A DNA stretch of 64,000 bases from Saccharothrix sp. NRRL B-16314 (GTDB lineage Bacteria > Actinomycetota > Actinomycetes > Mycobacteriales > Pseudonocardiaceae). Each line of letters opens with the position of its first letter. Position 1 is the first letter of the stretch. This document shows, one piece after another, positions 1-64,000 of this stretch. The stretch covers positions 124,001-188,000 of the forward strand of contig NZ_JNXC01000005.1 of the NCBI RefSeq assembly GCF_000716595.1, read 5' to 3'. Under the pieces are notes generated by a model. It was not told the DNA's origin. It saw only the letters and a program-made list of their open reading frames with translations, and made no database searches. The position numbers and the translations under genes were made by a program.

Positions 1-1
1 T

Positions 2-1312
2 TCGAAGGTCGCGGTGCTGTGCCGCAACCACCGCGGTTTCCTGGAGACCGTGACCGCGTGCGTGAAGCTCGGCGCGCACAGCGTGCTGCTCAACACGGGG
101 TTGAGCGCGGGCCAAGTCGCGACCGTGCTGCGCGAGCAGGACGTGGCCGTGGTCGTCGCGGACACCGAGTTCCGCGGCCTGCTGGCCAACGCGCCGCGCA
201 AGGTGCGCCGGGTGATGGCGTGGGTCGACGGCGGCACCAAGAGCAGGACGCTGGAGGAGCTGATCGCGAACTCCCCCGCCACACCGCTGCCAGCACGTCC
301 GCCGCGCGGCCGGATGATCGTGCTGACCTCCGGCACCACGGGTGCGCCCAAGGGCGCGAAGCGACCGGAACCGGGCGGCCTCACGCCCGCCGCCGCGTTG
401 CTGTCCCGCATCCCGCTGAAGGCCGGCGACCGGTTCTCCGTGCCCGCGCCGCTGTTCCACACGTGGGGCCTGGCCGCGGTCCAGATCGGGCTCGTGCTCG
501 GCGCGACGCTGGTGCTGCGCCGGAAGTTCGACCCGGCGCTGACCGTCGCCGACGCCCGCGAGCACCGCTGCGACGCGCTGTTCGTCGCTCCCGTGATGCT
601 GCAGCGCATCCTGGAACTGGCCGACCGACCGCGCCTGCCGGACCTGCGGGTCGTCGCGTCCAGCGGCTCGGCGCTGCCGCCCGCGGTGGCGCGGCGGTGC
701 CTCCGAGACCTCGGCCCGGTCCTCTACAACCTGTACGGCTCCACCGAGGTGTCCTGGGTGACCATCGCCCGCCCGGACGAGTTGGCGCGGCACCCGGACA
801 CGGCGGGTCGGCCGCCGTTCGGCACCCGGCTGGAGATCCTGGACGACGAGGGCCGCGCGGTGCCCGTCGGCGCCACCGGCCGCATCTTCGTGGCCAACGA
901 GATGCTGTTCGACGGCTACACCGACGGCGCGGGCAAGGAGGTCCGGAACGGCCTGATGTCGACCGGTGACGTCGGCTACCGCGACGACGACGGCCTGCTG
1001 TTCGTGGCCGGCCGGGACGACGAGATGATCGTCTCGGGCGGCGAGAACGTGTACCCGCGCGAGGTCGAGGACCTGCTCTCCGGTCTGGCCGGTGTGCGTG
1101 AGGTGGCCGTGGTCGGCGTTCCCGACGAGCGGTTCGGCCAACGGCTCGCCGCCTACGTGGTGTGCGAGGAGCCGGGCGGGCTGGACGAGGACGCGGTCCG
1201 CGAGCACGTGCGCGTCAACCTGGCCAGGTTCTCCGTGCCGCGCGACGTCGTGTTCCTCGACACCCTGCCGCGCAACGCGACCGGGAAGGTGCTGAAGCGG
1301 GACCTGCGGTGA
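2..1312 (+). CDS. AMP-dependent acyl-CoA synthetase/ligase, 5'-truncated by window edge
   Basis: This is the C-terminal ~436 residues of an ANL-superfamily enzyme that adenylates a carboxylic acid and transfers it to CoA. The frame is open to the window edge, so the true start lies upstream. Visible core motifs, in order, are the phosphate-binding loop TSGTTGAPKGAK, the adenine motif YGSTE, the STGD motif, the hinge region GRDDEMIVSGGENVYPREVE and the C-terminal catalytic lysine in PRNATGKVLKRDLR. The order and spacing match FadD-like acyl-CoA synthetases. The substrate cannot be told from the sequence. It is followed by 220 bp before the next small gene, so it is probably the last gene of its transcription unit. 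Confidence 0.93.
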   Translation, partial: SKVAVLCRNHRGFLETVTACVKLGAHSVLLNTGLSAGQVATVLREQDVAVVVADTEFRGLLANAPRKVRRVMAWVDGGTKSRTLEELIANSPATPLPARPPRGRMIVLTSGTTGAPKGAKRPEPGGLTPAAALLSRIPLKAGDRFSVPAPLFHTWGLAAVQIGLVLGATLVLRRKFDPALTVADAREHRCDALFVAPVMLQRILELADRPRLPDLRVVASSGSALPPAVARRCLRDLGPVLYNLYGSTEVSWVTIARPDELARHPDTAGRPPFGTRLEILDDEGRAVPVGATGRIFVANEMLFDGYTDGAGKEVRNGLMSTGDVGYRDDDGLLFVAGRDDEMIVSGGENVYPREVEDLLSGLAGVREVAVVGVPDERFGQRLAAYVVCEEPGGLDEDAVREHVRVNLARFSVPRDVVFLDTLPRNATGKVLKRDLR

Positions 1313-1534
1313 GCGCCCATCACTTCCGCGGACCGGGCTCGTTGACGGTCGTGGAGGAGCCTCTCCGGGGCGCCTCTCAGGGGGTATCGCCTGGTTGGCC
1401 TAGTCACAAGTGTGGTGATGACCGTGACGACCCGCGTGTGCCATGCTCCGCTTGGATGCTTTCGGGCGTCCCCTGCGGACCGGATCCGGCTCCCCCTGCC
1501 GACAAGAGCCGCTACGAATGAACGGAGTTCGACG

Positions 1535-1684
1535 ATGGTTGTGCACTCCCTGCACAAGATCATGGCCGCGCTGGCCGTCTGCGCCGGTCTCGCGGTCGTC
1601 GTGGGTGTGCCCGCCGCTGCCGCCTTCCAGGGTGAGAGCGCCGTGGCCCAGGCCTTCCAGGCGCCGTACTCGATCCACCCGTGA
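1535..1684 (+). CDS. tiny secreted peptide (49 aa), unknown function
   Basis: A 49-codon ORF starts at ATG 1535 with CGGAG eight bases upstream. The product has a positively charged start (VHSLHK), a hydrophobic stretch (IMAALAVCAGLAVVVGV) and a PAAAA-type signal peptidase site, leaving a mature peptide of roughly 25 residues beginning FQGESAVAQ. I do not recognise a family. It stands alone between the acyl-CoA synthetase and the PH-domain pair. A second peptide of the same general design lies at 42918-43088, without clear sequence similarity in the mature part. An in-frame upstream start (1412) would put non-signal-like residues in front and is less likely. Confidence 0.6.
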   Translation: MVVHSLHKIMAALAVCAGLAVVVGVPAAAAFQGESAVAQAFQAPYSIHP

Positions 1685-1756
1685 GCCGCGCCGTGCGGTC
1701 CTGACACCGCTCTCGGGGCCGGGTTCTCGCGCACGCGGACTCGGCCTTGAGGCACA

Positions 1757-2257
1757 GTGGACGGCGTGAGCAGCGAAGTGTTGCGCCTGCGTGCGCCGCG
1801 GCACCAGGTGAGCCGCAAGTCGATCACCCTCTGGACCCTCCACGCGTTGATCGGCTGGACGGTGCTGCTGGTGCCGCAAGCGGTCGTGCTGATCTTCGCC
1901 GCGACCCCCTTGCAGGTCGCCGCCGCGATCGCCACCCTGGTGGTCGGCACCGCGCACACCCTGGTGATGCCGCGCTGGCGGTACCGGGTGCACCGCTGGG
2001 AGGCCACGCCGGACGCGGTGTACACGCTGGCGGGCTGGCTGAACCAGGAGTGGCGCATCGCGCCCGTCTCGCGCATCCAGACCGTCGACACCAAGCGCGG
2101 TCCGCTGCAGCAGCTGCTCGGCCTGTCCACGGTCACCGTGACCACCGCGTCGGCGGCGGGCCCCGTGTCCATCGAAGGCCTGGACCACGACGCGGCGGTG
2201 CGGCTGGCGGACGAGCTGACCACCACCACCCAGGCCACGCCGGGTGATGCCACGTGA
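1757..2257 (+). CDS. PH domain-containing membrane protein (YdbS-like)
   Basis: A 166-residue protein with two hydrophobic segments near the N terminus (about residues 25-65) followed by a bacterial PH domain (bPH2/DUF304) with the signature RYRVHRWEATPDAVYTLAGWL and a VSRIQTVDTKRGPLQQLLGL stretch. It starts at GTG 1757, with an in-frame GTG three codons later. Its stop overlaps the next gene's start by 4 bp (GTGA), so the two are almost certainly co-transcribed and translationally coupled. YdbS/YdbT-type pairs are membrane proteins of poorly defined function, linked in Bacillus to resistance to certain antimicrobials. Confidence 0.87.
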   Translation: MDGVSSEVLRLRAPRHQVSRKSITLWTLHALIGWTVLLVPQAVVLIFAATPLQVAAAIATLVVGTAHTLVMPRWRYRVHRWEATPDAVYTLAGWLNQEWRIAPVSRIQTVDTKRGPLQQLLGLSTVTVTTASAAGPVSIEGLDHDAAVRLADELTTTTQATPGDAT

Positions 2258-3741
2258 CCACCGAACTGCCCGCCGCGCCGGAGTACGCCGAACCGGTGGT
2301 GGACTGGCACCGGCTGGACGTGCGCATGCTCATCGTCCGCCCGCTGAACGAGATGGTCGGCCTGATCCCGCTGTTCATCGGCCTGCTGGTGCTCGGCAAG
2401 GGCGAGACCTGGCGGTTCCTGGCCAGCGGCGGCGTGATCGTGGCGATCGTGCTCTTCGGACTGCTGCGCTGGATCAGCACCCGCTACCGGATCACCACCG
2501 AGCAGGTCGAGCTGCACACCGGGCTGCTCGTGCGCAAGCGCCTCGCGGTGCCGCGCGACCGCATCCGGACCGTCGACCTGACCGCGAAGCTCGGGCACCG
2601 GCTGTTCGGGTTGTCCGCGATCCGGGTCGGCACCGGGCAGCGCGACCAGCCCGGCGAGGACGGCCTGACCCTGGACGCGGTGTCGTCGGCCGAGGCCGAG
2701 CGCCTGCGCGTGCTGCTGCTCACCACCGCCAAGTCGGAGGCCCCGACCGAGGCCGTGGTCGCCCGGCCGGGTGTCGTGCTGTCCGAGTGGGACAACCGGT
2801 GGCTGCGGTACGCGCCGTTGACGCTGTCCGGCCTGGTGGCCGCCGGTGCGCTGTTCGGCTTCGTGATGAACTTCGCGCGGGAGCTGGACATCGAGGTGCT
2901 GGACCCGATGACGGAGGCCGCGCACTGGGTCGCGGAGCAGCCGATCGGGTTGACCGTCGCGCTGTTCGCGGGCGTGGTGCTGCTGGTCGCGACCCTCGGA
3001 TCGGTGCTGGTGTACGTGGTGCAGTTCTGGGGCTACCGGCTGACCCGTGAGCCGGACGACACCGTCCGGGTGCGCCGCGGCCTGCTCACCACGCGTTCGG
3101 TTTCCGTTGCGGAGCAACGACTTCGTGGCGTCGAGCTGGTCGAACCGCTGCTGCTGCGCGCCGGGCGCGGCGCGCACGCCAAGACCGTCACCACCGGTTT
3201 GGGGCGCAAGGGCGAGAGCAACCTGCTGCTGCCGCCCGCGCCCGTCTCCGAAGCCCACCGCGTGTCGGCGGAAGCCTTGCGGCAGGCCGAGTCTCCGACG
3301 CGGACCCCGCTGCGGCGTCACCCGATGGCGGCGCTGCGGCGTCGGATGGTGCGCGCCGTGGTGCCGTTGTTGGTGCTCGCGGCGGTGCTGGCGTGGTTCG
3401 CGCCGAGCTGGACGTGGCAGGTCGTGCTGGCGCTGGTGCCGTTCTCCGCGGCCCTGGGCTGGGACCGCTACCGCTCGCTCGGCCACGCGCTGACCGACCG
3501 CTACCTGCTCGCCCGCGCGGGCTCGGCGATCCGGGAAACCGTGGCGCTGCAACGCACCGGCATCATCGGGTGGCGCATCTACCGCTCGTTCTTCCAACGC
3601 CGTGCGGGCCTGGTCACGATCTCCGCCACCACCGCCGCGGGCGACGGCGCGTACCACGTGATCGACGTGGCCGAGGGTGACGGGCTGGCGCTGGCCGACG
3701 AGGCGGTGCCGGGCTTGCTGCGGCCGTTCCTGGAGCGCTAG
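2254..3741 (+). CDS. PH domain-containing membrane protein (YdbT-like)
   Basis: A 495-residue membrane protein carrying three bPH2/DUF304 segments separated by paired transmembrane helices. The first PH block follows TRYRITTEQVELHTGLL, the second follows GYRLTREPDDTVRVRRGLL, and the third follows GHALTDRYLLARAGS. Hydrophobic pairs lie near residues 35-75, 185-250 and 365-400. It begins at GTG 2254, overlapping the preceding YdbS-like gene by 4 bp. Its stop also overlaps by 4 bp the stop of the convergent GlxA-type regulator. The two proteins probably form one membrane complex; no enzymatic motif is seen. Confidence 0.88.
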   Translation: MTTELPAAPEYAEPVVDWHRLDVRMLIVRPLNEMVGLIPLFIGLLVLGKGETWRFLASGGVIVAIVLFGLLRWISTRYRITTEQVELHTGLLVRKRLAVPRDRIRTVDLTAKLGHRLFGLSAIRVGTGQRDQPGEDGLTLDAVSSAEAERLRVLLLTTAKSEAPTEAVVARPGVVLSEWDNRWLRYAPLTLSGLVAAGALFGFVMNFARELDIEVLDPMTEAAHWVAEQPIGLTVALFAGVVLLVATLGSVLVYVVQFWGYRLTREPDDTVRVRRGLLTTRSVSVAEQRLRGVELVEPLLLRAGRGAHAKTVTTGLGRKGESNLLLPPAPVSEAHRVSAEALRQAESPTRTPLRRHPMAALRRRMVRAVVPLLVLAAVLAWFAPSWTWQVVLALVPFSAALGWDRYRSLGHALTDRYLLARAGSAIRETVALQRTGIIGWRIYRSFFQRRAGLVTISATTAAGDGAYHVIDVAEGDGLALADEAVPGLLRPFLER

Positions 3742-4721
3742 GCGGTGCGGAACGTGGTGCGGTAGGCGCTGGGCGCGACACCCAGCGTCGCGCTCATCTG
3801 CTGCCGCAACGCCGCGCCCGTGCCGAAACCGGACCGCCGGGCCACCTGGTCGACCGCCAGGTCCGTCGTCTCCAACAGGTGCCGGGCCCGCTCGACGCGC
3901 TGCTGGATGATCCACTTCGCCGGGCTCGCCCCCGTCTCCTCCCGGAACCGGCGGGTGAACGTGCGCACGCTCATCCGCACGTGGGCGGCCAGCACGCGCA
4001 GGTCGAGCGGCTCGTCCAGGTGCTCCAGCGCCCAGGCGCGGGCGGGCGCGGTGGAGGTGTCGGCTTCGTCCGGGATCGTGCGCACGATGTACTGCGACTG
4101 GCCACCGGGCCGCCACGGCGGCACGACGCACCGGCGCGCGGCCAGGTTGGCGATCCGACTGCCGTGGTCGTGCCGGACGACGTGCAGGCAGAGGTCGACG
4201 CCCGCGCCGACACCGGCCGACGTGAGGACGTCGCCCTCGTCCATGAACAGGACGTCCGGGTCGAGGTCGACGTCCGGGAACAGCCTGCGGAAGTTGTCCG
4301 CGTGCGCCCAGTGCGTGGTGGCCCGGCGTCCGTCCAGCAGACCGGCCGCGGCCAGCACGAACGCGCCCGTGCAGATCGACATCATCCGCGCGCCCCGGTC
4401 CGCCGCCGCGCGGAGGGCGTCCAGCACCGGCGGCTCCAGCGTGCCGTCCACCAGCACCTTCGCCCCGTAGTGCACGCCCGCCGCGATCACCGTGTCCGCT
4501 TCGGCCAGCAGCTCCAGGCCGTGGTCGGGGACGAGGGTGAAGGCCGCCGACGTGCGCACCGGCCGACCGCCGGGCGTGCAGATCCGCACCCGGTAGAACC
4601 GCCGCTCGTCCTCGTCGCGGGCGGCGTTGAGGATCTGCGTCGGCGTGCCGAGGTCGAACGTCACGACCTCGTCCAGCGCGAGCACGGCGACCTGGTGGCG
4701 GAGGTCCGCGGCCGGATTCAT
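3738..4721 (-). CDS. GlxA family AraC-type transcriptional regulator
   Basis: A 327-residue protein with an N-terminal DJ-1/PfpI-like class I amidotransferase fold (about residues 10-185), recognisable from LALDEVVTFDLGTPTQIL and the nucleophile-elbow segment MSICTGAFVLAAAGLLDGR. A C-terminal AraC HTH domain (about 220-320) carries VRMSVRTFTRRFREETGASP and the family end AVDQVARRSGFG. This is the normal GlxA architecture. It is divergent from the MFS exporter at 4794 across 72 bp, so control of that transporter is a reasonable inference. Family members often sense small nitrogen compounds, but the ligand here is unknown. Confidence 0.92.
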   Translation of the reverse strand: MNPAADLRHQVAVLALDEVVTFDLGTPTQILNAARDEDERRFYRVRICTPGGRPVRTSAAFTLVPDHGLELLAEADTVIAAGVHYGAKVLVDGTLEPPVLDALRAAADRGARMMSICTGAFVLAAAGLLDGRRATTHWAHADNFRRLFPDVDLDPDVLFMDEGDVLTSAGVGAGVDLCLHVVRHDHGSRIANLAARRCVVPPWRPGGQSQYIVRTIPDEADTSTAPARAWALEHLDEPLDLRVLAAHVRMSVRTFTRRFREETGASPAKWIIQQRVERARHLLETTDLAVDQVARRSGFGTGAALRQQMSATLGVAPSAYRTTFRTA

Positions 4722-4793
4722 GGCCGGATTCTTTCACATGATGGCCATCAAGCCACTTTCGTCGGGTCGGGGTGTTCACCGACGCTTACCGGC

Positions 4794-6089
4794 GTGATTC
4801 GCAGCAAGCAGAACTGGGCATGGGTGGTCGCCGGCGTCGCGTTCATCGCGCTGGTCGGCGCCGCGGCGTTCCGGGCGACCCCGGGCGCGTTGATCGAACC
4901 GCTGCAGAGCGAGTTCGGCTGGTCCACCAGCACCATCGGGCTCGCCGTGTCGGTCAACCTGATGTTGTTCGGGCTCACCGCGCCGTTCGCCGCCGCGCTG
5001 ATGGAACGGCTCGGCGTGCGCAAGGTCGTGGCGTCGGCGTTGACGCTGGTCGCGGTGGGCAGCGGGTTGACCGTGTTCATGACGACGGCGTGGCAGCTGG
5101 TGCTGTTCTGGGGCGTCCTGGTCGGCCTGGGCACCGGCTCGATGGCGCTGGCGTTCGTGGCCACCATCACCGGCCGCTGGTTCGTCAAGCACCGGGGCCT
5201 CGTCACCGGCGTCCTCACGGCGGGCGGCGCGACCGGACAGCTGGTGTTCCTGCCCGCGGTGGCCGCGCTGTCCGAGGCGTCCGGCTGGCGCTCGGCGTCG
5301 CTGATGGTGTCCCTCGCGGCCCTCGCGGTGGTGCCCCTGGTGCTGCTGTTCCTCCGCGAGCACCCCGCCGACCTGGGGATTCCGCCCTACGGCGGTGACG
5401 AGGTCGTGCCCGTGCCACCGGCCTCCGGCGGTGCCGCCCGACGGGCCATCGGCGCCTTGACCAGCGCCGCCCGCACCGGGCCGTTCTGGTTCCTCGCCGC
5501 CGGGTTCGCCATCTGCGGCGCCACCACCAACGGCCTGGTCGGCACCCACTTCATCCCCGCCGCCCACGACCACGGCATGCCCACCACGACCGCCGCCGGT
5601 CTGCTCGCCCTGGTCGGTGTCTTCGACATCGCCGGGACGGTGCTGTCCGGCTGGCTCACCGACAAGGTCGACCCGCGGCTCCTGCTCGCCGTCTACTACG
5701 TGCTGCGCGGCGCGTCCCTGCTCGTCCTGCCGCAGTTGTTCCACGACTCGGTGCAGCCGTCGATGCTGGTGTTCATCATCTTCTACGGCCTGGACTGGGT
5801 GGCGACCGTCCCGCCGACGGTGGCGCTGTGCCGCGAGATCTTCGGCCTGTCCGCGCCGGTCGTGTTCGGCTGGGTCTTCGCGTCCCACCAGATCGGCGCG
5901 GCCCTCGCCGCCACCGCCGCGGGCCTCACCCGCGACCACTTCGGCGACTACGCGCCCGCCTGGTACGTCGCCGGCGTGCTCAGCATCAGCGCCGCGTTCC
6001 TGTCCATGAAGGTCAAGCGGTCACCGGCGTTTGCGGGAGGTCCCGAACAGCCCGCGCGTGATCTCACGCCCGAGGGCACTCGCGGCTGA
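4794..6089 (+). CDS. MFS transporter
   Basis: A 431-residue twelve-helix major facilitator protein. It begins at GTG 4794 (VIRSKQNWAWVVAGV); the frame stays open upstream but there antisense to the GlxA-type gene, so the nearer start is chosen. It has a MERLGVRKVV cytoplasmic loop between helices 2 and 3 and a KVDPRLLLA loop in the second half. The fold resembles the monocarboxylate/oxalate-formate antiporter branch. It is transcribed divergently from the GlxA-type regulator, its likely controller. Its last 69 bp overlap the 3' end of the convergent HerA-like gene, an unusually long coding overlap. Confidence 0.9.
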   Translation: MIRSKQNWAWVVAGVAFIALVGAAAFRATPGALIEPLQSEFGWSTSTIGLAVSVNLMLFGLTAPFAAALMERLGVRKVVASALTLVAVGSGLTVFMTTAWQLVLFWGVLVGLGTGSMALAFVATITGRWFVKHRGLVTGVLTAGGATGQLVFLPAVAALSEASGWRSASLMVSLAALAVVPLVLLFLREHPADLGIPPYGGDEVVPVPPASGGAARRAIGALTSAARTGPFWFLAAGFAICGATTNGLVGTHFIPAAHDHGMPTTTAAGLLALVGVFDIAGTVLSGWLTDKVDPRLLLAVYYVLRGASLLVLPQLFHDSVQPSMLVFIIFYGLDWVATVPPTVALCREIFGLSAPVVFGWVFASHQIGAALAATAAGLTRDHFGDYAPAWYVAGVLSISAAFLSMKVKRSPAFAGGPEQPARDLTPEGTRG

Positions 6090-7553
6090 CCGGAGGAACG
6101 ACTTCACCGCCGTGTTCCCGAGCACCTGCTGCACCACACCGGGATCTTCACGCTCGGGCTTCCGCTGTGGTGCCTCCCGTGGCGCCTCCTGCTGCTCCGC
6201 TTCCCCGGCAGGGGGCGCCACCTTGGCGGTCAGCTTCTCGTACGCCGACTCGCGGTCGACCGTCTCCGAGTACTTGCCGTGCAACTCCGACGACCCGGCC
6301 ACCTGCTTGATCGCGTCCGCCCCGATGGTGTCCATCAAGGACCGCGGCGCGCGCAGCCTGGTCCACGCCACCGGCGTCGGCGCGCCCTTCTCGCTCAGCA
6401 CCGTCACCACGGCCTCACCGATGCCCAGCGACGTCAACGCCTCGTCCAGCTCGTAGTGCGGCGTCGTCGGGTACGTCTTGACCGCCTTCGCCAGCGCCGC
6501 CTGGTCCTCCGGCGTGAACGCCCGCAGCGCGTGCTGAACCCGTGCGCCCAGCTGCGACAGCACCGCGTTCGGCACGTCCGTCGGCAGCTGCGTGCAGAAG
6601 AACACGCCCACACCCTTGGACCGGATCAGCTTCACCGTCTGCGTGATCCGCTCCAGGAACGCCTTCGACGCGTCCGCGAACACCAGGTGCGCCTCGTCGA
6701 AGAAGAACACCAGCTTCGGCTTGTCGAGGTCGCCCTCCTCCGGCAGCTCCTCGAACAGCTCCGCCAGCAACCACATCAGGAACGTGGAGAACAGCGCGGG
6801 CCGGGACTGGAGGTCGGCCAGCTCCAGCAGCGACACCACGCCCTTGCCGTCCGCGACCCGCATCAGGTCGCGCGGGTCCAGCTCGGGCTCGCCGAAGAAC
6901 GTGTCGCCGCCCTGCGCCTCCAGGTTCACCAACGACCGCAGGATCACCCCCGCCGTCGCCGACGAGACGCCGCCCAGGCCCTTCAGGTCCGCTTTGCCCT
7001 CTTCGCCGGTGAGGTGCGTGATCACCGAGCGGAGGTCTTTGATGTCCAGCAGCGGGAGGCCGCGGGCGTCGGCCCAGTGGAAGATCAGGCCGAGCGTGGA
7101 CTCCTGGGTGTCGTTGAGCCCCAGCACCTTCGACAGCAAGATCGGCCCGAAGCTGGTCACGGTCGCGCGCACCGGCACGCCGACGCCGCCCGTGCCCAGG
7201 GACAGGAACTGCACGGGGTACGCCTGCGGCTGCCAGTCGTCACCGGTCTCGGCGGCCCGCGACGTGACCCGGTCACCGCCCTCGCCCGGCCGGGACAGGC
7301 CCGACAGGTCGCCCTTCACGTCCGCCATGACCACCGGCACACCCGCCGCCGACAGCTGCTCGGCGATCAGCTGCAACGTCTTCGTCTTGCCGGTTCCGGT
7401 CGCGCCCGCCACCAGGCCGTGCCGGTTCAGCGTCGCCAACGGGAGCCGCACGTGCGCGGTCGACTCGACCGCTCCGTCCACCAGCACCGCACCGAGTTCG
7501 ATGGCCGCGCCCTCCGAGGCGTAACCGGCAGCGATATCGCTCTGGGCCGTCAT
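6021..7553 (-). CDS. DUF853 / HerA-like helicase-domain ATPase
   Basis: A ~510-residue ATPase of the DUF853 family (YjgR-like, HerA/FtsK superfamily). It shows Walker A ATGTGKTKTLQ, a Walker B strand LVFFFDEAHLVF, an arginine-finger region IRSKGVGVFFCTQLPTDVPN and a charged, proline-rich tail ending GLFGTSRKRR. Two close ATGs are possible (7559 and 7553). I prefer 7553 because TACGCT, a good actinobacterial -10, sits seven bases upstream, which fits a leaderless mRNA. Function is uncharacterised; HerA relatives pump or process DNA. The gene is divergent from orn and overlaps the MFS gene at its 3' end. Confidence 0.9.
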   Translation of the reverse strand: MTAQSDIAAGYASEGAAIELGAVLVDGAVESTAHVRLPLATLNRHGLVAGATGTGKTKTLQLIAEQLSAAGVPVVMADVKGDLSGLSRPGEGGDRVTSRAAETGDDWQPQAYPVQFLSLGTGGVGVPVRATVTSFGPILLSKVLGLNDTQESTLGLIFHWADARGLPLLDIKDLRSVITHLTGEEGKADLKGLGGVSSATAGVILRSLVNLEAQGGDTFFGEPELDPRDLMRVADGKGVVSLLELADLQSRPALFSTFLMWLLAELFEELPEEGDLDKPKLVFFFDEAHLVFADASKAFLERITQTVKLIRSKGVGVFFCTQLPTDVPNAVLSQLGARVQHALRAFTPEDQAALAKAVKTYPTTPHYELDEALTSLGIGEAVVTVLSEKGAPTPVAWTRLRAPRSLMDTIGADAIKQVAGSSELHGKYSETVDRESAYEKLTAKVAPPAGEAEQQEAPREAPQRKPEREDPGVVQQVLGNTAVKSFLRSAASALGREITRGLFGTSRKRR

Positions 7554-7636
7554 TGCCATGAGCGTAATGAGATTGGTAGGGGCCGCCACCCGAAGCGACG
7601 CGGGGCCGGGACGGCCGGGCGACTAGGCTCGCCCGC

Positions 7637-8248
7637 GTGATGGATCGCTTGGTGTGGATCGACTGCGAGATGACGGGCCTCGACCTGGGCAAGGACGCCT
7701 TGATCGAGATCGCGGCGCTGGTGACGGACGCGGAGCTGAACGTGCTCGGCGAGGGTGTCGACGTGGTGATCCACGCCGACGACACAGCGCTCGACTCGAT
7801 GCCGGACGTCGTCATGCAGATGCACGCCAAGTCCGGGCTGACCGAGGAGGTCCGGCGGTCCGCGGTGACGCTGGCCGACGCCGAGGCCCAGGTGCTGGCG
7901 TACATCAAGGAGTGGGTGCCGGACCCGCGCACCGCACCGCTGGCCGGCAACTCGATCGCCACGGACCGCGGGTTCATCGCCCGTGACATGCCCGAACTCG
8001 ACGCACACCTGCACTACCGGATGGTCGACGTGTCGTCGATCAAGGAGCTGTGCCGGCGCTGGTACCCGCGCATCTACTACGCCCAGCCCGGCAAGGGCCT
8101 GGCGCACCGCGCGCTCGCCGACATCCGGGAGTCCATCCGGGAGCTGGCGTACTACCGGCGCACGGCGTTCGTGGCTCAGCCGGGGCCGTCGTCGGAGCAG
8201 GCGCAGGCGGTCGCCGCCGAGCTGCTGGCCGCCGACCGGGTCGAATAG
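7637..8248 (+). CDS. orn: oligoribonuclease
   Basis: A 203-residue DEDDh 3'-5' exoribonuclease that degrades 2-5 nt RNAs and linear dinucleotides such as pGpG. The exonuclease motifs are clear: IDCEMTGLD (motif I, D and E), [18 protein letters not shown] (motif II) and [18 protein letters not shown] (motif III with H and D). Length and the [15 protein letters not shown] segment are typical of Orn. The start may be GTG 7637 or the adjacent ATG 7640. It lies just upstream of tRNA-His, an arrangement seen in other actinomycetes. Confidence 0.97.
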
Positions 8249-8311
8249 GGTCGATTTCAGGACCGGAGGCAGGGCACTGTATGCTCTCTTCCGCCGGGTC
8301 AGCCGGTCTTG

Positions 8312-8387
8312 GTGGGTGTAGCTCAGCTGGCAGAGCACTGGGTTGTGATCCCAGGTGTCGCGGGTTCAAGTCCCGTCACTCACCCCA
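8312..8387 (+). tRNA. tRNA-His (GTG)
   Basis: The cloverleaf has a 7-bp acceptor stem (GTGGGTG with CACTCAC, one G-U pair), D arm GCTCAGCTGGCAGAGC, anticodon loop TTGTGAT with anticodon GTG, and T arm GGGTTCAAGTCCC. The discriminator is C73 and the encoded CCA is present. A G at 8311 provides the G-1 that is the hallmark identity element of tRNA-His. It is followed immediately by a strong intrinsic terminator. Confidence 0.97.
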
Positions 8388-8394
8388 AGCGGAA

Positions 8395-8431
8395 CGCCCC
8401 TCGACGGACTTGTCGAGGGGCGTCTTCTTTT
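8395..8431 (+). terminator. intrinsic terminator after tRNA-His
   Basis: An 11-bp perfect stem (CGCCCCTCGAC with GTCGAGGGGCG) around a six-base loop is followed by TCTTCTTTT. A classical hairpin plus T-tract immediately 3' of the tRNA CCA. Confidence 0.92.
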
Positions 8432-8458
8432 GTCCCTACTTTGTCCTGCGGAGTTGCC

Positions 8459-10090
8459 ATGAGCGCCACACTCGTCGCGAAGGACCTGGCCGCCGGGCAC
8501 GGCGACCGGGTGCTGTTCGAAGGTCTGGACCTGGTCGTGGCGCCCGGTGACGTGATCGGGCTGGTCGGGGCGAACGGCGCGGGCAAGTCGACGCTGCTGA
8601 GGACGCTGGCCGGGCTGCTGCCCGCCGAGCAGGGTGTGATCCGCCTCTCCCCGACGAACGCGACCGTCGGCCATCTGCCGCAGGAGCCCGACCGCCGGCC
8701 GGGAGAGACGGTGCGCGCGTTCCTGGCCCGGCGCACGGGCGTGGCCGACGCGCAGGTCGAGCTGGACCGGGCCACCGAGGCGTTGGCCACGGGCGCCGAC
8801 GACGACACGTACTCCGAGGCGTTGGAGCGGTGGCTGGCGCTCGGCGGCGCGGACCTGGAGGAGCGGTCGCTGGAGGTGGCGGCGGACCTGGGGCTGGGGG
8901 TGTCGCTGGACCTGGCCATGACGGCGCTGTCCGGTGGTCAGGCGGCGCGGGCGAGCATGGCGTCGCTGCTGCTGAGCCGGTACGACGTGTTCCTGCTGGA
9001 CGAGCCGACCAACGACCTCGACCTCGACGGCCTGGCGCGGCTGGAGCGGTTCGTGACGGGGCTGCGCGCGGGCACCGTCCTGGTCTCCCACGACCGCGAG
9101 TTCCTGTCCCGCACGGTGACGCGGGTGGTGGAGCTGGACCTGGCCCAGCAGCAGGTGCGGTCCTACGGCGGTGGGTACGAGTCGTACCTGGAGGAGCGGG
9201 AGATCGCCCGCAAGCACGCCCGTGACGACTACGAGGAGTTCGCGTCGACGAAGGCATCGCTGGAGGAGCGGGCGCGGGCGCAGCGGGCGTGGATGGAGAA
9301 GGGCGTGAAGAACGCCCGGCGCAAGGCTCCCGACAACGACAAGTCGGGGCGCAAGTTCCGCACCGAGGCGACCGAGAAGCAGGCGTCGAAGGCCAGGCAG
9401 ACGGAGCGGCTGATCGAGCGCCTCGACGTGGTCGAGGAGCCGCGCAAGGAGTGGGAGCTGCGGATGGAGATCGCCGCCGCGCCCCGGTCCGGTTCGGTGG
9501 TGGCGGTGCTGCGGGCGGCGGTGGTGACGCGGGGGTCGTTCACGCTGGGGCCGGTGGACCTCCAGGTGGACTGGGCGGACCGGATCGCCATCACCGGGGC
9601 GAACGGGTCGGGCAAGTCGACGTTGCTGGCGGCGCTGCTCGGTCGGGTGCCGTTGACCTCCGGGTCGTCGGCGCTGGGGTCGGGCGTGGTGGTGGGCGAG
9701 ATCGACCAGGCGCGCGGGTTGTTCCTGGGTGACGAGCCGTTGCTGGACGCCTTCGGGACTGCCGTGCCCGATCTGGTCCCGGCGGACTTGCGCACGTTGT
9801 TGGCGAAGTTCGGGCTGAAGGCGGCGCACGTGATGCGGCCGGCGGCGTCCCTGTCCCCCGGTGAGCGGACGCGTGCCGCGCTGGCGCTGCTCCAGGCGCG
9901 CGGGGTGAACCTGCTGGTCCTGGACGAGCCGACGAACCACCTCGACCTGCCCGCGATCGAACAGCTGGAGTCCGCGCTCGACTCGTACACGGGCACCCTG
10001 CTCCTCGTCACCCACGACCGCCGGATGCTCGACGCCGTGCAGACGACCCGCCGCCTGGTCGTGGCAGCGGGTCGTGTCACGGACGCCTGA
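8459..10090 (+). CDS. ABC-F family ATP-binding protein
   Basis: A 543-residue protein with two ABC domains and no membrane segments, the ABC-F layout. Domain 1 has Walker A GANGAGKST, signature LSGGQAARASM and Walker B VFLLDEPTNDLDLDG. Domain 2 has GANGSGKST, LSPGERTRAAL and LLVLDEPTNHLDLPAIE. The interdomain linker is long, basic and helical (about residues 240-330, KGVKNARRKAPDNDK region). ABC-F proteins act on the ribosome, either as translation factors or as antibiotic-protection proteins; which applies here cannot be told from sequence. The ATG at 8459 has GGAG seven bases upstream. The open frame extends back through tRNA-His, which is not coding. Confidence 0.95.
   Translation: MSATLVAKDLAAGHGDRVLFEGLDLVVAPGDVIGLVGANGAGKSTLLRTLAGLLPAEQGVIRLSPTNATVGHLPQEPDRRPGETVRAFLARRTGVADAQVELDRATEALATGADDDTYSEALERWLALGGADLEERSLEVAADLGLGVSLDLAMTALSGGQAARASMASLLLSRYDVFLLDEPTNDLDLDGLARLERFVTGLRAGTVLVSHDREFLSRTVTRVVELDLAQQQVRSYGGGYESYLEEREIARKHARDDYEEFASTKASLEERARAQRAWMEKGVKNARRKAPDNDKSGRKFRTEATEKQASKARQTERLIERLDVVEEPRKEWELRMEIAAAPRSGSVVAVLRAAVVTRGSFTLGPVDLQVDWADRIAITGANGSGKSTLLAALLGRVPLTSGSSALGSGVVVGEIDQARGLFLGDEPLLDAFGTAVPDLVPADLRTLLAKFGLKAAHVMRPAASLSPGERTRAALALLQARGVNLLVLDEPTNHLDLPAIEQLESALDSYTGTLLLVTHDRRMLDAVQTTRRLVVAAGRVTDA
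10044..10074 (+). repeat. hairpin repeat, copy A (within ABC-F 3' end)
   Basis: A 31-nt hairpin: stem CGACCCG/CGGGTCG, then an inner GCC/GGC pair closing loop TGGTCGT. It encodes part of the C terminus of the ABC-F protein. A second copy lies at 10282-10312 with an altered but still fully paired stem. Confidence 0.6.
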
Positions 10091-10281
10091 CCTCGGTTGC
10101 AGATGCCGCTCACCCGTGACGCCACGCGGGTTCCCAAGGCAGCATTGGAGCGTCACTCACCGGCCGACGGAGTCCCGCCTGACCGTCGGAGACCTGCTCG
10201 ATCGCCTGAGTCACCCGACCGGCGCGCCACGCTTCGCCGGCCGGGTGCGTCGCCGGCTGAAGTGATCGCTGGGCATGCGAA

Positions 10282-10312
10282 CGGCCCGCCGCCTGGTCGT
10301 GGCGACGGGCCG
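10282..10312 (+). repeat. hairpin repeat, copy B (intergenic)
   Basis: Second copy of the hairpin at 10044-10074. The stem is CGGCCCG/CGGGCCG, with the same inner GCC/GGC pair and the same loop TGGTCGT. Relative to copy A one A-T pair has become G-C on both sides. It sits 20 bp beyond the stop of the convergent L,D-transpeptidase gene, so it could serve as that gene's terminator. I see no convincing gene in the 240-bp gap (10091-10331). Confidence 0.55.
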
Positions 10313-10331
10313 TGTCACGGGCCTCTGGTCC

Positions 10332-11531
10332 CTATCGGTTGCCCTTGACCCACTGGTCCCACGGGATCTGCCAGTCGCCGAAGCCGTCCCACGACTCCAG
10401 CACCGGGCCGCCGGAGTTGGTGACGATCACGACGTCACCCGGCTTGGAGGTGTCGAACACCCACTTCGCGTTCTCCGGGGACAGGTTCAGGCAGCCGTGG
10501 CTCACGTTGCGGTAGCCCTGGTCGCCGACCGACCACGGCGCGCTGTGGAAGAAGATGCCGGAGTTGGACATCCGGTACGCCCAGTCCACTGGCGTGACGT
10601 AGCCGCCCGCCTCCAGCGACAGACCGTACGTGCGGGAGTCCATCACCATGTTGGCGTGCTTCTCGGTGAGCACGTAGGTGCCCGTGGGCGTGGGGTTCTG
10701 CGCGTCGCCCATCGACGTCGGCATGGTGCGCACGACCTGGCCGTTGACCTTCGTGATCACCTGGTGGGTCTGGCCGTCCGCCTCGTGGATGACCGAGTCG
10801 CCGATCGTGGTGGTGATGACGCGGTCCTCCTCGCCGTAGACGCCGTTGCCGACGTGCTTGCCGTAGATCTTCGCGTTGATGGTGATCTTCGTGCCGGGCG
10901 TCCAGTAGGCCTGCGGGCGCCAGTGCACGGTCTTCTCGTCGTACCAGTAGAAGGCGCCCTCGACGCGCGGTTCAGCGGTGATCGAGATCATCGCCTCGGC
11001 GGCGGCCTTGTCGGCGATCGGCTCGTCGAAGTAGAACGCGAGCGGCTGTCCGACGCCGACCGTGGTGCCGTCCTGCGGGTTGACCGACAGGTACGTCAAC
11101 GTCCGCGGCTTGACGGTGGTGAAGGTCGACGTCTTGCTGACCGGCTTCCCGTCCGCGCCCTCGCCCGTCACGGACAGCGTGTACGTCTTCTGGTAGCCCA
11201 GCGGCTCGGTGTTCGTCCACTGGAGGCCGTCCGGCGTCACCTGGCCCGCGACCGCCACGCCCTCCGGGTTGGTCAACGTCACCTGGGTCAGCTTGCCGTC
11301 GGCCGCCGTCACCACGACCGGCACACCGGGTGCCACGTCGACCGCCGCGTCCACCGGGCCGGTGGTCAACGACACGGGCTTCGGCGGCGGGGTGGACGAC
11401 GTGGTCGTCGTGGTCTCACCGGCGGTGCCCTCGGTAGCCGCCGAACCGGTCGTGCAACTTGTGACCAACATCGCAACCAGCCCGATCGCGACGATCCCCA
11501 GCGCTCTGCGCGCCCCCCGCTTGCGGTGCAT
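10332..11531 (-). CDS. lipoprotein L,D-transpeptidase (Ig-like + YkuD)
   Basis: A 399-residue secreted enzyme that makes 3-3 cross-links in peptidoglycan. It has a basic start (MHRKRGARR), a hydrophobic signal and a lipobox LVTSC, so it should be a membrane-anchored lipoprotein. Two Ig-like domains follow (about residues 60-250). The YkuD catalytic domain carries the HGCLN active-site motif (SHGCLNLSPENAKWVFD) and the upstream histidine in IFFHSAPWSVG. The start at 11531 is chosen because GGAGG lies six bases upstream; an ATG two codons earlier touches that Shine-Dalgarno. The layout matches mycobacterial LdtMt2-type enzymes. Confidence 0.94.
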   Translation of the reverse strand: MHRKRGARRALGIVAIGLVAMLVTSCTTGSAATEGTAGETTTTTSSTPPPKPVSLTTGPVDAAVDVAPGVPVVVTAADGKLTQVTLTNPEGVAVAGQVTPDGLQWTNTEPLGYQKTYTLSVTGEGADGKPVSKTSTFTTVKPRTLTYLSVNPQDGTTVGVGQPLAFYFDEPIADKAAAEAMISITAEPRVEGAFYWYDEKTVHWRPQAYWTPGTKITINAKIYGKHVGNGVYGEEDRVITTTIGDSVIHEADGQTHQVITKVNGQVVRTMPTSMGDAQNPTPTGTYVLTEKHANMVMDSRTYGLSLEAGGYVTPVDWAYRMSNSGIFFHSAPWSVGDQGYRNVSHGCLNLSPENAKWVFDTSKPGDVVIVTNSGGPVLESWDGFGDWQIPWDQWVKGNR

Positions 11532-11767
11532 CCCCATCCTCCGGTTCGTCCCCAGTACGCGCAGCCCACCCGTAACACGGGGTTCGCTGGCGTCCCCTGA
11601 CAAGGTGACGCCCGGAAGGTTGACGATGTTGCCCGAGATGCTGGATCGTTACGAAGGCGAAGTTCCCCCTGTACCAGGGCGGCACACCCACCCTGACCAG
11701 GCGATTGGGAGCTCCGTCAGACGCTGTGCTAATGTTCTTCGCGTCGGACAAGAGCAAGAGAGTCCGA

Positions 11768-13492
<1,725 letters not shown>

Positions 13493-13525
13493 TTCAGCTA
13501 CCCGCCTTCCGTGCCTTGAGGGCCG

Positions 13526-14062
13526 TCATCCGGCTGCTTTCCCCGGCCCCTCAGAAGGCCCGAGGAACCCTTGGTTACGGGCAAGAGCGATCCACCGGCC
13601 GGTCTTGGACCTTGATAGCTGGAACAGGTCCGACACTGTCTTGGCTGGGGGGTCGCCAACCGCGATTGACCAGCGATAGATGTAGGCCAGGAGGGCTAGC
13701 GTCCGGTCAGTCGGACCTTCCTCGGCTGCCTTGCGAACATCTTCGGGACTAACTGATCTTTGAACGAGTTCAAAGACTCCTGTCGGAAGCTCCTCCACCT
13801 CGCGCAGCTCTGAAGCAGCCTCACGAGTCAGCGAGGCAATAGGCAGCGCTCGTACACCATCCAAGGTGACAGGTGGGCCATTCTCCCGTTGGGAGACCGT
13901 TACACGCGCTGCGACAAGCCTTCCCTTCTGAGGGATCACTGCCACCTCGACGTCGTACCCCTGCACGTCCTCGGCCTCAACGAGGATCGGGCTGTGGATC
14001 ACTAGGCCTGGGCCTACGGGCCGTGTCTTTCCCCGGCCAAAACGCAGTGTCACCTTGTTCAC
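13526..14062 (-). CDS. hypothetical AICE protein with C-terminal HTH-like region
   Basis: A 178-residue protein upstream of and co-directional with the integrase (33 bp apart), starting at GTG 14062. The N-terminal ~120 residues are beta-rich with no motif I know. The last ~60 (PAKTVSDLFQLSRSKTGRWI, then ALARNQGFLGPSEGPGKAAG) look like a winged-helix/phage-type HTH, with the pattern of a sequence-specific DNA-binding helix followed by a terminal GPGK tail. Proteins with this tail recur beside integrases in actinobacterial elements in my recollection, but no function is established. It may influence integrase expression or recombination direction. Confidence 0.75.
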   Translation of the reverse strand: MNKVTLRFGRGKTRPVGPGLVIHSPILVEAEDVQGYDVEVAVIPQKGRLVAARVTVSQRENGPPVTLDGVRALPIASLTREAASELREVEELPTGVFELVQRSVSPEDVRKAAEEGPTDRTLALLAYIYRWSIAVGDPPAKTVSDLFQLSRSKTGRWIALARNQGFLGPSEGPGKAAG

Positions 14063-14080
14063 CTAGGCATCCTCGCATCG

Positions 14081-14151
14081 ATGAGTCACTCATGCCAAGG
14101 CTTACCCAATCGCGCGCAGTGCTGATACAGTCCCTCCGTAGGTCACCTACG
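14081..14151. promoter_or_regulatory. divergent int / xis control region with two palindromes and a promoter
   Basis: Two perfect odd palindromes: ATGAGTCACTCAT at 14081-14093 and CGTAGGTCACCTACG at 14137-14151. Between them lies a good rightward promoter, TTACCC (14102-14107), an 18-bp spacer and TACAGT (14126-14131). The second palindrome would cover the transcription start. This suggests two operators that set the balance between the leftward integrase side and the rightward excision/replication operon. The two palindromes share only the TCAC centre, so two different binders are possible. Confidence 0.6.
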
Positions 14152-14182
14152 TACCCCGTGACCCACCCACGATGGGACTGTG

Positions 14183-14446
14183 ATGACAGGCGACGGAAAC
14201 TTGACGGACAGGCGGTTGCTCAGCCCACAAGAGTTGGCCGAGTACACCGGAGTTCCGCTGGCGACCATCTACCGGTGGAACAGCAAGGGATCAGGGCCGC
14301 GACGGCTTCGGGTCGGAGTCCACGTCCGATACCGCCTGAGCGATGTCGAGGCATGGCTCGAAGCTCAGGAATCCGGCCAGGGACGCCCCGCACCCACCCT
14401 CATGGCCGACGTATCGGCCAACAGCGGTGACGGCCATGCCGCGTGA
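14183..14446 (+). CDS. excisionase-like HTH protein (first of two)
   Basis: An 87-residue protein with a MerR-type HTH_17 domain: LLSPQELAEYTGVPLATIYRWN is the winged-helix start and SGPRRLRVGVHVRYRLSDVEAWL the wing and end. This is the standard layout of AICE and phage excisionase/RDF proteins. ATG 14183 follows an in-frame GTG at 14180. It is the first gene of the rightward operon and overlaps the next gene by 11 bp. Confidence 0.88.
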   Translation: MTGDGNLTDRRLLSPQELAEYTGVPLATIYRWNSKGSGPRRLRVGVHVRYRLSDVEAWLEAQESGQGRPAPTLMADVSANSGDGHAA

Positions 14447-14681
14447 CGCCCTGCGCCCCCCGACCATCGATGAGATCAGAGCTTGGCCAGCGACGGTGGA
14501 TCTCGTGACCGCCGCCAGCACGGTGGGCGTCCGCAGGACCAAAGCGCACGAGATGGCGCGTTCCGGGACGTTTCCCGTCCGGCTTCTCAAGATCGGGAAC
14601 CGCTACCGAGTCCCCACCGCGGACCTCTGCGAATACCTCGGCATCCGGATCGACGCAGACGACGCAGCGCCGGCGGCATGA
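14436..14681 (+). CDS. second excisionase-like HTH protein
   Basis: An 81-residue HTH_17-like protein: VTAASTVGVRRTKAHEMARS is the recognition region and LLKIGNRYRVPTADLCEYLGI the wing. Its ATG (14436) lies 11 bp inside the previous gene, which suggests translational coupling. Having two MerR-like small DNA binders in a row is common in AICEs; one may be the recombination directionality factor and the other a regulator. Which is which cannot be told here. Confidence 0.85.
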   Translation: MPRDALRPPTIDEIRAWPATVDLVTAASTVGVRRTKAHEMARSGTFPVRLLKIGNRYRVPTADLCEYLGIRIDADDAAPAA

Positions 14682-14749
14682 CCCCCAGACATGACGATGG
14701 CCGGCCCCCGCTGCAAGGAGACCGGCCGTCACGAGAAAGGCCACCAACC

Positions 14750-15331
14750 ATGACCAACCATCCTCGGCAGGGACAGTCTAACCCGTACGTGCGTGTCGTC
14801 ATCCGCCTCACCGAAGGGGACGCCGTCCGCGCCTTTACCCAGTCGTGGACCGACGCGGCTAGCGGCAACGGGCCGCATCTCGGCACACCCGAGTGGGCCG
14901 CACTTCCCGACGACCACCCGGACAAGCTCGCGGCAGTCGGGTTCGCGGTACGCCGATGGTTCGAGGCGAACACCTTGGAAGCGCAGGCAGAGCGCGCGGA
15001 GGTCGCCGAGTACCTCGACCGGACCGCCGAGAAGCAGGCCACGGTGGTCATGTCCGAGATGTGGTGGGACCGGGGCCGAACGTGCGTGACGTGCCGCGAC
15101 GAACGCGGGCAACTGCTCGGCGCTGCGTGCCCCCGGCTGAAGACCGACCGGCGTCACGGCTACCGCGCCGACTTCCCGACGTTCGCCGAGCTTCAGCGTC
15201 GCCGCGCTGTGGTTCCACCCACCCGCGTCATCGACCCCGACGCCGTAGCCCGGTGGGTCGCCACCGGCAGCAGCAACCCCCAGACCACCCCGGCCGCGGC
15301 GCGGCGGGCAGGACGGAGCACTGCGGCGTGA
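14750..15331 (+). CDS. hypothetical AICE protein with CxxC pair
   Basis: A 193-residue protein starting at ATG 14750 with GAAAGG nine bases upstream. The N-terminal half is helical and acidic (residues 10-95). The middle carries a CVTC pair followed by ERGQLLGAACPRLKTDRRHG, a three-cysteine arrangement that also appears in the integrase N terminus (CRDANGREVGATCPRLRRAD). The resemblance is visible by eye and may be a shared DNA- or metal-binding module. It overlaps the DUF3987 gene by 4 bp (GTGA), so it belongs to the replication operon. No known family recognised. Confidence 0.75.
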   Translation: MTNHPRQGQSNPYVRVVIRLTEGDAVRAFTQSWTDAASGNGPHLGTPEWAALPDDHPDKLAAVGFAVRRWFEANTLEAQAERAEVAEYLDRTAEKQATVVMSEMWWDRGRTCVTCRDERGQLLGAACPRLKTDRRHGYRADFPTFAELQRRRAVVPPTRVIDPDAVARWVATGSSNPQTTPAAARRAGRSTAA

Positions 15332-16809
15332 CTACGTTCAACCCAACCGACCAGTGGGAACCCCCCGAGGAACCACTAGGCGGTTGGACTGCGGAGGAAG
15401 CCGCCGAGATGCGCCCAGCGCACCTCGCGGTGGTCCCCGCACTCGAAACCGGGAGCTCTCTGGCCGGTCCGGCCCTGAACCTCCCCGACGAGTTCTGGAC
15501 AGCGCGGCCTGTCCTCCGCCACATCCGCGACGCTGCCCGGTCGCGGTTCGCCAGCCCCGACGCCGTTCTCGGTGCCGTGCTCGCACGGCAGAGCGCCTAC
15601 CTGAACCCCGGCGACAATGTGGACCTGTACAGCACCGGCAACGGTGCCCCGATGACGGTGTTCGCGATCATCCTCGGACACCCCGGCACCGGCAAGGGAC
15701 AGGCAGTCCGGTGCGCCACCGACCTGCTTACCGTGCCCAAGCACCTCACAGACGAGTTCCGCGCCCGGTCCCTCGGGTCCGGTGAAGGCATGATCGAGGC
15801 GTACTACGGGATGGCCGACGACATCGGACCGAAGGGCGAGCCGGTCAAAGTCCGGGCACAGGTCCGCTCAAACGTCCTGTTCGAGCTGGACGAAGGCGAG
15901 TCCCTGCTCAAGGTCATCACCGGGCGCAGCGGAACCACCGTGGCCCAGATGATCCGATCGGCGTGGTCCGGCGAGAACCTCGGGCAGGCCAACGCCAGCG
16001 CCGAGCGGGACCGGCAACTACTGGCCGGCGGCTACTCGATGGGGCTGGTCATCGGGTTCCAGCCGGACACCATCGGACCCTTGTTCGACCCCAAGCAGGT
16101 CGGTGGAGGCACCCCACACCGGTTCTTGTTCTGCTCCGCACTCGACCCCGACGCACCCGAGGAACTACCCCCGTGGCCGGGACCTCTGAACAGCACACCA
16201 ACCAACAGCGGCCCGCGGCCAGATGCCCCGCCTGTCCAGCACGTCCTCAAGGACCGCGCCATCCGTGCGGAGATCATCGCGACCCGACGCGCGGTGCTCA
16301 CCGGGCACACCACCCTCAGCGAGCAGGACACCCACGCCACTCAGTTCCGGGGCCGCATCGCCGCGCACCTCGCCCGGTGGGACGGGCGCCAGGACGTCAC
16401 CGCTGAGGATTGGGAGTTGGCCGGGATGGTCATGGGAACCTCGGCCGCCGTCCGTGACTCCGCCATCGCCCACGGCCGCAGCCTTGCGGCACGAGAGGCA
16501 GAGGAACGCGCACAACGCGTTGTGTCGGTCGGCGTCCGCACTGCCGACGCCGTCGCCGAGAACACCGAGAAGCGCGAACAGGTCGCGTTCACCAACTGCG
16601 TATCGGTCCTGGTGCGCCGTGTCGCCCGCGACGCGAACGTGCCCGCGGTCGAGCACCGCCAGCTCAAGGACGCGTCCGGGCGATACCGCGCCCACTTCTC
16701 CGCCGCGCTCGATTACGCCGTCGACCGCGGCTACCTCGTCCCGGAGAAGGCCGGTCGCGGCAACCGCTACCGCGTCGGTCCGAACGCCCCGGAGGTGCTG
16801 GATGCATAA
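15328..16809 (+). CDS. DUF3987 primase/helicase-like protein
   Basis: A 493-residue protein starting at GTG 15328. Walker A (ILGHPGTGKGQAVRCATDLL, about residue 115) and a Walker B-like NVLFELDEGESLLKVI mark a P-loop ATPase, followed by FQPDTIGPLFDPKQVGGGTPHR, typical of DUF3987 proteins found with mobile-element replication genes. The C terminus ends in a winged-helix-like segment (LVPEKAGRGNRYRVGP). No primase active site or rolling-circle tyrosine motif is visible. It is the best candidate for the replication protein of the excised element. Its stop directly abuts the inverted iteron array. Confidence 0.85.
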   Translation: MTTFNPTDQWEPPEEPLGGWTAEEAAEMRPAHLAVVPALETGSSLAGPALNLPDEFWTARPVLRHIRDAARSRFASPDAVLGAVLARQSAYLNPGDNVDLYSTGNGAPMTVFAIILGHPGTGKGQAVRCATDLLTVPKHLTDEFRARSLGSGEGMIEAYYGMADDIGPKGEPVKVRAQVRSNVLFELDEGESLLKVITGRSGTTVAQMIRSAWSGENLGQANASAERDRQLLAGGYSMGLVIGFQPDTIGPLFDPKQVGGGTPHRFLFCSALDPDAPEELPPWPGPLNSTPTNSGPRPDAPPVQHVLKDRAIRAEIIATRRAVLTGHTTLSEQDTHATQFRGRIAAHLARWDGRQDVTAEDWELAGMVMGTSAAVRDSAIAHGRSLAAREAEERAQRVVSVGVRTADAVAENTEKREQVAFTNCVSVLVRRVARDANVPAVEHRQLKDASGRYRAHFSAALDYAVDRGYLVPEKAGRGNRYRVGPNAPEVLDA

Positions 16810-16982
16810 GGGGGAACGGGGGAACGGGGGGAACGGCTCATCGCTCGCGCGGCGGCTACCGCCCGTAACCGCCGACAGAGCGAAACCCTCTGACCTGCAT
16901 AAATACATTCGCCATCTGACTCCACGTGAACGCGCGAGAGACAGAGCGACCCAACCCGTTCCCCCCGTTCCCCCGTTCCCCC
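16810..16982. repeat. 27-bp perfect inverted repeat of GGGGGAAC iterons; candidate origin
   Basis: The left arm (16810-16836) is three tandem GGGGGAAC-type units; the right arm (16956-16982) is its exact reverse complement over 27 bp, 119 bp away. Nested inside is a second inverted pair, CTCGCGCG with CGCGCGAG (about 16844-16851 and 16931-16938). The centre holds GCATAAATACATTCGCC, an AT-rich island in otherwise very GC-rich DNA. It lies directly after the DUF3987 helicase-like gene. The layout suits a replication origin or a protein-loading site; a promoter with a long hairpin leader is the alternative. Confidence 0.7.
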
Positions 16983-17008
16983 TTTCCTCACACTTCGGAG
17001 AAGCGCCC

Positions 17009-17965
17009 ATGAGACTGCTCGAAAAGATCACCGCAGCAATGCCCGGCGTCCGCGAAGCCGAGACCGGCCTGGCCATCATCAAGGAGCACCTCGCAGACCT
17101 CGCCGCCCGAACGAAGCGCCGCAACCTCGACACCGCACTACTGACCGACATCACCGCCGCAGCCTGCGCCGGCGGACCGCTTCCCGACGACCTCGGCCGC
17201 CGCGCCCACGAGAACGCCAACCACGGCGAGATCCTCAAGGCCGAGGAGTCGGTGCTCGTGTGGGCTCAAGCCGCCCTGGAGAACAGGCGTGAACTCGCCG
17301 TACAAGACGGTGCCGACGACGGACTCGACACCCTCCACGACCACCTTGGAGAACTCATCGACGAAGCCCGCACGCTCCTGACCCACCTCGACGGCATCCA
17401 CAGCGCACAAGACGCCATCACCAGCGGCCCCGCCGCAGCATCGGCCTGGGCCAGTCTCGGGCCGCTGGCCGAGCGCTACCAGGAGATCCGTGATGCGCAA
17501 GTCACCCTGTCTCAGAAGCGGTGCGGCACGGACACCCAGTGGATTGAACTACCCGCCAGCGGGCAACAGGTGTCCCTGCGCAGCGTGCTGAACCTCGTTG
17601 GCGAGATCGCCAACTACGCCGAGCTGCACCCCGACTGGCGCCGCACCATCCAGGACTTGCCCAAGGACAAGCGCGACCCGCAGCCGTTCGTCTTCACCGA
17701 CCCCATCGGCCACCTGCGAAGCCTGCTCGCCAACCCCGCGGTCGAACTGTGGGTGCCCACCATCGGGCAGGCCGCCGAGAAGTACGAGCGCGCCCGCGTG
17801 ATCGCCGCCGAACACCAAGCAGCGATCGACAAGCGGGAAGACCGAAAGCCCTACCCGACGCCCATCATGCTGGACAACCTGGCCAGCCAGATCCGCGCCC
17901 ACCGAACCTCTGCCGAACTCCAGCGCGCCGCCCGCATCATGAACGGAGGCCACCGTGAGAAGTGA
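17009..17965 (+). CDS. hypothetical AICE protein (318 aa)
   Basis: A 318-residue, soluble, mainly helical protein starting at ATG 17009 with CGGAG eight bases upstream. Its N-terminal ~100 residues (MRLLEKITAAMPGVREAETGL and on) resemble the long helical proteins found in phage and ICE replication or packaging modules, but I recognise no family. It shows no catalytic motif, membrane segment or signal. It overlaps the following 59-aa gene by 11 bp. It is the first gene after the inverted iteron array, so it may be under control of that region. Confidence 0.75.
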   Translation: MRLLEKITAAMPGVREAETGLAIIKEHLADLAARTKRRNLDTALLTDITAAACAGGPLPDDLGRRAHENANHGEILKAEESVLVWAQAALENRRELAVQDGADDGLDTLHDHLGELIDEARTLLTHLDGIHSAQDAITSGPAAASAWASLGPLAERYQEIRDAQVTLSQKRCGTDTQWIELPASGQQVSLRSVLNLVGEIANYAELHPDWRRTIQDLPKDKRDPQPFVFTDPIGHLRSLLANPAVELWVPTIGQAAEKYERARVIAAEHQAAIDKREDRKPYPTPIMLDNLASQIRAHRTSAELQRAARIMNGGHREK

Positions 17966-18134
17966 CTACACCCCCGCCGAGATCCGCGCTCTGCCCGACA
18001 CCGGACGTAACCGCGGCCTGCTCCAAGCCATCGCCCGCTTCGGCAACCTCACGGTGCGGCAGACCGCCGCCGACCGGCTTCGCGAGTGGAACCACAACCA
18101 GCGGCAAGCACCGACCGGCAACGACGCAGCCTGA
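17955..18134 (+). CDS. small hypothetical protein (59 aa)
   Basis: A 60-codon gene starting at GTG 17955 with a strong GGAGG five bases upstream, inside the end of the preceding gene. The product (SDYTPAEIRALPDTGRNRG, then LLQAIARFGNLTVRQTAADR) is basic and helical, and could be a small DNA-binding or adaptor protein. The good ribosome-binding site and coupled layout support its being real. Function unknown. Confidence 0.65.
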   Translation: MRSDYTPAEIRALPDTGRNRGLLQAIARFGNLTVRQTAADRLREWNHNQRQAPTGNDAA

Positions 18135-18139
18135 CCGAC

Positions 18140-18173
18140 CCGACAGGGGTGTCCATTGCGCACCCCCTGTCGG
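18140..18173 (+). terminator. hairpin after the replication operon
   Basis: CCGACAGGGGTG pairs with CACCCCCTGTCGG with one bulged base, six bases after the stop of the 59-aa gene. There is no T-tract, which is common for actinomycete terminators. Confidence 0.55.
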
Positions 18174-18317
18174 CACCACCTGACCAGCACGGACGCAGAG
18201 CTTCGAGCCACCCCCAGGCGGTGACCCCGCCCGGGGTGGTCTCCACACGCAGCGCTCTCGGCAAGGGCCGTGTGCGTGCTGCCGAGTTTTCGAGTTTTCA
18301 CCCCAGGAGGTACCGGA

Positions 18318-18824
18318 ATGGGTAAGAGAGGGCCTGCCAGGCGGCCTACCAGCCTGGCCATCCTGCACGGGGAGCGTTCCTCGCGGCTGAACCTGAATGA
18401 GCCGAAGCCCAGCATGGTCGAGGTGGTCCCGCCGGCGTGGTTGGACGAGCGGGCGCTGGCGGTCTGGGAGCGGTTGGCGCCGGACATGGTGGCCAAGGGC
18501 GTGTTGACGGCGTGGGATGTGGACGCGTTCGCCCAGCTGTGCACGGTGGTGGTCATCGCCAGGGAAGCGTTGGCGGACATCGCGGAGAACGGGTCGAGCT
18601 GCAAGACGGTGGTCCGGGAGTTGTCGGACGGGACGTTGATCTACGACCTGCGCAAGAACCCGTCCTGGCAGATCGCGCGGGAGTCGATGGGGCTCATCGT
18701 CAGTCTCGGCGGCCGGTTCGGCTTGAACCCGTCCGACAGGTCCGGGTTGACGATGGACTCGGGATTTGGCGACAAGGATGACGACTTGCTCTCCCCGCAC
18801 AACCCGGGCCGGCTTCTGAGCTGA
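18318..18824 (+). CDS. orphan P27-family phage terminase small subunit
   Basis: A 168-residue protein with the P27 TerS pattern: basic start GKRGPARRPTSLAILHGERS, then the LNLNEPKP and PPAWLDERALAVWERLAPDM segments, and a C-terminal helix NPSWQIARESMGLIVSLGGRFGL near the end. TerS recognises pac/cos DNA and hands it to the large subunit. ATG 18318 has a perfect AGGAGG eight bases upstream. No large terminase, portal or capsid gene is present in the element. An isolated TerS in a mobile island recalls phage-inducible islands, which use one to redirect helper-phage packaging; here the role is open. Confidence 0.85.
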   Translation: MGKRGPARRPTSLAILHGERSSRLNLNEPKPSMVEVVPPAWLDERALAVWERLAPDMVAKGVLTAWDVDAFAQLCTVVVIAREALADIAENGSSCKTVVRELSDGTLIYDLRKNPSWQIARESMGLIVSLGGRFGLNPSDRSGLTMDSGFGDKDDDLLSPHNPGRLLS

Positions 18825-18884
18825 CGGGGTGCCCTACCCCTTGTGCGGGCCTGGACCGGATAGTGCTGATCATGGCCGCGGGCA

Positions 18885-19118
18885 CTACCGGTGGTCGGGG
18901 ACGAACGTCCGCCAACCCACCTGACCCCGGATGCGGGCGATGGTGTCGAGTACGAGGTCGTGGCAGCCCTGACCGGCGTCGGCCACGACCTGGTCCATGA
19001 AGTCGTTCGCGCCGTCGAGGTCGTCGGCTGCTAGGTAGGACTCGACCTCGGCGACGCAGCGACGCAGGTAGGCCCACAGCTGTGTCACCTGGTCCTCGGT
19101 CAGCGTGATCTGGAACAT
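18885..19118 (-). CDS. small hypothetical acidic protein (77 aa)
   Basis: A 77-residue acidic helical protein (MFQITLTEDQVTQLWAYLRR, then EVESYLAADDLDGANDF) starting at ATG 19118. No family recognised. It is divergent from the HTH gene at 19249, and the 130 bp between them carry four related ~17-bp repeats, so the two genes are probably regulated together. Confidence 0.65.
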   Translation of the reverse strand: MFQITLTEDQVTQLWAYLRRCVAEVESYLAADDLDGANDFMDQVVADAGQGCHDLVLDTIARIRGQVGWRTFVPDHR

Positions 19119-19142
19119 GCCTCACCATCCGCGATCGTTCTG

Positions 19143-19241
19143 AACGTCCCATCCGTTCCGTGCAGAGAGTGCCACAAAACGTCCCATCGGTTCTGCCTGT
19201 CCCACTCGTTCCGACCACCAGGCGAACGTCCCGTTTGTCCC
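19143..19241. repeat. four degenerate iterons between divergent genes
   Basis: Four related units follow AACGTCCCATCSGTTCY: 19143-19159, 19178-19194, about 19196-19212 (TGTCCCACTCGTTCC) and 19225-19241 (AACGTCCCGTTTGTCCC). All have the same orientation with uneven spacing (35, 18 and 29 bp). They lie upstream of the small HTH gene at 19249 and the start of the divergent 77-aa gene. They look like operators for the HTH protein or initiator-binding iterons. Confidence 0.6.
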
Positions 19242-19248
19242 ACATCGT

Positions 19249-19446
19249 GTGGGTGTGAGCAGCGAACTCGTGTCCACCACGCTGGCCGCCAAGGCGCTCG
19301 GCATCGGCCGGACGACGCTGCACCGGTGGTGGACCGAGGGCCTGGTGACACCCGAACTGGTGACGGCGGGCGGTCACGCCCGGTGGGACGTCGAGGCGCT
19401 CAAGGCCCAGTTGCGCGCGATGCGACGCACCGACGCCGACGAGTAG
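19249..19446 (+). CDS. small MerR-like HTH protein
   Basis: A 65-residue single HTH domain: STTLAAKALGIGRTTLHRWW is the HTH and TPELVTAGGHARWDVEALKAQ the wing. It starts at GTG 19249 or at GTG 19255. It is isolated between the iteron-like repeats at 19143-19241 and the octamer field at 19461-19619, and is a plausible binder of one of them. In AICEs, such proteins regulate transfer or replication genes. Confidence 0.8.
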   Translation: MGVSSELVSTTLAAKALGIGRTTLHRWWTEGLVTPELVTAGGHARWDVEALKAQLRAMRRTDADE

Positions 19447-19460
19447 CCGCACGTGCCCTT

Positions 19461-19619
19461 GTGCGGGCCTGTGCGGGCCTGAACCGACGTGGTCCGCACT
19501 ACCTCCGCACGAGACGCTTGCGGCCCGTACAGCGCAGCTCAGAGCGCGTTGTACGGGCCGTAGACGGGTCTGCACGAGGTGCACGGGGTCCGCACACCCT
19601 GTGCGGACCCCGTGCGGAC
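19461..19619. repeat. GTGCGGRC octamer field with two long hairpins; candidate clt transfer locus
   Basis: Exact octamers GTGCGGGC or GTGCGGAC occur at 19461, 19471, 19601 and 19612, with inverse copies GTCCGCAC at 19492 and 19588 and a 7/8 match at 19503; another forward copy lies at 18843. Two perfect hairpins are embedded: an 11-bp stem at 19521-19560 (CGGCCCGTACA arms) and a 16-bp stem with a 3-base loop at 19581-19615. Streptomyces TraB translocases bind arrays of 8-bp repeats at their clt locus next to traB, and the TraB-like gene begins its 3' end 180 bp away. The functional call is an inference. Confidence 0.6.
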
Positions 19620-19620
19620 C

Positions 19621-19788
19621 TCACTTGTTCTTCTGCGCTGCCTCGCAGGCGGGGCAGACCTTGCGGCCGAACACCCGCGGGAACACCACGCGGTCGGCGG
19701 CGGACCACCGCTCACCACAGAGGGTCTTGGCGGTGCCGTCCCACCAGCTGCGCTTGCCGATGTGCACGAGGTCGTCGTCGTTGGACAT
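19621..19788 (-). CDS. small zinc-ribbon-like protein (55 aa)
   Basis: A 55-residue protein, ATG 19788 with GGAG eight bases upstream. It carries one CGERW cysteine and a CPAC pair near the end (VFGRKVCPACEAAQKNK), similar to the DUF3039-like small metal-binding proteins of actinobacterial elements. It lies 14 bp beyond the stop of the TraB-like gene in the same direction and is probably co-transcribed. One of three such mini-proteins in the transfer module. Confidence 0.65.
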   Translation of the reverse strand: MSNDDDLVHIGKRSWWDGTAKTLCGERWSAADRVVFPRVFGRKVCPACEAAQKNK

Positions 19789-19802
19789 GTCGGAGTCTCC
19801 AG

Positions 19803-21935
19803 TCAGTAGCGGGTGATGGCGGTCTTCACGGCGTCGATCGAGACGACCGTGACCGGTTGCGGGGACCCGTTGAGTCGTTGGCGCGCGGGGTTGGGGCGTT
19901 GGACGCCGGCCGCGCGCAGTGCCTCGCCGAACCGCTTGGCGTCCCACCCGATGCGGTCGGCGAGCTCGGCGACCGGGACCAGGCCGTGCTCCTGGTCCTC
20001 GATGACGTCGACCAGCAGCGCCAGCACCTCGGGCATCTCGAGGTCGTCGACGATCTCGGCGTCGACCACCTCGGCCACCGGGGCCGACGCGGCTGCTTCC
20101 TGGTCGATGAGGTCGGCGACCTCGGGCGGCAGTTCACCGAGCACGGTGTCCCCGACCGCGTCGCCGGTGAGGGTGCCCGCGGCCTCACGCAGCGCCCTGC
20201 CGCGCTCGCACGCAGCCCGGATCTCGGCGATGCCGAGCAGGTCCGTCGACACCGTGACGGCGTCACCGGCGGACAGGTCCGACTCGCCATCGGCGCCGAG
20301 CAGCAGCCCGACGCCCTTGTGCGCCTTGAGCAGCTTGGAGGCGTCCATGCCGGCCTTGTAGGTGCCGGCACCGAGGATGGTCTCCGACGCCTGCCACGTC
20401 ATGACCTTGAGAGCGAAGCGGGTGCCGAGCTGGCCGCGGAGCTTGTCCGGCAGAACCTTGCCGTCCGGCTTCTGCGTGGCCAGGACCAGCGAGTACCCGG
20501 CGGCCGGGCCGGTCTTGGCGATGAACGTCAGCAGGTCGCAGATCCGCTGCCCGATGCGCTTGCCCTTCGGCTGGTCTGGGTCGAGCGGCGTGTCGTTCTC
20601 CAGGTAGTTCTGCACCTCGTCCACGGCGATCACGGTCAACGGCATCCCGTGCGCGGGGTCGCGGGTGATCTCCGGTGTCACCTTCGACTCGGGGCACAGG
20701 TCGTCGTTCATGTCGGCGAGTCGCCCGAAACGGTCCTCGACGTCCGCGGCGGCCTCTTCGAGCACGGCGACCAGGCGCAGCGCCGACGCGGTACGGGCGT
20801 CGCGCACGAACCGGTGCGCGACCCGCTCGAACGGCCGGAAGTCCTTGCCGCCCTTGCCGTCCGCCACGATCAACCGCACGTACGGGTCCAGTGCCGCCGC
20901 GGTGACCGGGATGCGCGCGGCGTACGTCTTGCCCATGCGCGGGATGGCGCCGACCAGCAGCGACGTCCACACCACCGGCACGTCGACCCGCTCCCCGCGT
21001 GCCGTGCGGCCGAACGGCACCGCCCGCCACAAGTCCCACTCGGGGGCGTCGGCCAGCGGGGAGGACACGGGCGGCTTGGCGTAGGGGTCGGAGTGGCCGA
21101 TCCACACCGAGATGCGCCCGGCGTGGCCCTGGTCCCCGCGGACGCGTTCGAGGATGAGCCGCACCTCGTCCACCGCCAGCGCCGACGCCAGCGCCTCGCG
21201 CTTGGCGACGACGTCGGACGCCTTCCGCGACGGCGGCAGGTCCAACACCATCGACCAGCCGGACGGGTCGTTGCGGGGCCGCTCCACCATGAGCAGGCCC
21301 TCGGCCTTGCCGATCGCGCCGGCCGCCCGGAACGCCTCGACCAGGTTGTTGCCGTCCATCAGCATGGCCAGCGACCGGGCGCCGCCGAGCGAGGCCTGAC
21401 GGCCCGGTGAGCCGTCCCGACGCCGTCCGACAACGGCGAGTGCCACCGTGGCAGTGCCACCGACGAGAGCGACTGTCAGCCCGCCGGACAGCCACCACCA
21501 CACGGTGCCGCCGACCCCGGTCATGCCGACCCCCGCGAGGCTGAGCAGCGCCCGACGCTTGCGGACCTCGGCGATGTCCTGCCACCTGGCAGCGAGGGTG
21601 TCAGTCGACTTGGCGGCGGCGTAGAAGTCGGCGACCCGCACCCACTGCCACCATGCCCGGCAGGCCACCACCGAACCGCGTACCACCGCACCGGGGTAGC
21701 GCAGTGGCATGACCGCGACGGCCCGCGTCATGTCGGCGACAGCGGCGTTGTCCTGCCACCGGGCGGGCAGCTTCGCGCGGGCGACCTCGACGGCCTTCCG
21801 TGCGCGTGACCGCTGGTACTCGTCCTCGGTGACCAGTTCGCCGGTGAGCACCTGGCGCACCGGTTCGGCGGCTGCGCCCGGCAGGTGCACGAGGTTGCTC
21901 GGCTGGTCGTCGTCACGGGGCAGGGGTTGTGCCAT
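19803..21935 (-). CDS. TraB/FtsK-SpoIIIE-like conjugal DNA translocase
   Basis: A 710-residue protein with an N-terminal membrane region (two hydrophobic stretches, about residues 130-170), then a FtsK/SpoIIIE motor. Walker A-like GAIPRMGKTYAARIPV, a Walker B in LTVIAVDEVQNYL and the ATQKPDGKVLPDKLRGQLGTRFALKV block are typical of TraB/TraSA proteins. The last ~70 residues form a winged-helix-like domain (LVPVAELADRIGWDAKRFGEALRAAG region), the part that recognises clt octamers in Streptomyces TraB. This is the only transfer motor in the element; it would move double-stranded DNA between mycelia. Confidence 0.9.
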   Translation of the reverse strand: MAQPLPRDDDQPSNLVHLPGAAAEPVRQVLTGELVTEDEYQRSRARKAVEVARAKLPARWQDNAAVADMTRAVAVMPLRYPGAVVRGSVVACRAWWQWVRVADFYAAAKSTDTLAARWQDIAEVRKRRALLSLAGVGMTGVGGTVWWWLSGGLTVALVGGTATVALAVVGRRRDGSPGRQASLGGARSLAMLMDGNNLVEAFRAAGAIGKAEGLLMVERPRNDPSGWSMVLDLPPSRKASDVVAKREALASALAVDEVRLILERVRGDQGHAGRISVWIGHSDPYAKPPVSSPLADAPEWDLWRAVPFGRTARGERVDVPVVWTSLLVGAIPRMGKTYAARIPVTAAALDPYVRLIVADGKGGKDFRPFERVAHRFVRDARTASALRLVAVLEEAAADVEDRFGRLADMNDDLCPESKVTPEITRDPAHGMPLTVIAVDEVQNYLENDTPLDPDQPKGKRIGQRICDLLTFIAKTGPAAGYSLVLATQKPDGKVLPDKLRGQLGTRFALKVMTWQASETILGAGTYKAGMDASKLLKAHKGVGLLLGADGESDLSAGDAVTVSTDLLGIAEIRAACERGRALREAAGTLTGDAVGDTVLGELPPEVADLIDQEAAASAPVAEVVDAEIVDDLEMPEVLALLVDVIEDQEHGLVPVAELADRIGWDAKRFGEALRAAGVQRPNPARQRLNGSPQPVTVVSIDAVKTAITRY

Positions 21936-21963
21936 GATCTCGGCTCCACTCCTCGGGGTGGGA

Positions 21964-22007
21964 CCAGGTGGGCGGCCAGGGTCTCCAGCCGGTAGCCGCC
22001 CACCTGG
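21964..22007 (-). promoter_or_regulatory. leader hairpin upstream of the TraB-like gene
   Basis: A 13-bp perfect stem (CCAGGTGGGCGGC with GCCGCCCACCTGG) around an 18-base loop fills the gap between the 58-aa gene and the TraB-like start. No T-tract follows, so it could attenuate rather than end transcription, or protect the message. Confidence 0.5.
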
Positions 22008-22011
22008 GGCT

Positions 22012-22188
22012 TCAGGTGGTGTAGGTGCCGGACAGGGACACCGGCTTGCCGTGCTGGGGGCAGGTGGCGTTGGCGGTGGCGACCCCGTGGGTGCCTCGCA
22101 CGACGCTGACCGGCATGTCGTAGGTGACCGGGTGCCCGGCCGGGCAGGTACCGGTGGTGTGGACGGTGATGCTCACCTGGTCGCTCAT
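22012..22188 (-). CDS. small zinc-ribbon-like protein (58 aa)
   Basis: A 58-residue protein starting at ATG 22188 with GAGGAA upstream. It has CPAGHP and CPQHGK cysteine/histidine pairs (residues ~15 and 43), a minimal metal-ribbon arrangement. It lies between the Spd-like membrane protein and the TraB-like gene. A short hairpin with an 8-bp stem (GCTGCTCG/CGAGCAGC, 22212-22230) precedes it. Function unknown. Confidence 0.6.
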   Translation of the reverse strand: MSDQVSITVHTTGTCPAGHPVTYDMPVSVVRGTHGVATANATCPQHGKPVSLSGTYTT

Positions 22189-22246
22189 CTCGTGTTCCTC
22201 CTGGTGTTGGTGCTGCTCGTGGCGAGCAGCGCGACTCTGTGGCGGC

Positions 22247-23302
22247 CTACGTGGTGACGGCCGGTCGGGGACCGTCGTCACCGGGGCCGGTAATGGCGCG
22301 GCACACGATCGCCGCGTGCTCGGCACGGCAGCGCAGGAACTTGCGCACCGCGGCCTGACTCGGCCGGTCCGGCAGGGCACCGGAGGCGATGGCGGCACGG
22401 ACACGCGCGACGTGACCCGCGATCCGTTCCGCGATCTCCACCGGCACCCCGTCGAGGAGCGTTTCCGCACTTCCCGGCCCATACCCGGCGCTACCCAGGT
22501 ACTCGGCGACCTCGGCCGCCAGGGCGTCGCCGAGCGCCGTGTCAACCTCGGTCACCGGAAGGCCGGGAACGATCGCGGGCACCAGCCGGGAACGACCCCA
22601 CCGGCGCCGGTAGGCCACCAGGCCGGGCCGGTGCACAAGGGTGGCGGTGCCGTCCGGCGCGAGCTCCGCGACCGCCTGGCCCAGCGCCGCGCGGCGGACC
22701 GCGAGCACCTTCCGGGCGGCCTGCCGGTCCAGCCGGGAAGCGTCCCGCTCGGCACGGGTACGGCGGGTACGGGCCGGCGCGGCGGTCACCAGCTGGTGCA
22801 CCACGACACCGCCGACCGACACCAGCGCCATCACCACGCCGTACGCCACGGTCGAGCCGTGCACGAAGTTCAGGACGGCAGCCACCGCGGCGAACACCCA
22901 CGTCCCGACGTGCAGCCACCCGACCGGGCGACCCGCGCGGCGGGCCATCGGCACGGCGAACGCGAACATCCACATCGCGCCCTCGGAGAACAGCGGCAAC
23001 AGCGTGCCCACCGGCCCGAACACCTCACGGCCGTAGGCGGCCATCGCCGTCCACGCCAGCACCGCCGGAACCACGATCACCGGCACGAACAACAGGTTCA
23101 GGGTGTTCGCCCGGACCCATCCGGACAGCACGGCCCGACGCTCGGCGCGACGCTGTGCCGCCGCGTCCCGCTCGGCCTGGCGGCGCTCGGCGTCGGCCTG
23201 CCGGTCGGCGCGACGCTGCTCGAACATCAACGCCTGATCGGCGCGGCGCTGCTCCGCAGCCGCCACCCGGTCGGCACGCCGGTCCTCCGCCCACCCGCTC
23301 AC
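22247..23302 (-). CDS. SpdB-like integral membrane protein (putative spread protein)
   Basis: A 351-residue protein with an N-terminal arginine/glutamine-rich coiled region (ADRQADAERRQAERDAAAQR), four hydrophobic helices (about residues 60-160) and a charged C-terminal cytoplasmic part. This matches the Spd proteins of Streptomyces plasmids, which help spread the element along septated mycelium after primary transfer. The start is GTG 23302, overlapping the stop of the upstream gene by 4 bp (GTGA). Open frame continues upstream but is the shadow of the preceding genes. Confidence 0.8.
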   Translation of the reverse strand: MSGWAEDRRADRVAAAEQRRADQALMFEQRRADRQADAERRQAERDAAAQRRAERRAVLSGWVRANTLNLLFVPVIVVPAVLAWTAMAAYGREVFGPVGTLLPLFSEGAMWMFAFAVPMARRAGRPVGWLHVGTWVFAAVAAVLNFVHGSTVAYGVVMALVSVGGVVVHQLVTAAPARTRRTRAERDASRLDRQAARKVLAVRRAALGQAVAELAPDGTATLVHRPGLVAYRRRWGRSRLVPAIVPGLPVTEVDTALGDALAAEVAEYLGSAGYGPGSAETLLDGVPVEIAERIAGHVARVRAAIASGALPDRPSQAAVRKFLRCRAEHAAIVCRAITGPGDDGPRPAVTT

Positions 23303-23616
23303 CGGACACCCCCGGCGGTGTCCGCGGACATCCGCTGTTCCCAGGAACGCAGCGACGCCCGCGCGTCGGCCGCCCGCTGCTCGTGCAGCCGCGCGGCGTC
23401 GTACGCGGCCGACCACAGCACGTGGTGCATCGCGGACCCCACCGGCGTCCCCGCGCCGATCTCGTTCCACAACGCGGCCAACTCGGTCTCGACCTCGGCA
23501 AGCCGGCGGTAGTAGTCGCACCACTCCCGCGCGGTGGTCGTCGACACGCCGCGCAGCGCGGCACTCCGGTCCTCTGCCGCACGCACCCGGTCCAGGATCG
23601 CTTTCCACTGGATCAC
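23299..23616 (-). CDS. hypothetical helical protein (105 aa)
   Basis: A 105-residue protein starting at GTG 23616, coupled by GTGA overlaps to both neighbours. It is predicted helical (IQWKAILDRVRAAEDRSAAL, then VETELAALWNEIGAGTPVGS) with no membrane segment or motif. Its place inside the spread/transfer operon suggests a role with the Spd-like membrane protein. Confidence 0.72.
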   Translation of the reverse strand: MIQWKAILDRVRAAEDRSAALRGVSTTTAREWCDYYRRLAEVETELAALWNEIGAGTPVGSAMHHVLWSAAYDAARLHEQRAADARASLRSWEQRMSADTAGGVR

Positions 23617-23828
23617 CGGACACCGCCCGAGGTGGTCGCCGGCGCGGTGGACGCGGTGTGCACCGACAGGCGCGCGGTGTCGCCGGCGTCGGCCAGGCGC
23701 TCGGCGACGTCGGCGACCAGCGCCGCGGCAAACACCACGATCCGGGCGCACAGCGTCAGCACGGTCACCACCGCGAACGCCACGGCCACCGGCAGCGGCA
23801 GCCTGCGCAGCGTGTTGAACGTGGTCAC
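23613..23828 (-). CDS. small membrane protein (71 aa)
   Basis: A 71-residue protein with one long hydrophobic helix pair (LPLPVAVAFAVVTVLTLCAR, then IVVFAAALVADVAERLADAG). It starts at GTG 23828 with GGGAGGA six bases upstream and ends overlapping the next gene's GTG. Small membrane proteins next to SpdB are usual in AICE spread modules. A structured leader (23829-23911) precedes it. Confidence 0.72.
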   Translation of the reverse strand: MTTFNTLRRLPLPVAVAFAVVTVLTLCARIVVFAAALVADVAERLADAGDTARLSVHTASTAPATTSGGVR

Positions 23829-23911
23829 GGTTCCTCCCTCAAGGTTGGCGGGCTGAGACGCCCCGGATATCCACCGACCACCAGGCCGGTGGACACCCGG
23901 CACGGTCAGGG
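23829..23911 (-). promoter_or_regulatory. structured intergenic leader, copy 1
   Basis: On the minus strand: CCGTGCCGGGTG, then a 7-bp stem TCCACCG/CGGTGGA (23870-23893), then a second small hairpin GGGGCGTCTCAGCCC (23850-23864), then GGGAGGA and the GTG start. Copy 2 at 24035-24116 has the same order with one compensatory pair change. Candidate cis-acting RNA. Confidence 0.55.
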
Positions 23912-24034
23912 TCAGTAGTTGGCGTGGCACCTGTCGCACAGCACCGTGCCGTTGCCGGTCTTGGCGCTGCACCGGACGCACAGCCCGATGCGGCGCTCGT
24001 TGTCGTTGTTGGTGGCGGTCTTCGTGGTGATCAC
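23912..24034 (-). CDS. mini zinc-ribbon protein (40 aa)
   Basis: A 40-residue protein starting at GTG 24034 with AGGGA upstream. Two CxxC pairs, CVRC and CDRC, 14 residues apart give a complete four-cysteine zinc ribbon (RIGLCVRCSAKTGNGTVLC). It lies in the transfer operon between two homologous structured leaders. Function unknown; perhaps an accessory nucleic-acid binder. Confidence 0.6.
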   Translation of the reverse strand: MITTKTATNNDNERRIGLCVRCSAKTGNGTVLCDRCHANY

Positions 24035-24116
24035 AGTTGGTGTCCCTTCGGAATACGGGCTGAGTCGCCCCGTGAAGCCCACCGACCGGCGCGCGGCCGG
24101 TGGGCAACCGGCACGG
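24035..24116 (-). promoter_or_regulatory. structured intergenic leader, copy 2
   Basis: On the minus strand: CCGTGCCGGTTG, then stem CCCACCG/CGGTGGG (24078-24104), then GGGGCGACTCAGCCC (24057-24071), then AGGGA and the GTG start of the 40-aa gene. It matches copy 1 at 23829-23911 in order, spacing and most bases. The outer pair of stem 1 changes from T-A to C-G and pairing is kept. Confidence 0.55.
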
Positions 24117-24539
24117 TCAGACCGCGCGGGATCGGGCCAGCGCTTCGGCATCGTCAGCGGCGTCAAGCAGCACGGCAGCGAGACGGCGCAGGTCCGAGGG
24201 ATCGAATGTGAGGTGATCGCGCCCGTTGGTGTCGATGTGCAGCTCGATACCGGCGTACCGGGCCGCGCCCACCGTCTCGGCGACGACGCTGACGCTGACG
24301 GACCGTCCGAGGTCGGGCGTCATGGAGTCCTTGACCACGGCCACCGGCCGCTCGGCGTGGCACATCTTCTTCCGCAGGCCCTGCACCGCGTGGCGCACGT
24401 GATCGGTGATGCAACCGGCCAGGCACGGCATCGGGTTCAGGTGCGCGTCCAGCCCAGCCGTAGGGCCGGCGAACATGCCGTAAATGGGCACGTCGCCCGG
24501 GTTGGCGTCGGTTGTCCGGATGCTGCGAGAATCCGTCAT
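24117..24539 (-). CDS. hypothetical AICE protein (140 aa)
   Basis: A 140-residue protein starting at ATG 24539, first gene of the leftward transfer operon. It has a cysteine-containing middle (HLNPMPCLAGCITDHVRHAV, then KKMCHAERP) and a C-terminal half GIELHIDTNGRDHLTFDPSD ending in a helix. No family recognised. It is divergent from the RHH regulator at 24680, and the operators between them probably control both. Confidence 0.7.
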   Translation of the reverse strand: MTDSRSIRTTDANPGDVPIYGMFAGPTAGLDAHLNPMPCLAGCITDHVRHAVQGLRKKMCHAERPVAVVKDSMTPDLGRSVSVSVVAETVGAARYAGIELHIDTNGRDHLTFDPSDLRRLAAVLLDAADDAEALARSRAV

Positions 24540-24649
24540 GGGTCCGCTCCCTGGTTGAGTCAGGTCGGTGGATCAAGGCCCTCGGTCGGTGCGCCAACAC
24601 CACCGGGGGCCGCTCGCTTGTTCAGGGTTTTCGCTGATCGCGTCTTCCC

Positions 24650-24720
24650 TGTGTCATGACACAACGGTAGCCTTGTGTCATGACACATGCAACCCCCATC
24701 ACGGACGATCGTCATGACAC
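24650..24720. promoter_or_regulatory. tandem palindromic operators and promoter of the RHH gene
   Basis: Two perfect 14-bp palindromes TGTGTCATGACACA (24650-24663 and 24674-24687) are centred 24 bp apart, with a weaker GTCATGACAC copy near 24711. A -10 element TAGCCT (24668-24673) lies between the first two, six bases before the ATG at 24680. So one site fills the spacer and the other covers the start codon, the classic layout for autorepression of a leaderless gene. Confidence 0.75.
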
Positions 24721-24949
24721 CCTGGCGCCCGTGACAGTCAGGAGCGGGCGCGGCACTGCTCGGCAGACCATCCGCGTTGACACCGACCTGTGGGACCGGT
24801 TCGGCGCGGCAGCCGAGCAGTCCGACACCGACCGGTCGGAAGCGGTGCGCGCGTTCATCCGCTGGTACCTGCGTGAGCCGGGGGCGAAGATGCCGCGCCG
24901 GCCGGACGCCTCCACGGGAGACCACGGGGAGACCGCACGTTCCGATTGA
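24680..24949 (+). CDS. ribbon-helix-helix (CopG/Arc-type) regulator
   Basis: An 89-residue protein whose middle is an RHH fold: strand RQTIRVDTDLWDRFGAAAEQ followed by the helices SDTDRSEAVRAFIRWYLREPG. Its ATG sits inside a perfect palindrome (see 24650-24720), so it most likely represses its own gene and the divergent transfer operon, the job done by KorA/KorSA in other Streptomyces elements. The N and C termini are disordered. Confidence 0.82.
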   Translation: MTHATPITDDRHDTLAPVTVRSGRGTARQTIRVDTDLWDRFGAAAEQSDTDRSEAVRAFIRWYLREPGAKMPRRPDASTGDHGETARSD

Positions 24950-25052
24950 TCCCGGTCTAACGCGACACGGCTTGACACTTCCGCAAGACTTCTACCTGCG
25001 GTAACGGCGGAACATGACATCATGCGTCACTATCCGACACGTTCTCACGGGC

Positions 25053-25096
25053 ACTCTTAATCAGCGGGTTCGGGGTTCGAGTCCCTGGCGGCGCAC
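25053..25096 (+). repeat. attR core (44-bp direct repeat with attL)
   Basis: Identical over 44 bp to 11798-11841, the 3' half of tRNA-Lys. It lacks the 5' half and the CCA, so it is not a tRNA gene. The original tRNA-Lys terminator (25103-25141) follows directly, showing that this side faces the old chromosomal downstream flank. Confidence 0.95.
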
Positions 25097-25102
25097 AATT
25101 CG

Positions 25103-25141
25103 GAACCAGGCCGGTATTACCACCGGCCTGGTTCTTTTTTT
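25103..25141 (+). terminator. displaced original terminator of tRNA-Lys
   Basis: A perfect 13-bp stem (GAACCAGGCCGGT with ACCGGCCTGGTTC), six-base loop and a T7 tract, just after attR. Before integration it stood immediately 3' of tRNA-Lys. Confidence 0.92.
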
Positions 25142-25179
25142 ATGCCCGGACGACATCGCCGGTGATTCGGAAGCCGGAT

Positions 25180-25360
25180 TCACGGCGATCCGTGCACTTT
25201 CCCGCTCCGCAGTGGCGAGGGCTCCACCCGGGGCAGCTTCGCGGCCTGGTCTGGTAGCCACCAGTTCCACATCCCCATCATCGCCACGGTCGCCGCCACC
25301 AGGACCGCGCGGATCACGGTCGCGTCCAGGACCATTCCCAGTGCCATTCCGGACGCGAAC
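25180..25360 (-). pseudogene. C-terminal remnant of an MMPL-family transporter
   Basis: The frame FASGMALGMVLDATVIRAVL then MGMWNWWLPDQAAKLPRVEP is the last transmembrane helix and end of an RND/MMPL exporter (family pattern with D-A-T-V-R and N-W-W-L-P). Only ~55 residues remain; upstream codons lose similarity. A decayed gene at the right-hand junction of the integrated element, so the neighbouring chromosome has been rearranged or eroded. Confidence 0.7.
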
Positions 25361-25507
25361 AGGCCACCATCGCCCCGATCACGGCACGACCGACAGCGGT
25401 TCATCAGGACCGCTTTGAGCGGCAGCAACGACGAGCCGTGACCACCAGTCCGGAACAATGATCGCCTTCCCGCGGTGGCATGGCCTGGTACACCGCCGTG
25501 GTGGCGG

Positions 25508-26179
25508 TCACCCGAAAGCGAGTGCGATCCGTCTGCCGGCCAGCAGCCGGGTCCGCTCGACGTCCTGGTTCACGAGGGCGTCCGTGTTGCGATCGAGGCG
25601 GTCGTAGGACTTGGCCAGGAGCCAGTGGGCGGCCTCCGCGCCGATCGGGGTCAGCGGGCCTTGTTCGGCCAAGCGGTGGCGCGCGGTGGTGACGTCCCGG
25701 GTGACGAACGCCGTGCGCACCTCGCCGCCGGACAGCTCGTCGATCAGGAACACCATCGCGTGCCCGTCGTCCCCGAACGTATAGGTGCAGATCAGGGCCA
25801 GGTAGCCGGCGTCGATGGAACGGTCGCAGATCCAGGCGCCGCCGACCGCCAGGGCCGGGCGGGCCGGGGCCACGGCGTTCGCGGCCCACTCGCGCGGCCG
25901 GCCGGTGAGGGTGGCGGCCAGGACGCGGAGCAGGGCGTGGTTGCGGCGGCTGGGCAGTGAGACGGCGTGCTCGATCAGACCCGCCCAGAACTCCTCGTCC
26001 GGCCGGACGTCGGCGACGGCGGTGCTGACCGTCAACTCGGCCTCCAGCGGGTCGAGCAGTTGCGGCAGGGTGCGGCAGCGGTGCACGACCCGCTGCTGCT
26101 CCGCGGTCAGCGGCGTCCCCTGTGGACGGCGGACCACCACGATCTGCCGCCGTTTCGTGGTCTGCGTCTTCCGGCTCAC
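25508..26179 (-). CDS. hypothetical protein (223 aa)
   Basis: A 223-residue soluble protein starting at GTG 26179. It has a basic N terminus (SRKTQTTKRRQIVVVRRPQG) and a core with the conserved-looking DDGHAMVFLIDELSGGEVRT strand. No known domain recognised. It is divergent, across 90 bp, from the DUF2786 gene. The same orientation and location as other island genes suggests accessory function. Confidence 0.7.
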   Translation of the reverse strand: MSRKTQTTKRRQIVVVRRPQGTPLTAEQQRVVHRCRTLPQLLDPLEAELTVSTAVADVRPDEEFWAGLIEHAVSLPSRRNHALLRVLAATLTGRPREWAANAVAPARPALAVGGAWICDRSIDAGYLALICTYTFGDDGHAMVFLIDELSGGEVRTAFVTRDVTTARHRLAEQGPLTPIGAEAAHWLLAKSYDRLDRNTDALVNQDVERTRLLAGRRIALAFG

Positions 26180-26269
26180 GGCGCGAGGCTGGCACGTCGG
26201 AGCGCGCGCAGACCCGCAACGCGCACCGGCTGCCGCGACACCACACCCGAAAGGGGACAATCGGCGGTC

Positions 26270-27385
26270 GTGAGCTCCCTACGCGAGGTGTTGTGGCGGG
26301 CCGCGGCGAATCGCCGGGCCTCGCTGCCGCACACCTCCTCCCTCCCACCGGCCGAAGTGGACGACGCGGTCCAGTGGGTGCTTCGACGTGCCTTCGAGCA
26401 CCTGTGGGAGCACGGCTGGCTGCCTTACGACGTGTACGAGGTGGTGCGGCGCAACGAGGACGAGCGCGCGCTGTCGGTCTTGGTCGACGCGCTGGCGGCG
26501 GAGGCTTCGCGGTACTCGTCGTTGCACCCGCGCTGGCAGGAGCAGTTGGCGGAGATCGAGGCGACGGTCTGGTGGGACGTCACGCAGCCCTACCTCGACC
26601 AGTGGGCTCGCCGGCACATCGAGTTGCGGGACGACGCCGTGGCCGGTGCGGTGGCGGTGCTGCGCGTCTTGATCACGTTGCCGGGGCTGCCGGTGATCCT
26701 GCCGAAGCCGGGCACACCGCTGGCCGCGATGGACCACCACCACGTGGACCCCCGCATCCTCAACCGGGTGCGCGGGCTGCTCGCGAAGGCCGAGTCGACG
26801 GCGTTCCCGGAGGAGGCCGAGGCGCTGTCGGCCAAGGCCCAGGAGCTGGTGACGCGGCACGCGCTGGAACGGATGCCGCTGGAGGCGGCGACCACGACGT
26901 CCCGGCGGTTGTGGCTGGACAAGCGGTACTTCGACGGCAAGGCGCAGGTGGTGCACGTGGTCGCCGAGGCGAACCGGTGCCGGGCCGTGGTGTACGACCT
27001 GGGGTTCGTGGCGCTGGTCGGCGAGGAGCTCGACCTGGAGATCGTGGAGCTGCTGTCGGCGTCGCTGCTGGTCCAGGCGACGCGTGCGATGGTCGCGGCG
27101 GGTGAGAAGGCGCGCAAGGGCGACGAGGCGAGGTCGGCGTCGTTCCGGAAGTCGTTCCTGCTGTCGTACGCGCACCGGATCGGGGAACGGCTGCGGACGG
27201 CGAACGAGGTGCCGGCCGATGACGAGCGGCTGTTGCCCGTGCTGGCGGAACGCAAGAAGGCGGTGGAGGAGTACTTCGGGGCGATGTTCACGCGGACGGT
27301 CGCGAAGAGCACGCCGGTGCGCAGTGCCGCGGGGTGGGACGCGGGGCGGTCGGCGGCTGACCGGGCCAACCTGTCGATCACCTGA
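26270..27385 (+). CDS. DUF2786 domain-containing protein
   Basis: A 371-residue protein starting at GTG 26270 with AAGGGG upstream. DUF2786 is seen at about residues 160-200: ILNRVRGLLAKAESTAFPEE followed by AEALSAKAQELVTRHALER. The N-terminal ~150 residues are helical; the C-terminal half includes VHVVAEANRCRAVVYDLGFV and a long basic helix region. DUF2786 proteins occur in phages and mobile islands; a role is unknown. Divergent from the 223-aa gene. Confidence 0.85.
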   Translation: MSSLREVLWRAAANRRASLPHTSSLPPAEVDDAVQWVLRRAFEHLWEHGWLPYDVYEVVRRNEDERALSVLVDALAAEASRYSSLHPRWQEQLAEIEATVWWDVTQPYLDQWARRHIELRDDAVAGAVAVLRVLITLPGLPVILPKPGTPLAAMDHHHVDPRILNRVRGLLAKAESTAFPEEAEALSAKAQELVTRHALERMPLEAATTTSRRLWLDKRYFDGKAQVVHVVAEANRCRAVVYDLGFVALVGEELDLEIVELLSASLLVQATRAMVAAGEKARKGDEARSASFRKSFLLSYAHRIGERLRTANEVPADDERLLPVLAERKKAVEEYFGAMFTRTVAKSTPVRSAAGWDAGRSAADRANLSIT

Positions 27386-27433
27386 CCTGCGGTTTCTCCG
27401 GGACTGTCGGTGGTCGTCCGTACCCTCTGCGTC

Positions 27434-28153
27434 ATGACTGGGGCAATGGACGTGCGTCGGCTTTTCAACGTCACGCAGGAAACGCGGTTCCACTTCAACC
27501 ACTGGTACGGCAAGCGGAAGCACGTCGTCGAGCACGTGATGGCGCACGAGTCCGTTGCGGTGTACCGGGTGACCGCGGATCAGGTCGAGGCGGCGTGCCG
27601 CAGTGCGCCGGTGGTGAGGTCGGGGTCGGAGCCCGTCGAGGTTCGGCAGTGGCGGCCGGACTTCGCCTTCACGCATGTGGCGCACCACGTGGTCGAGGCG
27701 CTGGGGCGATTACCCGGGTGGTCCGAGTTCCGGGAGTTCTGCGAGGCGGACGAGAAGGCTCGGGCGATGTTGTGGACGCCGGCGCGCGAGGTGATCGCCG
27801 AGGTGGGTGCGGAGGGGCGTGCTGCGGTGCGCAAGCGGGTCGTGTCCGAGTACCTGGGGTTCCTGCGTGACTTGTGGGTGCTGGCGGTGCTGCGCGGGCA
27901 TGGGCTGGACGTGCGCGTGCACCCGTTGGCGGACACCGTGTTCAAGGTCGATGCGTGGGTGGAGCGCTTGATCATCAACCCGCGCGGCGGTTCGCAGCGG
28001 TCGGAGGACTTGTTGGTGCACGCGATGCCGCCGTTCTTCTTCACCGATCTGGGAGTCACGGAGTACACGCAGGTCGGCGCGGCGGTGCTGCCGTCGCGCA
28101 CGCAACTCGACCGTGCGGCGCGGAGGCTGCGGGACGTGCTGCACCCGGCGTGA
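27434..28153 (+). CDS. unknown protein upstream of vsr; candidate restriction-linked factor
   Basis: A 239-residue protein starting at ATG 27434 (a second ATG is four codons on). N terminus FNVTQETRFHFNHWYGKRKH, middle region rich in aromatic and charged residues, and near the C terminus HPLADTVFKVDAWVERLIIN, which has the look of a beta-strand acid pair of a PD-(D/E)xK nuclease core, though a clear ExK is missing. It overlaps the vsr gene by 4 bp and so is probably co-transcribed with vsr and near the cytosine methyltransferase. A nuclease role is only a suspicion. Confidence 0.6.
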   Translation: MTGAMDVRRLFNVTQETRFHFNHWYGKRKHVVEHVMAHESVAVYRVTADQVEAACRSAPVVRSGSEPVEVRQWRPDFAFTHVAHHVVEALGRLPGWSEFREFCEADEKARAMLWTPAREVIAEVGAEGRAAVRKRVVSEYLGFLRDLWVLAVLRGHGLDVRVHPLADTVFKVDAWVERLIINPRGGSQRSEDLLVHAMPPFFFTDLGVTEYTQVGAAVLPSRTQLDRAARRLRDVLHPA

Positions 28154-28593
28154 GCCATCATGGCCTGGTGCCGAACCTGGAGACGACGGACGACGTCCGC
28201 GCCCGGATGAGCAAGCAGCGCTCTCGTGACACGGCGATCGAGGTGGCGTTGCGGCGTGAACTGCACCGGCTCGGGTTGCGCTACCGGGTGCACCAGCGGC
28301 CTGTGCGCGCCGTGCGACGTGAGGCGGATGTCGTGTTCGGGCCGACGAAGGTCGCGGTGTTCGTGGACGGCTGCTTCTGGCATGGCTGCCCGGAGCACGG
28401 CACGTGGCCCAAGCGCAACGGCGAGTTCTGGCGTACCAAGATCGAGACGAATCAGGCTCGGGACGTCAACACGGATCGTGTGTTGGCCGATGCGGGGTGG
28501 CTCGCGGTGCGGGTGTGGGAGCACGAGGACCCGACGATCGCGGCTGCTCGGGTTCGGGCGGCGGTACTGGAGCGACGCGCCCGGCTGGGTTGA
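28150..28593 (+). CDS. vsr: very short patch repair endonuclease (Vsr)
   Basis: A 147-residue protein that nicks at T:G mismatches produced by deamination of 5-methylcytosine. It shows MSKQRSRDTAIEVALRRELH, the catalytic aspartate region READVVFGPTKVAVFVDGCF, the zinc/active-site WHGCPEHGTWPKRN block and the C-terminal ADAGWLAVRVWEHED. Starts at GTG 28150 (coupled to the previous stop) or GTG 28168. It stands directly upstream of the C5 methyltransferase, its usual partner. Confidence 0.95.
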   Translation: MSHHGLVPNLETTDDVRARMSKQRSRDTAIEVALRRELHRLGLRYRVHQRPVRAVRREADVVFGPTKVAVFVDGCFWHGCPEHGTWPKRNGEFWRTKIETNQARDVNTDRVLADAGWLAVRVWEHEDPTIAAARVRAAVLERRARLG

Positions 28594-28706
28594 TCCGGCG
28601 CTGGAGCGTGCCGGCGGAGTCGGAGCGGCGGGGTCCGGCCGGCCAAGCCTGAGCGGCGAGGTCGGCTTCCCCGAGTCGATGCCGTTCATGGACTAGCCTG
28701 GCCCTC

Positions 28707-29804
28707 GTGCTGTCCATGATCGACCTGTTCGCCGGCTGTGGCGGCATGACTTCCGGGTTCGCCGCAGCGGGCGGGTACCGGCAGGCGATGGCGGTCGAGT
28801 GGGACCTGCACGCGGCGGCGACGTACGCGGCGAACTTCGGTGAGGACCACATCCGCTGGTCGGACATCGCGGCCGTGCCGGACGACGCGATCCCCGAGGT
28901 GGACGTGATCGTGGGCGGTCCGCCGTGCCAGGGGTTCTCGAACCTCGGCTCGAAGGACGTCGACGATCCGCGCAACTCGCTGTGGCGGGAGTACCTGCGC
29001 TTCGTGCGGCGGGCCCGACCGGCGGTGTTCGTGATCGAGAACGTCGACCGGTTCCTGGCGTCGACGGAGTTCGCGTTGCTCCAAGCCGAGACCGAGGGCT
29101 ACGAGCTGAGTTACGGCATCCTGCTCGCGGCCGATTTCGGTGTGCCGCAACGGAGGCGGCGGACCATCGTGATCGGCTCCCGGATCGGACGCATCCCGCT
29201 GCCCACGCCCACTCATGCGCGGGAGCGCTGGCACACCGTGGGCGACGTGCTGCGCGGCCTGCCGGAGCAGCCGTTGACGACGTCGCTACCGGGGTCCGTG
29301 GTCGAGTTCTTCGGTCGGGAGTTGCCGGGGCCGTTCAAGAGCCCGGAACTGCACATCGGGCGCAACCCCACGCCGATGTCGTTGGAGCGGTACCGGCACA
29401 TCCCGCCCGGCGGCGGTCGGTTCGACCTGCCGGTGGAGTTGTTGCCCCGGTGTTGGCGGGAGAAGAAGACGGGCACGACGGACGTGATGGGCCGGATGCG
29501 GTGGGACCAGCCGTCGCTGACCATCCGGACCGAGTTCTACAAGCCGGAGAAGGGCCGATACCTGCACCCGCAGTGGGAGCCGGGTGAGGACGGGCACCGG
29601 GTCGACCGGCCGATCACGCACCTCGAAGCCGCCCGGCTGCAGTCGTTCCCGGATGACTTCGAGTGGTGCGGGTCGAAGATCTCGGTGGCCAGGCAGATCG
29701 GGAACGCCGTGCCGCCGGGTCTGGCTCGGGCCATCGCGGAGCACCTGAAGGTGTACCTGGCGGGCGCCGCGGCCGGTGCCCACGGTTGTCGGCTCTGCGG
29801 CTGA
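28707..29804 (+). CDS. DNA (cytosine-5-)-methyltransferase
   Basis: A 365-residue C5-MTase with motif I IDLFAGCGGMTSGF, motif IV catalytic GGPPCQGFS, motif VI VIENV, motif VIII QRRRRTIVIGS and motif X ARQIGNAVPPGLARA. The variable target-recognition part lies at about 200-310. The recognition sequence cannot be predicted from this. GTG 28707 is used, with ATG 28716 as an alternative. With vsr just upstream, this is a methylation/repair pair. No certain restriction enzyme is adjacent; the unknown 27434 gene is the only candidate. Confidence 0.95.
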   Translation: MLSMIDLFAGCGGMTSGFAAAGGYRQAMAVEWDLHAAATYAANFGEDHIRWSDIAAVPDDAIPEVDVIVGGPPCQGFSNLGSKDVDDPRNSLWREYLRFVRRARPAVFVIENVDRFLASTEFALLQAETEGYELSYGILLAADFGVPQRRRRTIVIGSRIGRIPLPTPTHARERWHTVGDVLRGLPEQPLTTSLPGSVVEFFGRELPGPFKSPELHIGRNPTPMSLERYRHIPPGGGRFDLPVELLPRCWREKKTGTTDVMGRMRWDQPSLTIRTEFYKPEKGRYLHPQWEPGEDGHRVDRPITHLEAARLQSFPDDFEWCGSKISVARQIGNAVPPGLARAIAEHLKVYLAGAAAGAHGCRLCG

Positions 29805-29856
29805 GCGGGACCGCGGTCGATCAGAATTGTCGGACCCCTGCGCTAGCGTCATCGAC

Positions 29857-30348
29857 ATGACGACAACGACGTATGAGAACGCGGTCCGGATCGGCTCCAC
29901 CACCTACCAGTTGGTCGCGACGGCCGATTCGGGGCTGTCGGTCGACCTGGCCGGCGTGGACGGGTCCGGGGCGTTGGTGGCCGAAGGGTCGATCCGGATG
30001 CCCGCCGAGGCGGGCGTGAAGATCGGCAAGTTGCTCGGGCAGGTCTTGGACGCTCTGGCCCGGTTGAGCGGTGCGCCGGCGGGCTCGTCCCGAGATCGAC
30101 CGGACCGGCCGGGTCGTCCTGCGAACGCCAATCAGCCTTGGACGCAGGAGTTGGACGACGACCTCAGGAGCGAGTGGATGGCCGCGTCCCACGACGTGCC
30201 GGCTGCCGATCTGATCCGCTCCATCGCCAAACGGTTGGAACGATCCCCCACCTCGATCCGATCGCGGGTGGCCAAGGTGGGCTGTGATCCGGATGTGCCT
30301 GGGCGAGCGCTGTCCGACGACGGTGCGGACGTGTTGAGGCGGGTGTGA
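29857..30348 (+). CDS. protein with C-terminal Myb/SANT-like HTH
   Basis: A 163-residue protein starting at ATG 29857. The N-terminal part is a small beta-rich domain (YENAVRIGSTTYQLVATADS); the C-terminal ~60 residues (NQPWTQELDDDLRSEWMAAS, then RSIAKRLERSPTSIRSRVAK) are a Myb/SANT-like trihelical HTH as seen in GcrA-like and other actinobacterial proteins. Its last ten codons (DDGADVLRRV) lie in the first unit of the 96-bp tandem array at 30319-30895, so the 3' end appears to have been captured or copied by the array. Confidence 0.75.
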   Translation: MTTTTYENAVRIGSTTYQLVATADSGLSVDLAGVDGSGALVAEGSIRMPAEAGVKIGKLLGQVLDALARLSGAPAGSSRDRPDRPGRPANANQPWTQELDDDLRSEWMAASHDVPAADLIRSIAKRLERSPTSIRSRVAKVGCDPDVPGRALSDDGADVLRRV

Positions 30349-30895
30349 CGACTCCAGACGAGACCGGTCGAGTGGGCTCGGCTGAACCTGACCAGCCGCC
30401 CCGCCCGATGTGACGACCGTGCGGAGGTGTTCCGGCGGGTTAGGACGGCTCCAGGTGAGACCAGTCGAATGAACTCACCGGGACCTGACCCGCCGGCCCG
30501 CCAGAGGTGATGACGGTGCGGAGGCTGCCGCAGGTATGACGGCTCCGGACGAGACCGGTCAAATTGGCTCGGCTGAACCTGACCAGCCACGCCGCCAGAG
30601 GTAATGACGGTGCGGAGGTGTTGAGGCGGGTGTGACGGCTTCGAGTGAGATCGGTCAAGTGGGCTCGGCTGATCCCGACCAGCCGCGCCACCAGAAGTAA
30701 CGAGGGCGCGGAGGGCAGCGGCGGGTGTGACGACTCCGGGCGAGGCTGGCCGAATGTGAGCCGCTGAACCTGACCTGCCGTGCCGCCGGACGTGACGACG
30801 GTGCGGAGGTGCTGCGGCGGGGTTATGCAGCGGCGGGTGGTACCAGTCGAGTGAGGGCTGCTGGACCTGACCGGCCGCGTCGAGGGAGGTTCGGT
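30319..30895. repeat. six-unit tandem array of ~96-bp diverged repeats
   Basis: Unit starts: 30319, 30415, 30512, 30606, 30702 and 30797 (96, 97, 94, 96 and 95 bp, plus a last unit of about 99 bp). Each begins GACGGTGCGGAGGTG or close to it, then has a GAGACCGGTC-type box and a CTGAACCTGACC box. Divergence between units is appreciable, so the array is old. The first unit holds the end of the Myb-like gene. A weak reading frame on the minus strand stays open because 96 is divisible by 3; it is low-complexity and probably not a protein. Bases 30896-31063 hold no gene I can see. Confidence 0.85.
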
Positions 30896-31063
30896 CGGGT
30901 TCGGTGATGTGCCCAGGGTCTTGTCGGGTGACCGGCGGGCCTGCCGTGGTGGCGCCGCCACGGCAGGCCCGACCCCTCACGAGACCACCACCGGCCGGCG
31001 CGGACCGACGGTCGGGTGGACCCGGTGGAAAGGAGGGGTGGGTGTTGGGCGGATAGTGCAGGG

Positions 31064-33982
31064 GTGTTGGTGCTGCACGCGCTGGGCGTGGCTGGTGGAC
31101 GGGTCGCTTTGTGGGCCGAGGACTCGTCGTTGCCTGGTCGGGTTGTCGGGCGGTTGCCGCGGGTGGCGGTCGGGCATCCGTTCGCCGTTCCCGGGGACGC
31201 CTTGGCCTCGTTGCTCACTGGCGGCGAGGTGGGGCTCCTGGCTGTCCGGTTGCCGTCCTACGCGAGCGGACCCGTGGAGTCGCCCGAGTTGGTCCGGGCG
31301 TCTACCGGCTCCCGGCGTGGCGCGCTTCGGTGGCGTGAGTGGCTGGTCCCTGTCGTGTGGGTGGACGGGATGCCGGCCGAGCCACCGCCGGATTGCCGGG
31401 TGGGCGCCTCCGGGAAGTTCCTCGTCGACGTCCTCGACCTCGGCCGCGAGTTGGTTCGTCGGGGACGCGTCCTTCCCTCTGTCGACGGCGACGGGTGTGC
31501 CCGGTGGCGTTCCGCCCTGTCCGGAGTGGACTCGTTGCGGTATGCGGCGCTTCGGGCTGGTGCGCCGCCGTCGTTCCGCGCTGACGACGGGACCGGCGAT
31601 CTCGTGCTGGAGGTCTTGGACCGTGCTGTCGACCGCGAAGCAAGGCGTGCGCTGGCGGGCACTGCCGTTGGCGGGAAGGGGATCGTCGGGCGCTGGCTCA
31701 ACGCGTTGACGGGTGACCCCCGCGTCGAAGGGGAGGTGGGAGCGCTTCGCGCCAAGTTGGCGGCTTGGCGGACCACCGGGTTGCAGGAGAGTCCTGTTCG
31801 GACCTGTTTCCGATTGAGCTCACCTGACCAGGGCGGCTCCGCCAAGGACGGGTGGCGGGTCGAGTTCCTGCTGCAAGCCGTGGACGAGCCGAGCGTGGTG
31901 GTCACCGCGGAACAGTTGTGGCACAAGCAGGACGCGGTCCTCCGACGGTGGGTCGCCCGACCCGAGGACGTCCTGCTGGGCGACCTGGGCCGGGCGGGGC
32001 GGCTCTACCCCGCGCTGGACCGGGCACTGGCGGCTCGGCGGCCCGTCGAGTTGGAGCTCGACGTCGAAGGCGCTTACGACTTCCTCCAGCACGCCGCGGT
32101 TCTGTCCGAGGCCGGGTTCGGCGTGATGCTGCCCTCGTGGTGGCGTCAGCCCCACCGGCTCGGGCTGCGGCTCAGCGCAACCAGTCGCGGCACGGCGGGT
32201 CAGGTGGCGAAGGAGAGCGAGCTCGGGCTGAAAGTCCTGGTGGACTACCAGTGGCAGCTCGCGGTCGGTGACGAGCGGTTGACCGAGGACGAGTTGCTGT
32301 CGCTCGCCTCGGCCAAGGTGCCGTTGATCCGCGTCCGCGGCCAGTGGGTGCACGTCGACCCCAAACGGCTCGCTGCCGGCCTCGCCTTCCTCAGGCGCGG
32401 CGGCGGGCAGATGACGGCGGCGCAGGTGTTGTTGCACTCCGGGCTGCACCCGGACGACGTCGACCTGCCGTTGCCGTTGACCGGGGTCGAAGCCACCGGG
32501 TGGCTGGGCGACCTGCTGTCCGGCGAGGTCGAGCACCACCTCGAACCGGTCGCGCAGCCACCGGGACTGGTCGCCGAGCTGCGTCCCTACCAGCAGCGGG
32601 GGCTCGCCTGGCTGGCATTCCTCGACCGGCTGGGGCTGGGCGCCTGCCTGGCTGACGACATGGGGCTCGGCAAGACCGTTCAGGTCCTGGCACTGGAGGC
32701 GCACAACAGGCGGGACGGACGGCGGCTGCCGACGTTGCTGGTGTGCCCGATGTCGGTCGTCGGCAACTGGCAGCGGGAGGCCGCGCGGTTCACGCCGGGG
32801 CTCGAGATCCGGGTCTACCACGGCGCGGACCGGGCGTTGGACGTCTCCTGCGACCTGGTGATCACCACGTACGCGGTGGTCGCGCGGGACGGTGGGAAGC
32901 TCGCCGACGTCTCGTGGGACCGGGTGGTGCTGGACGAGGCGCAGAACATCAAGAACAGCTCGACCCTCCAGTCACGGGTGGTGCGCTCCCTGCCCGCTCG
33001 GCACCGGGTGGCGTTGACCGGAACGCCGGTGGAGAACCGGCTGGCCGAGCTGTGGTCGATCATGGACTTCGTCAACCCCGGCGTGCTGGGCACGATCAAC
33101 ACGTTCCGCGCCCGGTTCGCCGTGCCGATCGAACGGCACCACGATGAGGACGCCGCCGTCCGGTTGCGCCGGATCACCGGCCCGTTCGTGCTGCGCCGGC
33201 TCAAGACCGACCCCCGGATCATCACCGACCTGCCGGACAAGATCGAGGTCAAGCAGCTCTGCACGCTGACCGCCGAGCAGGCCTCGCTGTACCAGGCGGT
33301 GGTGGACGACATGCTCGCCCGGATCGCCGAAGCGGAGGGCGTGAAGCGCAAGGGCCTGGTGCTGGCCACGATGTCCCGCCTCAAACAGGTCTGCAACCAC
33401 CCGGCGCAGCTCCTCGGTGACGGCTCGCGCGTCGCCGGCCGGTCGGGCAAGCTCGCCCGGCTGGAGGAAGTCCTGGACGAAGCGCTCGCGGACGGCGACA
33501 AGGCGTTGTGCTTCACCCAGTTCACCGCCTTCGGCTCGCTCGTCGTCCCGCACCTGGCCGCCCGGTTCGACACCGAGGTGCTCTACCTGCACGGCGGCAC
33601 GACCAAGAAGGCGCGGGACGAGATGGTGCGGCGGTTCCAGGAGGAGGACGGCCCGTCGATCTTCGTCCTCTCGTTGAAGGCGGGCGGCACCGGGCTGAAC
33701 CTGACCGCGGCGAACCACGTCATCCACCTCGACCGGTGGTGGAACCCGGCGGTGGAGGACCAGGCGACCGACCGGGCGTTCCGCATCGGCCAGCGCAACC
33801 ACGTGCAGGTGCGCAAGTTCGTGTGCGTCGGCACGCTGGAGGAGCGCATCGACCGGATGATCGAGGAGAAGCGCGGGTTGGCGCAGCTCGTGGTCGGCGC
33901 CGGCGAGGACTGGCTGACCGAGTTGTCGACCGGCGAACTGCGCGCGCTGTTCGCCCTGTCCGGGGAGGCCGTCGGTGACTGA
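31064..33982 (+). CDS. SNF2-family DNA helicase/translocase
   Basis: A 972-residue Swi2/Snf2 ATPase. The N-terminal ~450 residues are the actinobacterial extension (LALWAED-like start, SNF2_assoc region). The motor shows motif I DDMGLGKTVQ, motif II DEAQNIKN, motif III TGTPVENRL, motif V GGTGLNLTAA and motif VI DQATDRAFRIGQ. Start GTG 31064 gives the family-like VLVLHAL; GTG 31070 is an alternative and has AGGGG at good distance. It overlaps the SWIM-protein gene by 8 bp; the two form a widespread actinobacterial pair thought to act on DNA or chromatin-like substrates. Confidence 0.95.
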   Translation: MLVLHALGVAGGRVALWAEDSSLPGRVVGRLPRVAVGHPFAVPGDALASLLTGGEVGLLAVRLPSYASGPVESPELVRASTGSRRGALRWREWLVPVVWVDGMPAEPPPDCRVGASGKFLVDVLDLGRELVRRGRVLPSVDGDGCARWRSALSGVDSLRYAALRAGAPPSFRADDGTGDLVLEVLDRAVDREARRALAGTAVGGKGIVGRWLNALTGDPRVEGEVGALRAKLAAWRTTGLQESPVRTCFRLSSPDQGGSAKDGWRVEFLLQAVDEPSVVVTAEQLWHKQDAVLRRWVARPEDVLLGDLGRAGRLYPALDRALAARRPVELELDVEGAYDFLQHAAVLSEAGFGVMLPSWWRQPHRLGLRLSATSRGTAGQVAKESELGLKVLVDYQWQLAVGDERLTEDELLSLASAKVPLIRVRGQWVHVDPKRLAAGLAFLRRGGGQMTAAQVLLHSGLHPDDVDLPLPLTGVEATGWLGDLLSGEVEHHLEPVAQPPGLVAELRPYQQRGLAWLAFLDRLGLGACLADDMGLGKTVQVLALEAHNRRDGRRLPTLLVCPMSVVGNWQREAARFTPGLEIRVYHGADRALDVSCDLVITTYAVVARDGGKLADVSWDRVVLDEAQNIKNSSTLQSRVVRSLPARHRVALTGTPVENRLAELWSIMDFVNPGVLGTINTFRARFAVPIERHHDEDAAVRLRRITGPFVLRRLKTDPRIITDLPDKIEVKQLCTLTAEQASLYQAVVDDMLARIAEAEGVKRKGLVLATMSRLKQVCNHPAQLLGDGSRVAGRSGKLARLEEVLDEALADGDKALCFTQFTAFGSLVVPHLAARFDTEVLYLHGGTTKKARDEMVRRFQEEDGPSIFVLSLKAGGTGLNLTAANHVIHLDRWWNPAVEDQATDRAFRIGQRNHVQVRKFVCVGTLEERIDRMIEEKRGLAQLVVGAGEDWLTELSTGELRALFALSGEAVGD

Positions 33983-34796
33983 CTGGCACGGATCGCACCC
34001 GCCGTCACGCCCGATCCGGGTCGAAGGCGGCCTGACGCTGCGCAGCAAGCGGGGTGACATCGCGCAGACGTGGTGGTCGCGGCGGTTCCTGGAGGTGCTG
34101 GAGTCGTTCGGCATGGCCGCGCGCCTGAACCGTGGCCGCACGTACGCGAGGTCCGGGCAGGTGATGACCATGTCCCTGTCGACCAGCCTGGTCGTGGCGC
34201 TGGTGACGGGGACGCGACCGGAGCCGTACCGGGCGCGGATCGGCGTGCGGAAGTTCAGCGACGAGGACTGGCGACGCATCGAGCACGCGTTGGCGGACCG
34301 GGCGATCTTCGCGGCCAAGCTGCTCGCGGGCGAGATGCCGCCGGAGATCGAGGAGGTGTTCGCCGACCTCGGCCTGACCCTGTTCCCGAGCACGATGCGC
34401 GAGCTGTCCATGGACTGCACGTGCCCGGACTGGGAAGTGCCGTGCAAGCACCTGGCCGCCACCTGCTACCTGCTCGCCGAGTCGTTCGACACCGACCCGT
34501 TCGAGATCCTGGCCTGGCGCGGCCGGTCGCGGGAGGACTTGCTGGACCGGCTGCGCGACCTGCGGGCGCCCATCCCCGCCGAGGAGCCGAGGGAGGTCGC
34601 GGAGGAGCCGGACTTCGACCGGTTCTGGCTGCGGCCGAAGGTCGCCGAGGTCGTGCCGGACGTCGCGGAGCCCGTGCGCAGGCGGCCGGACGCCCTGCTC
34701 GACCAGCTCGAACCGCTGGTCGTGGACGGGCACCCGGTGACCGACGCGCTGCGCCCGCTCTACCGGGTGATCACCGAGCGGCGATCGGAGCAGTGA
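33975..34796 (+). CDS. SWIM zinc-finger protein, partner of SNF2
   Basis: A 273-residue protein with a SWIM zinc finger (MDCTCPDWEVPCKHLAATCY, the C-x-C-xn-C-x-H pattern) and N-terminal WWSRRFLEVLESFGMAARLN / RGRTYARSGQV, conserved in SWIM proteins that follow SNF2 genes. Starts at GTG 33975, inside the end of the SNF2 gene. It probably helps the SNF2 protein bind DNA or other proteins. The C-terminal region is an acidic tail. Confidence 0.93.
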   Translation: MTDWHGSHPPSRPIRVEGGLTLRSKRGDIAQTWWSRRFLEVLESFGMAARLNRGRTYARSGQVMTMSLSTSLVVALVTGTRPEPYRARIGVRKFSDEDWRRIEHALADRAIFAAKLLAGEMPPEIEEVFADLGLTLFPSTMRELSMDCTCPDWEVPCKHLAATCYLLAESFDTDPFEILAWRGRSREDLLDRLRDLRAPIPAEEPREVAEEPDFDRFWLRPKVAEVVPDVAEPVRRRPDALLDQLEPLVVDGHPVTDALRPLYRVITERRSEQ

Positions 34797-34808
34797 TCGG
34801 GGTGGCGC

Positions 34809-35102
34809 TCAGCCGCCGGCGACCGAAGGCAGAATCCGGACCTCGGAGTCAGGCGTGAGCCGGGTGTCGGCGCCGGACAGCCGGCGGCACTCCTCACCGT
34901 CCACGTAGACGTTCACGTACCGCCGCAGGACATCCCGCTCGTCACGCAGCCGCCGGTCCAGCAACGGGTACCGCGCGGCCAGGTGGTCGAGCAGGGTGCC
35001 CAGGGTGGCCTGCTCCGGCAGGTCGACCTCCACCTTCGCCTGGTTGCCGGCCGTCTGCCGGAGCGGCCCCGGGATCAGCACGAGCACGCGCACCGCGATC
35101 AC
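34809..35102 (-). CDS. MoaD/ThiS-like ubiquitin-fold sulfur carrier
   Basis: A 97-residue beta-grasp protein ending in Gly-Gly (LPSVAGG), the hallmark of MoaD/ThiS carriers that are activated as thiocarboxylates. Visible: VRVLVLIPGPLRQTAGNQAK, then LGTLLDHLAARYPLLDRRL. It starts at GTG 35102, overlapping by 4 bp the stop of the BNR-repeat gene, so the two are coupled. The pairing with a BNR-type protein is seen in several bacteria; which sulfur pathway it serves is unknown. Confidence 0.88.
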   Translation of the reverse strand: MIAVRVLVLIPGPLRQTAGNQAKVEVDLPEQATLGTLLDHLAARYPLLDRRLRDERDVLRRYVNVYVDGEECRRLSGADTRLTPDSEVRILPSVAGG

Positions 35103-36163
35103 ACCTCCGCGGCCCGCACGCACACCACGTCGGGCAGGTGCTCCGCGATCCGCCGCCAGCTGTCGCCCTCGTCCGTGCTCGCGTACACCTCACCCGAGCG
35201 CGACCCGAAGTAGACGCCCGCCGGTTCCGCCGCGTCGGTGCACAGCGCGTCCCGCATCACGGCCGTCCAGAAGCCGTCCGGGAGGCCGTTGCGCAACGCC
35301 TCCCACGACTCGCCCGCGTCCGACGACCGGTACACCGCGCACTCGCCACCGGGCGGGAAGCGGTGGTCGGCCGCGACCAGCGGGAAGTTGTAGACGACGT
35401 CCGGCTCGTGCGGGTGGTTGACCATGGCGAAGCCGAAATCGGCGGGCAGACCGCCGGCGATCGACGTCCACGTCGCCCCGGCGTCGTCGGACCGGTACAC
35501 GCCGTGGTGGTTCTGCAGGAACAGCCGGTGCGGCACGGCGGGGTGCCAGCTGACCTTGTGCACGCACTGGCCGAACTCCGGGTACGGGTCGGGCAGGAAG
35601 TTCGCCTTGATGCCGGTGTTGGCCGGCTCCCACGACGCACCGCCGTCGAACGTCCGGTACACCCCGCCGGTGGACATGGCCACGGTCAGCCGCAGCGGGT
35701 CGGCCGGGTCCGGCAGCACGGTGTGGATCGCCTGCCCGCCGTACCCCGCGTCCCAGTGCTCCCGGTGCGGGTGCTTCCACAGGCCCTCCACCAGGGAGTA
35801 CGTCCGGCCGCCGTCCTCCGAGCGGAACAGCGCCGACGGCTGGGTTCCCGCGTACACGACCTCCGGGTCGGGCGTCAGCGCCAGCTGCCAGACCCTCTCC
35901 AGCGCGGCGTCCTCCGGGAACGCGACCGGCGCGTGGTCCGGCTCCTGCCACGTCGCGCCGAGGTCGTCGCTGGTCATGACGGTCGGCCCGAAGTGGGAGC
36001 TCGTCGTGCCCACCAGCAGCCTGGGCCGGTCGCGGCGGTTCTCGATCGCGGTCGCGTAGACCTCGGCCATCGGGTGGTGAGGTCCGCTGAGGCTCCACGA
36101 CTCGCGGTCTTCGCTGGTCGCGAGCCACAGTCCTTTCCTGGTGCCGATGGCGAGCAGGTGCAT
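35099..36163 (-). CDS. BNR/Asp-box repeat (YCF48/sialidase-like) protein
   Basis: A 354-residue beta-propeller protein with repeated Asp-box motifs: SDDLGATW, SEDGGRTY, TFDGGASW, SDDAGATW, SSDAGESW and STDEGDSW. Starts at ATG 36163. No signal peptide is seen, so it is probably cytoplasmic, unlike sialidases. Translationally coupled to the MoaD/ThiS-like gene downstream. May act as a binding or assembly scaffold for a sulfur-transfer reaction; no catalytic sialidase residues can be asserted. Confidence 0.87.
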   Translation of the reverse strand: MHLLAIGTRKGLWLATSEDRESWSLSGPHHPMAEVYATAIENRRDRPRLLVGTTSSHFGPTVMTSDDLGATWQEPDHAPVAFPEDAALERVWQLALTPDPEVVYAGTQPSALFRSEDGGRTYSLVEGLWKHPHREHWDAGYGGQAIHTVLPDPADPLRLTVAMSTGGVYRTFDGGASWEPANTGIKANFLPDPYPEFGQCVHKVSWHPAVPHRLFLQNHHGVYRSDDAGATWTSIAGGLPADFGFAMVNHPHEPDVVYNFPLVAADHRFPPGGECAVYRSSDAGESWEALRNGLPDGFWTAVMRDALCTDAAEPAGVYFGSRSGEVYASTDEGDSWRRIAEHLPDVVCVRAAEV

Positions 36164-36240
36164 GGCGTGCTCCTCGAAGCTGTGACGCAGAGCACCGTAC
36201 GCCGGAGGTCCGACGATCGCCGTCCGGCGGAGCCGACCGA

Positions 36241-36260
36241 TAAGTTACCGACTGGTAGCG
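36241..36260. promoter_or_regulatory. near-palindromic motif upstream of acyl-CoA dehydrogenase gene
   Basis: TAAGTTACCGACTGGTAGCG contains GTTACC-GACT-GGTAGC, an imperfect inverted repeat of TetR-operator type, 28 bp before the acyl-CoA dehydrogenase start. A near copy (TAAGTTACCTCCGGTAGCC) lies at 53301-53319 in front of a TetR gene. Confidence 0.4.
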
Positions 36261-36287
36261 TGCGGCGCCGACGAAGGGAGAACCCCG

Positions 36288-37994
36288 GTGCTGTTCCACC
36301 CCGACACCTACGACGCCCCTCACCTGGACGCCGAGAGCCGTCGCCTGCTGCGGGCGACGATCGACTGGTTCGAGGAGCGCGGCAAGCGCCGCCTGATCGC
36401 GGACGACCAGGCCAAGGTCTGGTACGCCGAGTTCCTGGACTTCGTCCGCCGCGAGAAGCTGTTCGCCACCTTCTGCACGCCCGCGTCCGAAGCGGACGGC
36501 GCGCCCGACAAGCGCTGGGACGCCGCCCGGAACGCCGCGCTGAGCGAAATCCTCGGTTTCTACGGCCTCCAGTACTGGTACGCCTGGCAGGTCAGCGTGC
36601 TCGGCCTCGGCCCCGTCTGGATGAGCGACAACGCCGTGGCCCGCAAGAAGGCCGCCGAACTCCTCGACGACGGCGCGGTCTTCGCGTTCGGGCTGTCCGA
36701 GAAGGAGCACGGCGCGGACGTCTACTCCACCGACATGGTGCTCACGCCCACCGAGAACGGCTTCACCGCGACCGGGGGCAAGTACTACATCGGCAACGGC
36801 AACGTCGCCGGCATGGTCTCGGTGTTCGGCCGCCGCGCGGACGTCGAGGGCCCGGACGGCTACGTCTTCTTCGCCGTCGACTCGCAGCACGAGAAGTTCT
36901 CGCCGGTCAAGAACATCGTGGACTCCCAGATGTTCGTCAGCGAGTTCCGCCTGGACGAGTACCCGGTCACCGCCGACGACGTCCTGCACACCGGCCAGGA
37001 CGCGTTCAGCGCCGCCCTGAACACCGTCAACGTCGGCAAGTTCAACCTGTGCACGGCGTCCATCGGCATCGGCGAGCACGCGTTCTACGAGAGCATCACG
37101 CACGCCCACAACCGGATCCTGTACGGCAAGCGGGTCACCGACTTCCCGCACGTCCGGCAGGGCTTCGTCGACGCCTACGCGCGGCTCACGGCCATGAAGC
37201 TGTTCGCCGACCGCTCGGTGGACTACTTCCGCAGCGCCTCCCCCGAGGACCGCCGCTACCTGCTGTTCAACCCGATCACCAAGATGAAGGTCACCAGCGA
37301 GGGCGAGCGGGTCGTCGACCTGCTGTGGGACGTGATCGCGGCCAAGGGCTTCGAGAAGGACACCTACTTCTCCATGGCCGCCCGCGACATCCGCGCCCTG
37401 CCGAAGCTGGAGGGCACCGTCCACGTGAACCTGGCCCTCGTGCTCAAGTTCATGCCCAACTACCTGTTCGACCCGGCCGGGTACCCCGAGGTCCCGACCC
37501 GGCACGACCCGGCGGACGACGGGTTCTTCTGGCGCCAGGGCCCCGCGCGCGGGCTCGGCAAGATCCGTTTCCACGACTGGGAGACGGCCTACCGCGACCA
37601 CGCGCACGTGCCCAACGTGGCCCGCTTCCACGAGCAGGCACGGGGGCTGCGCACGCTGCTCACGAACGCCGCGCCGGACGACGAGCAGCAGAAGGACCTC
37701 GACTTCCTGCTCAACCTCGGCCACCTGTTCACGCTGGTCGTCTACGGCCAGCTCGTGCTGGAGCAGGCCGGGATCACCGGGCTCGACACCGATGTGCTCG
37801 ACCAGGTGTTCGACGTCCTCGTGCGGGACTTCTCCGCCTACGCGGTCGCCCTGCACGGCAAGGCGTCGTCGACCGAAGCGCAACAGGAGTGGGCACTCGG
37901 CCAGGTCCGCAAGCCCGTTGTCGACCAGTCCCGGTTCGAACGCGTGTGGCACGAGGTGGCCGCGCTGTCGGGCGCCTACGAAATGCGCCCATAA
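36288..37994 (+). CDS. acyl-CoA dehydrogenase family protein
   Basis: A 568-residue flavoenzyme-like protein, longer than classical acyl-CoA dehydrogenases (~380), similar to the large actinobacterial family. The FAD-binding and substrate region shows FGLSEKEHGADVYSTDMVLT and TGGKYYIGNGNVAGMVSVFG; the C-terminal helical half includes YGKRVTDFPHVRQGFVDAYA. Starts at GTG 36288 with GAAGGGAG upstream. The substrate is unknown, probably an acyl-CoA of a degradation or lipid pathway. A TetR-operator-like motif lies 28 bp upstream. Confidence 0.9.
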   Translation: MLFHPDTYDAPHLDAESRRLLRATIDWFEERGKRRLIADDQAKVWYAEFLDFVRREKLFATFCTPASEADGAPDKRWDAARNAALSEILGFYGLQYWYAWQVSVLGLGPVWMSDNAVARKKAAELLDDGAVFAFGLSEKEHGADVYSTDMVLTPTENGFTATGGKYYIGNGNVAGMVSVFGRRADVEGPDGYVFFAVDSQHEKFSPVKNIVDSQMFVSEFRLDEYPVTADDVLHTGQDAFSAALNTVNVGKFNLCTASIGIGEHAFYESITHAHNRILYGKRVTDFPHVRQGFVDAYARLTAMKLFADRSVDYFRSASPEDRRYLLFNPITKMKVTSEGERVVDLLWDVIAAKGFEKDTYFSMAARDIRALPKLEGTVHVNLALVLKFMPNYLFDPAGYPEVPTRHDPADDGFFWRQGPARGLGKIRFHDWETAYRDHAHVPNVARFHEQARGLRTLLTNAAPDDEQQKDLDFLLNLGHLFTLVVYGQLVLEQAGITGLDTDVLDQVFDVLVRDFSAYAVALHGKASSTEAQQEWALGQVRKPVVDQSRFERVWHEVAALSGAYEMRP

Positions 37995-38003
37995 GTCGCC
38001 CGC

Positions 38004-38039
38004 GGTAAGGCGGTGGAGTGTTCACCACCGCCTTACCGG
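38004..38039 (+). terminator. hairpin terminator after acyl-CoA dehydrogenase
   Basis: A perfect 14-bp stem (CGGTAAGGCGGTGG / CCACCGCCTTACCG) with an 8-base loop, ten bases after the stop. No T-tract. The remaining gap to 38242 shows no gene. Confidence 0.75.
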
Positions 38040-38241
38040 GGAAGCCGCAGGTAAGCGATTGAGTGCGTCCGGTAGGCGGCAACGCGGCACCGGCAATGGC
38101 ACCAATCAGGGGCACTCCGACCGGCCGGGTGCGACCACCGCAGCCGGGTGTACGCGGTCCCGTGAATGGGTTGCGTCTTGACTGGTCGCGCAAGCACGTG
38201 TTTCGTCGTCAGCTACCGACGAACCGGAGGGGAACGCGCGC

Positions 38242-38661
38242 ATGACCGCGTCCAAGGCACTGCGGGCCCTGCGGGAGGCGATCGTGCTGGAGCACCTGGA
38301 GTCGGAGAACGAGCACGAGTTCGACGCCACCGTCCGCACGTTCGACCACCCCCGCTGCGAGATCGTCGCGACCGGGCAGGTGTTCGACGGCCGCGCCGAG
38401 GTCGCCGGGTACTACGCCCGGGTCCGCGACGCGTTCCCCGACCAGCGCAGCCGGCTGGTCGCGCTGCGCCACGCCGACGACGCGGTGATCGTGGAACTGG
38501 AGCTGCGGGGCACCCACCTGGGCAGTCTCCGCGGCGAGGAGCCGACCGGGCGGGCGTTCGTGGTCCGGACGGCGGCGTTCTTCGTGTTCGACGAAGCGCG
38601 ACTGGTGGGCAAGCGCGTCTACGGCGAAGAGGTCGTGCCCGCCCCCGCGTTGACCACCTGA
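38242..38661 (+). CDS. SnoaL/NTF2-like protein
   Basis: A 139-residue NTF2-fold protein: helix ALRALREAIVLEHLESENEH, then the strand DATVRTFDHPRCEIVATGQV, and the typical RDAFPDQRSRLVALRHADDA segment of SnoaL-like ester-cyclase/nuclear-transport-factor proteins. No catalytic set can be assigned. It stands alone between a terminator and a bidirectional hairpin. RBS GGAGG at 38227. Confidence 0.88.
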   Translation: MTASKALRALREAIVLEHLESENEHEFDATVRTFDHPRCEIVATGQVFDGRAEVAGYYARVRDAFPDQRSRLVALRHADDAVIVELELRGTHLGSLRGEEPTGRAFVVRTAAFFVFDEARLVGKRVYGEEVVPAPALTT

Positions 38662-38671
38662 GAATGCGAAT

Positions 38672-38707
38672 CGGGCCGCCACCCCCGCTGAAGGGGATGA
38701 CGGCCCG
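38672..38707. terminator. bidirectional hairpin between SnoaL-like and csp genes
   Basis: CGGGCCG pairs with CGGCCCG around an inner CCCC/GGGG hairpin; it separates two convergent genes and could serve both. Confidence 0.75.
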
Positions 38708-38743
38708 ACAAGATCCAGGTCCTGGTGGTGACCCGGATTAGGT

Positions 38744-38950
38744 TCAGAGCGGTCGAACCGACTGCGCCTGCGGGCCCTTCTGGCCCTGGCCGATCTCGAA
38801 CTCCACCCGCTGGTTCTCTTCCAGCGTGCGGTAGCCGTTGCTCTGGATCTCCGAGTAGTGCACGAACACGTCGGCGCCACCGTTGTCCGGGGAGATGAAG
38901 CCGAAGCCCTTCTCCGCGTTGAACCACTTGACGGTGCCCTCAACTGCCAT
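38744..38950 (-). CDS. cold-shock protein (CspA family)
   Basis: A 68-residue single cold-shock domain with RNP1 KGFGFIS and RNP2 VFVHY, start [15 protein letters not shown] and end QSVRPL. Binds single-stranded RNA/DNA as a chaperone. A strong GAGGAG lies eleven bases upstream of ATG 38950. The ~245 bp upstream to 39197 hold its leader and no other visible gene. Confidence 0.97.
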
Positions 38951-39197
38951 CTTGCTACTTCTCCTCTAACAGGTGCCGGATCGCGCTTGCGACCACCGGG
39001 TCAGCGTGGGCTCCGGCCCCTTCCTGGCGAGGAAGTTTCGGCGCCCGCAACTCCGATCCGCGAGCGTGGTGGAACACGAACACAGAAAGGTACGACCGAA
39101 GACAGTCAACCATGAGATCCCGCCGGCAGTCGAGCGGAAGAATGCGGCGAGTCGCACTGCTACGGTGAGCGAGACGTCGATCACGGGGAGTCTCCTG

Positions 39198-39539
39198 ATG
39201 GCCGAACCGCTCCTGCTCTCCATCGCCGCCTCGCTCGCGTCACGGGCCGTGGCCGGGCTGTACGAGCTCGTCCGGGCGAAGTTCGCCGATGATCCCGTCG
39301 CCACCGCGGCGCTCACCGCGGCCGACGGCGCGCCCGCAGATTCCCCCGAGGTACGAGCGCTGGGCGAGGTGCTGGAGCGGACCGCCGAGGCCGATCCGGA
39401 GTTCGGCGCCAGGCTGCGCGCGCACACGACCGTGACGCAGACCGGACGGGTGAACAACCAGATCTCCGCTCCGCTGCAGGGCGGCACCGTCCAGGTCGTG
39501 CAGGCAGGGGACATCAAGGGCGACATCACCTTCAGATGA
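39198..39539 (+). CDS. hypothetical protein with C-terminal VQAGDIxGDITF motif
   Basis: A 113-residue protein starting at ATG 39198 with GGGGAG nearby. The N-terminal two-thirds are helical (LLLSIAASLASRAVAGLYEL). The end, VNNQISAPLQGGTVQVVQAG, then DIKGDITF, has the beta-strand signature also present in many actinobacterial effector or conflict-type proteins (patterns such as V-V-Q-A-G-x-I-x-G-x-V). It overlaps the next gene's ATG by 4 bp (ATGA). Function unknown; the motif may mediate interaction with partners carrying the same motif. Confidence 0.72.
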   Translation: MAEPLLLSIAASLASRAVAGLYELVRAKFADDPVATAALTAADGAPADSPEVRALGEVLERTAEADPEFGARLRAHTTVTQTGRVNNQISAPLQGGTVQVVQAGDIKGDITFR

Positions 39540-40291
39540 CCCCGGCGGGTGAAGATGGGGTCGTGCAGACGCTCCACCTGCCCCAGTCGCGGTTGCTGTT
39601 CTTCTTCCTCGGCCTGGTGGTCACCTTCGTCCTCATCCGCATCAGCGTGCGCCTGATCAGGGCGAAGGTGCGCTGGTGGCCGGGCAACATCACGTCCAAC
39701 GGGACGCACATCCACCACGTCGTGTTCGGCACCGTGTTCATGCTGCTCGGCGGGGTGATCGGGCTGGCGGCGCCGGACGACCAGCACGGGGTGCGGGTTG
39801 CCGCAGCCACGTTGCTCGGCGTCGGCGCCGCCCTCGTGCTCGACGAGTTCGCCCTGATCCTGCACCTCAGGGACGTGTACTGGACGAAGGACGGCCGGCT
39901 GTCGGTCGACGCGGTCTTCCTCGCCATCGGGATGACCGGGCTGCTGCTGATCGGCGCCCGACCGCTGGGCTACGACGAGTTCTACGGCGAGGGCGTCGCC
40001 CTGCGGGTGCTGATCATCCTGGTCAACCTCGGGTTCGCCATAGTGGCCCTCCTCAAGGGCAAGGTGTGGACCGGGCTGCTCGGCCTGCTGGTGCCCGTGC
40101 TGCCGGAGATCGGCGCGCTGAGGCTGGCCCGACCAGGCTCACCGTGGGCCCGCTGGCGGTACGCGGAGGGCTCGCGGAAGCTGCGCCGCGCGTACCGGCG
40201 GGAGGCCCGCATCCGCCAACCGCTCATCCGGGTGAAGATCCGCGTGCAGGAGTTCATCTCCGGGCGGCACGACGACGAGGAAGCCGCGTAG
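39536..40291 (+). CDS. integral membrane protein
   Basis: A 251-residue protein with about six transmembrane helices (e.g. LLFFFLGLVVTFVLIRISV and VFMLLGGVIGLAA) and a conserved-looking NITSNGTHIHHVV histidine segment between helices 1 and 2. ATG 39536 overlaps the preceding stop by 4 bp. The C-terminal cytoplasmic tail is basic (RREARIRQPLIRVKIRVQEF). No known family assigned. Operon with the VQAGDI-motif protein. Confidence 0.82.
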   Translation: MTPAGEDGVVQTLHLPQSRLLFFFLGLVVTFVLIRISVRLIRAKVRWWPGNITSNGTHIHHVVFGTVFMLLGGVIGLAAPDDQHGVRVAAATLLGVGAALVLDEFALILHLRDVYWTKDGRLSVDAVFLAIGMTGLLLIGARPLGYDEFYGEGVALRVLIILVNLGFAIVALLKGKVWTGLLGLLVPVLPEIGALRLARPGSPWARWRYAEGSRKLRRAYRREARIRQPLIRVKIRVQEFISGRHDDEEAA

Positions 40292-40303
40292 CGGGTCCGG
40301 CGA

Positions 40304-40960
40304 TCACACGTCGTACTCGTCACGCAGGCGCAGCCACGCCATCGTGGGCGTCTGCGGCCAGCCTTCCGGCGAGTCCTCCCACTTCTCCTGACGGCCGTAC
40401 GGGGTCAGGTCGAGCAGGTTGAAGTCCATCCGCAGCCGGTCGACGCCGCGCCCGCTGGTGAAGTAGCTGCGGAACACCTCGTCGCCGTCGCGCAGGAAGA
40501 CGCTCAGCCCGAACCCGCCGCCCAGCCCCAGCTCGTCGTAGAACGCCTGGCGCGACGAGTACCACGGCACGGTCCAGCCCATCCGCTCGCGCACGGGGGC
40601 GATCTCGTCCTGGGGTGCGCGCGACATCAGGATCAGCGTGGTGTCGCGGGCGTTGAGGTGGACCTGGCCGGCGAGGTTGTCGGTGAACGAGCAGCAGCCG
40701 CTGCACAGGTGGTCGTCGCCGGGCGCGAGCATGTGGTGGTAGACGACGAGCTGGCGGCGGTCCGCGAACAGGTCCGCCAGGCCGACCACGGTGCCGTCCG
40801 GCGCGGTGAACTCGTGGCCCGAGCCCAGCCGGACCATCGGCAGCCTGCGCCGCCGTGCGGCGAGCGCGTCCAGCGCGTGGGTCAGTTCCTTCTCCTTGAC
40901 CAGCAGTTCGTCCCGGGCGGCCTGCCACTCCTGCGGCGAGACAACGGTCGGTCGAGCCAT
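40304..40960 (-). CDS. DUF899 family thioredoxin-like protein
   Basis: A 218-residue protein with a thioredoxin-like fold: WQAARDELLVKEKELTHALD, then YHHMLAPGDDHLCSGCCSFT with the CSGC cysteines, and the C-terminal TPYGRQEKWEDSPEGWPQTP typical of DUF899. Starts at ATG 40960 (GTG 40963 also possible). Divergent from the HxlR regulator, with two near-palindromic operators in between, so it is probably repressed by it. Likely redox function; substrate unknown. Confidence 0.92.
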   Translation of the reverse strand: MARPTVVSPQEWQAARDELLVKEKELTHALDALAARRRRLPMVRLGSGHEFTAPDGTVVGLADLFADRRQLVVYHHMLAPGDDHLCSGCCSFTDNLAGQVHLNARDTTLILMSRAPQDEIAPVRERMGWTVPWYSSRQAFYDELGLGGGFGLSVFLRDGDEVFRSYFTSGRGVDRLRMDFNLLDLTPYGRQEKWEDSPEGWPQTPTMAWLRLRDEYDV

Positions 40961-40972
40961 CACGCACCTCCA

Positions 40973-41023
40973 AGTTCCTTAAGGGAACTCAACCGTAGCA
41001 GAGGTCAGTTCCCTGAAGGAACT
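40973..41023. promoter_or_regulatory. two HxlR-type operators between DUF899 and hxlR genes
   Basis: AGTTCCTTAAGGGAACT (40973-40989) and AGTTCCCTGAAGGAACT (41007-41023) are near-perfect palindromes 34 bp apart centre to centre, filling the divergent gap. Their symmetry and shared sequence fit a dimeric winged-helix repressor. Confidence 0.78.
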
Positions 41024-41043
41024 CTCCCGGCTAGACTGGTCGC

Positions 41044-41505
41044 ATGCAGCGGACGAGGTTCGGCGAGATGACGTGCTCGATCGCGCGCACCCTGGACGTC
41101 ATCGGCGAGCCGTGGTCACCGCTGATCCTCCGGGACGTCTACGTCGGCACCGGCCGCTTCGACCAGCTCCAGAACGACCTCGGCATCTCGCGCAAGGTGC
41201 TCGCCGAACGGCTGAAGTGGCTGGTGGAGCAGGGCGTGCTGGAACGCCGCGAGTACTCGGCCAAGCCGCCCCGGCACGAGTACGCGCTCACCCCGAAGGG
41301 CACCGAGCTGGTCGAGGTGCTGATGGTGATGGTGCGCTGGGGCGACCGGTGGACGGCGGGCGACGAGGGGCCGCCCGTGCTCTACCGCCACCACGCGTGC
41401 GGCCGGATCGCGCACGTGGAGCTGCACTGCTCGGAGTGCGGCGGGCCGATGGGGCCCACCGACATCGACGTGCTGCCGGGTCCGGGCGCGCCCGTCGACG
41501 CCTAG
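41044..41505 (+). CDS. HxlR-family winged-helix transcriptional regulator
   Basis: A 153-residue HxlR protein: CSIARTLDVIGEPWSPLILR, GRFDQLQNDLGISRKVLAER and LVEQGVLERREYSAKPPRHE form the winged helix. A C-terminal CGRIAHVELHCSECGGPMGP carries a probable metal-binding cysteine set, unusual for minimal HxlR proteins. It is divergent from the DUF899 gene with paired operators. Its stop overlaps that of the convergent sugar-binding gene by 4 bp. Confidence 0.93.
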   Translation: MQRTRFGEMTCSIARTLDVIGEPWSPLILRDVYVGTGRFDQLQNDLGISRKVLAERLKWLVEQGVLERREYSAKPPRHEYALTPKGTELVEVLMVMVRWGDRWTAGDEGPPVLYRHHACGRIAHVELHCSECGGPMGPTDIDVLPGPGAPVDA

Positions 41506-42611
41506 TTCGCCAGGATGTTCAGCTCGGTGCAGGCCGCCGCGGTGTCGCCCGCGCACAGGTCCGCCGGCTTGACCGCGCCCTCGGCGACGAGCGTCCGCAC
41601 GTTGTCGCGGGTGATCAGCTCGGCGCCCAGCAGCACGGACTTCACGTCCCGCTTCGCCACCAGGTCCCGGGTGTTGCCGGTGGCCAGGTCGTCCGCGCCG
41701 CTCAGGTCGCCGCGCGCCACCGCGATGGCCAGCCGCGCCGCCGCCTCGGCCTCGTCCCGGATCGGCTTGTAGACCGTCATGCACTGCTCGCCGCGCAGGA
41801 TCGCGCGCAGGCCGTCCAGCGTGGCGTCCTGACCGGTCACGGGCACCCGACCGGCCAGGCCCTTCGCCTTCAGCACCTCGATCGCCGCGCCCGCCAGCCC
41901 GTCGTTGGCGGCGACCACGCCGTCCACCACGCCGCCGTTGGCGGCCAGCATCTGCTCGAACGCGGCCTTGCCGATCGCCGCGTCCCACTGGTCGACGGGC
42001 TTGCTGTCGACCAGCCGCAGCGAGCCGCTGTCGTACTTCGGGCCGAGCAGGCGGCGCTGGCCGTCGAAGAACAGGGTGGCGTTGTTGTCCGTCGGCGCGC
42101 CCTGCAGCTCGATGATCTGCGCGCCCTTCTTGTCGCCCAGGCACCCGAGCAGGCCCTCGGCCTGCAGTTCGCCCACGTTGAGGTTGTCGAACGAAACGTA
42201 GTAGTCGGCCGTGCCGCCCAGGCTGATCCGGTCGTAGTTGATCACGGGGATGCCCGCGGCCTTGGCCTTGCGCTCCACCGCCATGCCGCCTTCGGGGGTC
42301 AGCGGCGTCGTCATCAGCACGTTCACCCCGCGGCCGATCATCTCGTCGGCGATGGAGGCGAACTTCGCCTCGTCACCGTCGGCGTTCTCCACCACGCCCT
42401 CGACGCCCGCGAAGCTCATCGCCTGGAGCAGCAGCGGCTTGTCCTGGGCGTCCCACCGGTCCGACGACGCGCGGTCCGGCAGGATCACGCCGACCACCGG
42501 CTTCGGCGCCGGGCTGCCGGTCGGCGGAGCCAGCGGATCGACCGGCGTGCCGCACGACGCGACGAGCAGGACGAGCAGGCCGCAGGACGCGGCTCTGGGT
42601 AGCCTTCGCAT
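41502..42611 (-). CDS. sugar ABC transporter substrate-binding lipoprotein (XylF-like)
   Basis: A 369-residue periplasmic-binding protein anchored as lipoprotein (signal GLLVLLVASCG, lipobox VASC). It has the peripla_BP_4 layout: VVGVILPDRASSDRWDAQDK, then INYDRISLGGTADYYVSFDN, ANDGLAGAAIEVLKAKGLAG and TGQDATLDGLRAILRGEQCM. Pentose/xylose binders share this pattern. No permease or ATPase lies next to it, so it is an orphan or a sensor. Start ATG 42611 has AAGGGG eight bases upstream. Confidence 0.93.
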   Translation of the reverse strand: MRRLPRAASCGLLVLLVASCGTPVDPLAPPTGSPAPKPVVGVILPDRASSDRWDAQDKPLLLQAMSFAGVEGVVENADGDEAKFASIADEMIGRGVNVLMTTPLTPEGGMAVERKAKAAGIPVINYDRISLGGTADYYVSFDNLNVGELQAEGLLGCLGDKKGAQIIELQGAPTDNNATLFFDGQRRLLGPKYDSGSLRLVDSKPVDQWDAAIGKAAFEQMLAANGGVVDGVVAANDGLAGAAIEVLKAKGLAGRVPVTGQDATLDGLRAILRGEQCMTVYKPIRDEAEAAARLAIAVARGDLSGADDLATGNTRDLVAKRDVKSVLLGAELITRDNVRTLVAEGAVKPADLCAGDTAAACTELNILAN

Positions 42612-42917
42612 TCGCCAACCCCTTGCACGGCACATCGACGTCCACGCCGAAAAACGGAATGTCGCGAATTCCATCCTTCCGGAGCGGGTTCGTCAAGACG
42701 TAGCAACGTGCAGGCTCCGAATGCGCGGCCCCATTCGATCGACAGACCCTCCCCCAGTATCGAAACCCCAGGCCAGAGGGCCACAACGGCACCTATCACG
42801 CTCCGCACCCGATTGGTCACGGAGCCCGCACGCCAGAAAGGGGACTTCCCGTTGGGACGTTTTCTGTGCGATGGTGTCGCCTGCCGAACCCTGGCCGGGT
42901 GTGTGAGGAGAAGCAGC
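42612..42917. other. non-coding gap upstream of the sugar-binding and small-peptide genes
   Basis: 306 bp between two divergent genes. I see leader and promoter sequence for both (no clean -35/-10 pair by eye) and no RNA gene or further ORF of merit. Confidence 0.5.
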
Positions 42918-43088
42918 GTGAGAATCATCCCCGCAGCGCTGGTGGCCGCGACCGCCGCGGCACTGCTCGCCTTGGGCGCCGGGCCGGCTGCCGCCGAAGA
43001 GGTCACGCCGGACCACACCGTCGCCGTCGACAGTTCGCAGACGCTCGCCCAGTCAGGGACGAGCAGCCTGTACAACCGAGACATGTAG
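42918..43088 (+). CDS. tiny secreted peptide (56 aa), unknown function
   Basis: A 56-codon ORF starting at GTG 42918 with GAGGAG nine bases upstream. Signal IIPAALVAATAAALLALGAG ends in an AAA-type cleavage site, leaving ~30 residues EEVTPDHTVAVDSSQTLAQS and GTSSLYNRDM. A very strong terminator follows, so it is expressed as its own unit. No family recognised. Similar in design, not in sequence, to the peptide at 1535-1684. Confidence 0.62.
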   Translation: MRIIPAALVAATAAALLALGAGPAAAEEVTPDHTVAVDSSQTLAQSGTSSLYNRDM

Positions 43089-43094
43089 CGGTAC

Positions 43095-43146
43095 CAGACG
43101 AAGATCCCCGCCCACCGGTTCGTCCGGGGGCGGGGATCTTCGTCTG
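43095..43146. terminator. strong bidirectional terminator (19-bp stem)
   Basis: A perfect 19-bp stem (arms 43095-43113 and 43128-43146) with a 14-base loop lies between the small-peptide gene and the convergent glycyl-tRNA synthetase gene. The stem includes AAGATCCCCG on one side and CGGGGATCTT on the other. Confidence 0.9.
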
Positions 43147-43162
43147 TCCGGGTCTGCGGCGC

Positions 43163-46153
<2,991 letters not shown>

Positions 46154-46328
46154 GGTGGCAGTCTACGAACGCGGTGGAGCCGATCTCACAATCGGGTAAC
46201 CGACCTGGTCAGCCGCGCCGGCACCCGGTATCACGACTGGGCGCGCAGTGCTGTGCCAGGCTGTTGGCAACCCGGGCGACCCCTCGTGCGTCCAATGGGA
46301 TGAACCTGGGTACATAGGAGGAGTGGGA

Positions 46329-48290
46329 GTGGACAACCGGCCGCCGAGGCCAGGCGAACCCGAGGGGTTCCGCAGGCGACCTGTTCCCCCAAGGAGTCCT
46401 TCCGCAGGTCAGCAGCCCCGCGCCCAGCAACCGCCGCGGCGTTCGGAGCCCCTCGACCCGTCCGATCCGCCGCGTCGGCCGACCGGTGAGCGGACGCGGG
46501 CGTCCGGCGAGCGGCCCAGGCGTCCCTCGCCCGATCGGTCCAACCCGGCCAGGTCCGAACGACCCGGCGCGGGTGAGCCCCGGTCCGGAGCGCCGCGCAC
46601 CGGTGCCGCGGGTGCGCCGAAACCCGGTGAACGGGCCAGGGCCGGCAGCGAGCCCCCGGGCCGTGCCAGGTCCGGCGCCGAACGCCGTCCTGCCGCAGGT
46701 CAGCGCACGCCGGAAGGCCGCACCCCGGCAGGTCAGCGCACGCCGACCGGCCCGCGGCCACGTCCCGCCGCCGGCAGCGGTGGTCCACCGCGCCGACGTC
46801 CACCCTCGCGCCGTTCGGGCGGAGGTTCCGTCGCCGGCCGCACGATCCTCGCGTTCCTGTCGGTCGTCGTGCTGCTGGGCACGGGTTACGCCTGGGCCAA
46901 CTACCAGTCGCTGATCAGCGACATCGCCACCACCGACGTGATCAGCGGCGCGGGCGGCGGCGAGAAGCCCGCGGACGGCTCCGTCGACATCCTCATGGTC
47001 GGCATGGACAGCCGCACCGACTCCAAGGGCAACCCGCTGCCCCAGGAGATCCTGAACGAACTGCACGCGGGCGACGAGTCGTCCGGCGGCCTGAACACCG
47101 ACACGCTGATCCTGATGCACGTGCCGAACGACGGCGGCAAGGCGGTCGCGGTGTCGTTCCCGCGCGACGCGTACGTGCAGATCGCGGGCGGCTACGGCCG
47201 GCACAAGATCAATTCCGCTTACGGGTACGGCAAGAACGACGCGATCGCCGAGCTGGAGCGCTCGGGCGTCTCCGACCCGCGCGAGCTGGAGGTCCAGTCC
47301 CGCCAGAAGGGCGCGAAGAACCTCATCGGCACCATCGAGGGCCTGACCGGCGTCACCATCGACCACTACGCCGAGATCAACCTGGTCGGGTTCTACGAGA
47401 TCACCAAGGCCGTCGGCGGCGTGGACGTGTGCCTCAACCAGGCCACCCGGGACACCATGTCGGGCGCGAACTTCGCCGCCGGGCCGCAGCGGATCCAGGG
47501 CCGCGAGGCGCTGGCGTTCGTCCGGCAGCGGTACGGGCTGCTGCGCGGCGACCTCGACCGCATCGTCCGCCAGCAGGTGTTCATGGCGGGCCTGGCCAAG
47601 CAGATCCTGTCCGCCGGCACCCTGTCCGACCCCGGCAAGCTCAGCGCCCTGATCGACGCGCTGAGCAAGTCCATCGTGCTGGACCAGGGCTGGGACGTGC
47701 TCCAGTTCGCCACCCAGATGAAGGACCTGACCGGCGGCAGCCTCAAGTTCGAGACGATCCCGACCGGGAACCCCGAGCTCGAGACGCCCGAGGACGGCCT
47801 CGCCGTCGAGGTGAGCGAGCGCGAGGTGAAGAAGTTCATCAAGGGCCTCAACGCCGACCCGAACGCGCCGACCAGCACGGCGCCGGCGATCGACAACGCC
47901 ACGGTGACCGTCGAGGTGCGCAACGCGTCCGGCGCGGCGGGGCTCGCGGGCCGGGTGCTCCAGTCGCTCCTGGCCGACAAGTTCCTCGACGGCGGCACCG
48001 ACAACGCCGAGCTGATGGACACGTCCGTGGTCCGTTACGGGGCGGGCGGCGAGGCGGGCGCGGAGGCCGTCGTGGAGGCCCTGGGCGGCGGGCTGGAACT
48101 GGAGCAGGACGACAACGTCCCGACCGGCCACGTCCGCGTGTTCGTCGGCGGCGACTACTCCGGTCCCGGCAGGCAGAGCCTCGCGGGCGCGCCGCTGGTC
48201 GGCCTGGACGGCGCGCGGCAGCAGCAGCCCGACACGACGACCCCGAGCCAACCGCCGATCACCGCGGACGGGGTTCGCTGCGTCAACTGA
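46329..48290 (+). CDS. LytR-CpsA-Psr (LCP) family protein with LytR_C domain
   Basis: A 653-residue membrane enzyme that attaches glycopolymers such as arabinogalactan or wall teichoic acid to peptidoglycan. It has a ~155-residue Pro/Arg-rich cytoplasmic head, one transmembrane helix (ILAFLSVVVLLGTGYAWANY), an LCP domain (DTLILMHVPNDGGKAVAVSF, PRDAYVQI, GVDVCLNQATRD) and a C-terminal LytR_C domain (VTVEVRNASGAAGLAGRVLQ). Start GTG 46329 has AGGAGG seven bases upstream; the nearer GTG 46323 almost touches it. It is divergent from glyQS and followed 22 bp later by a SanA-like gene. Confidence 0.94.
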   Translation: MDNRPPRPGEPEGFRRRPVPPRSPSAGQQPRAQQPPRRSEPLDPSDPPRRPTGERTRASGERPRRPSPDRSNPARSERPGAGEPRSGAPRTGAAGAPKPGERARAGSEPPGRARSGAERRPAAGQRTPEGRTPAGQRTPTGPRPRPAAGSGGPPRRRPPSRRSGGGSVAGRTILAFLSVVVLLGTGYAWANYQSLISDIATTDVISGAGGGEKPADGSVDILMVGMDSRTDSKGNPLPQEILNELHAGDESSGGLNTDTLILMHVPNDGGKAVAVSFPRDAYVQIAGGYGRHKINSAYGYGKNDAIAELERSGVSDPRELEVQSRQKGAKNLIGTIEGLTGVTIDHYAEINLVGFYEITKAVGGVDVCLNQATRDTMSGANFAAGPQRIQGREALAFVRQRYGLLRGDLDRIVRQQVFMAGLAKQILSAGTLSDPGKLSALIDALSKSIVLDQGWDVLQFATQMKDLTGGSLKFETIPTGNPELETPEDGLAVEVSEREVKKFIKGLNADPNAPTSTAPAIDNATVTVEVRNASGAAGLAGRVLQSLLADKFLDGGTDNAELMDTSVVRYGAGGEAGAEAVVEALGGGLELEQDDNVPTGHVRVFVGGDYSGPGRQSLAGAPLVGLDGARQQQPDTTTPSQPPITADGVRCVN

Positions 48291-48312
48291 CCGGGTTCAG
48301 GGGGGAACGTTC

Positions 48313-48981
48313 GTGGGGGACTTCTTCAGGCGGTTGCGCTGGAAGCGGGTGCTGATCGCGCTCGGGCTGCTGGCCGTGCTCGCGGCGACGCCGTGGGTGT
48401 GGGTGCAGACGAGCAGCGCGGCCTACCGGCACACGGCGTCCGACGTGCCGGACGCGCCGGTGGCGCTCGTCCTCGGCGCGGGCCTGACCAGCGCGGGCAC
48501 GCCGACGGCGTTCCTGGCCGGCCGGCTGGACGTGGCCGCCGACCTGTACCGGCGCGGCAAGGTCGAGGTGCTGCTGGTCAGCGGCGACAACAGCCGCACC
48601 GGGTACGACGAGCCGAGCGCGATGCGGACGTACCTGATCGACCAGGGCGTGCCCGAAGACCTCGTGGTCGCCGACTACGCGGGCCTGGACACGTGGGACT
48701 CGTGCACGCGCGCCAAGCGGATCTTCGGCGTCGAGCGGGCGACCGTGGTGACCCAGGAGTTCCACCTGCCGCGCGCGGTGGCGCTGTGCCGCTCGGCGGG
48801 CATCGAGGCGTTCGGCGTGGGGCACGACACGTCCCGGCAGTGGACGACGACGACCGCCTACGGGCACTTCCGCGAGACGGCCGCGGCGGCCAAGGCGATG
48901 TGGGACGGGCTGGTGGCCCGGCCGGACCCGCGCTTCCTCGGACCGCGGGAGACGGGCGTGACCAGCGCCTTGGAGCGCTGA
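48313..48981 (+). CDS. SanA/YdcF-like (DUF218) membrane protein
   Basis: A 222-residue protein with one N-terminal transmembrane helix (VLIALGLLAVLAATPWVWVQ) and a DUF218 domain: VALVLGAGLTSAGTPTAFLAG, LLVSGDNSRTGYDEPSAMRT and VVTQEFHLPRAVALCRSAGI. The E. coli SanA relative is tied to envelope barrier function and vancomycin exclusion at high temperature. Starts at GTG 48313, 22 bp after the LCP gene and probably co-transcribed, which fits a cell-envelope role. Confidence 0.9.
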   Translation: MGDFFRRLRWKRVLIALGLLAVLAATPWVWVQTSSAAYRHTASDVPDAPVALVLGAGLTSAGTPTAFLAGRLDVAADLYRRGKVEVLLVSGDNSRTGYDEPSAMRTYLIDQGVPEDLVVADYAGLDTWDSCTRAKRIFGVERATVVTQEFHLPRAVALCRSAGIEAFGVGHDTSRQWTTTTAYGHFRETAAAAKAMWDGLVARPDPRFLGPRETGVTSALER

Positions 48982-49114
48982 AACTCTACTTTGCGTACCC
49001 ATCGATTAGACTGATCGGGCGATTATTCGGACAAGTCGCGTAAGCAATCCTCTTGTCGCGCTTTCCATCTGCGTGGGGTCCTGTCGGGGCCCCGGCGGAC
49101 TGGAGGACTTGACG

Positions 49115-49597
49115 GTGCAGATCGACACAGCGGCGTACCAGCGCGTGCTCGGCGACGAGCTCCGCAGCCTTCGCAAGCAGCGCGGATGGACCCGCAAGGA
49201 GCTCAACCGCCGGCTGCAGAGCGAAATCTCGCTGCAGACGCTGGCCACGTACGAACTGGGCACCCGCCACTGCTCGGTGATCAGGTTGGTGGAGATCTGC
49301 GTCGCGCTGGGAGTGCCCGCGCACCAGGTTCTGGCGCGCGTGCACGAACGCGTGTTCGGCGAGGCGCCCACCGGGCACCTGGCGGTCGACCTGGCCACGG
49401 TCGTCGCCGACACGCGACCGCAGCTGATGCCGCTGCGCCGCTGGGCGCAGGGCAGGCTCGCGCACCTCGTGCCCGGCCAGGCGCCCGAAGTGCACCTCGA
49501 CCTGCCCGCGCTGGAGTACATGGCGCAGTTGTGCCAGCTCAGCACGGTGGAGCTGATCAGGACCCTGCGGGAGTTGGCCGACCACCGATCCCGGTAG
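49115..49597 (+). CDS. BldD-like XRE-family regulator
   Basis: A 160-residue protein with an N-terminal HTH (VLGDELRSLRKQRGWTRKEL, then ISLQTLATYELGTRHCSVIR) and the C-terminal LPALEYMAQLCQLSTVELIR region. The layout fits BldD-type regulators of development that respond to c-di-GMP, although the c-di-GMP-binding RxxD set of true BldD is not evident. GTG 49115 has GGAGG eight bases upstream. It stands 27 bp before murT and is likely in the same transcription unit. Confidence 0.82.
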   Translation: MQIDTAAYQRVLGDELRSLRKQRGWTRKELNRRLQSEISLQTLATYELGTRHCSVIRLVEICVALGVPAHQVLARVHERVFGEAPTGHLAVDLATVVADTRPQLMPLRRWAQGRLAHLVPGQAPEVHLDLPALEYMAQLCQLSTVELIRTLRELADHRSR

Positions 49598-49624
49598 CAT
49601 CGGACACTCCCCCTCCCCTGAGCG

Positions 49625-50893
49625 ATGCAGGAAGTCCGCTTGCCGAACACTCCAGGTGCAGACCCAGCCCGCTTGCCGCTGCGCACCGCGGCGGCCGTGC
49701 GACTGGGCAACATGAGTTCCAAGCTGTCGCAGAAGATGGGTCTGGGCGCCGGCGGCATGATCGGCGGCCGGGTCGCGCTGCGGCTCGACCCGCAGGCGTT
49801 GGCGCACTTGACGTCCGGGCGCTCGGTCGCGCTCGTGACCGGGACCAACGGCAAGACCACCAGCACGATGATGCTCAGCCGGGCGATGTCGTTCCTGGGT
49901 GAGGTCGCGACCAACCACGGTGGCGCGAACATGCCCGACGGGCACGTGACCGCGCTGTCCAAGCAGCCCGACGCGCCGTACGCGGTGCTGGAGGTCGACG
50001 AGGGGTACTTCCCCGAGGTCGTGCGGGCCGCGTCACCGGCCGTGGCGGTGCTGCTGAACCTCAGCCGCGACCAGCTCGACCGGGTCGGCGAGGTGCGCAC
50101 CATCGAGAAGTCGCTGCGCACGGCGCTGTCGTCCGTGACCGGCGTCGTGGTGGCGAACTGCGACGACATCATGGTGACGTCGGCGGCGCGCGACTCGGCG
50201 AACGTGGTCTGGGTGGCGACCGGGACGGGCTGGCACAACGACGCCGCCTCGTGCCCGCGCTGCGGTGACCCGATCCGGTGGGAGGGCGCCGAGCACTGGC
50301 AGTGCACCGGGTGCGACCTGGCCCGGCCGCGGCCCCACTGGGTGACCGGCGACGGGTACCTGGTCGCGCCGAACGGCATGAAGGTCGAGCTGTCGCTCCG
50401 GCTGCCGGGCAAGTTCAACCAGGCGAACGCGGTGATGGCGACGGCCGCCGCGGCGGCTCTGGGCGTGCCCGTGGAGGAGGCCGTGCAGCGGTTGCGCGGC
50501 GTGTCCAACGTGGCCGGCCGGTACCGGACGATCCAGCGCTCCGGGCACCGGGCCCGGTTGCTGCTGTCGAAGAACCCGGCGGGGTGGAGCGAGACGCTGA
50601 CCGTGGTGCGGGAGGCCGACCACCCGGCGGTGCTGGTGATCAACGCGCACGAGGCCGACGGGCGTGACCTGTCGTGGCTGTGGGACGTGCCGTTCGAGCG
50701 GATGCGCGGCCGGCAGGTGATCGCGTCCGGTGAGCGCGCGACGGACCTCGCGGTACGGCTGACGTACGCGGAGGTCGAGCACACGATCGTGCCGGACCCG
50801 TTGCTGGCGATCGACGCCATGCCACCCGGACCGGTCGAGGTGATCGCGAACTACACCGCGTTCCGCGACCTGAACGCGAGGGCTGCCCAGTGA
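49625..50893 (+). CDS. murT: lipid II isoglutaminyl synthase, MurT subunit
   Basis: A 422-residue Mur-ligase-fold protein that, with GatD, amidates the alpha-carboxyl of D-Glu in lipid II. P-loop ALVTGTNGKTTSTMML, the FNQANAVMATAAAAALGVPV motif and a four-cysteine ribbon (CPRC and CTGC, about residues 205-230) are diagnostic of MurT. GatD overlaps it by 4 bp. A BldD-like regulator precedes it. The amidation supports cross-linking and resists lysozyme. Confidence 0.96.
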   Translation: MQEVRLPNTPGADPARLPLRTAAAVRLGNMSSKLSQKMGLGAGGMIGGRVALRLDPQALAHLTSGRSVALVTGTNGKTTSTMMLSRAMSFLGEVATNHGGANMPDGHVTALSKQPDAPYAVLEVDEGYFPEVVRAASPAVAVLLNLSRDQLDRVGEVRTIEKSLRTALSSVTGVVVANCDDIMVTSAARDSANVVWVATGTGWHNDAASCPRCGDPIRWEGAEHWQCTGCDLARPRPHWVTGDGYLVAPNGMKVELSLRLPGKFNQANAVMATAAAAALGVPVEEAVQRLRGVSNVAGRYRTIQRSGHRARLLLSKNPAGWSETLTVVREADHPAVLVINAHEADGRDLSWLWDVPFERMRGRQVIASGERATDLAVRLTYAEVEHTIVPDPLLAIDAMPPGPVEVIANYTAFRDLNARAAQ

Positions 50894-51606
50894 GCACGAA
50901 CAAGGTCCAGATCGCCCTCGTCCTGCCCGACCTGCTCGGCACGTACGGCGACTTCGGCAACGCGGTGGTGCTGGAGAAGCGGATGACGTGGCGGGGCATC
51001 CCGGCCGAGATCGTCAGCGTGAAGTTCGGCGAGCCCGTGCCGAACTCGTGCGACATCTACGTCGTCGGCGGCGGTGAGGACACCGCGCAGACGTTGGCCG
51101 TCCGGCACCTCCGGGAGCACCCCGGCATGCAGCACGCGGCGGCCCGTGGCGCGGTGATCCTGGGCGTGTGCGCCGGTATCCAGATCTTCGGCGAGTCGTT
51201 CACCCGGGCCGACCAGGTGACCCACCCCGGTCTCGGGCTGATCGACTCCACCTCGCACGCGGGCGGCAGCCGGGCCATCGGCGAGGTCATCGCGACCCCG
51301 GCCGACGGCCTGTTCGAGGGCCTGCTGACCGGGTTCGAGAACCACCAGGGCCGCACCGTCCTCGGCCCTTCGGCCCGTCCCCTGGCCCACGTCAAGGTCG
51401 GCACCGGCAACGACGGCTCGGTCGAGGGCGCCGTCCAGGGCCGGATCCTGTGCACCTACCTGCACGGCCCCGTCCTGCCGCGCAACCCGCAGATCGCCGA
51501 CTTGCTGATCGAGTGGGCCACCGGCGCCAAGCCGGCCCCGCTCGACCTCCCCGACGTGACCCGCTTGCGCACCGAACGGGCCAAGGCCGCCGGCGTCTCC
51601 CTCTGA
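50890..51606 (+). CDS. gatD: lipid II isoglutaminyl synthase, GatD glutamine amidotransferase
   Basis: A 238-residue class I glutamine amidotransferase supplying ammonia to MurT. Catalytic Cys in GVCAGIQIFGES, catalytic His in CTYLHGPVLPRNPQ. Starts at GTG 50890, overlapping murT by 4 bp. Length and motif spacing are typical of GatD. Confidence 0.96.
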   Translation: MSTNKVQIALVLPDLLGTYGDFGNAVVLEKRMTWRGIPAEIVSVKFGEPVPNSCDIYVVGGGEDTAQTLAVRHLREHPGMQHAAARGAVILGVCAGIQIFGESFTRADQVTHPGLGLIDSTSHAGGSRAIGEVIATPADGLFEGLLTGFENHQGRTVLGPSARPLAHVKVGTGNDGSVEGAVQGRILCTYLHGPVLPRNPQIADLLIEWATGAKPAPLDLPDVTRLRTERAKAAGVSL

Positions 51607-51613
51607 CCCGCCG

Positions 51614-51746
51614 TCCCGAACGTTGAATTCACCCGTCCCGAACGTAGGACACGCCCGTCGCGAACGTAGGACTCACGCACCCCCGCGTGAGTCCTACGTT
51701 CGCGTCCCGTGAGTCCTACGTTCGCGACCCCCGAATTCAACGCTCA
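51614..51746. repeat. palindromic cluster of GAACGTAGGACTCAC repeats, site 1
   Basis: Units of the form CGAACGTAGGACTCACG occur twice forward and twice in reverse orientation, flanked by the related unit GAACGTTGAATTCAC and its inverse GAATTCAACG. The whole reads as one long imperfect hairpin between gatD and the convergent monooxygenase gene, where it may end transcription. A second, half-sized cluster is at 57298-57385. Confidence 0.85.
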
Positions 51747-51748
51747 GG

Positions 51749-53236
51749 TCAGGCCGGGACGCGGGTTCGGCGGGCTCGGGTCAGGGTGTAGTCCTCGGCG
51801 CGGACGGTCTTGGTGCGCATCCAGTAGCGCCAGGTGAAGCCGGGCCAGACCGTGCGGTTGACGCCCTGCGCGTCCAGGTACCAGCTCTTGCACCCGCCCT
51901 CGGTCCACACGCCCTTGGTCAACTTGCGCTGCAACTCGCGGTTGAACCGGGCCTGCACCTCGGGACGCACGTCCAGCTCGTCGGCCTGGTGCCGGTCCAG
52001 CAGCTCCAGGCACTGGCGGACGTACCGGATCTGCGACTCGATCATGAACACCACGGAGTTGTGCCCGAGACCGGTGTTCGGGCCGAGGAGGAAGTAGAAG
52101 TTCGGGAAGCCCGAGACGGTGATGCCGTAGTAGGTCTCGATGCCCTTCTCCCGCCACTGCTTGGCCAGGTCGACGCCACCCTTTCCAGTGACGTCCAGGT
52201 AGTCGAACGAGTCGACCACGTGGAACCCGGTGCCGTAGATGATCACGTCGACCTCGTGCTCGACGCCCGCCCGGTCCACCACGCTGTTCGCCCGCACCTC
52301 GGCAATGCCGTCGGTCACCAGGTCCACGTTCGGCTTGGCCAACGCCGGGTAGTAGTCGTTGCTGATCAGCACCCGCTTGCAGCCCATGGTGTAGTCCGGC
52401 GTCAACTTGGCCCGCATCGCCTCGTCCGGCACCTGGCGGCGCATGTGCCGCCGTGCGATGTTCTGCGCGAACTCCATGATCTTCGGGTTCACCGCGAACC
52501 CGAGCGCGCTCGACTCCCGCGTCCAGTACACGAAGTTCCGGTACAGCCGCTGGGTGAACGGCAGGGCGCGGAACAGCCGCTGCTCCCACGTGTTGATGGC
52601 CCGGTCGATCTTGGGCATGACCCACGGCGGCGTGCGCTGGAACAGCGTGAGGCTCTCGACGTCGTCGGCGATCCGCGGCACGAACTGGATCGCGGACGCC
52701 CCGGTGCCGACCACGGCGACCCGCTTGCCCTTGAGGTCGTAGTCGTGGTCCCACTGCGCGGAGTGGAACGCCTTGCCCTGGAACGCGTCGATCCCCGGCA
52801 GGGTCGGGACGTTCGGGATGTGCAGCGCGCCGACTCCCGCCACCACCGACTTCGCGGTGTACGTGTCACCGTTCCCGGTGGTGACGTGCCAGACCTTGTC
52901 GTCCTCGTCCCAACGGGCGCCGCTCACCTCGCTGTCGAACCGGATGTGCTCGCGCAGCCGGTACTTCTCGGCCACCTGCTTGAGGTAGTCCCAGATCTCC
53001 GGCTGCCGCGCGAACATCCGCGACCAGCGCGGGTTCAGCTCGAACGAGAACGAGTACATGTGCGACGGGACGTCACAGGCGCAGCCGGGGTACGAGTTGT
53101 CCCGCCACGTGCCGCCGAGGTCGCCCGCCTTCTCCAGCACGACGAAGTCCTGCTTGCCCGCGCGTTTCAGCTCGATCGCCATGCCCAGGCCGGAGAAGCC
53201 CGTGCCGATGATCAGGACTTCGACCTCTCGGTGCAT
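51749..53236 (-). CDS. flavin-containing Baeyer-Villiger-type monooxygenase
   Basis: A 495-residue class B flavin monooxygenase with FAD-binding GTGFSGLGMA, NADPH-binding GTGASAIQFV and the BVMO fingerprint FQGKAFHSAQWDHD (F-x-G-x3-H-x3-W). It oxidises ketones to esters or sulfur/nitrogen compounds using NADPH and oxygen. Starts at ATG 53236. Divergent from a TetR regulator 91 bp away and probably repressed by it. Substrate unknown. Confidence 0.93.
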   Translation of the reverse strand: MHREVEVLIIGTGFSGLGMAIELKRAGKQDFVVLEKAGDLGGTWRDNSYPGCACDVPSHMYSFSFELNPRWSRMFARQPEIWDYLKQVAEKYRLREHIRFDSEVSGARWDEDDKVWHVTTGNGDTYTAKSVVAGVGALHIPNVPTLPGIDAFQGKAFHSAQWDHDYDLKGKRVAVVGTGASAIQFVPRIADDVESLTLFQRTPPWVMPKIDRAINTWEQRLFRALPFTQRLYRNFVYWTRESSALGFAVNPKIMEFAQNIARRHMRRQVPDEAMRAKLTPDYTMGCKRVLISNDYYPALAKPNVDLVTDGIAEVRANSVVDRAGVEHEVDVIIYGTGFHVVDSFDYLDVTGKGGVDLAKQWREKGIETYYGITVSGFPNFYFLLGPNTGLGHNSVVFMIESQIRYVRQCLELLDRHQADELDVRPEVQARFNRELQRKLTKGVWTEGGCKSWYLDAQGVNRTVWPGFTWRYWMRTKTVRAEDYTLTRARRTRVPA

Positions 53237-53290
53237 GCCCGTCCTCCGTGTACCCCAATGGGATCGATTGCTTACATACTCTCCAGTAGG

Positions 53291-53319
53291 TTACTCCAAG
53301 TAAGTTACCTCCGGTAGCC
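53291..53319. promoter_or_regulatory. TetR operator-like sites between BVMO and TetR genes
   Basis: TTACT-CCA-AGTAA (53291-53303) is a perfect short palindrome and abuts TAAGTTACCTCCGGTAGCC, of which TAGCCT is also a plausible -10 seven bases before the leaderless-looking TetR GTG. The second motif resembles 36241-36260. Confidence 0.55.
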
Positions 53320-53327
53320 TGAACCTC

Positions 53328-53936
53328 GTGACCACCACCGAGCCACGCCGCCGGCGGATGCCGAAGGCCCAGCGCAAGGCTCAGATGCTCGACATCGCCG
53401 AGGGCGTCTTCGCCGAGCGCGGGTACCTGGCGGCTTCGATGGACGAGATCGCCGAACGGGTCGGGGTGTCCAAGCCGATGCTCTACGAGTACTTCGGCTC
53501 CAAGGAGGGCCTGCTCATCGGCTGCATCCGCCGGGCACGCGCCGAACTGCTCGACCGCACGCAGCAGGCGATCACCGGCGCGGACGGGCCGGAGGAGGTC
53601 CTGCGCCGCGGCCTGCTGGCGTTCTTCGAGTTCATCGTCGACCACAAGCAGTCTTGGTCGCTGCTGCGGCAGGAGGCGGCGATCACCGTGCCCTCGGCCG
53701 TCGAGGAGGTCGAGGGCATCCGGCGCCAGCAGACGGACCTGATCGCGGCCGTGATCGTCGGCTTCGACTCCGACCTGGGCCCGGTCGAGGCCGAGGCGTT
53801 CGCGGAGATCGTGGTCGGCTCGGCCGAACGGCTGGCGCTGTGGTGCGAGCGCAGGCCCGAAGTGGGGCCCGCGCTCGCGACCGGTTACGTCATGGACGTC
53901 GTGTGGCGGGGTGTGTCGAACCGGCTCACGACCTGA
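53328..53936 (+). CDS. TetR-family transcriptional regulator
   Basis: A 202-residue regulator with the TetR HTH AEGVFAERGYLAASMDEIAE and RVGVSKPMLYEYFGSKEGLL. GTG 53328 may be leaderless, as TAGCCT lies seven bases upstream. Divergent from the flavin monooxygenase; the shared gap has a perfect TTACTCCAAGTAA site. Likely represses itself and the monooxygenase; a remote copy of its upstream motif precedes the acyl-CoA dehydrogenase at 36288. Confidence 0.93.
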   Translation: MTTTEPRRRRMPKAQRKAQMLDIAEGVFAERGYLAASMDEIAERVGVSKPMLYEYFGSKEGLLIGCIRRARAELLDRTQQAITGADGPEEVLRRGLLAFFEFIVDHKQSWSLLRQEAAITVPSAVEEVEGIRRQQTDLIAAVIVGFDSDLGPVEAEAFAEIVVGSAERLALWCERRPEVGPALATGYVMDVVWRGVSNRLTT

Positions 53937-53945
53937 CCCACGCGT

Positions 53946-54548
53946 TCACGCGCGGCGCCGGCGGCCGAACAGCACCAGGACCGAGCCCGCGACCAGCAGG
54001 GCCAGGCCGCCGAGGCCCGTCCAGAGTGGCGTAGTGCCCGTGTCGGCGAGTGCGTGCGTCGGGGTCGAGCCCGACATCGGCGGACCGGCGGGCACGGTGG
54101 TTTTCGGCGGCACGGTGTGCGAGGTGGCCGTCGTGTGGCCCACGTCCGTCGTCGTCACCGTGACGGAGGTGGTCGACGTGGTGCTGCCGGGCGTCGTGTG
54201 CGTCGTGGTCGACGAGGTCGTGTCGGACGTTGTCGTGCCGGACGTGGTCGTGCCCGACGTCGTAGCGGAAGTCGTGGTCGAGGTCGCCGACGTGCCGGAC
54301 ACGTCGGTCGTGGTGGTGGTCGCCCCTGTCGATGTCGTCGTGTAGCCGGTGGTCGTCGTGTACGACGTCGTCGTGGTGTGGCACGGCGGCTCACCGCGGT
54401 GCTTGCACACGTCGCCCCGGCCGTGACTTCCCCACGCCGGTACGTCCGAGGGCACGAACGGCGCCCACGGCGGATCGGCCAACGCCACTCCGGGCACGAC
54501 CAGCAATCCGAACGCGAGGCACACCGCGACGGTCATTCGACGGCTCAT
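53946..54548 (-). CDS. surface protein with Thr-rich stalk and LADTG sorting signal
   Basis: A 200-residue secreted protein. A signal peptide (MTVAVCLAFGLLVVPGVALA) is followed by a short DPPWAPFVPSDVPAWGSHGR domain with a CKHRGEPPC loop, then ~90 residues rich in Thr/Ser, and at the end LADTG-TTPLW, a hydrophobic helix and RRRRA. LAxTG is the signal recognised by class E sortases. The ATG at 54548 has GGAGG well placed. Function unknown; the stalk should project a tiny cysteine-looped head from the wall. Confidence 0.85.
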   Translation of the reverse strand: MSRRMTVAVCLAFGLLVVPGVALADPPWAPFVPSDVPAWGSHGRGDVCKHRGEPPCHTTTTSYTTTTGYTTTSTGATTTTTDVSGTSATSTTTSATTSGTTTSGTTTSDTTSSTTTHTTPGSTTSTTSVTVTTTDVGHTTATSHTVPPKTTVPAGPPMSGSTPTHALADTGTTPLWTGLGGLALLVAGSVLVLFGRRRRA

Positions 54549-54789
54549 CAAGGACCTCCAAACCAAAGACGTTGCTCCAAATGGCCTATCGGTTGCCGGT
54601 AGCATGGTGTCACTGAACGTGCACACAGTGTGCATATCTTTCGTGGGTCAACCGTTCGCGTGACGAACAGGCGGCAAAGCCGACGAAAGCGTCAGCTGCG
54701 GGTGCTCATTCACTCGATAGAGGGACACAAGACGCGGCGAAGCCGAAACGCAGGTCAGATAGGCCCCAAGACCAATCGGAAGGCAAGGC

Positions 54790-55095
54790 ATGTCCAAGCT
54801 CACCATCACTGCGAACTACCGACGCGAGGGCGACGACTGGGCGGTCGCCGTGCGTGCCGACGGGAAGGAACTCGACGCGACCGCGCCGGGCCTGATCGCG
54901 GCCAGGCTCGCGGCGGACCAGCTGGTGGACGAGATCGCGACCGGACGGACGAACCGGGCCGTCGTGCACATGCTGGACGGCGACGCGTTCGCGTTCTCGG
55001 TGGCGTACCTGCACACCCGCGCGGGGCTGACCCCACCGGCGCCGGCGGGTGAATCCGAAGCGAGCACTGCTCATGAGCAGGTGATCGAGGCTTGA
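54790..55095 (+). CDS. hypothetical protein (101 aa)
   Basis: A 101-residue protein starting at ATG 54790. Beta-rich front (SKLTITANYRREGDDWAVAV, then RADGKELDA) and a helix LIAARLAADQLVDEIATG, which resembles a HicB-like or DUF-type small domain; no DNA-binding motif is visible. It is followed 50 bp later by a TetR gene. I do not recognise a family. Confidence 0.72.
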   Translation: MSKLTITANYRREGDDWAVAVRADGKELDATAPGLIAARLAADQLVDEIATGRTNRAVVHMLDGDAFAFSVAYLHTRAGLTPPAPAGESEASTAHEQVIEA

Positions 55096-55147
55096 CGCCG
55101 GACGCTCCGGCCTAGGATGTCCGGCCAAAGGCGACGGGAGCACAGAC

Positions 55148-55762
55148 ATGGCCACACCGGTGTACAGCGGGGCCGCACGGACCCCGCAGCGGGGCAGACC
55201 GAGAGACGCCAGCCGGGACGACGCGCTGCGACAGGCCGCACTGGAGGTGATGGCCGAAGTGGGCTACCGGGCACTCACCATGGACGCCGTCGCGGCGCGC
55301 GCCCGTGCGGGCAAGGCGACGATCTACCGGCGGTGGGAGTCCAAGCTCGACCTCGTGATCGACACGTGCACCCAGCTCGCGCAGCAGAACCTGGCCGAGC
55401 CGGACACCGGCTCGTTGGCCGGCGACCTGCGTGAGTTCCTGAGCGCGTTCGCCGCGTTCCTGTCCGGCCCGATCGGCAAGGCGGCACAGGCCTTGGTCGG
55501 CGAGCTGCCGCACGAGCCGGAGCTGGCCACGGCGTTCCGCGACACGTTCCTGATCGCCCAGCGCGACGTGCTGCGCCGCATCCTCGAACGTGCCGCGGAA
55601 CGCGGTGAGCTGCGCGCGGACGCACCGCGCGGCATGGCGGTCGAGATCGCGGGCGCGGCTCTGATCTACCGGTTGATGCTCACCGGCGACCCACTTGACC
55701 TGCCGTTCGTGGACCGCGTGGTCGACCAGGTGCTACTGCCCCTCGTCGCCGAGGGGCAGTAG
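55148..55762 (+). CDS. TetR/AcrR-family regulator
   Basis: A 204-residue regulator with HTH EVMAEVGYRALTMDAVAARA and RAGKATIYRRWESKLDLVID, of the TetR_C_16-like branch. ATG 55148. No obvious divergent target; it is convergent with the DUF3618 gene (1 bp apart). Confidence 0.92.
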   Translation: MATPVYSGAARTPQRGRPRDASRDDALRQAALEVMAEVGYRALTMDAVAARARAGKATIYRRWESKLDLVIDTCTQLAQQNLAEPDTGSLAGDLREFLSAFAAFLSGPIGKAAQALVGELPHEPELATAFRDTFLIAQRDVLRRILERAAERGELRADAPRGMAVEIAGAALIYRLMLTGDPLDLPFVDRVVDQVLLPLVAEGQ

Positions 55763-55763
55763 G

Positions 55764-55985
55764 TCACCGGAACAGCTTGCGCAGCAAGGCGAACCCGACG
55801 AGCACGGCCACCGCGATCAGCGAGTACCGGATCTTGGGTTCGTCGAGCTTCGCGCGCACGCTCTCCTTGCCGGACTCGACGAAGCGCTGGGGATTCGCCC
55901 TGGTCCCCAGCTCGTCCAGGGTCACGGCCAGCGCGTCGCGAGCCTGCTCGATCTCGCGCTGGATGGTGTCGGGATCGCGGGCCAC
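55764..55985 (-). CDS. DUF3618 membrane-anchored protein
   Basis: A 73-residue protein: acidic/helical front ARDPDTIQREIEQARDALAV, TLDELGTRANPQRFV, and one C-terminal transmembrane helix (YSLIAVAVLVGFALLRKLFR). This is the actinobacterial DUF3618 pattern. GTG 55985 is preceded by AGGAGGAGAT. Function unknown. Confidence 0.9.
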   Translation of the reverse strand: MARDPDTIQREIEQARDALAVTLDELGTRANPQRFVESGKESVRAKLDEPKIRYSLIAVAVLVGFALLRKLFR

Positions 55986-56151
55986 ATCTCCTCCTAGCTG
56001 CGGTCTGGCCACAACCGTAGTTGAGGCGTCCGGGCGCCGTTGACGGGACCGGCCGGACGATGCCTCCGCAACGGCGTTTCGATTCGGGTGGGAGGGGTGG
56101 CGCGTCCCTCGGCACCGGGCCGTCGAAAGGTCCGGATAAGCTTGCGGGGTC

Positions 56152-56225
56152 GGGCTCGTAGCCCAATTGGCAGAGGCACACGGTTTAGGTCCGTGCCAGT
56201 GAGAGTTCGAGTCTCTCCGAGCCCA
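56152..56225 (+). tRNA. tRNA with UAG (Leu) anticodon, short variable arm
   Basis: A 74-nt cloverleaf: acceptor GGGCTCG/CGAGCCC, D arm GCCC..GGC, anticodon stem CACGG/CCGTG with loop TTTAGGT (anticodon TAG), five-base variable loop CCAGT, T arm GAGAGTTCGAGTCTCTC, discriminator A, no encoded CCA. A TAG anticodon reads CUA leucine codons, yet all canonical tRNA-Leu have a long variable arm, absent here. Confidence 0.85.
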
Positions 56226-56278
56226 CGCGTGACCCGCGGCCCTCGGCGTTCCGGCGCCGGGGGCCGCTTCGCGTTCGT

Positions 56279-57232
56279 TCACGCGGTGTAGCGCAGGACT
56301 TCCAGCATCGACTGCGGGTCGACCGCGGACGGGTCCGGTTCGACGCACGAGGCGAGTCCGGCGCGGATCGCGGCGACGTCCAGGCCCGTGCCGATGAGCA
56401 CCAGTTCGGTGCGCCGCGGGCCCGGCCACGCCGAGCGTTCGAACCGCAGGAACGCGCCGACCGTGTGCAGGCCGAACCGCTGGCGGTACCCCGGCACGTC
56501 GAACCGGACGAAGCCCTTGATCCGGTACAGGCCCTTCGGCCGGGCGTCGAGGAACGCCATGAGCCGGACCGGGTTCATCGCTTCGTCGGCGGTGAACTCG
56601 ATGCTGTCGTAGTGCACGTGATCGTGCTCTTCGTCCAGCAGGTCCTCGAACGACAGCTGGCCGTACCGCTCCCGTGGCCGTGGGTCGAACAGCAGGGCCG
56701 GGTCGACGCGCCCGAACGACGACAGCAGGACGGGCACGCCGGGCTTGAGCCGGTCGATCTCCGAGGCCAGCGCGGCCGGGTCGGCGACGCGGTCGGCCTT
56801 GTTCAGCACCACCAGGTCCGCCACGCGAAGGTGCCGGGCCAGGTCGTCGGGGAACTCGGCCGCGTCGACCAGGAGCACCAGGCCGCCGTAGACCAGGCGC
56901 GGGTTCTGGCTCGCGAGCAGCATCCGCGTCATCGCCTGCGGTTCGGCCAGGCCGCTGGCCTCGATCACGATGACGTCCACCAGCGAGTCGAGCTTGGCCA
57001 GCATGTCGTCGAGTTCGCTGACGTCGACCGCGCAGCACAGGCAGCCGTTGCTCAGCGAGACCGTGGAGTCGACCTGCCCGGCCACGCTCATCGCGTCGAT
57101 GCCGATCGCGCCGAAGTCGTTGACCACCACGCCGATCCGGGTGCCGCGACTGCCGCCGAGCAGGTGGTTGAGCAGCGTGGTCTTGCCGGAGCCGAGGAAC
57201 CCCGCGACCACGATCACCGGGATCCGCTTCAC
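56279..57232 (-). CDS. CobW/COG0523 family GTPase (metal chaperone)
   Basis: A 317-residue G3E GTPase with P-loop GFLGSGKTTLLNHLL, the metal-binding GCLCC motif (LSNGCLCCAVDVSELDDMLA), Walker B VIVIEASGLAEP and NKAD. CobW_C follows (residues ~230-310). Such proteins insert Zn, Co or Fe into enzymes. Starts at GTG 57232. No histidine-rich cluster beyond DEEHDHVHYD, seen in the middle and also typical. Confidence 0.92.
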   Translation of the reverse strand: MKRIPVIVVAGFLGSGKTTLLNHLLGGSRGTRIGVVVNDFGAIGIDAMSVAGQVDSTVSLSNGCLCCAVDVSELDDMLAKLDSLVDVIVIEASGLAEPQAMTRMLLASQNPRLVYGGLVLLVDAAEFPDDLARHLRVADLVVLNKADRVADPAALASEIDRLKPGVPVLLSSFGRVDPALLFDPRPRERYGQLSFEDLLDEEHDHVHYDSIEFTADEAMNPVRLMAFLDARPKGLYRIKGFVRFDVPGYRQRFGLHTVGAFLRFERSAWPGPRRTELVLIGTGLDVAAIRAGLASCVEPDPSAVDPQSMLEVLRYTA

Positions 57233-57297
57233 GTCGACCGATCCTAGTGCCGCCCCGATCGACGGGGTCGGGGTGCCCGCGCGGAACGCTCACGTGT

Positions 57298-57385
57298 TCT
57301 GAGCGTTGAACTCATGGGTTCCGAACGTAGGACTCGGGTGTCCTGAACGTAGGACTCACGGGTTCTGAACGTAGGACTCACGGGT
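57298..57385. repeat. GAACGTAGGACTCAC repeat cluster, site 2
   Basis: One GAGCGTTGAACTCATGGGTT unit is followed by three CGAACGTAGGACTC-type units (the last two with CACGGGT). It is one half of the arrangement seen at 51614-51746. Its last unit supplies the stop codon of the adjacent TetR gene. Confidence 0.85.
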
Positions 57386-57932
57386 GCATGAGGGTGGTGA
57401 AGTGGTCCATGGCGGCGGTGACGGCGGGTTCGTCGTCGGTGGCGACCAGGTCCAGGAGGAGGCCGCGGGCCACCGCCAGGCCGAGGCGGGCTCGGGCGGC
57501 GGCGACGTCCGGCGGGTGGCCGTTGGCGCGTTCCACGGCGGCCAGCGGTTCCAGCCAGTCCGTGACGATGCCGTCCAGCAGCGGGGTGGTGCCCGGTCGG
57601 CCTTGGACGGCCTGGGCGTAGAGCTCGAAGAACAGGCGTTCGTGGGCACGCAGGGCGGGGTCCGTCAGGACGCGCCAGAACTCGCGCGCGGCGTCCGCCG
57701 GGCTGTCGGTCGGCAGGAGGGACGCGAGCACGGCCCGCTGCTTCGCCTCGACCGCCCGCACGACCTCCACCAGGAGGCCTTCCATCGAGCCGAAGTGGTA
57801 GATCAGCATCCGGTGGCTGGTGCCGACGGCCTCGGCCAGGCGGCGCAGGCTCACGTCGGTCAGGCCGTGTTCGGCCATGTGGTCGACCACGGCGCCGAGG
57901 AGCCGTTCCCGCGGAGCCTCTTGTTCCGGCAT
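57378..57932 (-). CDS. TetR-family regulator
   Basis: A 184-residue regulator with HTH DHMAEHGLTDVSLRRLAEAV, GTSHRMLIYHFGSMEGLL. Starts at ATG 57932 and faces the SRPBCC gene head to head with only 14 bp between. Both start codons lie at or in two abutting operators (57932-57963), so it should repress both genes. Its stop lies inside the dispersed repeat cluster. Confidence 0.9.
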   Translation of the reverse strand: MPEQEAPRERLLGAVVDHMAEHGLTDVSLRRLAEAVGTSHRMLIYHFGSMEGLLVEVVRAVEAKQRAVLASLLPTDSPADAAREFWRVLTDPALRAHERLFFELYAQAVQGRPGTTPLLDGIVTDWLEPLAAVERANGHPPDVAAARARLGLAVARGLLLDLVATDDEPAVTAAMDHFTTLMHP

Positions 57933-57963
57933 GTACCGGATGGTACATGTACCGCATGGTTCA
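57932..57963. promoter_or_regulatory. two abutting 16-bp TetR operators
   Basis: TGTACC-GGAT-GGTACA (57932-57947, perfect) directly abuts TGTACC-GCAT-GGTTCA (57948-57963, one mismatched pair). They cover the two divergent start codons. Confidence 0.75.
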
Positions 57964-58384
57964 GACAGTGGACGTCCACGTGCGCAGCACCGCACCCCCG
58001 GATCGCGTTTACCGCCTGGCAGCGGACAGTTCCACCTGGCCCGAGTGGTCACCGGTGGTGCGGTACGAGCGGGAACGCGCGGGTGACGCGCATGGGGTCG
58101 GCGAGGTCCGGGTATTCCACAACAAAGGCCGCAAGGCGCTCACGAGGGAGGAGGTCGTCGAACTGACGCCGAACCGACGGGTGGGCTACGTCCTGCTGTC
58201 GGGTCTCGCCATTCGCGACTACCGCGCGTTCATCGACCTCACGCCGGACGGGGAGGGCACGGCGATCCGCTGGCACTCCTCGTTCGAACCGGAGGCGCGC
58301 GGTACCGGTTGGCTCTACCGCTTGGTGCTCCAAGCCGTGATCACGCGGTACGCCAAGGGCTTGGCGGAGCACGCCGGACGCTGA
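57947..58384 (+). CDS. SRPBCC (START-like) family protein
   Basis: A 145-residue helix-grip protein: VDVHVRSTAPPDRVYRLAAD, SSTWPEWSPVV, and the C-terminal EARGTGWLYRLVLQAVITRY AKGL helix. Such proteins bind hydrophobic ligands or act as cyclases. ATG 57947 or ATG 57956. It is paired divergently with a TetR gene over shared operators, which suggests its ligand or a metabolite of it is the regulator's signal. Confidence 0.88.
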   Translation: MYRMVQTVDVHVRSTAPPDRVYRLAADSSTWPEWSPVVRYERERAGDAHGVGEVRVFHNKGRKALTREEVVELTPNRRVGYVLLSGLAIRDYRAFIDLTPDGEGTAIRWHSSFEPEARGTGWLYRLVLQAVITRYAKGLAEHAGR

Positions 58385-58459
58385 CACTGGGGTTTTCCAC
58401 ACCCGGTCGTGCGGCCGGCTTCATGGCGGGGACGTCGGCGCGTTCGTAACTTCACGATC

Positions 58460-59077
58460 ATGGATGTCGTCTCGTGGCTGACCAACCTGATGGAATCGCT
58501 CGGCGCGCCCGGCGCCGGGATCGCGATCGCCCTGGAGAACCTGTTCCCACCACTGCCCAGTGAGCTGTTCCTGCCGCTCGCCGGCTTCACCGCGAGCCAG
58601 GGCAAGATGAGCCTCGTCGCCGCGATCATCTGGACCACCGTCGGGTCGGTCGCCGGCGCGCTGTCGCTCTACTACCTCGGCGCGCTGCTCGGCCGCGACC
58701 GGATGCGGGCGATCGCCCGGCGGATGCCGCTGATGAAGCTGTCCGATGTGGACAAGACCGAGGAGTGGTTCGCGCGGCACGGCAAGGCGACCGTGTTCTT
58801 CGGCCGGATGGTGCCGATCTTCCGCAGCCTCATCTCCATCCCCGCGGGCGTGGAACGCATGGCGCTGCCGGCTTTCGTGCTGCTCACGGCGGCGGGCAGC
58901 CTCATCTGGAACACCGCCCTCATCGTCGCCGGCTACGTCCTGGGCGAGAACTACCACGTCGTCGAGCAGTACCTGGGCATCGCGGGGAAGGTCGTGCTCG
59001 GCCTCGTGGTGCTGGCCGCCGGCTTCTTCATCGCGTCACGGCTCAGCCGGCGGAAGAACTCTCAGGCGCGCAAGTAG
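58460..59077 (+). CDS. DedA family membrane protein
   Basis: A 205-residue DedA/SNARE-associated protein with ENLFPPLPSELFLPLAGFTA, the FGRMVPIFRSLISIPAGVER re-entrant motif and five-six hydrophobic helices. DedA proteins are implicated in undecaprenyl-phosphate recycling and proton-coupled transport. Starts at ATG 58460. Its last 16 bp overlap the convergent response regulator gene. Confidence 0.94.
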   Translation: MDVVSWLTNLMESLGAPGAGIAIALENLFPPLPSELFLPLAGFTASQGKMSLVAAIIWTTVGSVAGALSLYYLGALLGRDRMRAIARRMPLMKLSDVDKTEEWFARHGKATVFFGRMVPIFRSLISIPAGVERMALPAFVLLTAAGSLIWNTALIVAGYVLGENYHVVEQYLGIAGKVVLGLVVLAAGFFIASRLSRRKNSQARK

Positions 59078-59700
59078 CGCAGGATCGCCAGCACCCGCCG
59101 GCTGTAACCGTCCACATCGGACAGCCGGAGCTTGTCGAAGATCGAGTTGATGTGCTTCTCCACCGCGCTGCGCGACACGTGGAGGCGCGCGGCGATCGCG
59201 TTGTTCGTGTGCCCCTCGGCCATGTGCGCCAGCACCTGGCGTTCCCGCTCGGTCAGCACGTCCAGCGGGTGGGTGGTGCGGGCCAGCAGCCGCCGCACCA
59301 CCTCGGGGTCGAACGCGACGTCGCCGTTCCCGACCCGGCGCAGCGCGTCCAGGAACTCCTCCACCTGGACCACCCGGTCCTTCAGCAGGTAGCCCACGCC
59401 GTCGGTGTGCTCGGTGAGCAGGTCGACGGCGTAGCGCTGCTCGACGTACTGCGACAGCACCAGCACGCCGACCCCCGGGAACCGCCGGCGGATCTCCAGC
59501 GCGGCCTTCATGCCCTCGTCGGAGTTCGTCGGCGGCATCCGCACGTCGGTCACCACCACGTCCGGCAGGTGCGCCGCCACCGCGCCGAGCAGGGCTTCCG
59601 CGTCTCCCACGGCCGCCACCACGTCGTGGCCCTCCTCGACCAGCAGCCGCACCAGGCCCTCGCGCAGCAACGTCGAGTCCTCGGCCAGGATCACCCGCAC
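59062..59700 (-). CDS. NarL/LuxR-type response regulator
   Basis: A 212-residue response regulator: receiver domain with phosphoacceptor Asp in VVVTDVRMPP and the Lys in GYLLKDRV, then a LuxR HTH (LTERERQVLAHMAEGHTNNA, IAARLHVSRSAVEKHINSIF). Starts at GTG 59700 overlapping the sensor kinase by 10 bp, so the pair is coupled. The target is unknown. Confidence 0.94.
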   Translation of the reverse strand: MRVILAEDSTLLREGLVRLLVEEGHDVVAAVGDAEALLGAVAAHLPDVVVTDVRMPPTNSDEGMKAALEIRRRFPGVGVLVLSQYVEQRYAVDLLTEHTDGVGYLLKDRVVQVEEFLDALRRVGNGDVAFDPEVVRRLLARTTHPLDVLTERERQVLAHMAEGHTNNAIAARLHVSRSAVEKHINSIFDKLRLSDVDGYSRRVLAILRYLRA

Positions 59701-60764
59701 GGCACCTCCGCGGTGATCACCGTCGGGCCGCCGACCGGGCTGCTCACGTCGAACGCGCCGTCGAGCGCGAGCACCCGCCGCGACAGGCCGGCCAGCCCGC
59801 CGCCCGCCGGGTCCGCTCCCCCGACGCCGTCGTCCGCGATGCGCACGCGCACCGCCCCGCCGTGCCCGGTGATGTCCACGTCGATCATCGTCGCACCCGA
59901 GTGCTTGGCCGCGTTCGTGACCGCCTCGCAGATCACGAAGTACACCGCCGTCTCCACCCGCGGCGGCGCGTCGAGCGGCGCGCACCGGATGCGCACCGGG
60001 ATCGCGGACCGGTCCGCCACCGCCTCCAGCGCGTCCGCCAAGCCCAACGAGTCCAACGCCGTCGGGTACACCCGCCAGGCGACCTCGCGCAGGTCCTCCA
60101 GCACGTGCCGGGACTCCTCGTGCGCCTGGACCAGCAGGTCGTCGGCGTGCTCCGGGTTGCGGCGGGCCCGGCCGAGCAGCATGCCCAGCGCGACCAGCCG
60201 CTGCTGCACGCCGTCGTGCAGGTCGCGCTCGATCCGGCGCCGCTCGGCGTCCACCGCCGCCACGATGCCCGCCCGGCTCGCCGCCAACTCGTCGATGCGC
60301 AGGCGCAGCAGCTCGGCTTCGCTCGGGCCGAGCCACCGACGGGCGACCTTCGCCTCCAGCGCGACCACCCCGATGATGCCCTGGACCTCGATGTAGAGCA
60401 GGACCGTGCCGATCAGCCCGGTCCACGCGAAGTCCGTCCAGTCGTCGGAGAGGTCCAGGCCGCTGCCGGGTCCGCCGACCACCAGCCGGTGCGCGACCAC
60501 CGCGCCCATGGCCAGCCCGTAGAACAGCCAGGCCAGCACGAACCCGCCGAACAGGCCGACCGGCGCGCGGACGGCCAGGTAGCGCACCGCCTGCGCCCTG
60601 GTCGGCTCGGCGCCGTCCAGGTCGAGGAACCACCGCAGCCGGCGGCGTTCCAGCCCGGCGACCGCCACGGCCGCGTTCCGGGCGAACGCCACGACGAGCA
60701 GGTCGAGCAGCGCCGACAGGAAGCCGAGCACCAGCCCGGCGACGACGCGCAGCCCCCTTCTCAC
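59691..60764 (-). CDS. NarL-type sensor histidine kinase
   Basis: A 357-residue membrane sensor. The N-terminal ~150 residues contain several transmembrane helices; the HisKA_3 box RRRIERDLHDGVQQRLVALG contains the phosphoryl-accepting His; a HATPase has EAVTNAAKHS, DDGVGG and GGLAGLSRR. Start GTG 60764, with TAACCT seven bases upstream, suggests a leaderless transcript. Partner of the overlapping response regulator. Confidence 0.92.
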   Translation of the reverse strand: MRRGLRVVAGLVLGFLSALLDLLVVAFARNAAVAVAGLERRRLRWFLDLDGAEPTRAQAVRYLAVRAPVGLFGGFVLAWLFYGLAMGAVVAHRLVVGGPGSGLDLSDDWTDFAWTGLIGTVLLYIEVQGIIGVVALEAKVARRWLGPSEAELLRLRIDELAASRAGIVAAVDAERRRIERDLHDGVQQRLVALGMLLGRARRNPEHADDLLVQAHEESRHVLEDLREVAWRVYPTALDSLGLADALEAVADRSAIPVRIRCAPLDAPPRVETAVYFVICEAVTNAAKHSGATMIDVDITGHGGAVRVRIADDGVGGADPAGGGLAGLSRRVLALDGAFDVSSPVGGPTVITAEVPCG

Positions 60765-60795
60765 CTGATCGAGGTTAGTCGGGGTCGGGTGATCG

Positions 60796-61833
60796 TCAGG
60801 CGGCTTCGCGGCGGGACAGCGACTCCCGGATCTCCTTCGCCGCCGCACGTCCCGCGCGCGTCGCGCCGACCGTGCTGGCCGACGGGCCGTAGCCGACGAG
60901 GTGCACGCGCGGGTCGGCGACGACCCTGGTGCCGTCGAGCCGGATGCCGCCGCCGGACGTGCGCAGGCGCAGCGGCGCCAGGTGGTCGAGCGCGGCGCGG
61001 AACCCGGTCGCCCAGATGATCACGTCGGCCCGCTCGTGCGTGCCGTCCGGCCAGACCACGCCGTCCTCGGTGATCCGCTCGAACACCGGCCGGCGGTCGA
61101 GCACGCCGGTCCTGAGGGCTTCGCGCACGGCCGGTGTGAGGCTCAGGCCCGTCACGCTGACCACGCTGCGGGGCGGCAGGCCCTGGCGGACGCGTTCCTC
61201 GACCGCGGCGACCACGGCCCGGCCGAGTTCCGGCGTGAACGGCTCGTCGGAGAACTCCGGCTCGCGGCGGGTCACCCACGTCGTGGTGGCGTGCCGGGCG
61301 ATCTCCAGCAGCTGCTGGACCGCCGACGTGCCGCCGCCGACCACGACCACGTGCTGCCCCGCGAACTCCTCCGGCCCCCGGTACTGCGACGAGTGCAGTT
61401 GGCGGCCCCGGAACAGCTCCTGGCCGGGGTAGCGGGGCCAGAACGGGCGCGTCCACGTGCCGGTCGCGTTCACCAGCGCCTTCGTCTCCCAGACGCCGCG
61501 GTCGGTCTCGACCCGCAGCAGTCCGCCATGGTCACGGACGGCGTGCACGCGCACTGGCCGCTCCACCTCGATGCCGTTGCGGCGTTCGAAGTCGGCGAAG
61601 TACGCGGGCAGCACCTCGTTGGCCGGCGCGGTCGGGTCCGGTTCGGCGAACGGCATGCCGGGCAGGTCGTGGATGCCGTGCACGGTGGCCATCCGCAACG
61701 TCGGCCAGCGGTGCCGCCACGCGCCGCCCGGCCCGGCGTCGGCGTCCAGCACGACGTGGTCGAGGTTCGCGCGCTTCAGGAAGTAGGCCGCGGACAACCC
61801 CGCCTGACCTGCACCGATCACGACCACGTCCAT
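60796..61833 (-). CDS. FAD-dependent oxidoreductase / FMO-like
   Basis: A 345-residue flavoprotein with FAD-binding [25 protein letters not shown]-binding [20 protein letters not shown] and the [14 protein letters not shown] motif. Resembles class B flavin monooxygenases but shorter than BVMOs and without their fingerprint. ATG 61833. Divergent from the LLM oxidoreductase. Substrate unknown. Confidence 0.9.
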
Positions 61834-61932
61834 ATCCCGACCAACACCCGGACCCGCGGCGGGCTTCCCGGTGTGATCGTCACGATGGTCACACCAGGAA
61901 GACACCGGGAACCGCGCGCGTTGATCCCGGGC

Positions 61933-62970
61933 ATGAGTCGACTTCGCGATGTGCCGCTGTCCGCGCTCGACCTGGCCACGGTCACCACGGCGACGGACGC
62001 GCGCACGGCCCTGCGGCACACGCGTGAGCTGGCCCAGCACGTGGAGCAGCTCGACTTCACCCGGTTCTGGCTGGCCGAGCACCACAACATGCCCGGTATC
62101 GCCAGCTCCTCCCCCGCGATCCTGATCGGCCACGTCGCCGACGCGACCACCACGCTGCGGGTCGGTTCCGGCGGCGTGATGCTGCCCAACCACCCGCCAC
62201 TCGTGGTCGCCGAGCAGTTCGGCACGCTGTCCGCCCTGCACCCCGGCCGCATCGACCTGGGCATCGGCCGCGCGCCCGGCACGGACCAGCGCACCGCGCA
62301 GGCGCTGCGCCGCACCGCCGGACCGCTGTCCGTTGACGACTTCCCGCAGCAGCTCAACGAGCTGACCGGGTACTTCAACGGCACCGAAGCGCTGAACGCG
62401 ATGCCCGCCGAGGGCAACAAGCCGGACATCTTCCTGCTCGGGTCGAGCGGGTACAGCGCGCAGGTCGCCGGTCTGCTCGGGCTGCCGTTCGCGTTCGCGC
62501 ACCACTTCAGCGCGGAGAACACGCTGCCCGCGCTGGCCCTGTACCGCGAGCGGTTCCGGCCTTCGGAACGTCTTCAGCAGCCGTACGCGCTGGTCTGCGC
62601 GTCGGTGATCGTGGCGGACACCGACGAGCGCGCGCAGTGGATCGCCGGTCCGGGCGCGCTCGCTTTCGTCAAGCTCCGCAGCGGGCGGCCCGGTCCGCTG
62701 GCGACCAACGAGGAGGCCGCCGAGTACCCGTTCACCGACGTCGAGCGGTTGATCTTCGAGGACCGGCTGGAGTCCCAGGTCATCGGGTCGCCGGCCACCG
62801 TCGCGGCGGGTCTGGAGCAGTTGCTCGAGGACACGCGGGCCGATGAGCTGATGGTGACGACGATGGTCGCCGAGCAGTCGGACCGGCTCCGGTCGTACGC
62901 ACTCCTGGCCGAGATCGCCGGACGTTCACCCGCTCGGGGTTCCGCCGAACGGGTGAAGACCGAAGTCTAG
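61933..62970 (+). CDS. LLM-class flavin-dependent oxidoreductase
   Basis: A 345-residue luciferase-like monooxygenase (TIM barrel): [56 protein letters not shown] and the ARGSAERV tail. Uses FMN/F420-type cofactor. ATG 61933. Divergent from the FMO-like gene, across 99 bp. Confidence 0.93.
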
Positions 62971-63275
62971 GTGTAGCGGATGGCGCACGGACCGCGATGA
63001 TCGGTATGGAGCGCGCACGCCCCCCGACGCGCTCCCCAACTTCCGGGCGGACCACCCGCCCGATCACCGGCCGCCGCCGAACCCGCGTGGACGGCGCTGC
63101 CGCACCGCGGGTGTGGCGCCGCCCACGTGGGCAGCCGTGCGTCATCACGGGTTGGCCACAGGCAGGCACCAGGTGCGAATCAAGGCCCTGAATCGGTCAC
63201 CCGGCACCCCCCGGCACCGTCATGGTGGTGGCTAGTCGCAGTCAAGCCCACCGCCGGGGCGGGAAGGGGAGGTTC
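62971..63275. other. non-coding gap, no gene seen
   Basis: 305 bp between the LLM oxidoreductase and the lipoprotein gene. I see no convincing promoter pair, RNA or ORF of merit, only short GC-rich inverted repeats. Confidence 0.5.
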
Positions 63276-63806
63276 GTGAAGTTCGCCAGACTGGCCGTCG
63301 GCGTGTGCCTCGGCCTGGCAATGGCGGGATGTGCGGACCCCTCCGACATTTCCACGCCCACGCCTCCGTCCGCGGTGGTCGAGCAAGGTGGCGACGCGCC
63401 GTCCGCGTCGGGCTACACCGCGTTCGGCGCGCAGCGGGTGTGGGCCAACGGCATGGCCGTGACCGTGTCCCCGCCGTCCTCGCTCAAGCCGAGCGACACG
63501 TCGTTCCCGGAGTCACCGCGCACCGCGGTGTTCACGCTGACCGTCGTCAACGGCACCAAGACCGCTTACCGGACCAGCCAACTCGTCGTGCGCGCGCTGG
63601 TCGGCGGCGAGCCGGTGGCCGAGGTGCGCGACTCCGTGCAGGGGCTCAACGGCATCGCCGCCGCCGTGACCGAGGTCGCACCGGGCGCGGAGACCGTGCT
63701 GACGCTGGCCTTCGCCGTGCCCGCCGATCCCGTGCGGCTGCAACTCGTGGTCGAGCCCAACGGCGCGAACCTGGAGCCGAGCGCGACGTTCGAGGGCACC
63801 GCCTGA
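63276..63806 (+). CDS. secreted lipoprotein with Ig-like domain (DUF4352-like)
   Basis: A 176-residue lipoprotein: start KFARLAVGVCLGLAMAGC gives lipobox AMAGC. The mature part, rich in Ser/Pro linker and then AVFTLTVVNGTKTAYRTSQL, VVRALVGGEPV, resembles DUF4352-type Ig-like modules. GTG 63276 has GGGGAGG well placed. Function unknown. Confidence 0.83.
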   Translation: MKFARLAVGVCLGLAMAGCADPSDISTPTPPSAVVEQGGDAPSASGYTAFGAQRVWANGMAVTVSPPSSLKPSDTSFPESPRTAVFTLTVVNGTKTAYRTSQLVVRALVGGEPVAEVRDSVQGLNGIAAAVTEVAPGAETVLTLAFAVPADPVRLQLVVEPNGANLEPSATFEGTA

Positions 63807-63843
63807 CCCGGTGGCGTCCGGCCGGGTTGTAGCGTCTGGGCCC

Positions 63844-64000
63844 ATGACCGAGCAGAAGCGCCTGTCACCGGGCGACCAGGCCCCGGCGTTCACGCTGCCC
63901 GACAGCGAGGGCAAGCCCGTCTCGCTTTCCGACTACGCCGGCCGCTCCGTGGTCGTCTACTTCTACCCGGCGGCGGCCACACCGGGCTGCACCAAGCAGG
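63844..64000 (+). CDS. Bcp/AhpC-type peroxiredoxin, 3'-truncated by window edge
   Basis: Only the first ~52 residues are present: EQKRLSPGDQAPAFTLPDSE, GKPVSLSDYAGRSVVVYFYP and AAATPGCTKQ, where the Cys is the peroxidatic cysteine of Bcp-like thiol peroxidases that reduce hydroperoxides with thioredoxin. ATG 63844 follows the lipoprotein stop by 37 bp. Confidence 0.9.
   Translation, partial: MTEQKRLSPGDQAPAFTLPDSEGKPVSLSDYAGRSVVVYFYPAAATPGCTKQ

Follow-up and report, generated by a model that had tools for sequence, protein, structure and literature searches.

The helicase initiators of SaPIs use their C-terminal domain to recognise short iterons just downstream of their own gene, and SaPI Rep appears to bind as two hexamers (PMC7581432, citing Ubeda 2007). 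In the account given by the same source, the isolated C-terminal domain of the SCCmec helicase Cch2 binds the region after its gene, where direct repeats (AAGTG iterons) are required, and the helicase activity of Cch2 needs the iteron (PMC7581432). The archaeal plasmid pRN1 requires a stem-loop of ~100 bp just after its prim-pol/helicase gene ORF904; among relatives the structure of this origin is conserved and its sequence poorly so, ORF904 carries a C-terminal winged helix, and in the alpha protein of phage P4 a primase-helicase winged helix binds the origin repeats (PMC4234260). DUF3987 proteins found in the PrimQH and all3500 primase families have been predicted to be new helicases of mobile elements, with origin recognition suggested as a possible role of a winged helix at the C-terminus of PrimQH members; that account contains the word 'iteron' 0 times (PMC5862659). 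DUF3987 also belongs to the model used to search for the PICMI satellites of Vibrio (PMC10803314). For actinomycete integrative conjugative elements, replication modules of the RepSA, RepAM (DUF3631) and Prim-Pol types have been described, with DUF3987 unmentioned in the main text of that source (PMC3218068), and PMC7157519 treats prophage origins. Among the matches listed from the open-licence literature, and within their accessible parts (PMC5862659 and PMC10803314 included), DUF3987 origins and a rule linking a residue with an iteron are undescribed. Given the SaPI, SCCmec and pRN1 precedents, the kind of system reported here is therefore already known; the novel part is a testable specificity rule linking a residue of the helicase with the repeat.

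The locus lies in a 64-kb window (the whole stretch of DNA that was analysed), inside an element of 13.3 kb bounded by a 44-bp direct repeat of the end of a tRNA-Lys gene. The first copy, attL (11798..11841, plus strand), is the 3' part of tRNA-Lys(CTT) (11768-11843), and the identical 44 bp of attR (25053..25096, plus strand) mark the opposite end. The element encodes a tyrosine integrase (11774..13492, minus strand; PF00589, 2.3e-21), an excisionase-like HTH protein (14180..14446, plus strand; TIGR01764, 2.3e-9) and an FtsK/SpoIIIE-like (TraB-like) DNA translocase (19803..21935, minus strand), matched by phrog_1358 at 7.5e-31, by NF041214 at 4.3e-5, far under the cut-off of that model, and by no Pfam family at 0.01. 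Bounded by att repeats at a tRNA gene and encoding both an integrase and such a translocase, the combination by which actinomycete integrative conjugative elements are recognised, it looks like one of these elements in its construction, plus a stray phage packaging gene. The latter is a P27-family small terminase gene (18318-18824; TIGR01558, 2e-13) inside this conjugative-looking element, where no large terminase or capsid family was found among the proteins scanned; it is perhaps a relic, or a trait of phage satellites.

The proposed initiator is a 493-aa helicase (15328..16809, plus strand) predicted to comprise an MCM-like AAA+ core and a C-terminal winged helix (residues ~421-483), the predicted recognition helix of which starts at residue 451. 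DUF3987 is its sole Pfam match; the fold matches listed for it are MCM proteins, and no chain of SaPI Rep or Cch occurs among the PDB sequence matches or the fold matches listed, which does not argue against kinship with either family. Like the SaPI Rep/ori systems, the locus combines a helicase-type ATPase, a C-terminal winged helix (here predicted) and multiple short iterons directly downstream, whereas SaPIs occur in other hosts and have DUF927 (SaPIbov1 Rep-related) or Primase_Cterm/D5-like (SaPI5 Rep) domains instead of DUF3987, and a link between residue and iteron is absent from the SaPI account as far as this source presents it (PMC7581432). The putative origin of SCCmec Cch2 shares the position of the repeats right after the helicase gene, but it has three 5-nt iterons only, and a mirrored two-cluster layout is not described for SCCmec in the accessible part of the same source (PMC7581432). 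An earlier note on this DNA had known of no described element of this exact type; the kind has precedents in the iterons just downstream of both the SaPI and the SCCmec helicases. With pRN1 the locus has in common an inverted structure behind a replication gene, a C-terminal winged helix and little sequence conservation, in contrast with the lack of iterons reported by the authors, the primase in the same protein, the SF3 helicase and the archaeal plasmid host of that system (PMC4234260). P4 alpha differs in its fused bacterial Toprim-type primase, the window protein matching only DUF3987 in Pfam. No primase domain (Toprim, or the AEP prim-pol domain PF09250) was matched in the window helicase, and, because it lacks the prim-pol domain, priming must come from another protein; PF09250 is listed for many of its relatives.

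The array directly follows the DUF3987 gene, as previously noted, the inverted arms starting at 16808 and the gene ending at 16809. The entire inverted repeat, the proposed origin (16808..16984, 177 bp, not assigned to a strand), consists of two arms of 29 bp each (16808-16836 and 16956-16984) around a core of 119 bp; the arms are 100% complementary, so that their perfection stands while the 27 bp attributed to them does not. The left iteron cluster (16810..16834, plus strand) contains three tandem GGGGGAAC units at 16810-16817, 16818-16825 and 16827-16834, with 8- and 9-bp spacing, and is exactly mirrored by the right cluster (16958..16982, minus strand), with GTTCCCCC at 16958-16965, 16967-16974 and 16975-16982. 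These arms form the longest perfect inverted repeat found in the window among those with arms at most 500 bp apart (runner-up, 21 bp). Elsewhere in the window, a 21-bp perfect inverted repeat (GTCGCGAACGTAGGACTCACG) with an overlapping second pairing of 20 bp was observed at 51657-51728. The core, described before as an AT-rich island, is only mildly AT-rich, with 61% GC vs 69.5% for the element and a single 20-bp stretch at 40% GC. It does contain the reported nested inverted pair, CTCGCGCG (16844-16851) and CGCGCGAG (16931-16938), which we rejected as a paired feature of the family: the CTCGCGC..GCGCGAG pair occurs in 1/54 genome-set loci, the window's own, and 1/75 viral-set loci (the sets are described below). 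On the other side, 3' regions of viral-set loci contain the single 8-mer CGCGCGAG more often (17/75) than their controls do (4/75, 1/71 and 4/75).

A 16-mer of the array, GGGGGAACGGGGGAAC, has four matches with at most two mismatches, all of them in the array, vs an average of 0.13 in 100 shuffles, well above chance. In the assembly of the same genome (8.9 Mb, 273 contigs), its exact form is confined to the array, with one copy per arm, and a one-mismatch version is found at one other site. Near this site (L003, C9:100829-103844) lies another DUF2637-like gene, sharing 52% identity with the one at 22247-23731 of the window, which suggests a further related element in this genome. The perfect terminal-type repeats on 177 bp could also evoke a miniature transposon-like insertion with terminal inverted repeats, a candidate that we rejected and whose probability we consider negligible: the repeat pair has no second copy in its own genome at up to one mismatch, no target duplication is seen by eye, and relatives have different sequences at the same position. 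The exact 16-mer is present in five more family genomes (6/390 counting its own), but DUF3987 had 0 matches in the stretches around it (1.5 kb each side) in those five, so this string cannot serve as a marker by itself. Two exact tandem GGGGGAAC units lie ~90 bp upstream of a tRNA-Lys(TTT) gene (1603-1678) in a different genome of the same genus (L005, 1501-1678), and the stretch fetched from it has no DUF3987 match.

Relatives were collected by means of the helicase from 390 family and 394 class genomes, with the addition of one plasmid, three phage or prophage records and one genome contig, giving a discovery set of 38 loci that includes the window's own (L013, a duplicate of L012, and L041, truncated by a contig end, were dropped before counting). 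An array was scored when some 7-mer, on either strand, had at least five copies in a 500-bp stretch around the helicase 3' end. Such arrays occur at the 3' end in 25/38 discovery loci, compared with 1/36 5' flanks and 0/38 gene interiors, and 25/38 of the 3' ends did better than dinucleotide shuffles at p 0.01. A held-out set (held-out set 1) of 16 new loci, each counted once, came from 392 + 386 genomes, partly ones already searched, and has arrays in 14/16 3' ends, 1/16 5' flanks and 1/16 interiors, with the 3' region of L055 measuring just 233 bp. The viral set was assembled from viral contigs (the best 80 of 108 relatives) and four more phages; its 84 loci were reduced to 75 at 90% identity, L066-L068 being left uncounted as contigs already represented by L069, L072 and L095. 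Here, arrays were found at 59/75 3' ends, or 58/73 without L088 and L071, two loci that are not independent as their helicases are identical to those of L012 and L050, and at 2/75 5' flanks and 3/75 interiors. Across all sets, 98 of the 129 loci (own included) carry an array at the helicase 3' end at the threshold used. Below it remain 13/38, 2/16 and 16/75 loci, respectively, some of which hold four copies (e.g., L020 and L040); in L048 (cluster O phage Dylan) and others alike no array is visible by eye. Viral scans with single proteins returned no relative, the one genome-contig scan returned one, and 35 genomes of another family yielded only loci already known. The earlier note had proposed to look for its iteron pattern at similar genes in other genomes; arrays do recur at helicase 3' ends, but the repeat sequence is not conserved, varying between elements (GGTGGACA, GGGTGTAC, GGTAGTAC, TTGGTCG, CGTCCGAC, GTAGACA and others). 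GGGGGAAC also occurs in L095, and GGGGGGAAC in L085.

Among the loci with arrays, the Nonomuraea plasmid III (L046, NZ_LT559120) is a 59-kb circle with dnaN, a DUF3987-like helicase gene followed by its array, and terminase genes annotated as P27 small and large subunits, and looks like a phage-plasmid. The annotations of Tarzan (L047, 5227-5499), TinyDot (L149, 3819-4169) and prophiGD12-2 (L049, 5224-5475) place small 'hypothetical protein' genes over the iteron arrays; these may be false gene calls at origins. Alternatively, the window array could be a double-strand origin of the rolling-circle type or a transfer site used by the FtsK/TraB-like translocase. TraB proteins bind short tandem repeats, and the element resembles actinomycete integrative conjugative elements. 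Some of these have RepSA-type initiators (PMC3218068). Against both possibilities, arrays of this kind adjoin the helicase gene in phage genomes such as Tarzan, TinyDot and GrandSlam, and the family matches obtained for ten of the element's proteins include no nicking-type Rep (HUH/RepSA-type). PF12307 and PF09250, corresponding to the RepAM/DUF3631 and Prim-Pol types, were not matched in these ten proteins either; RepSA has no Pfam model in the survey of PMC3218068. We regard a rolling-circle or transfer function as extremely unlikely.

The arrays share a layout rather than a sequence. A usable consensus with at least four copies was available for 111 loci, of which 98 have a gap of at least 60 bp and 89 at least two copies on either side; in these 89 two-cluster loci the median start-to-start gap is 131 bp, as in the window (131), a length that is partly selected for because the largest gap was chosen and 89 of 98 of 111 usable loci were used. 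The majority strands of the two clusters are opposite in 49 of the 89 loci, tied in 30 and the same in 10, with ++-|+-- and +++|--- as frequent iteron orders; the window is a clean case of the latter. The gap has a lower GC content than the outside in 86/89 loci (means 0.52 vs 0.66). This layout bears on the possibility that the inverted repeat acts in RNA, as a hairpin terminator, attenuator or leader between the helicase and the next gene, a 318-aa protein without family match (17009..17965, plus strand). The single-strand fold of 16808..16984 is indeed very strong (z -8.9), and a ribosome-binding-like GGAG precedes, by eye, the ATG at 17009. Yet, the two clusters of the relatives are often arranged locally (++-|+--) and not as one long stem, a residue of the predicted DNA-binding domain tracks the repeat (see below), and the downstream gene is not common to the relatives: none of the 149 fetched loci, with flanks mostly of 1.5-2.5 kb, has a relative of the 318-aa protein. 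Moreover, in ten genome-set loci (L029, L032, L035, L037, L039, L044, L045, L059, L061 and L062) the frame stays open 84-558 bp beyond the expected helicase end, so the array seems to be partly or wholly inside a reading frame that runs into or through it. An action in RNA is very improbable in our judgement. The 318-aa protein, for which a role had been envisaged, was rejected as a part of the origin module on the same 0/149 count and probably lies outside it.

The core of the window contains, on the minus strand, the motif AATGTATTTATGCAGGTCAGAG (16888..16909), an AT-rich run followed by GCAGGTCAG, which includes the GCATAAATAC already singled out in the earlier note. A minority of loci have GCAGGTCAG, often after an AT-rich run, inside their core or close to it, and in either orientation. 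In the three sets together, exact CAGGTCAG is found in 27/128 3' regions vs 3/127 5' flanks. By set, the counts for 3' region, 5' flank, farther downstream and interior are 11/38, 1/36, 2/37 and 0/38 (discovery), 2/15, 1/16, 0/15 and 0/16 (held-out set 1), and 14/75, 1/75, 3/71 and 2/75 (viral). An EM motif fitted on the discovery set scores at least 10 bits in 28/38 of the same loci used for the fit vs 3/36, 2/38 and 7/38 controls, and in 5/16 loci of held-out set 1 vs 2/16, 2/16 and 1/15. Counted as exact CAGGTCAG, the core motif holds in the discovery and viral sets and not clearly in held-out set 1. A melting, priming or host-factor site would be guesses as to its role.

The variation of the repeats can be followed in the helicase itself. 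A repeat consensus (at least four copies) was obtained for 125/129 loci, 73 of them GGAC or GTAC, 8 GAAC and 44 neither; some consensuses of the last group are chance repeats, and the residue test used only the 73 GGAC/GTAC loci. In the genome set, which for this test joins both genome sets (54 loci, including three phage records and a plasmid), Ser or Gly occupies the position of residue 451 in 18/20 GGAC loci and 0/10 GTAC loci (Fisher, 2.2e-6). The rule was derived from these genome loci and recorded before the viral contigs were fetched, the exact alignment column for 451 being chosen after inspection of the locus listing. In the viral set, Ser or Gly is present in 32/34 GGAC and 1/9 GTAC loci (2.7e-6), or 32/33 and 1/9 without duplicates. 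A scan of all helicase columns filled in at least 80% of the loci ranks 451 first in both sets (z 5.6 and 7.9) and also with the sets pooled (z 12.5, the next column reaching 4.6). A tree built from the helicase core yields 17 independent pairs that differ in repeat class, of which 14 are concordant with the rule, 0 discordant and 3 uninformative (p 1.2e-4), making shared ancestry an unlikely cause; some contrasting pairs are separated by short tree distances (L105/L107, 0.06; L121/L123, 0.08; L046/L069, 0.2). The window itself has Gly at 451 with a GAAC repeat, a class whose 8 loci are too few for a test. As residue 451 tracks the repeat class, the most likely reader of the array is the helicase encoded next to it. 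The simplest reading of this covariation is that residue 451 contacts the variable base of the repeat, and it suggests that one amino acid helps to set which repeat the helicase recognises.

The earlier note had seen in this geometry that of a replication origin, and the comparison supports it, with 3' arrays in 98/129 loci, the two-cluster layout and the covariation of residue 451, all directly observed, as are the array and its position. Very probably, replication of a mobile element starts at the mirrored repeats and the tail of the adjacent helicase reads them; we are highly confident in the mechanism as a whole, in which the array would be the replication origin of the 13.3-kb element integrated at tRNA-Lys and would be fired by its DUF3987 helicase. 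Excision of the element would precede the use of the origin. The DUF3987 protein would then bind the GGGGGAAC iterons via its C-terminal winged helix, each mirrored cluster presumably loading one helicase ring, so that the two rings would oppose each other across the ~130-bp core. The core would melt next to its AT-rich GCAGGTCAG motif and replication would start, perhaps in both directions. Counting against this reading are the loci below the array threshold, the 10/89 loci whose clusters share a majority strand, the mild AT-richness of the window core, the Gly/GAAC combination of the window, the ten genome-set loci in which the frame enters the array, and the window helicase having no primase domain match. 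Covariation indicates recognition and not its purpose, and the repeats might instead be an operator, bound by the helicase or by an HTH protein of the element (there are two HTH genes upstream of the helicase) to control its own operon and not replication. We hold this to be highly unlikely: the array is behind the gene, at its 3' end, two clusters around an AT-richer core together with a helicase-type reader fit an origin, and the similarly laid-out SaPI and SCCmec systems are origins or putative origins in the account of PMC7581432.

Extending the origin reading from the window to its relatives, we consider it likely that one large class of self-encoded origins belongs to the DUF3987 helicases of phages, prophages, plasmids and integrative elements in actinobacteria. 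Behind the helicase gene, two mirrored iteron clusters would enclose an AT-richer core, in many cases one that has an AT-run and GCAGGTCAG. In this class, origin identity would switch between close relatives via paired changes, from GGAC to GTAC in the iteron and from Ser/Gly to another residue at position 451, and compatibility would be partly readable from sequence. If this is true, many genes annotated as 'DNA primase/polymerase' or DUF3987 would gain a defined origin and a mechanism, together with a sequence rule for locating origins, and the natural pairs of close helicases that apparently read different repeats would lend themselves to the study of origin recognition and replicon divergence.
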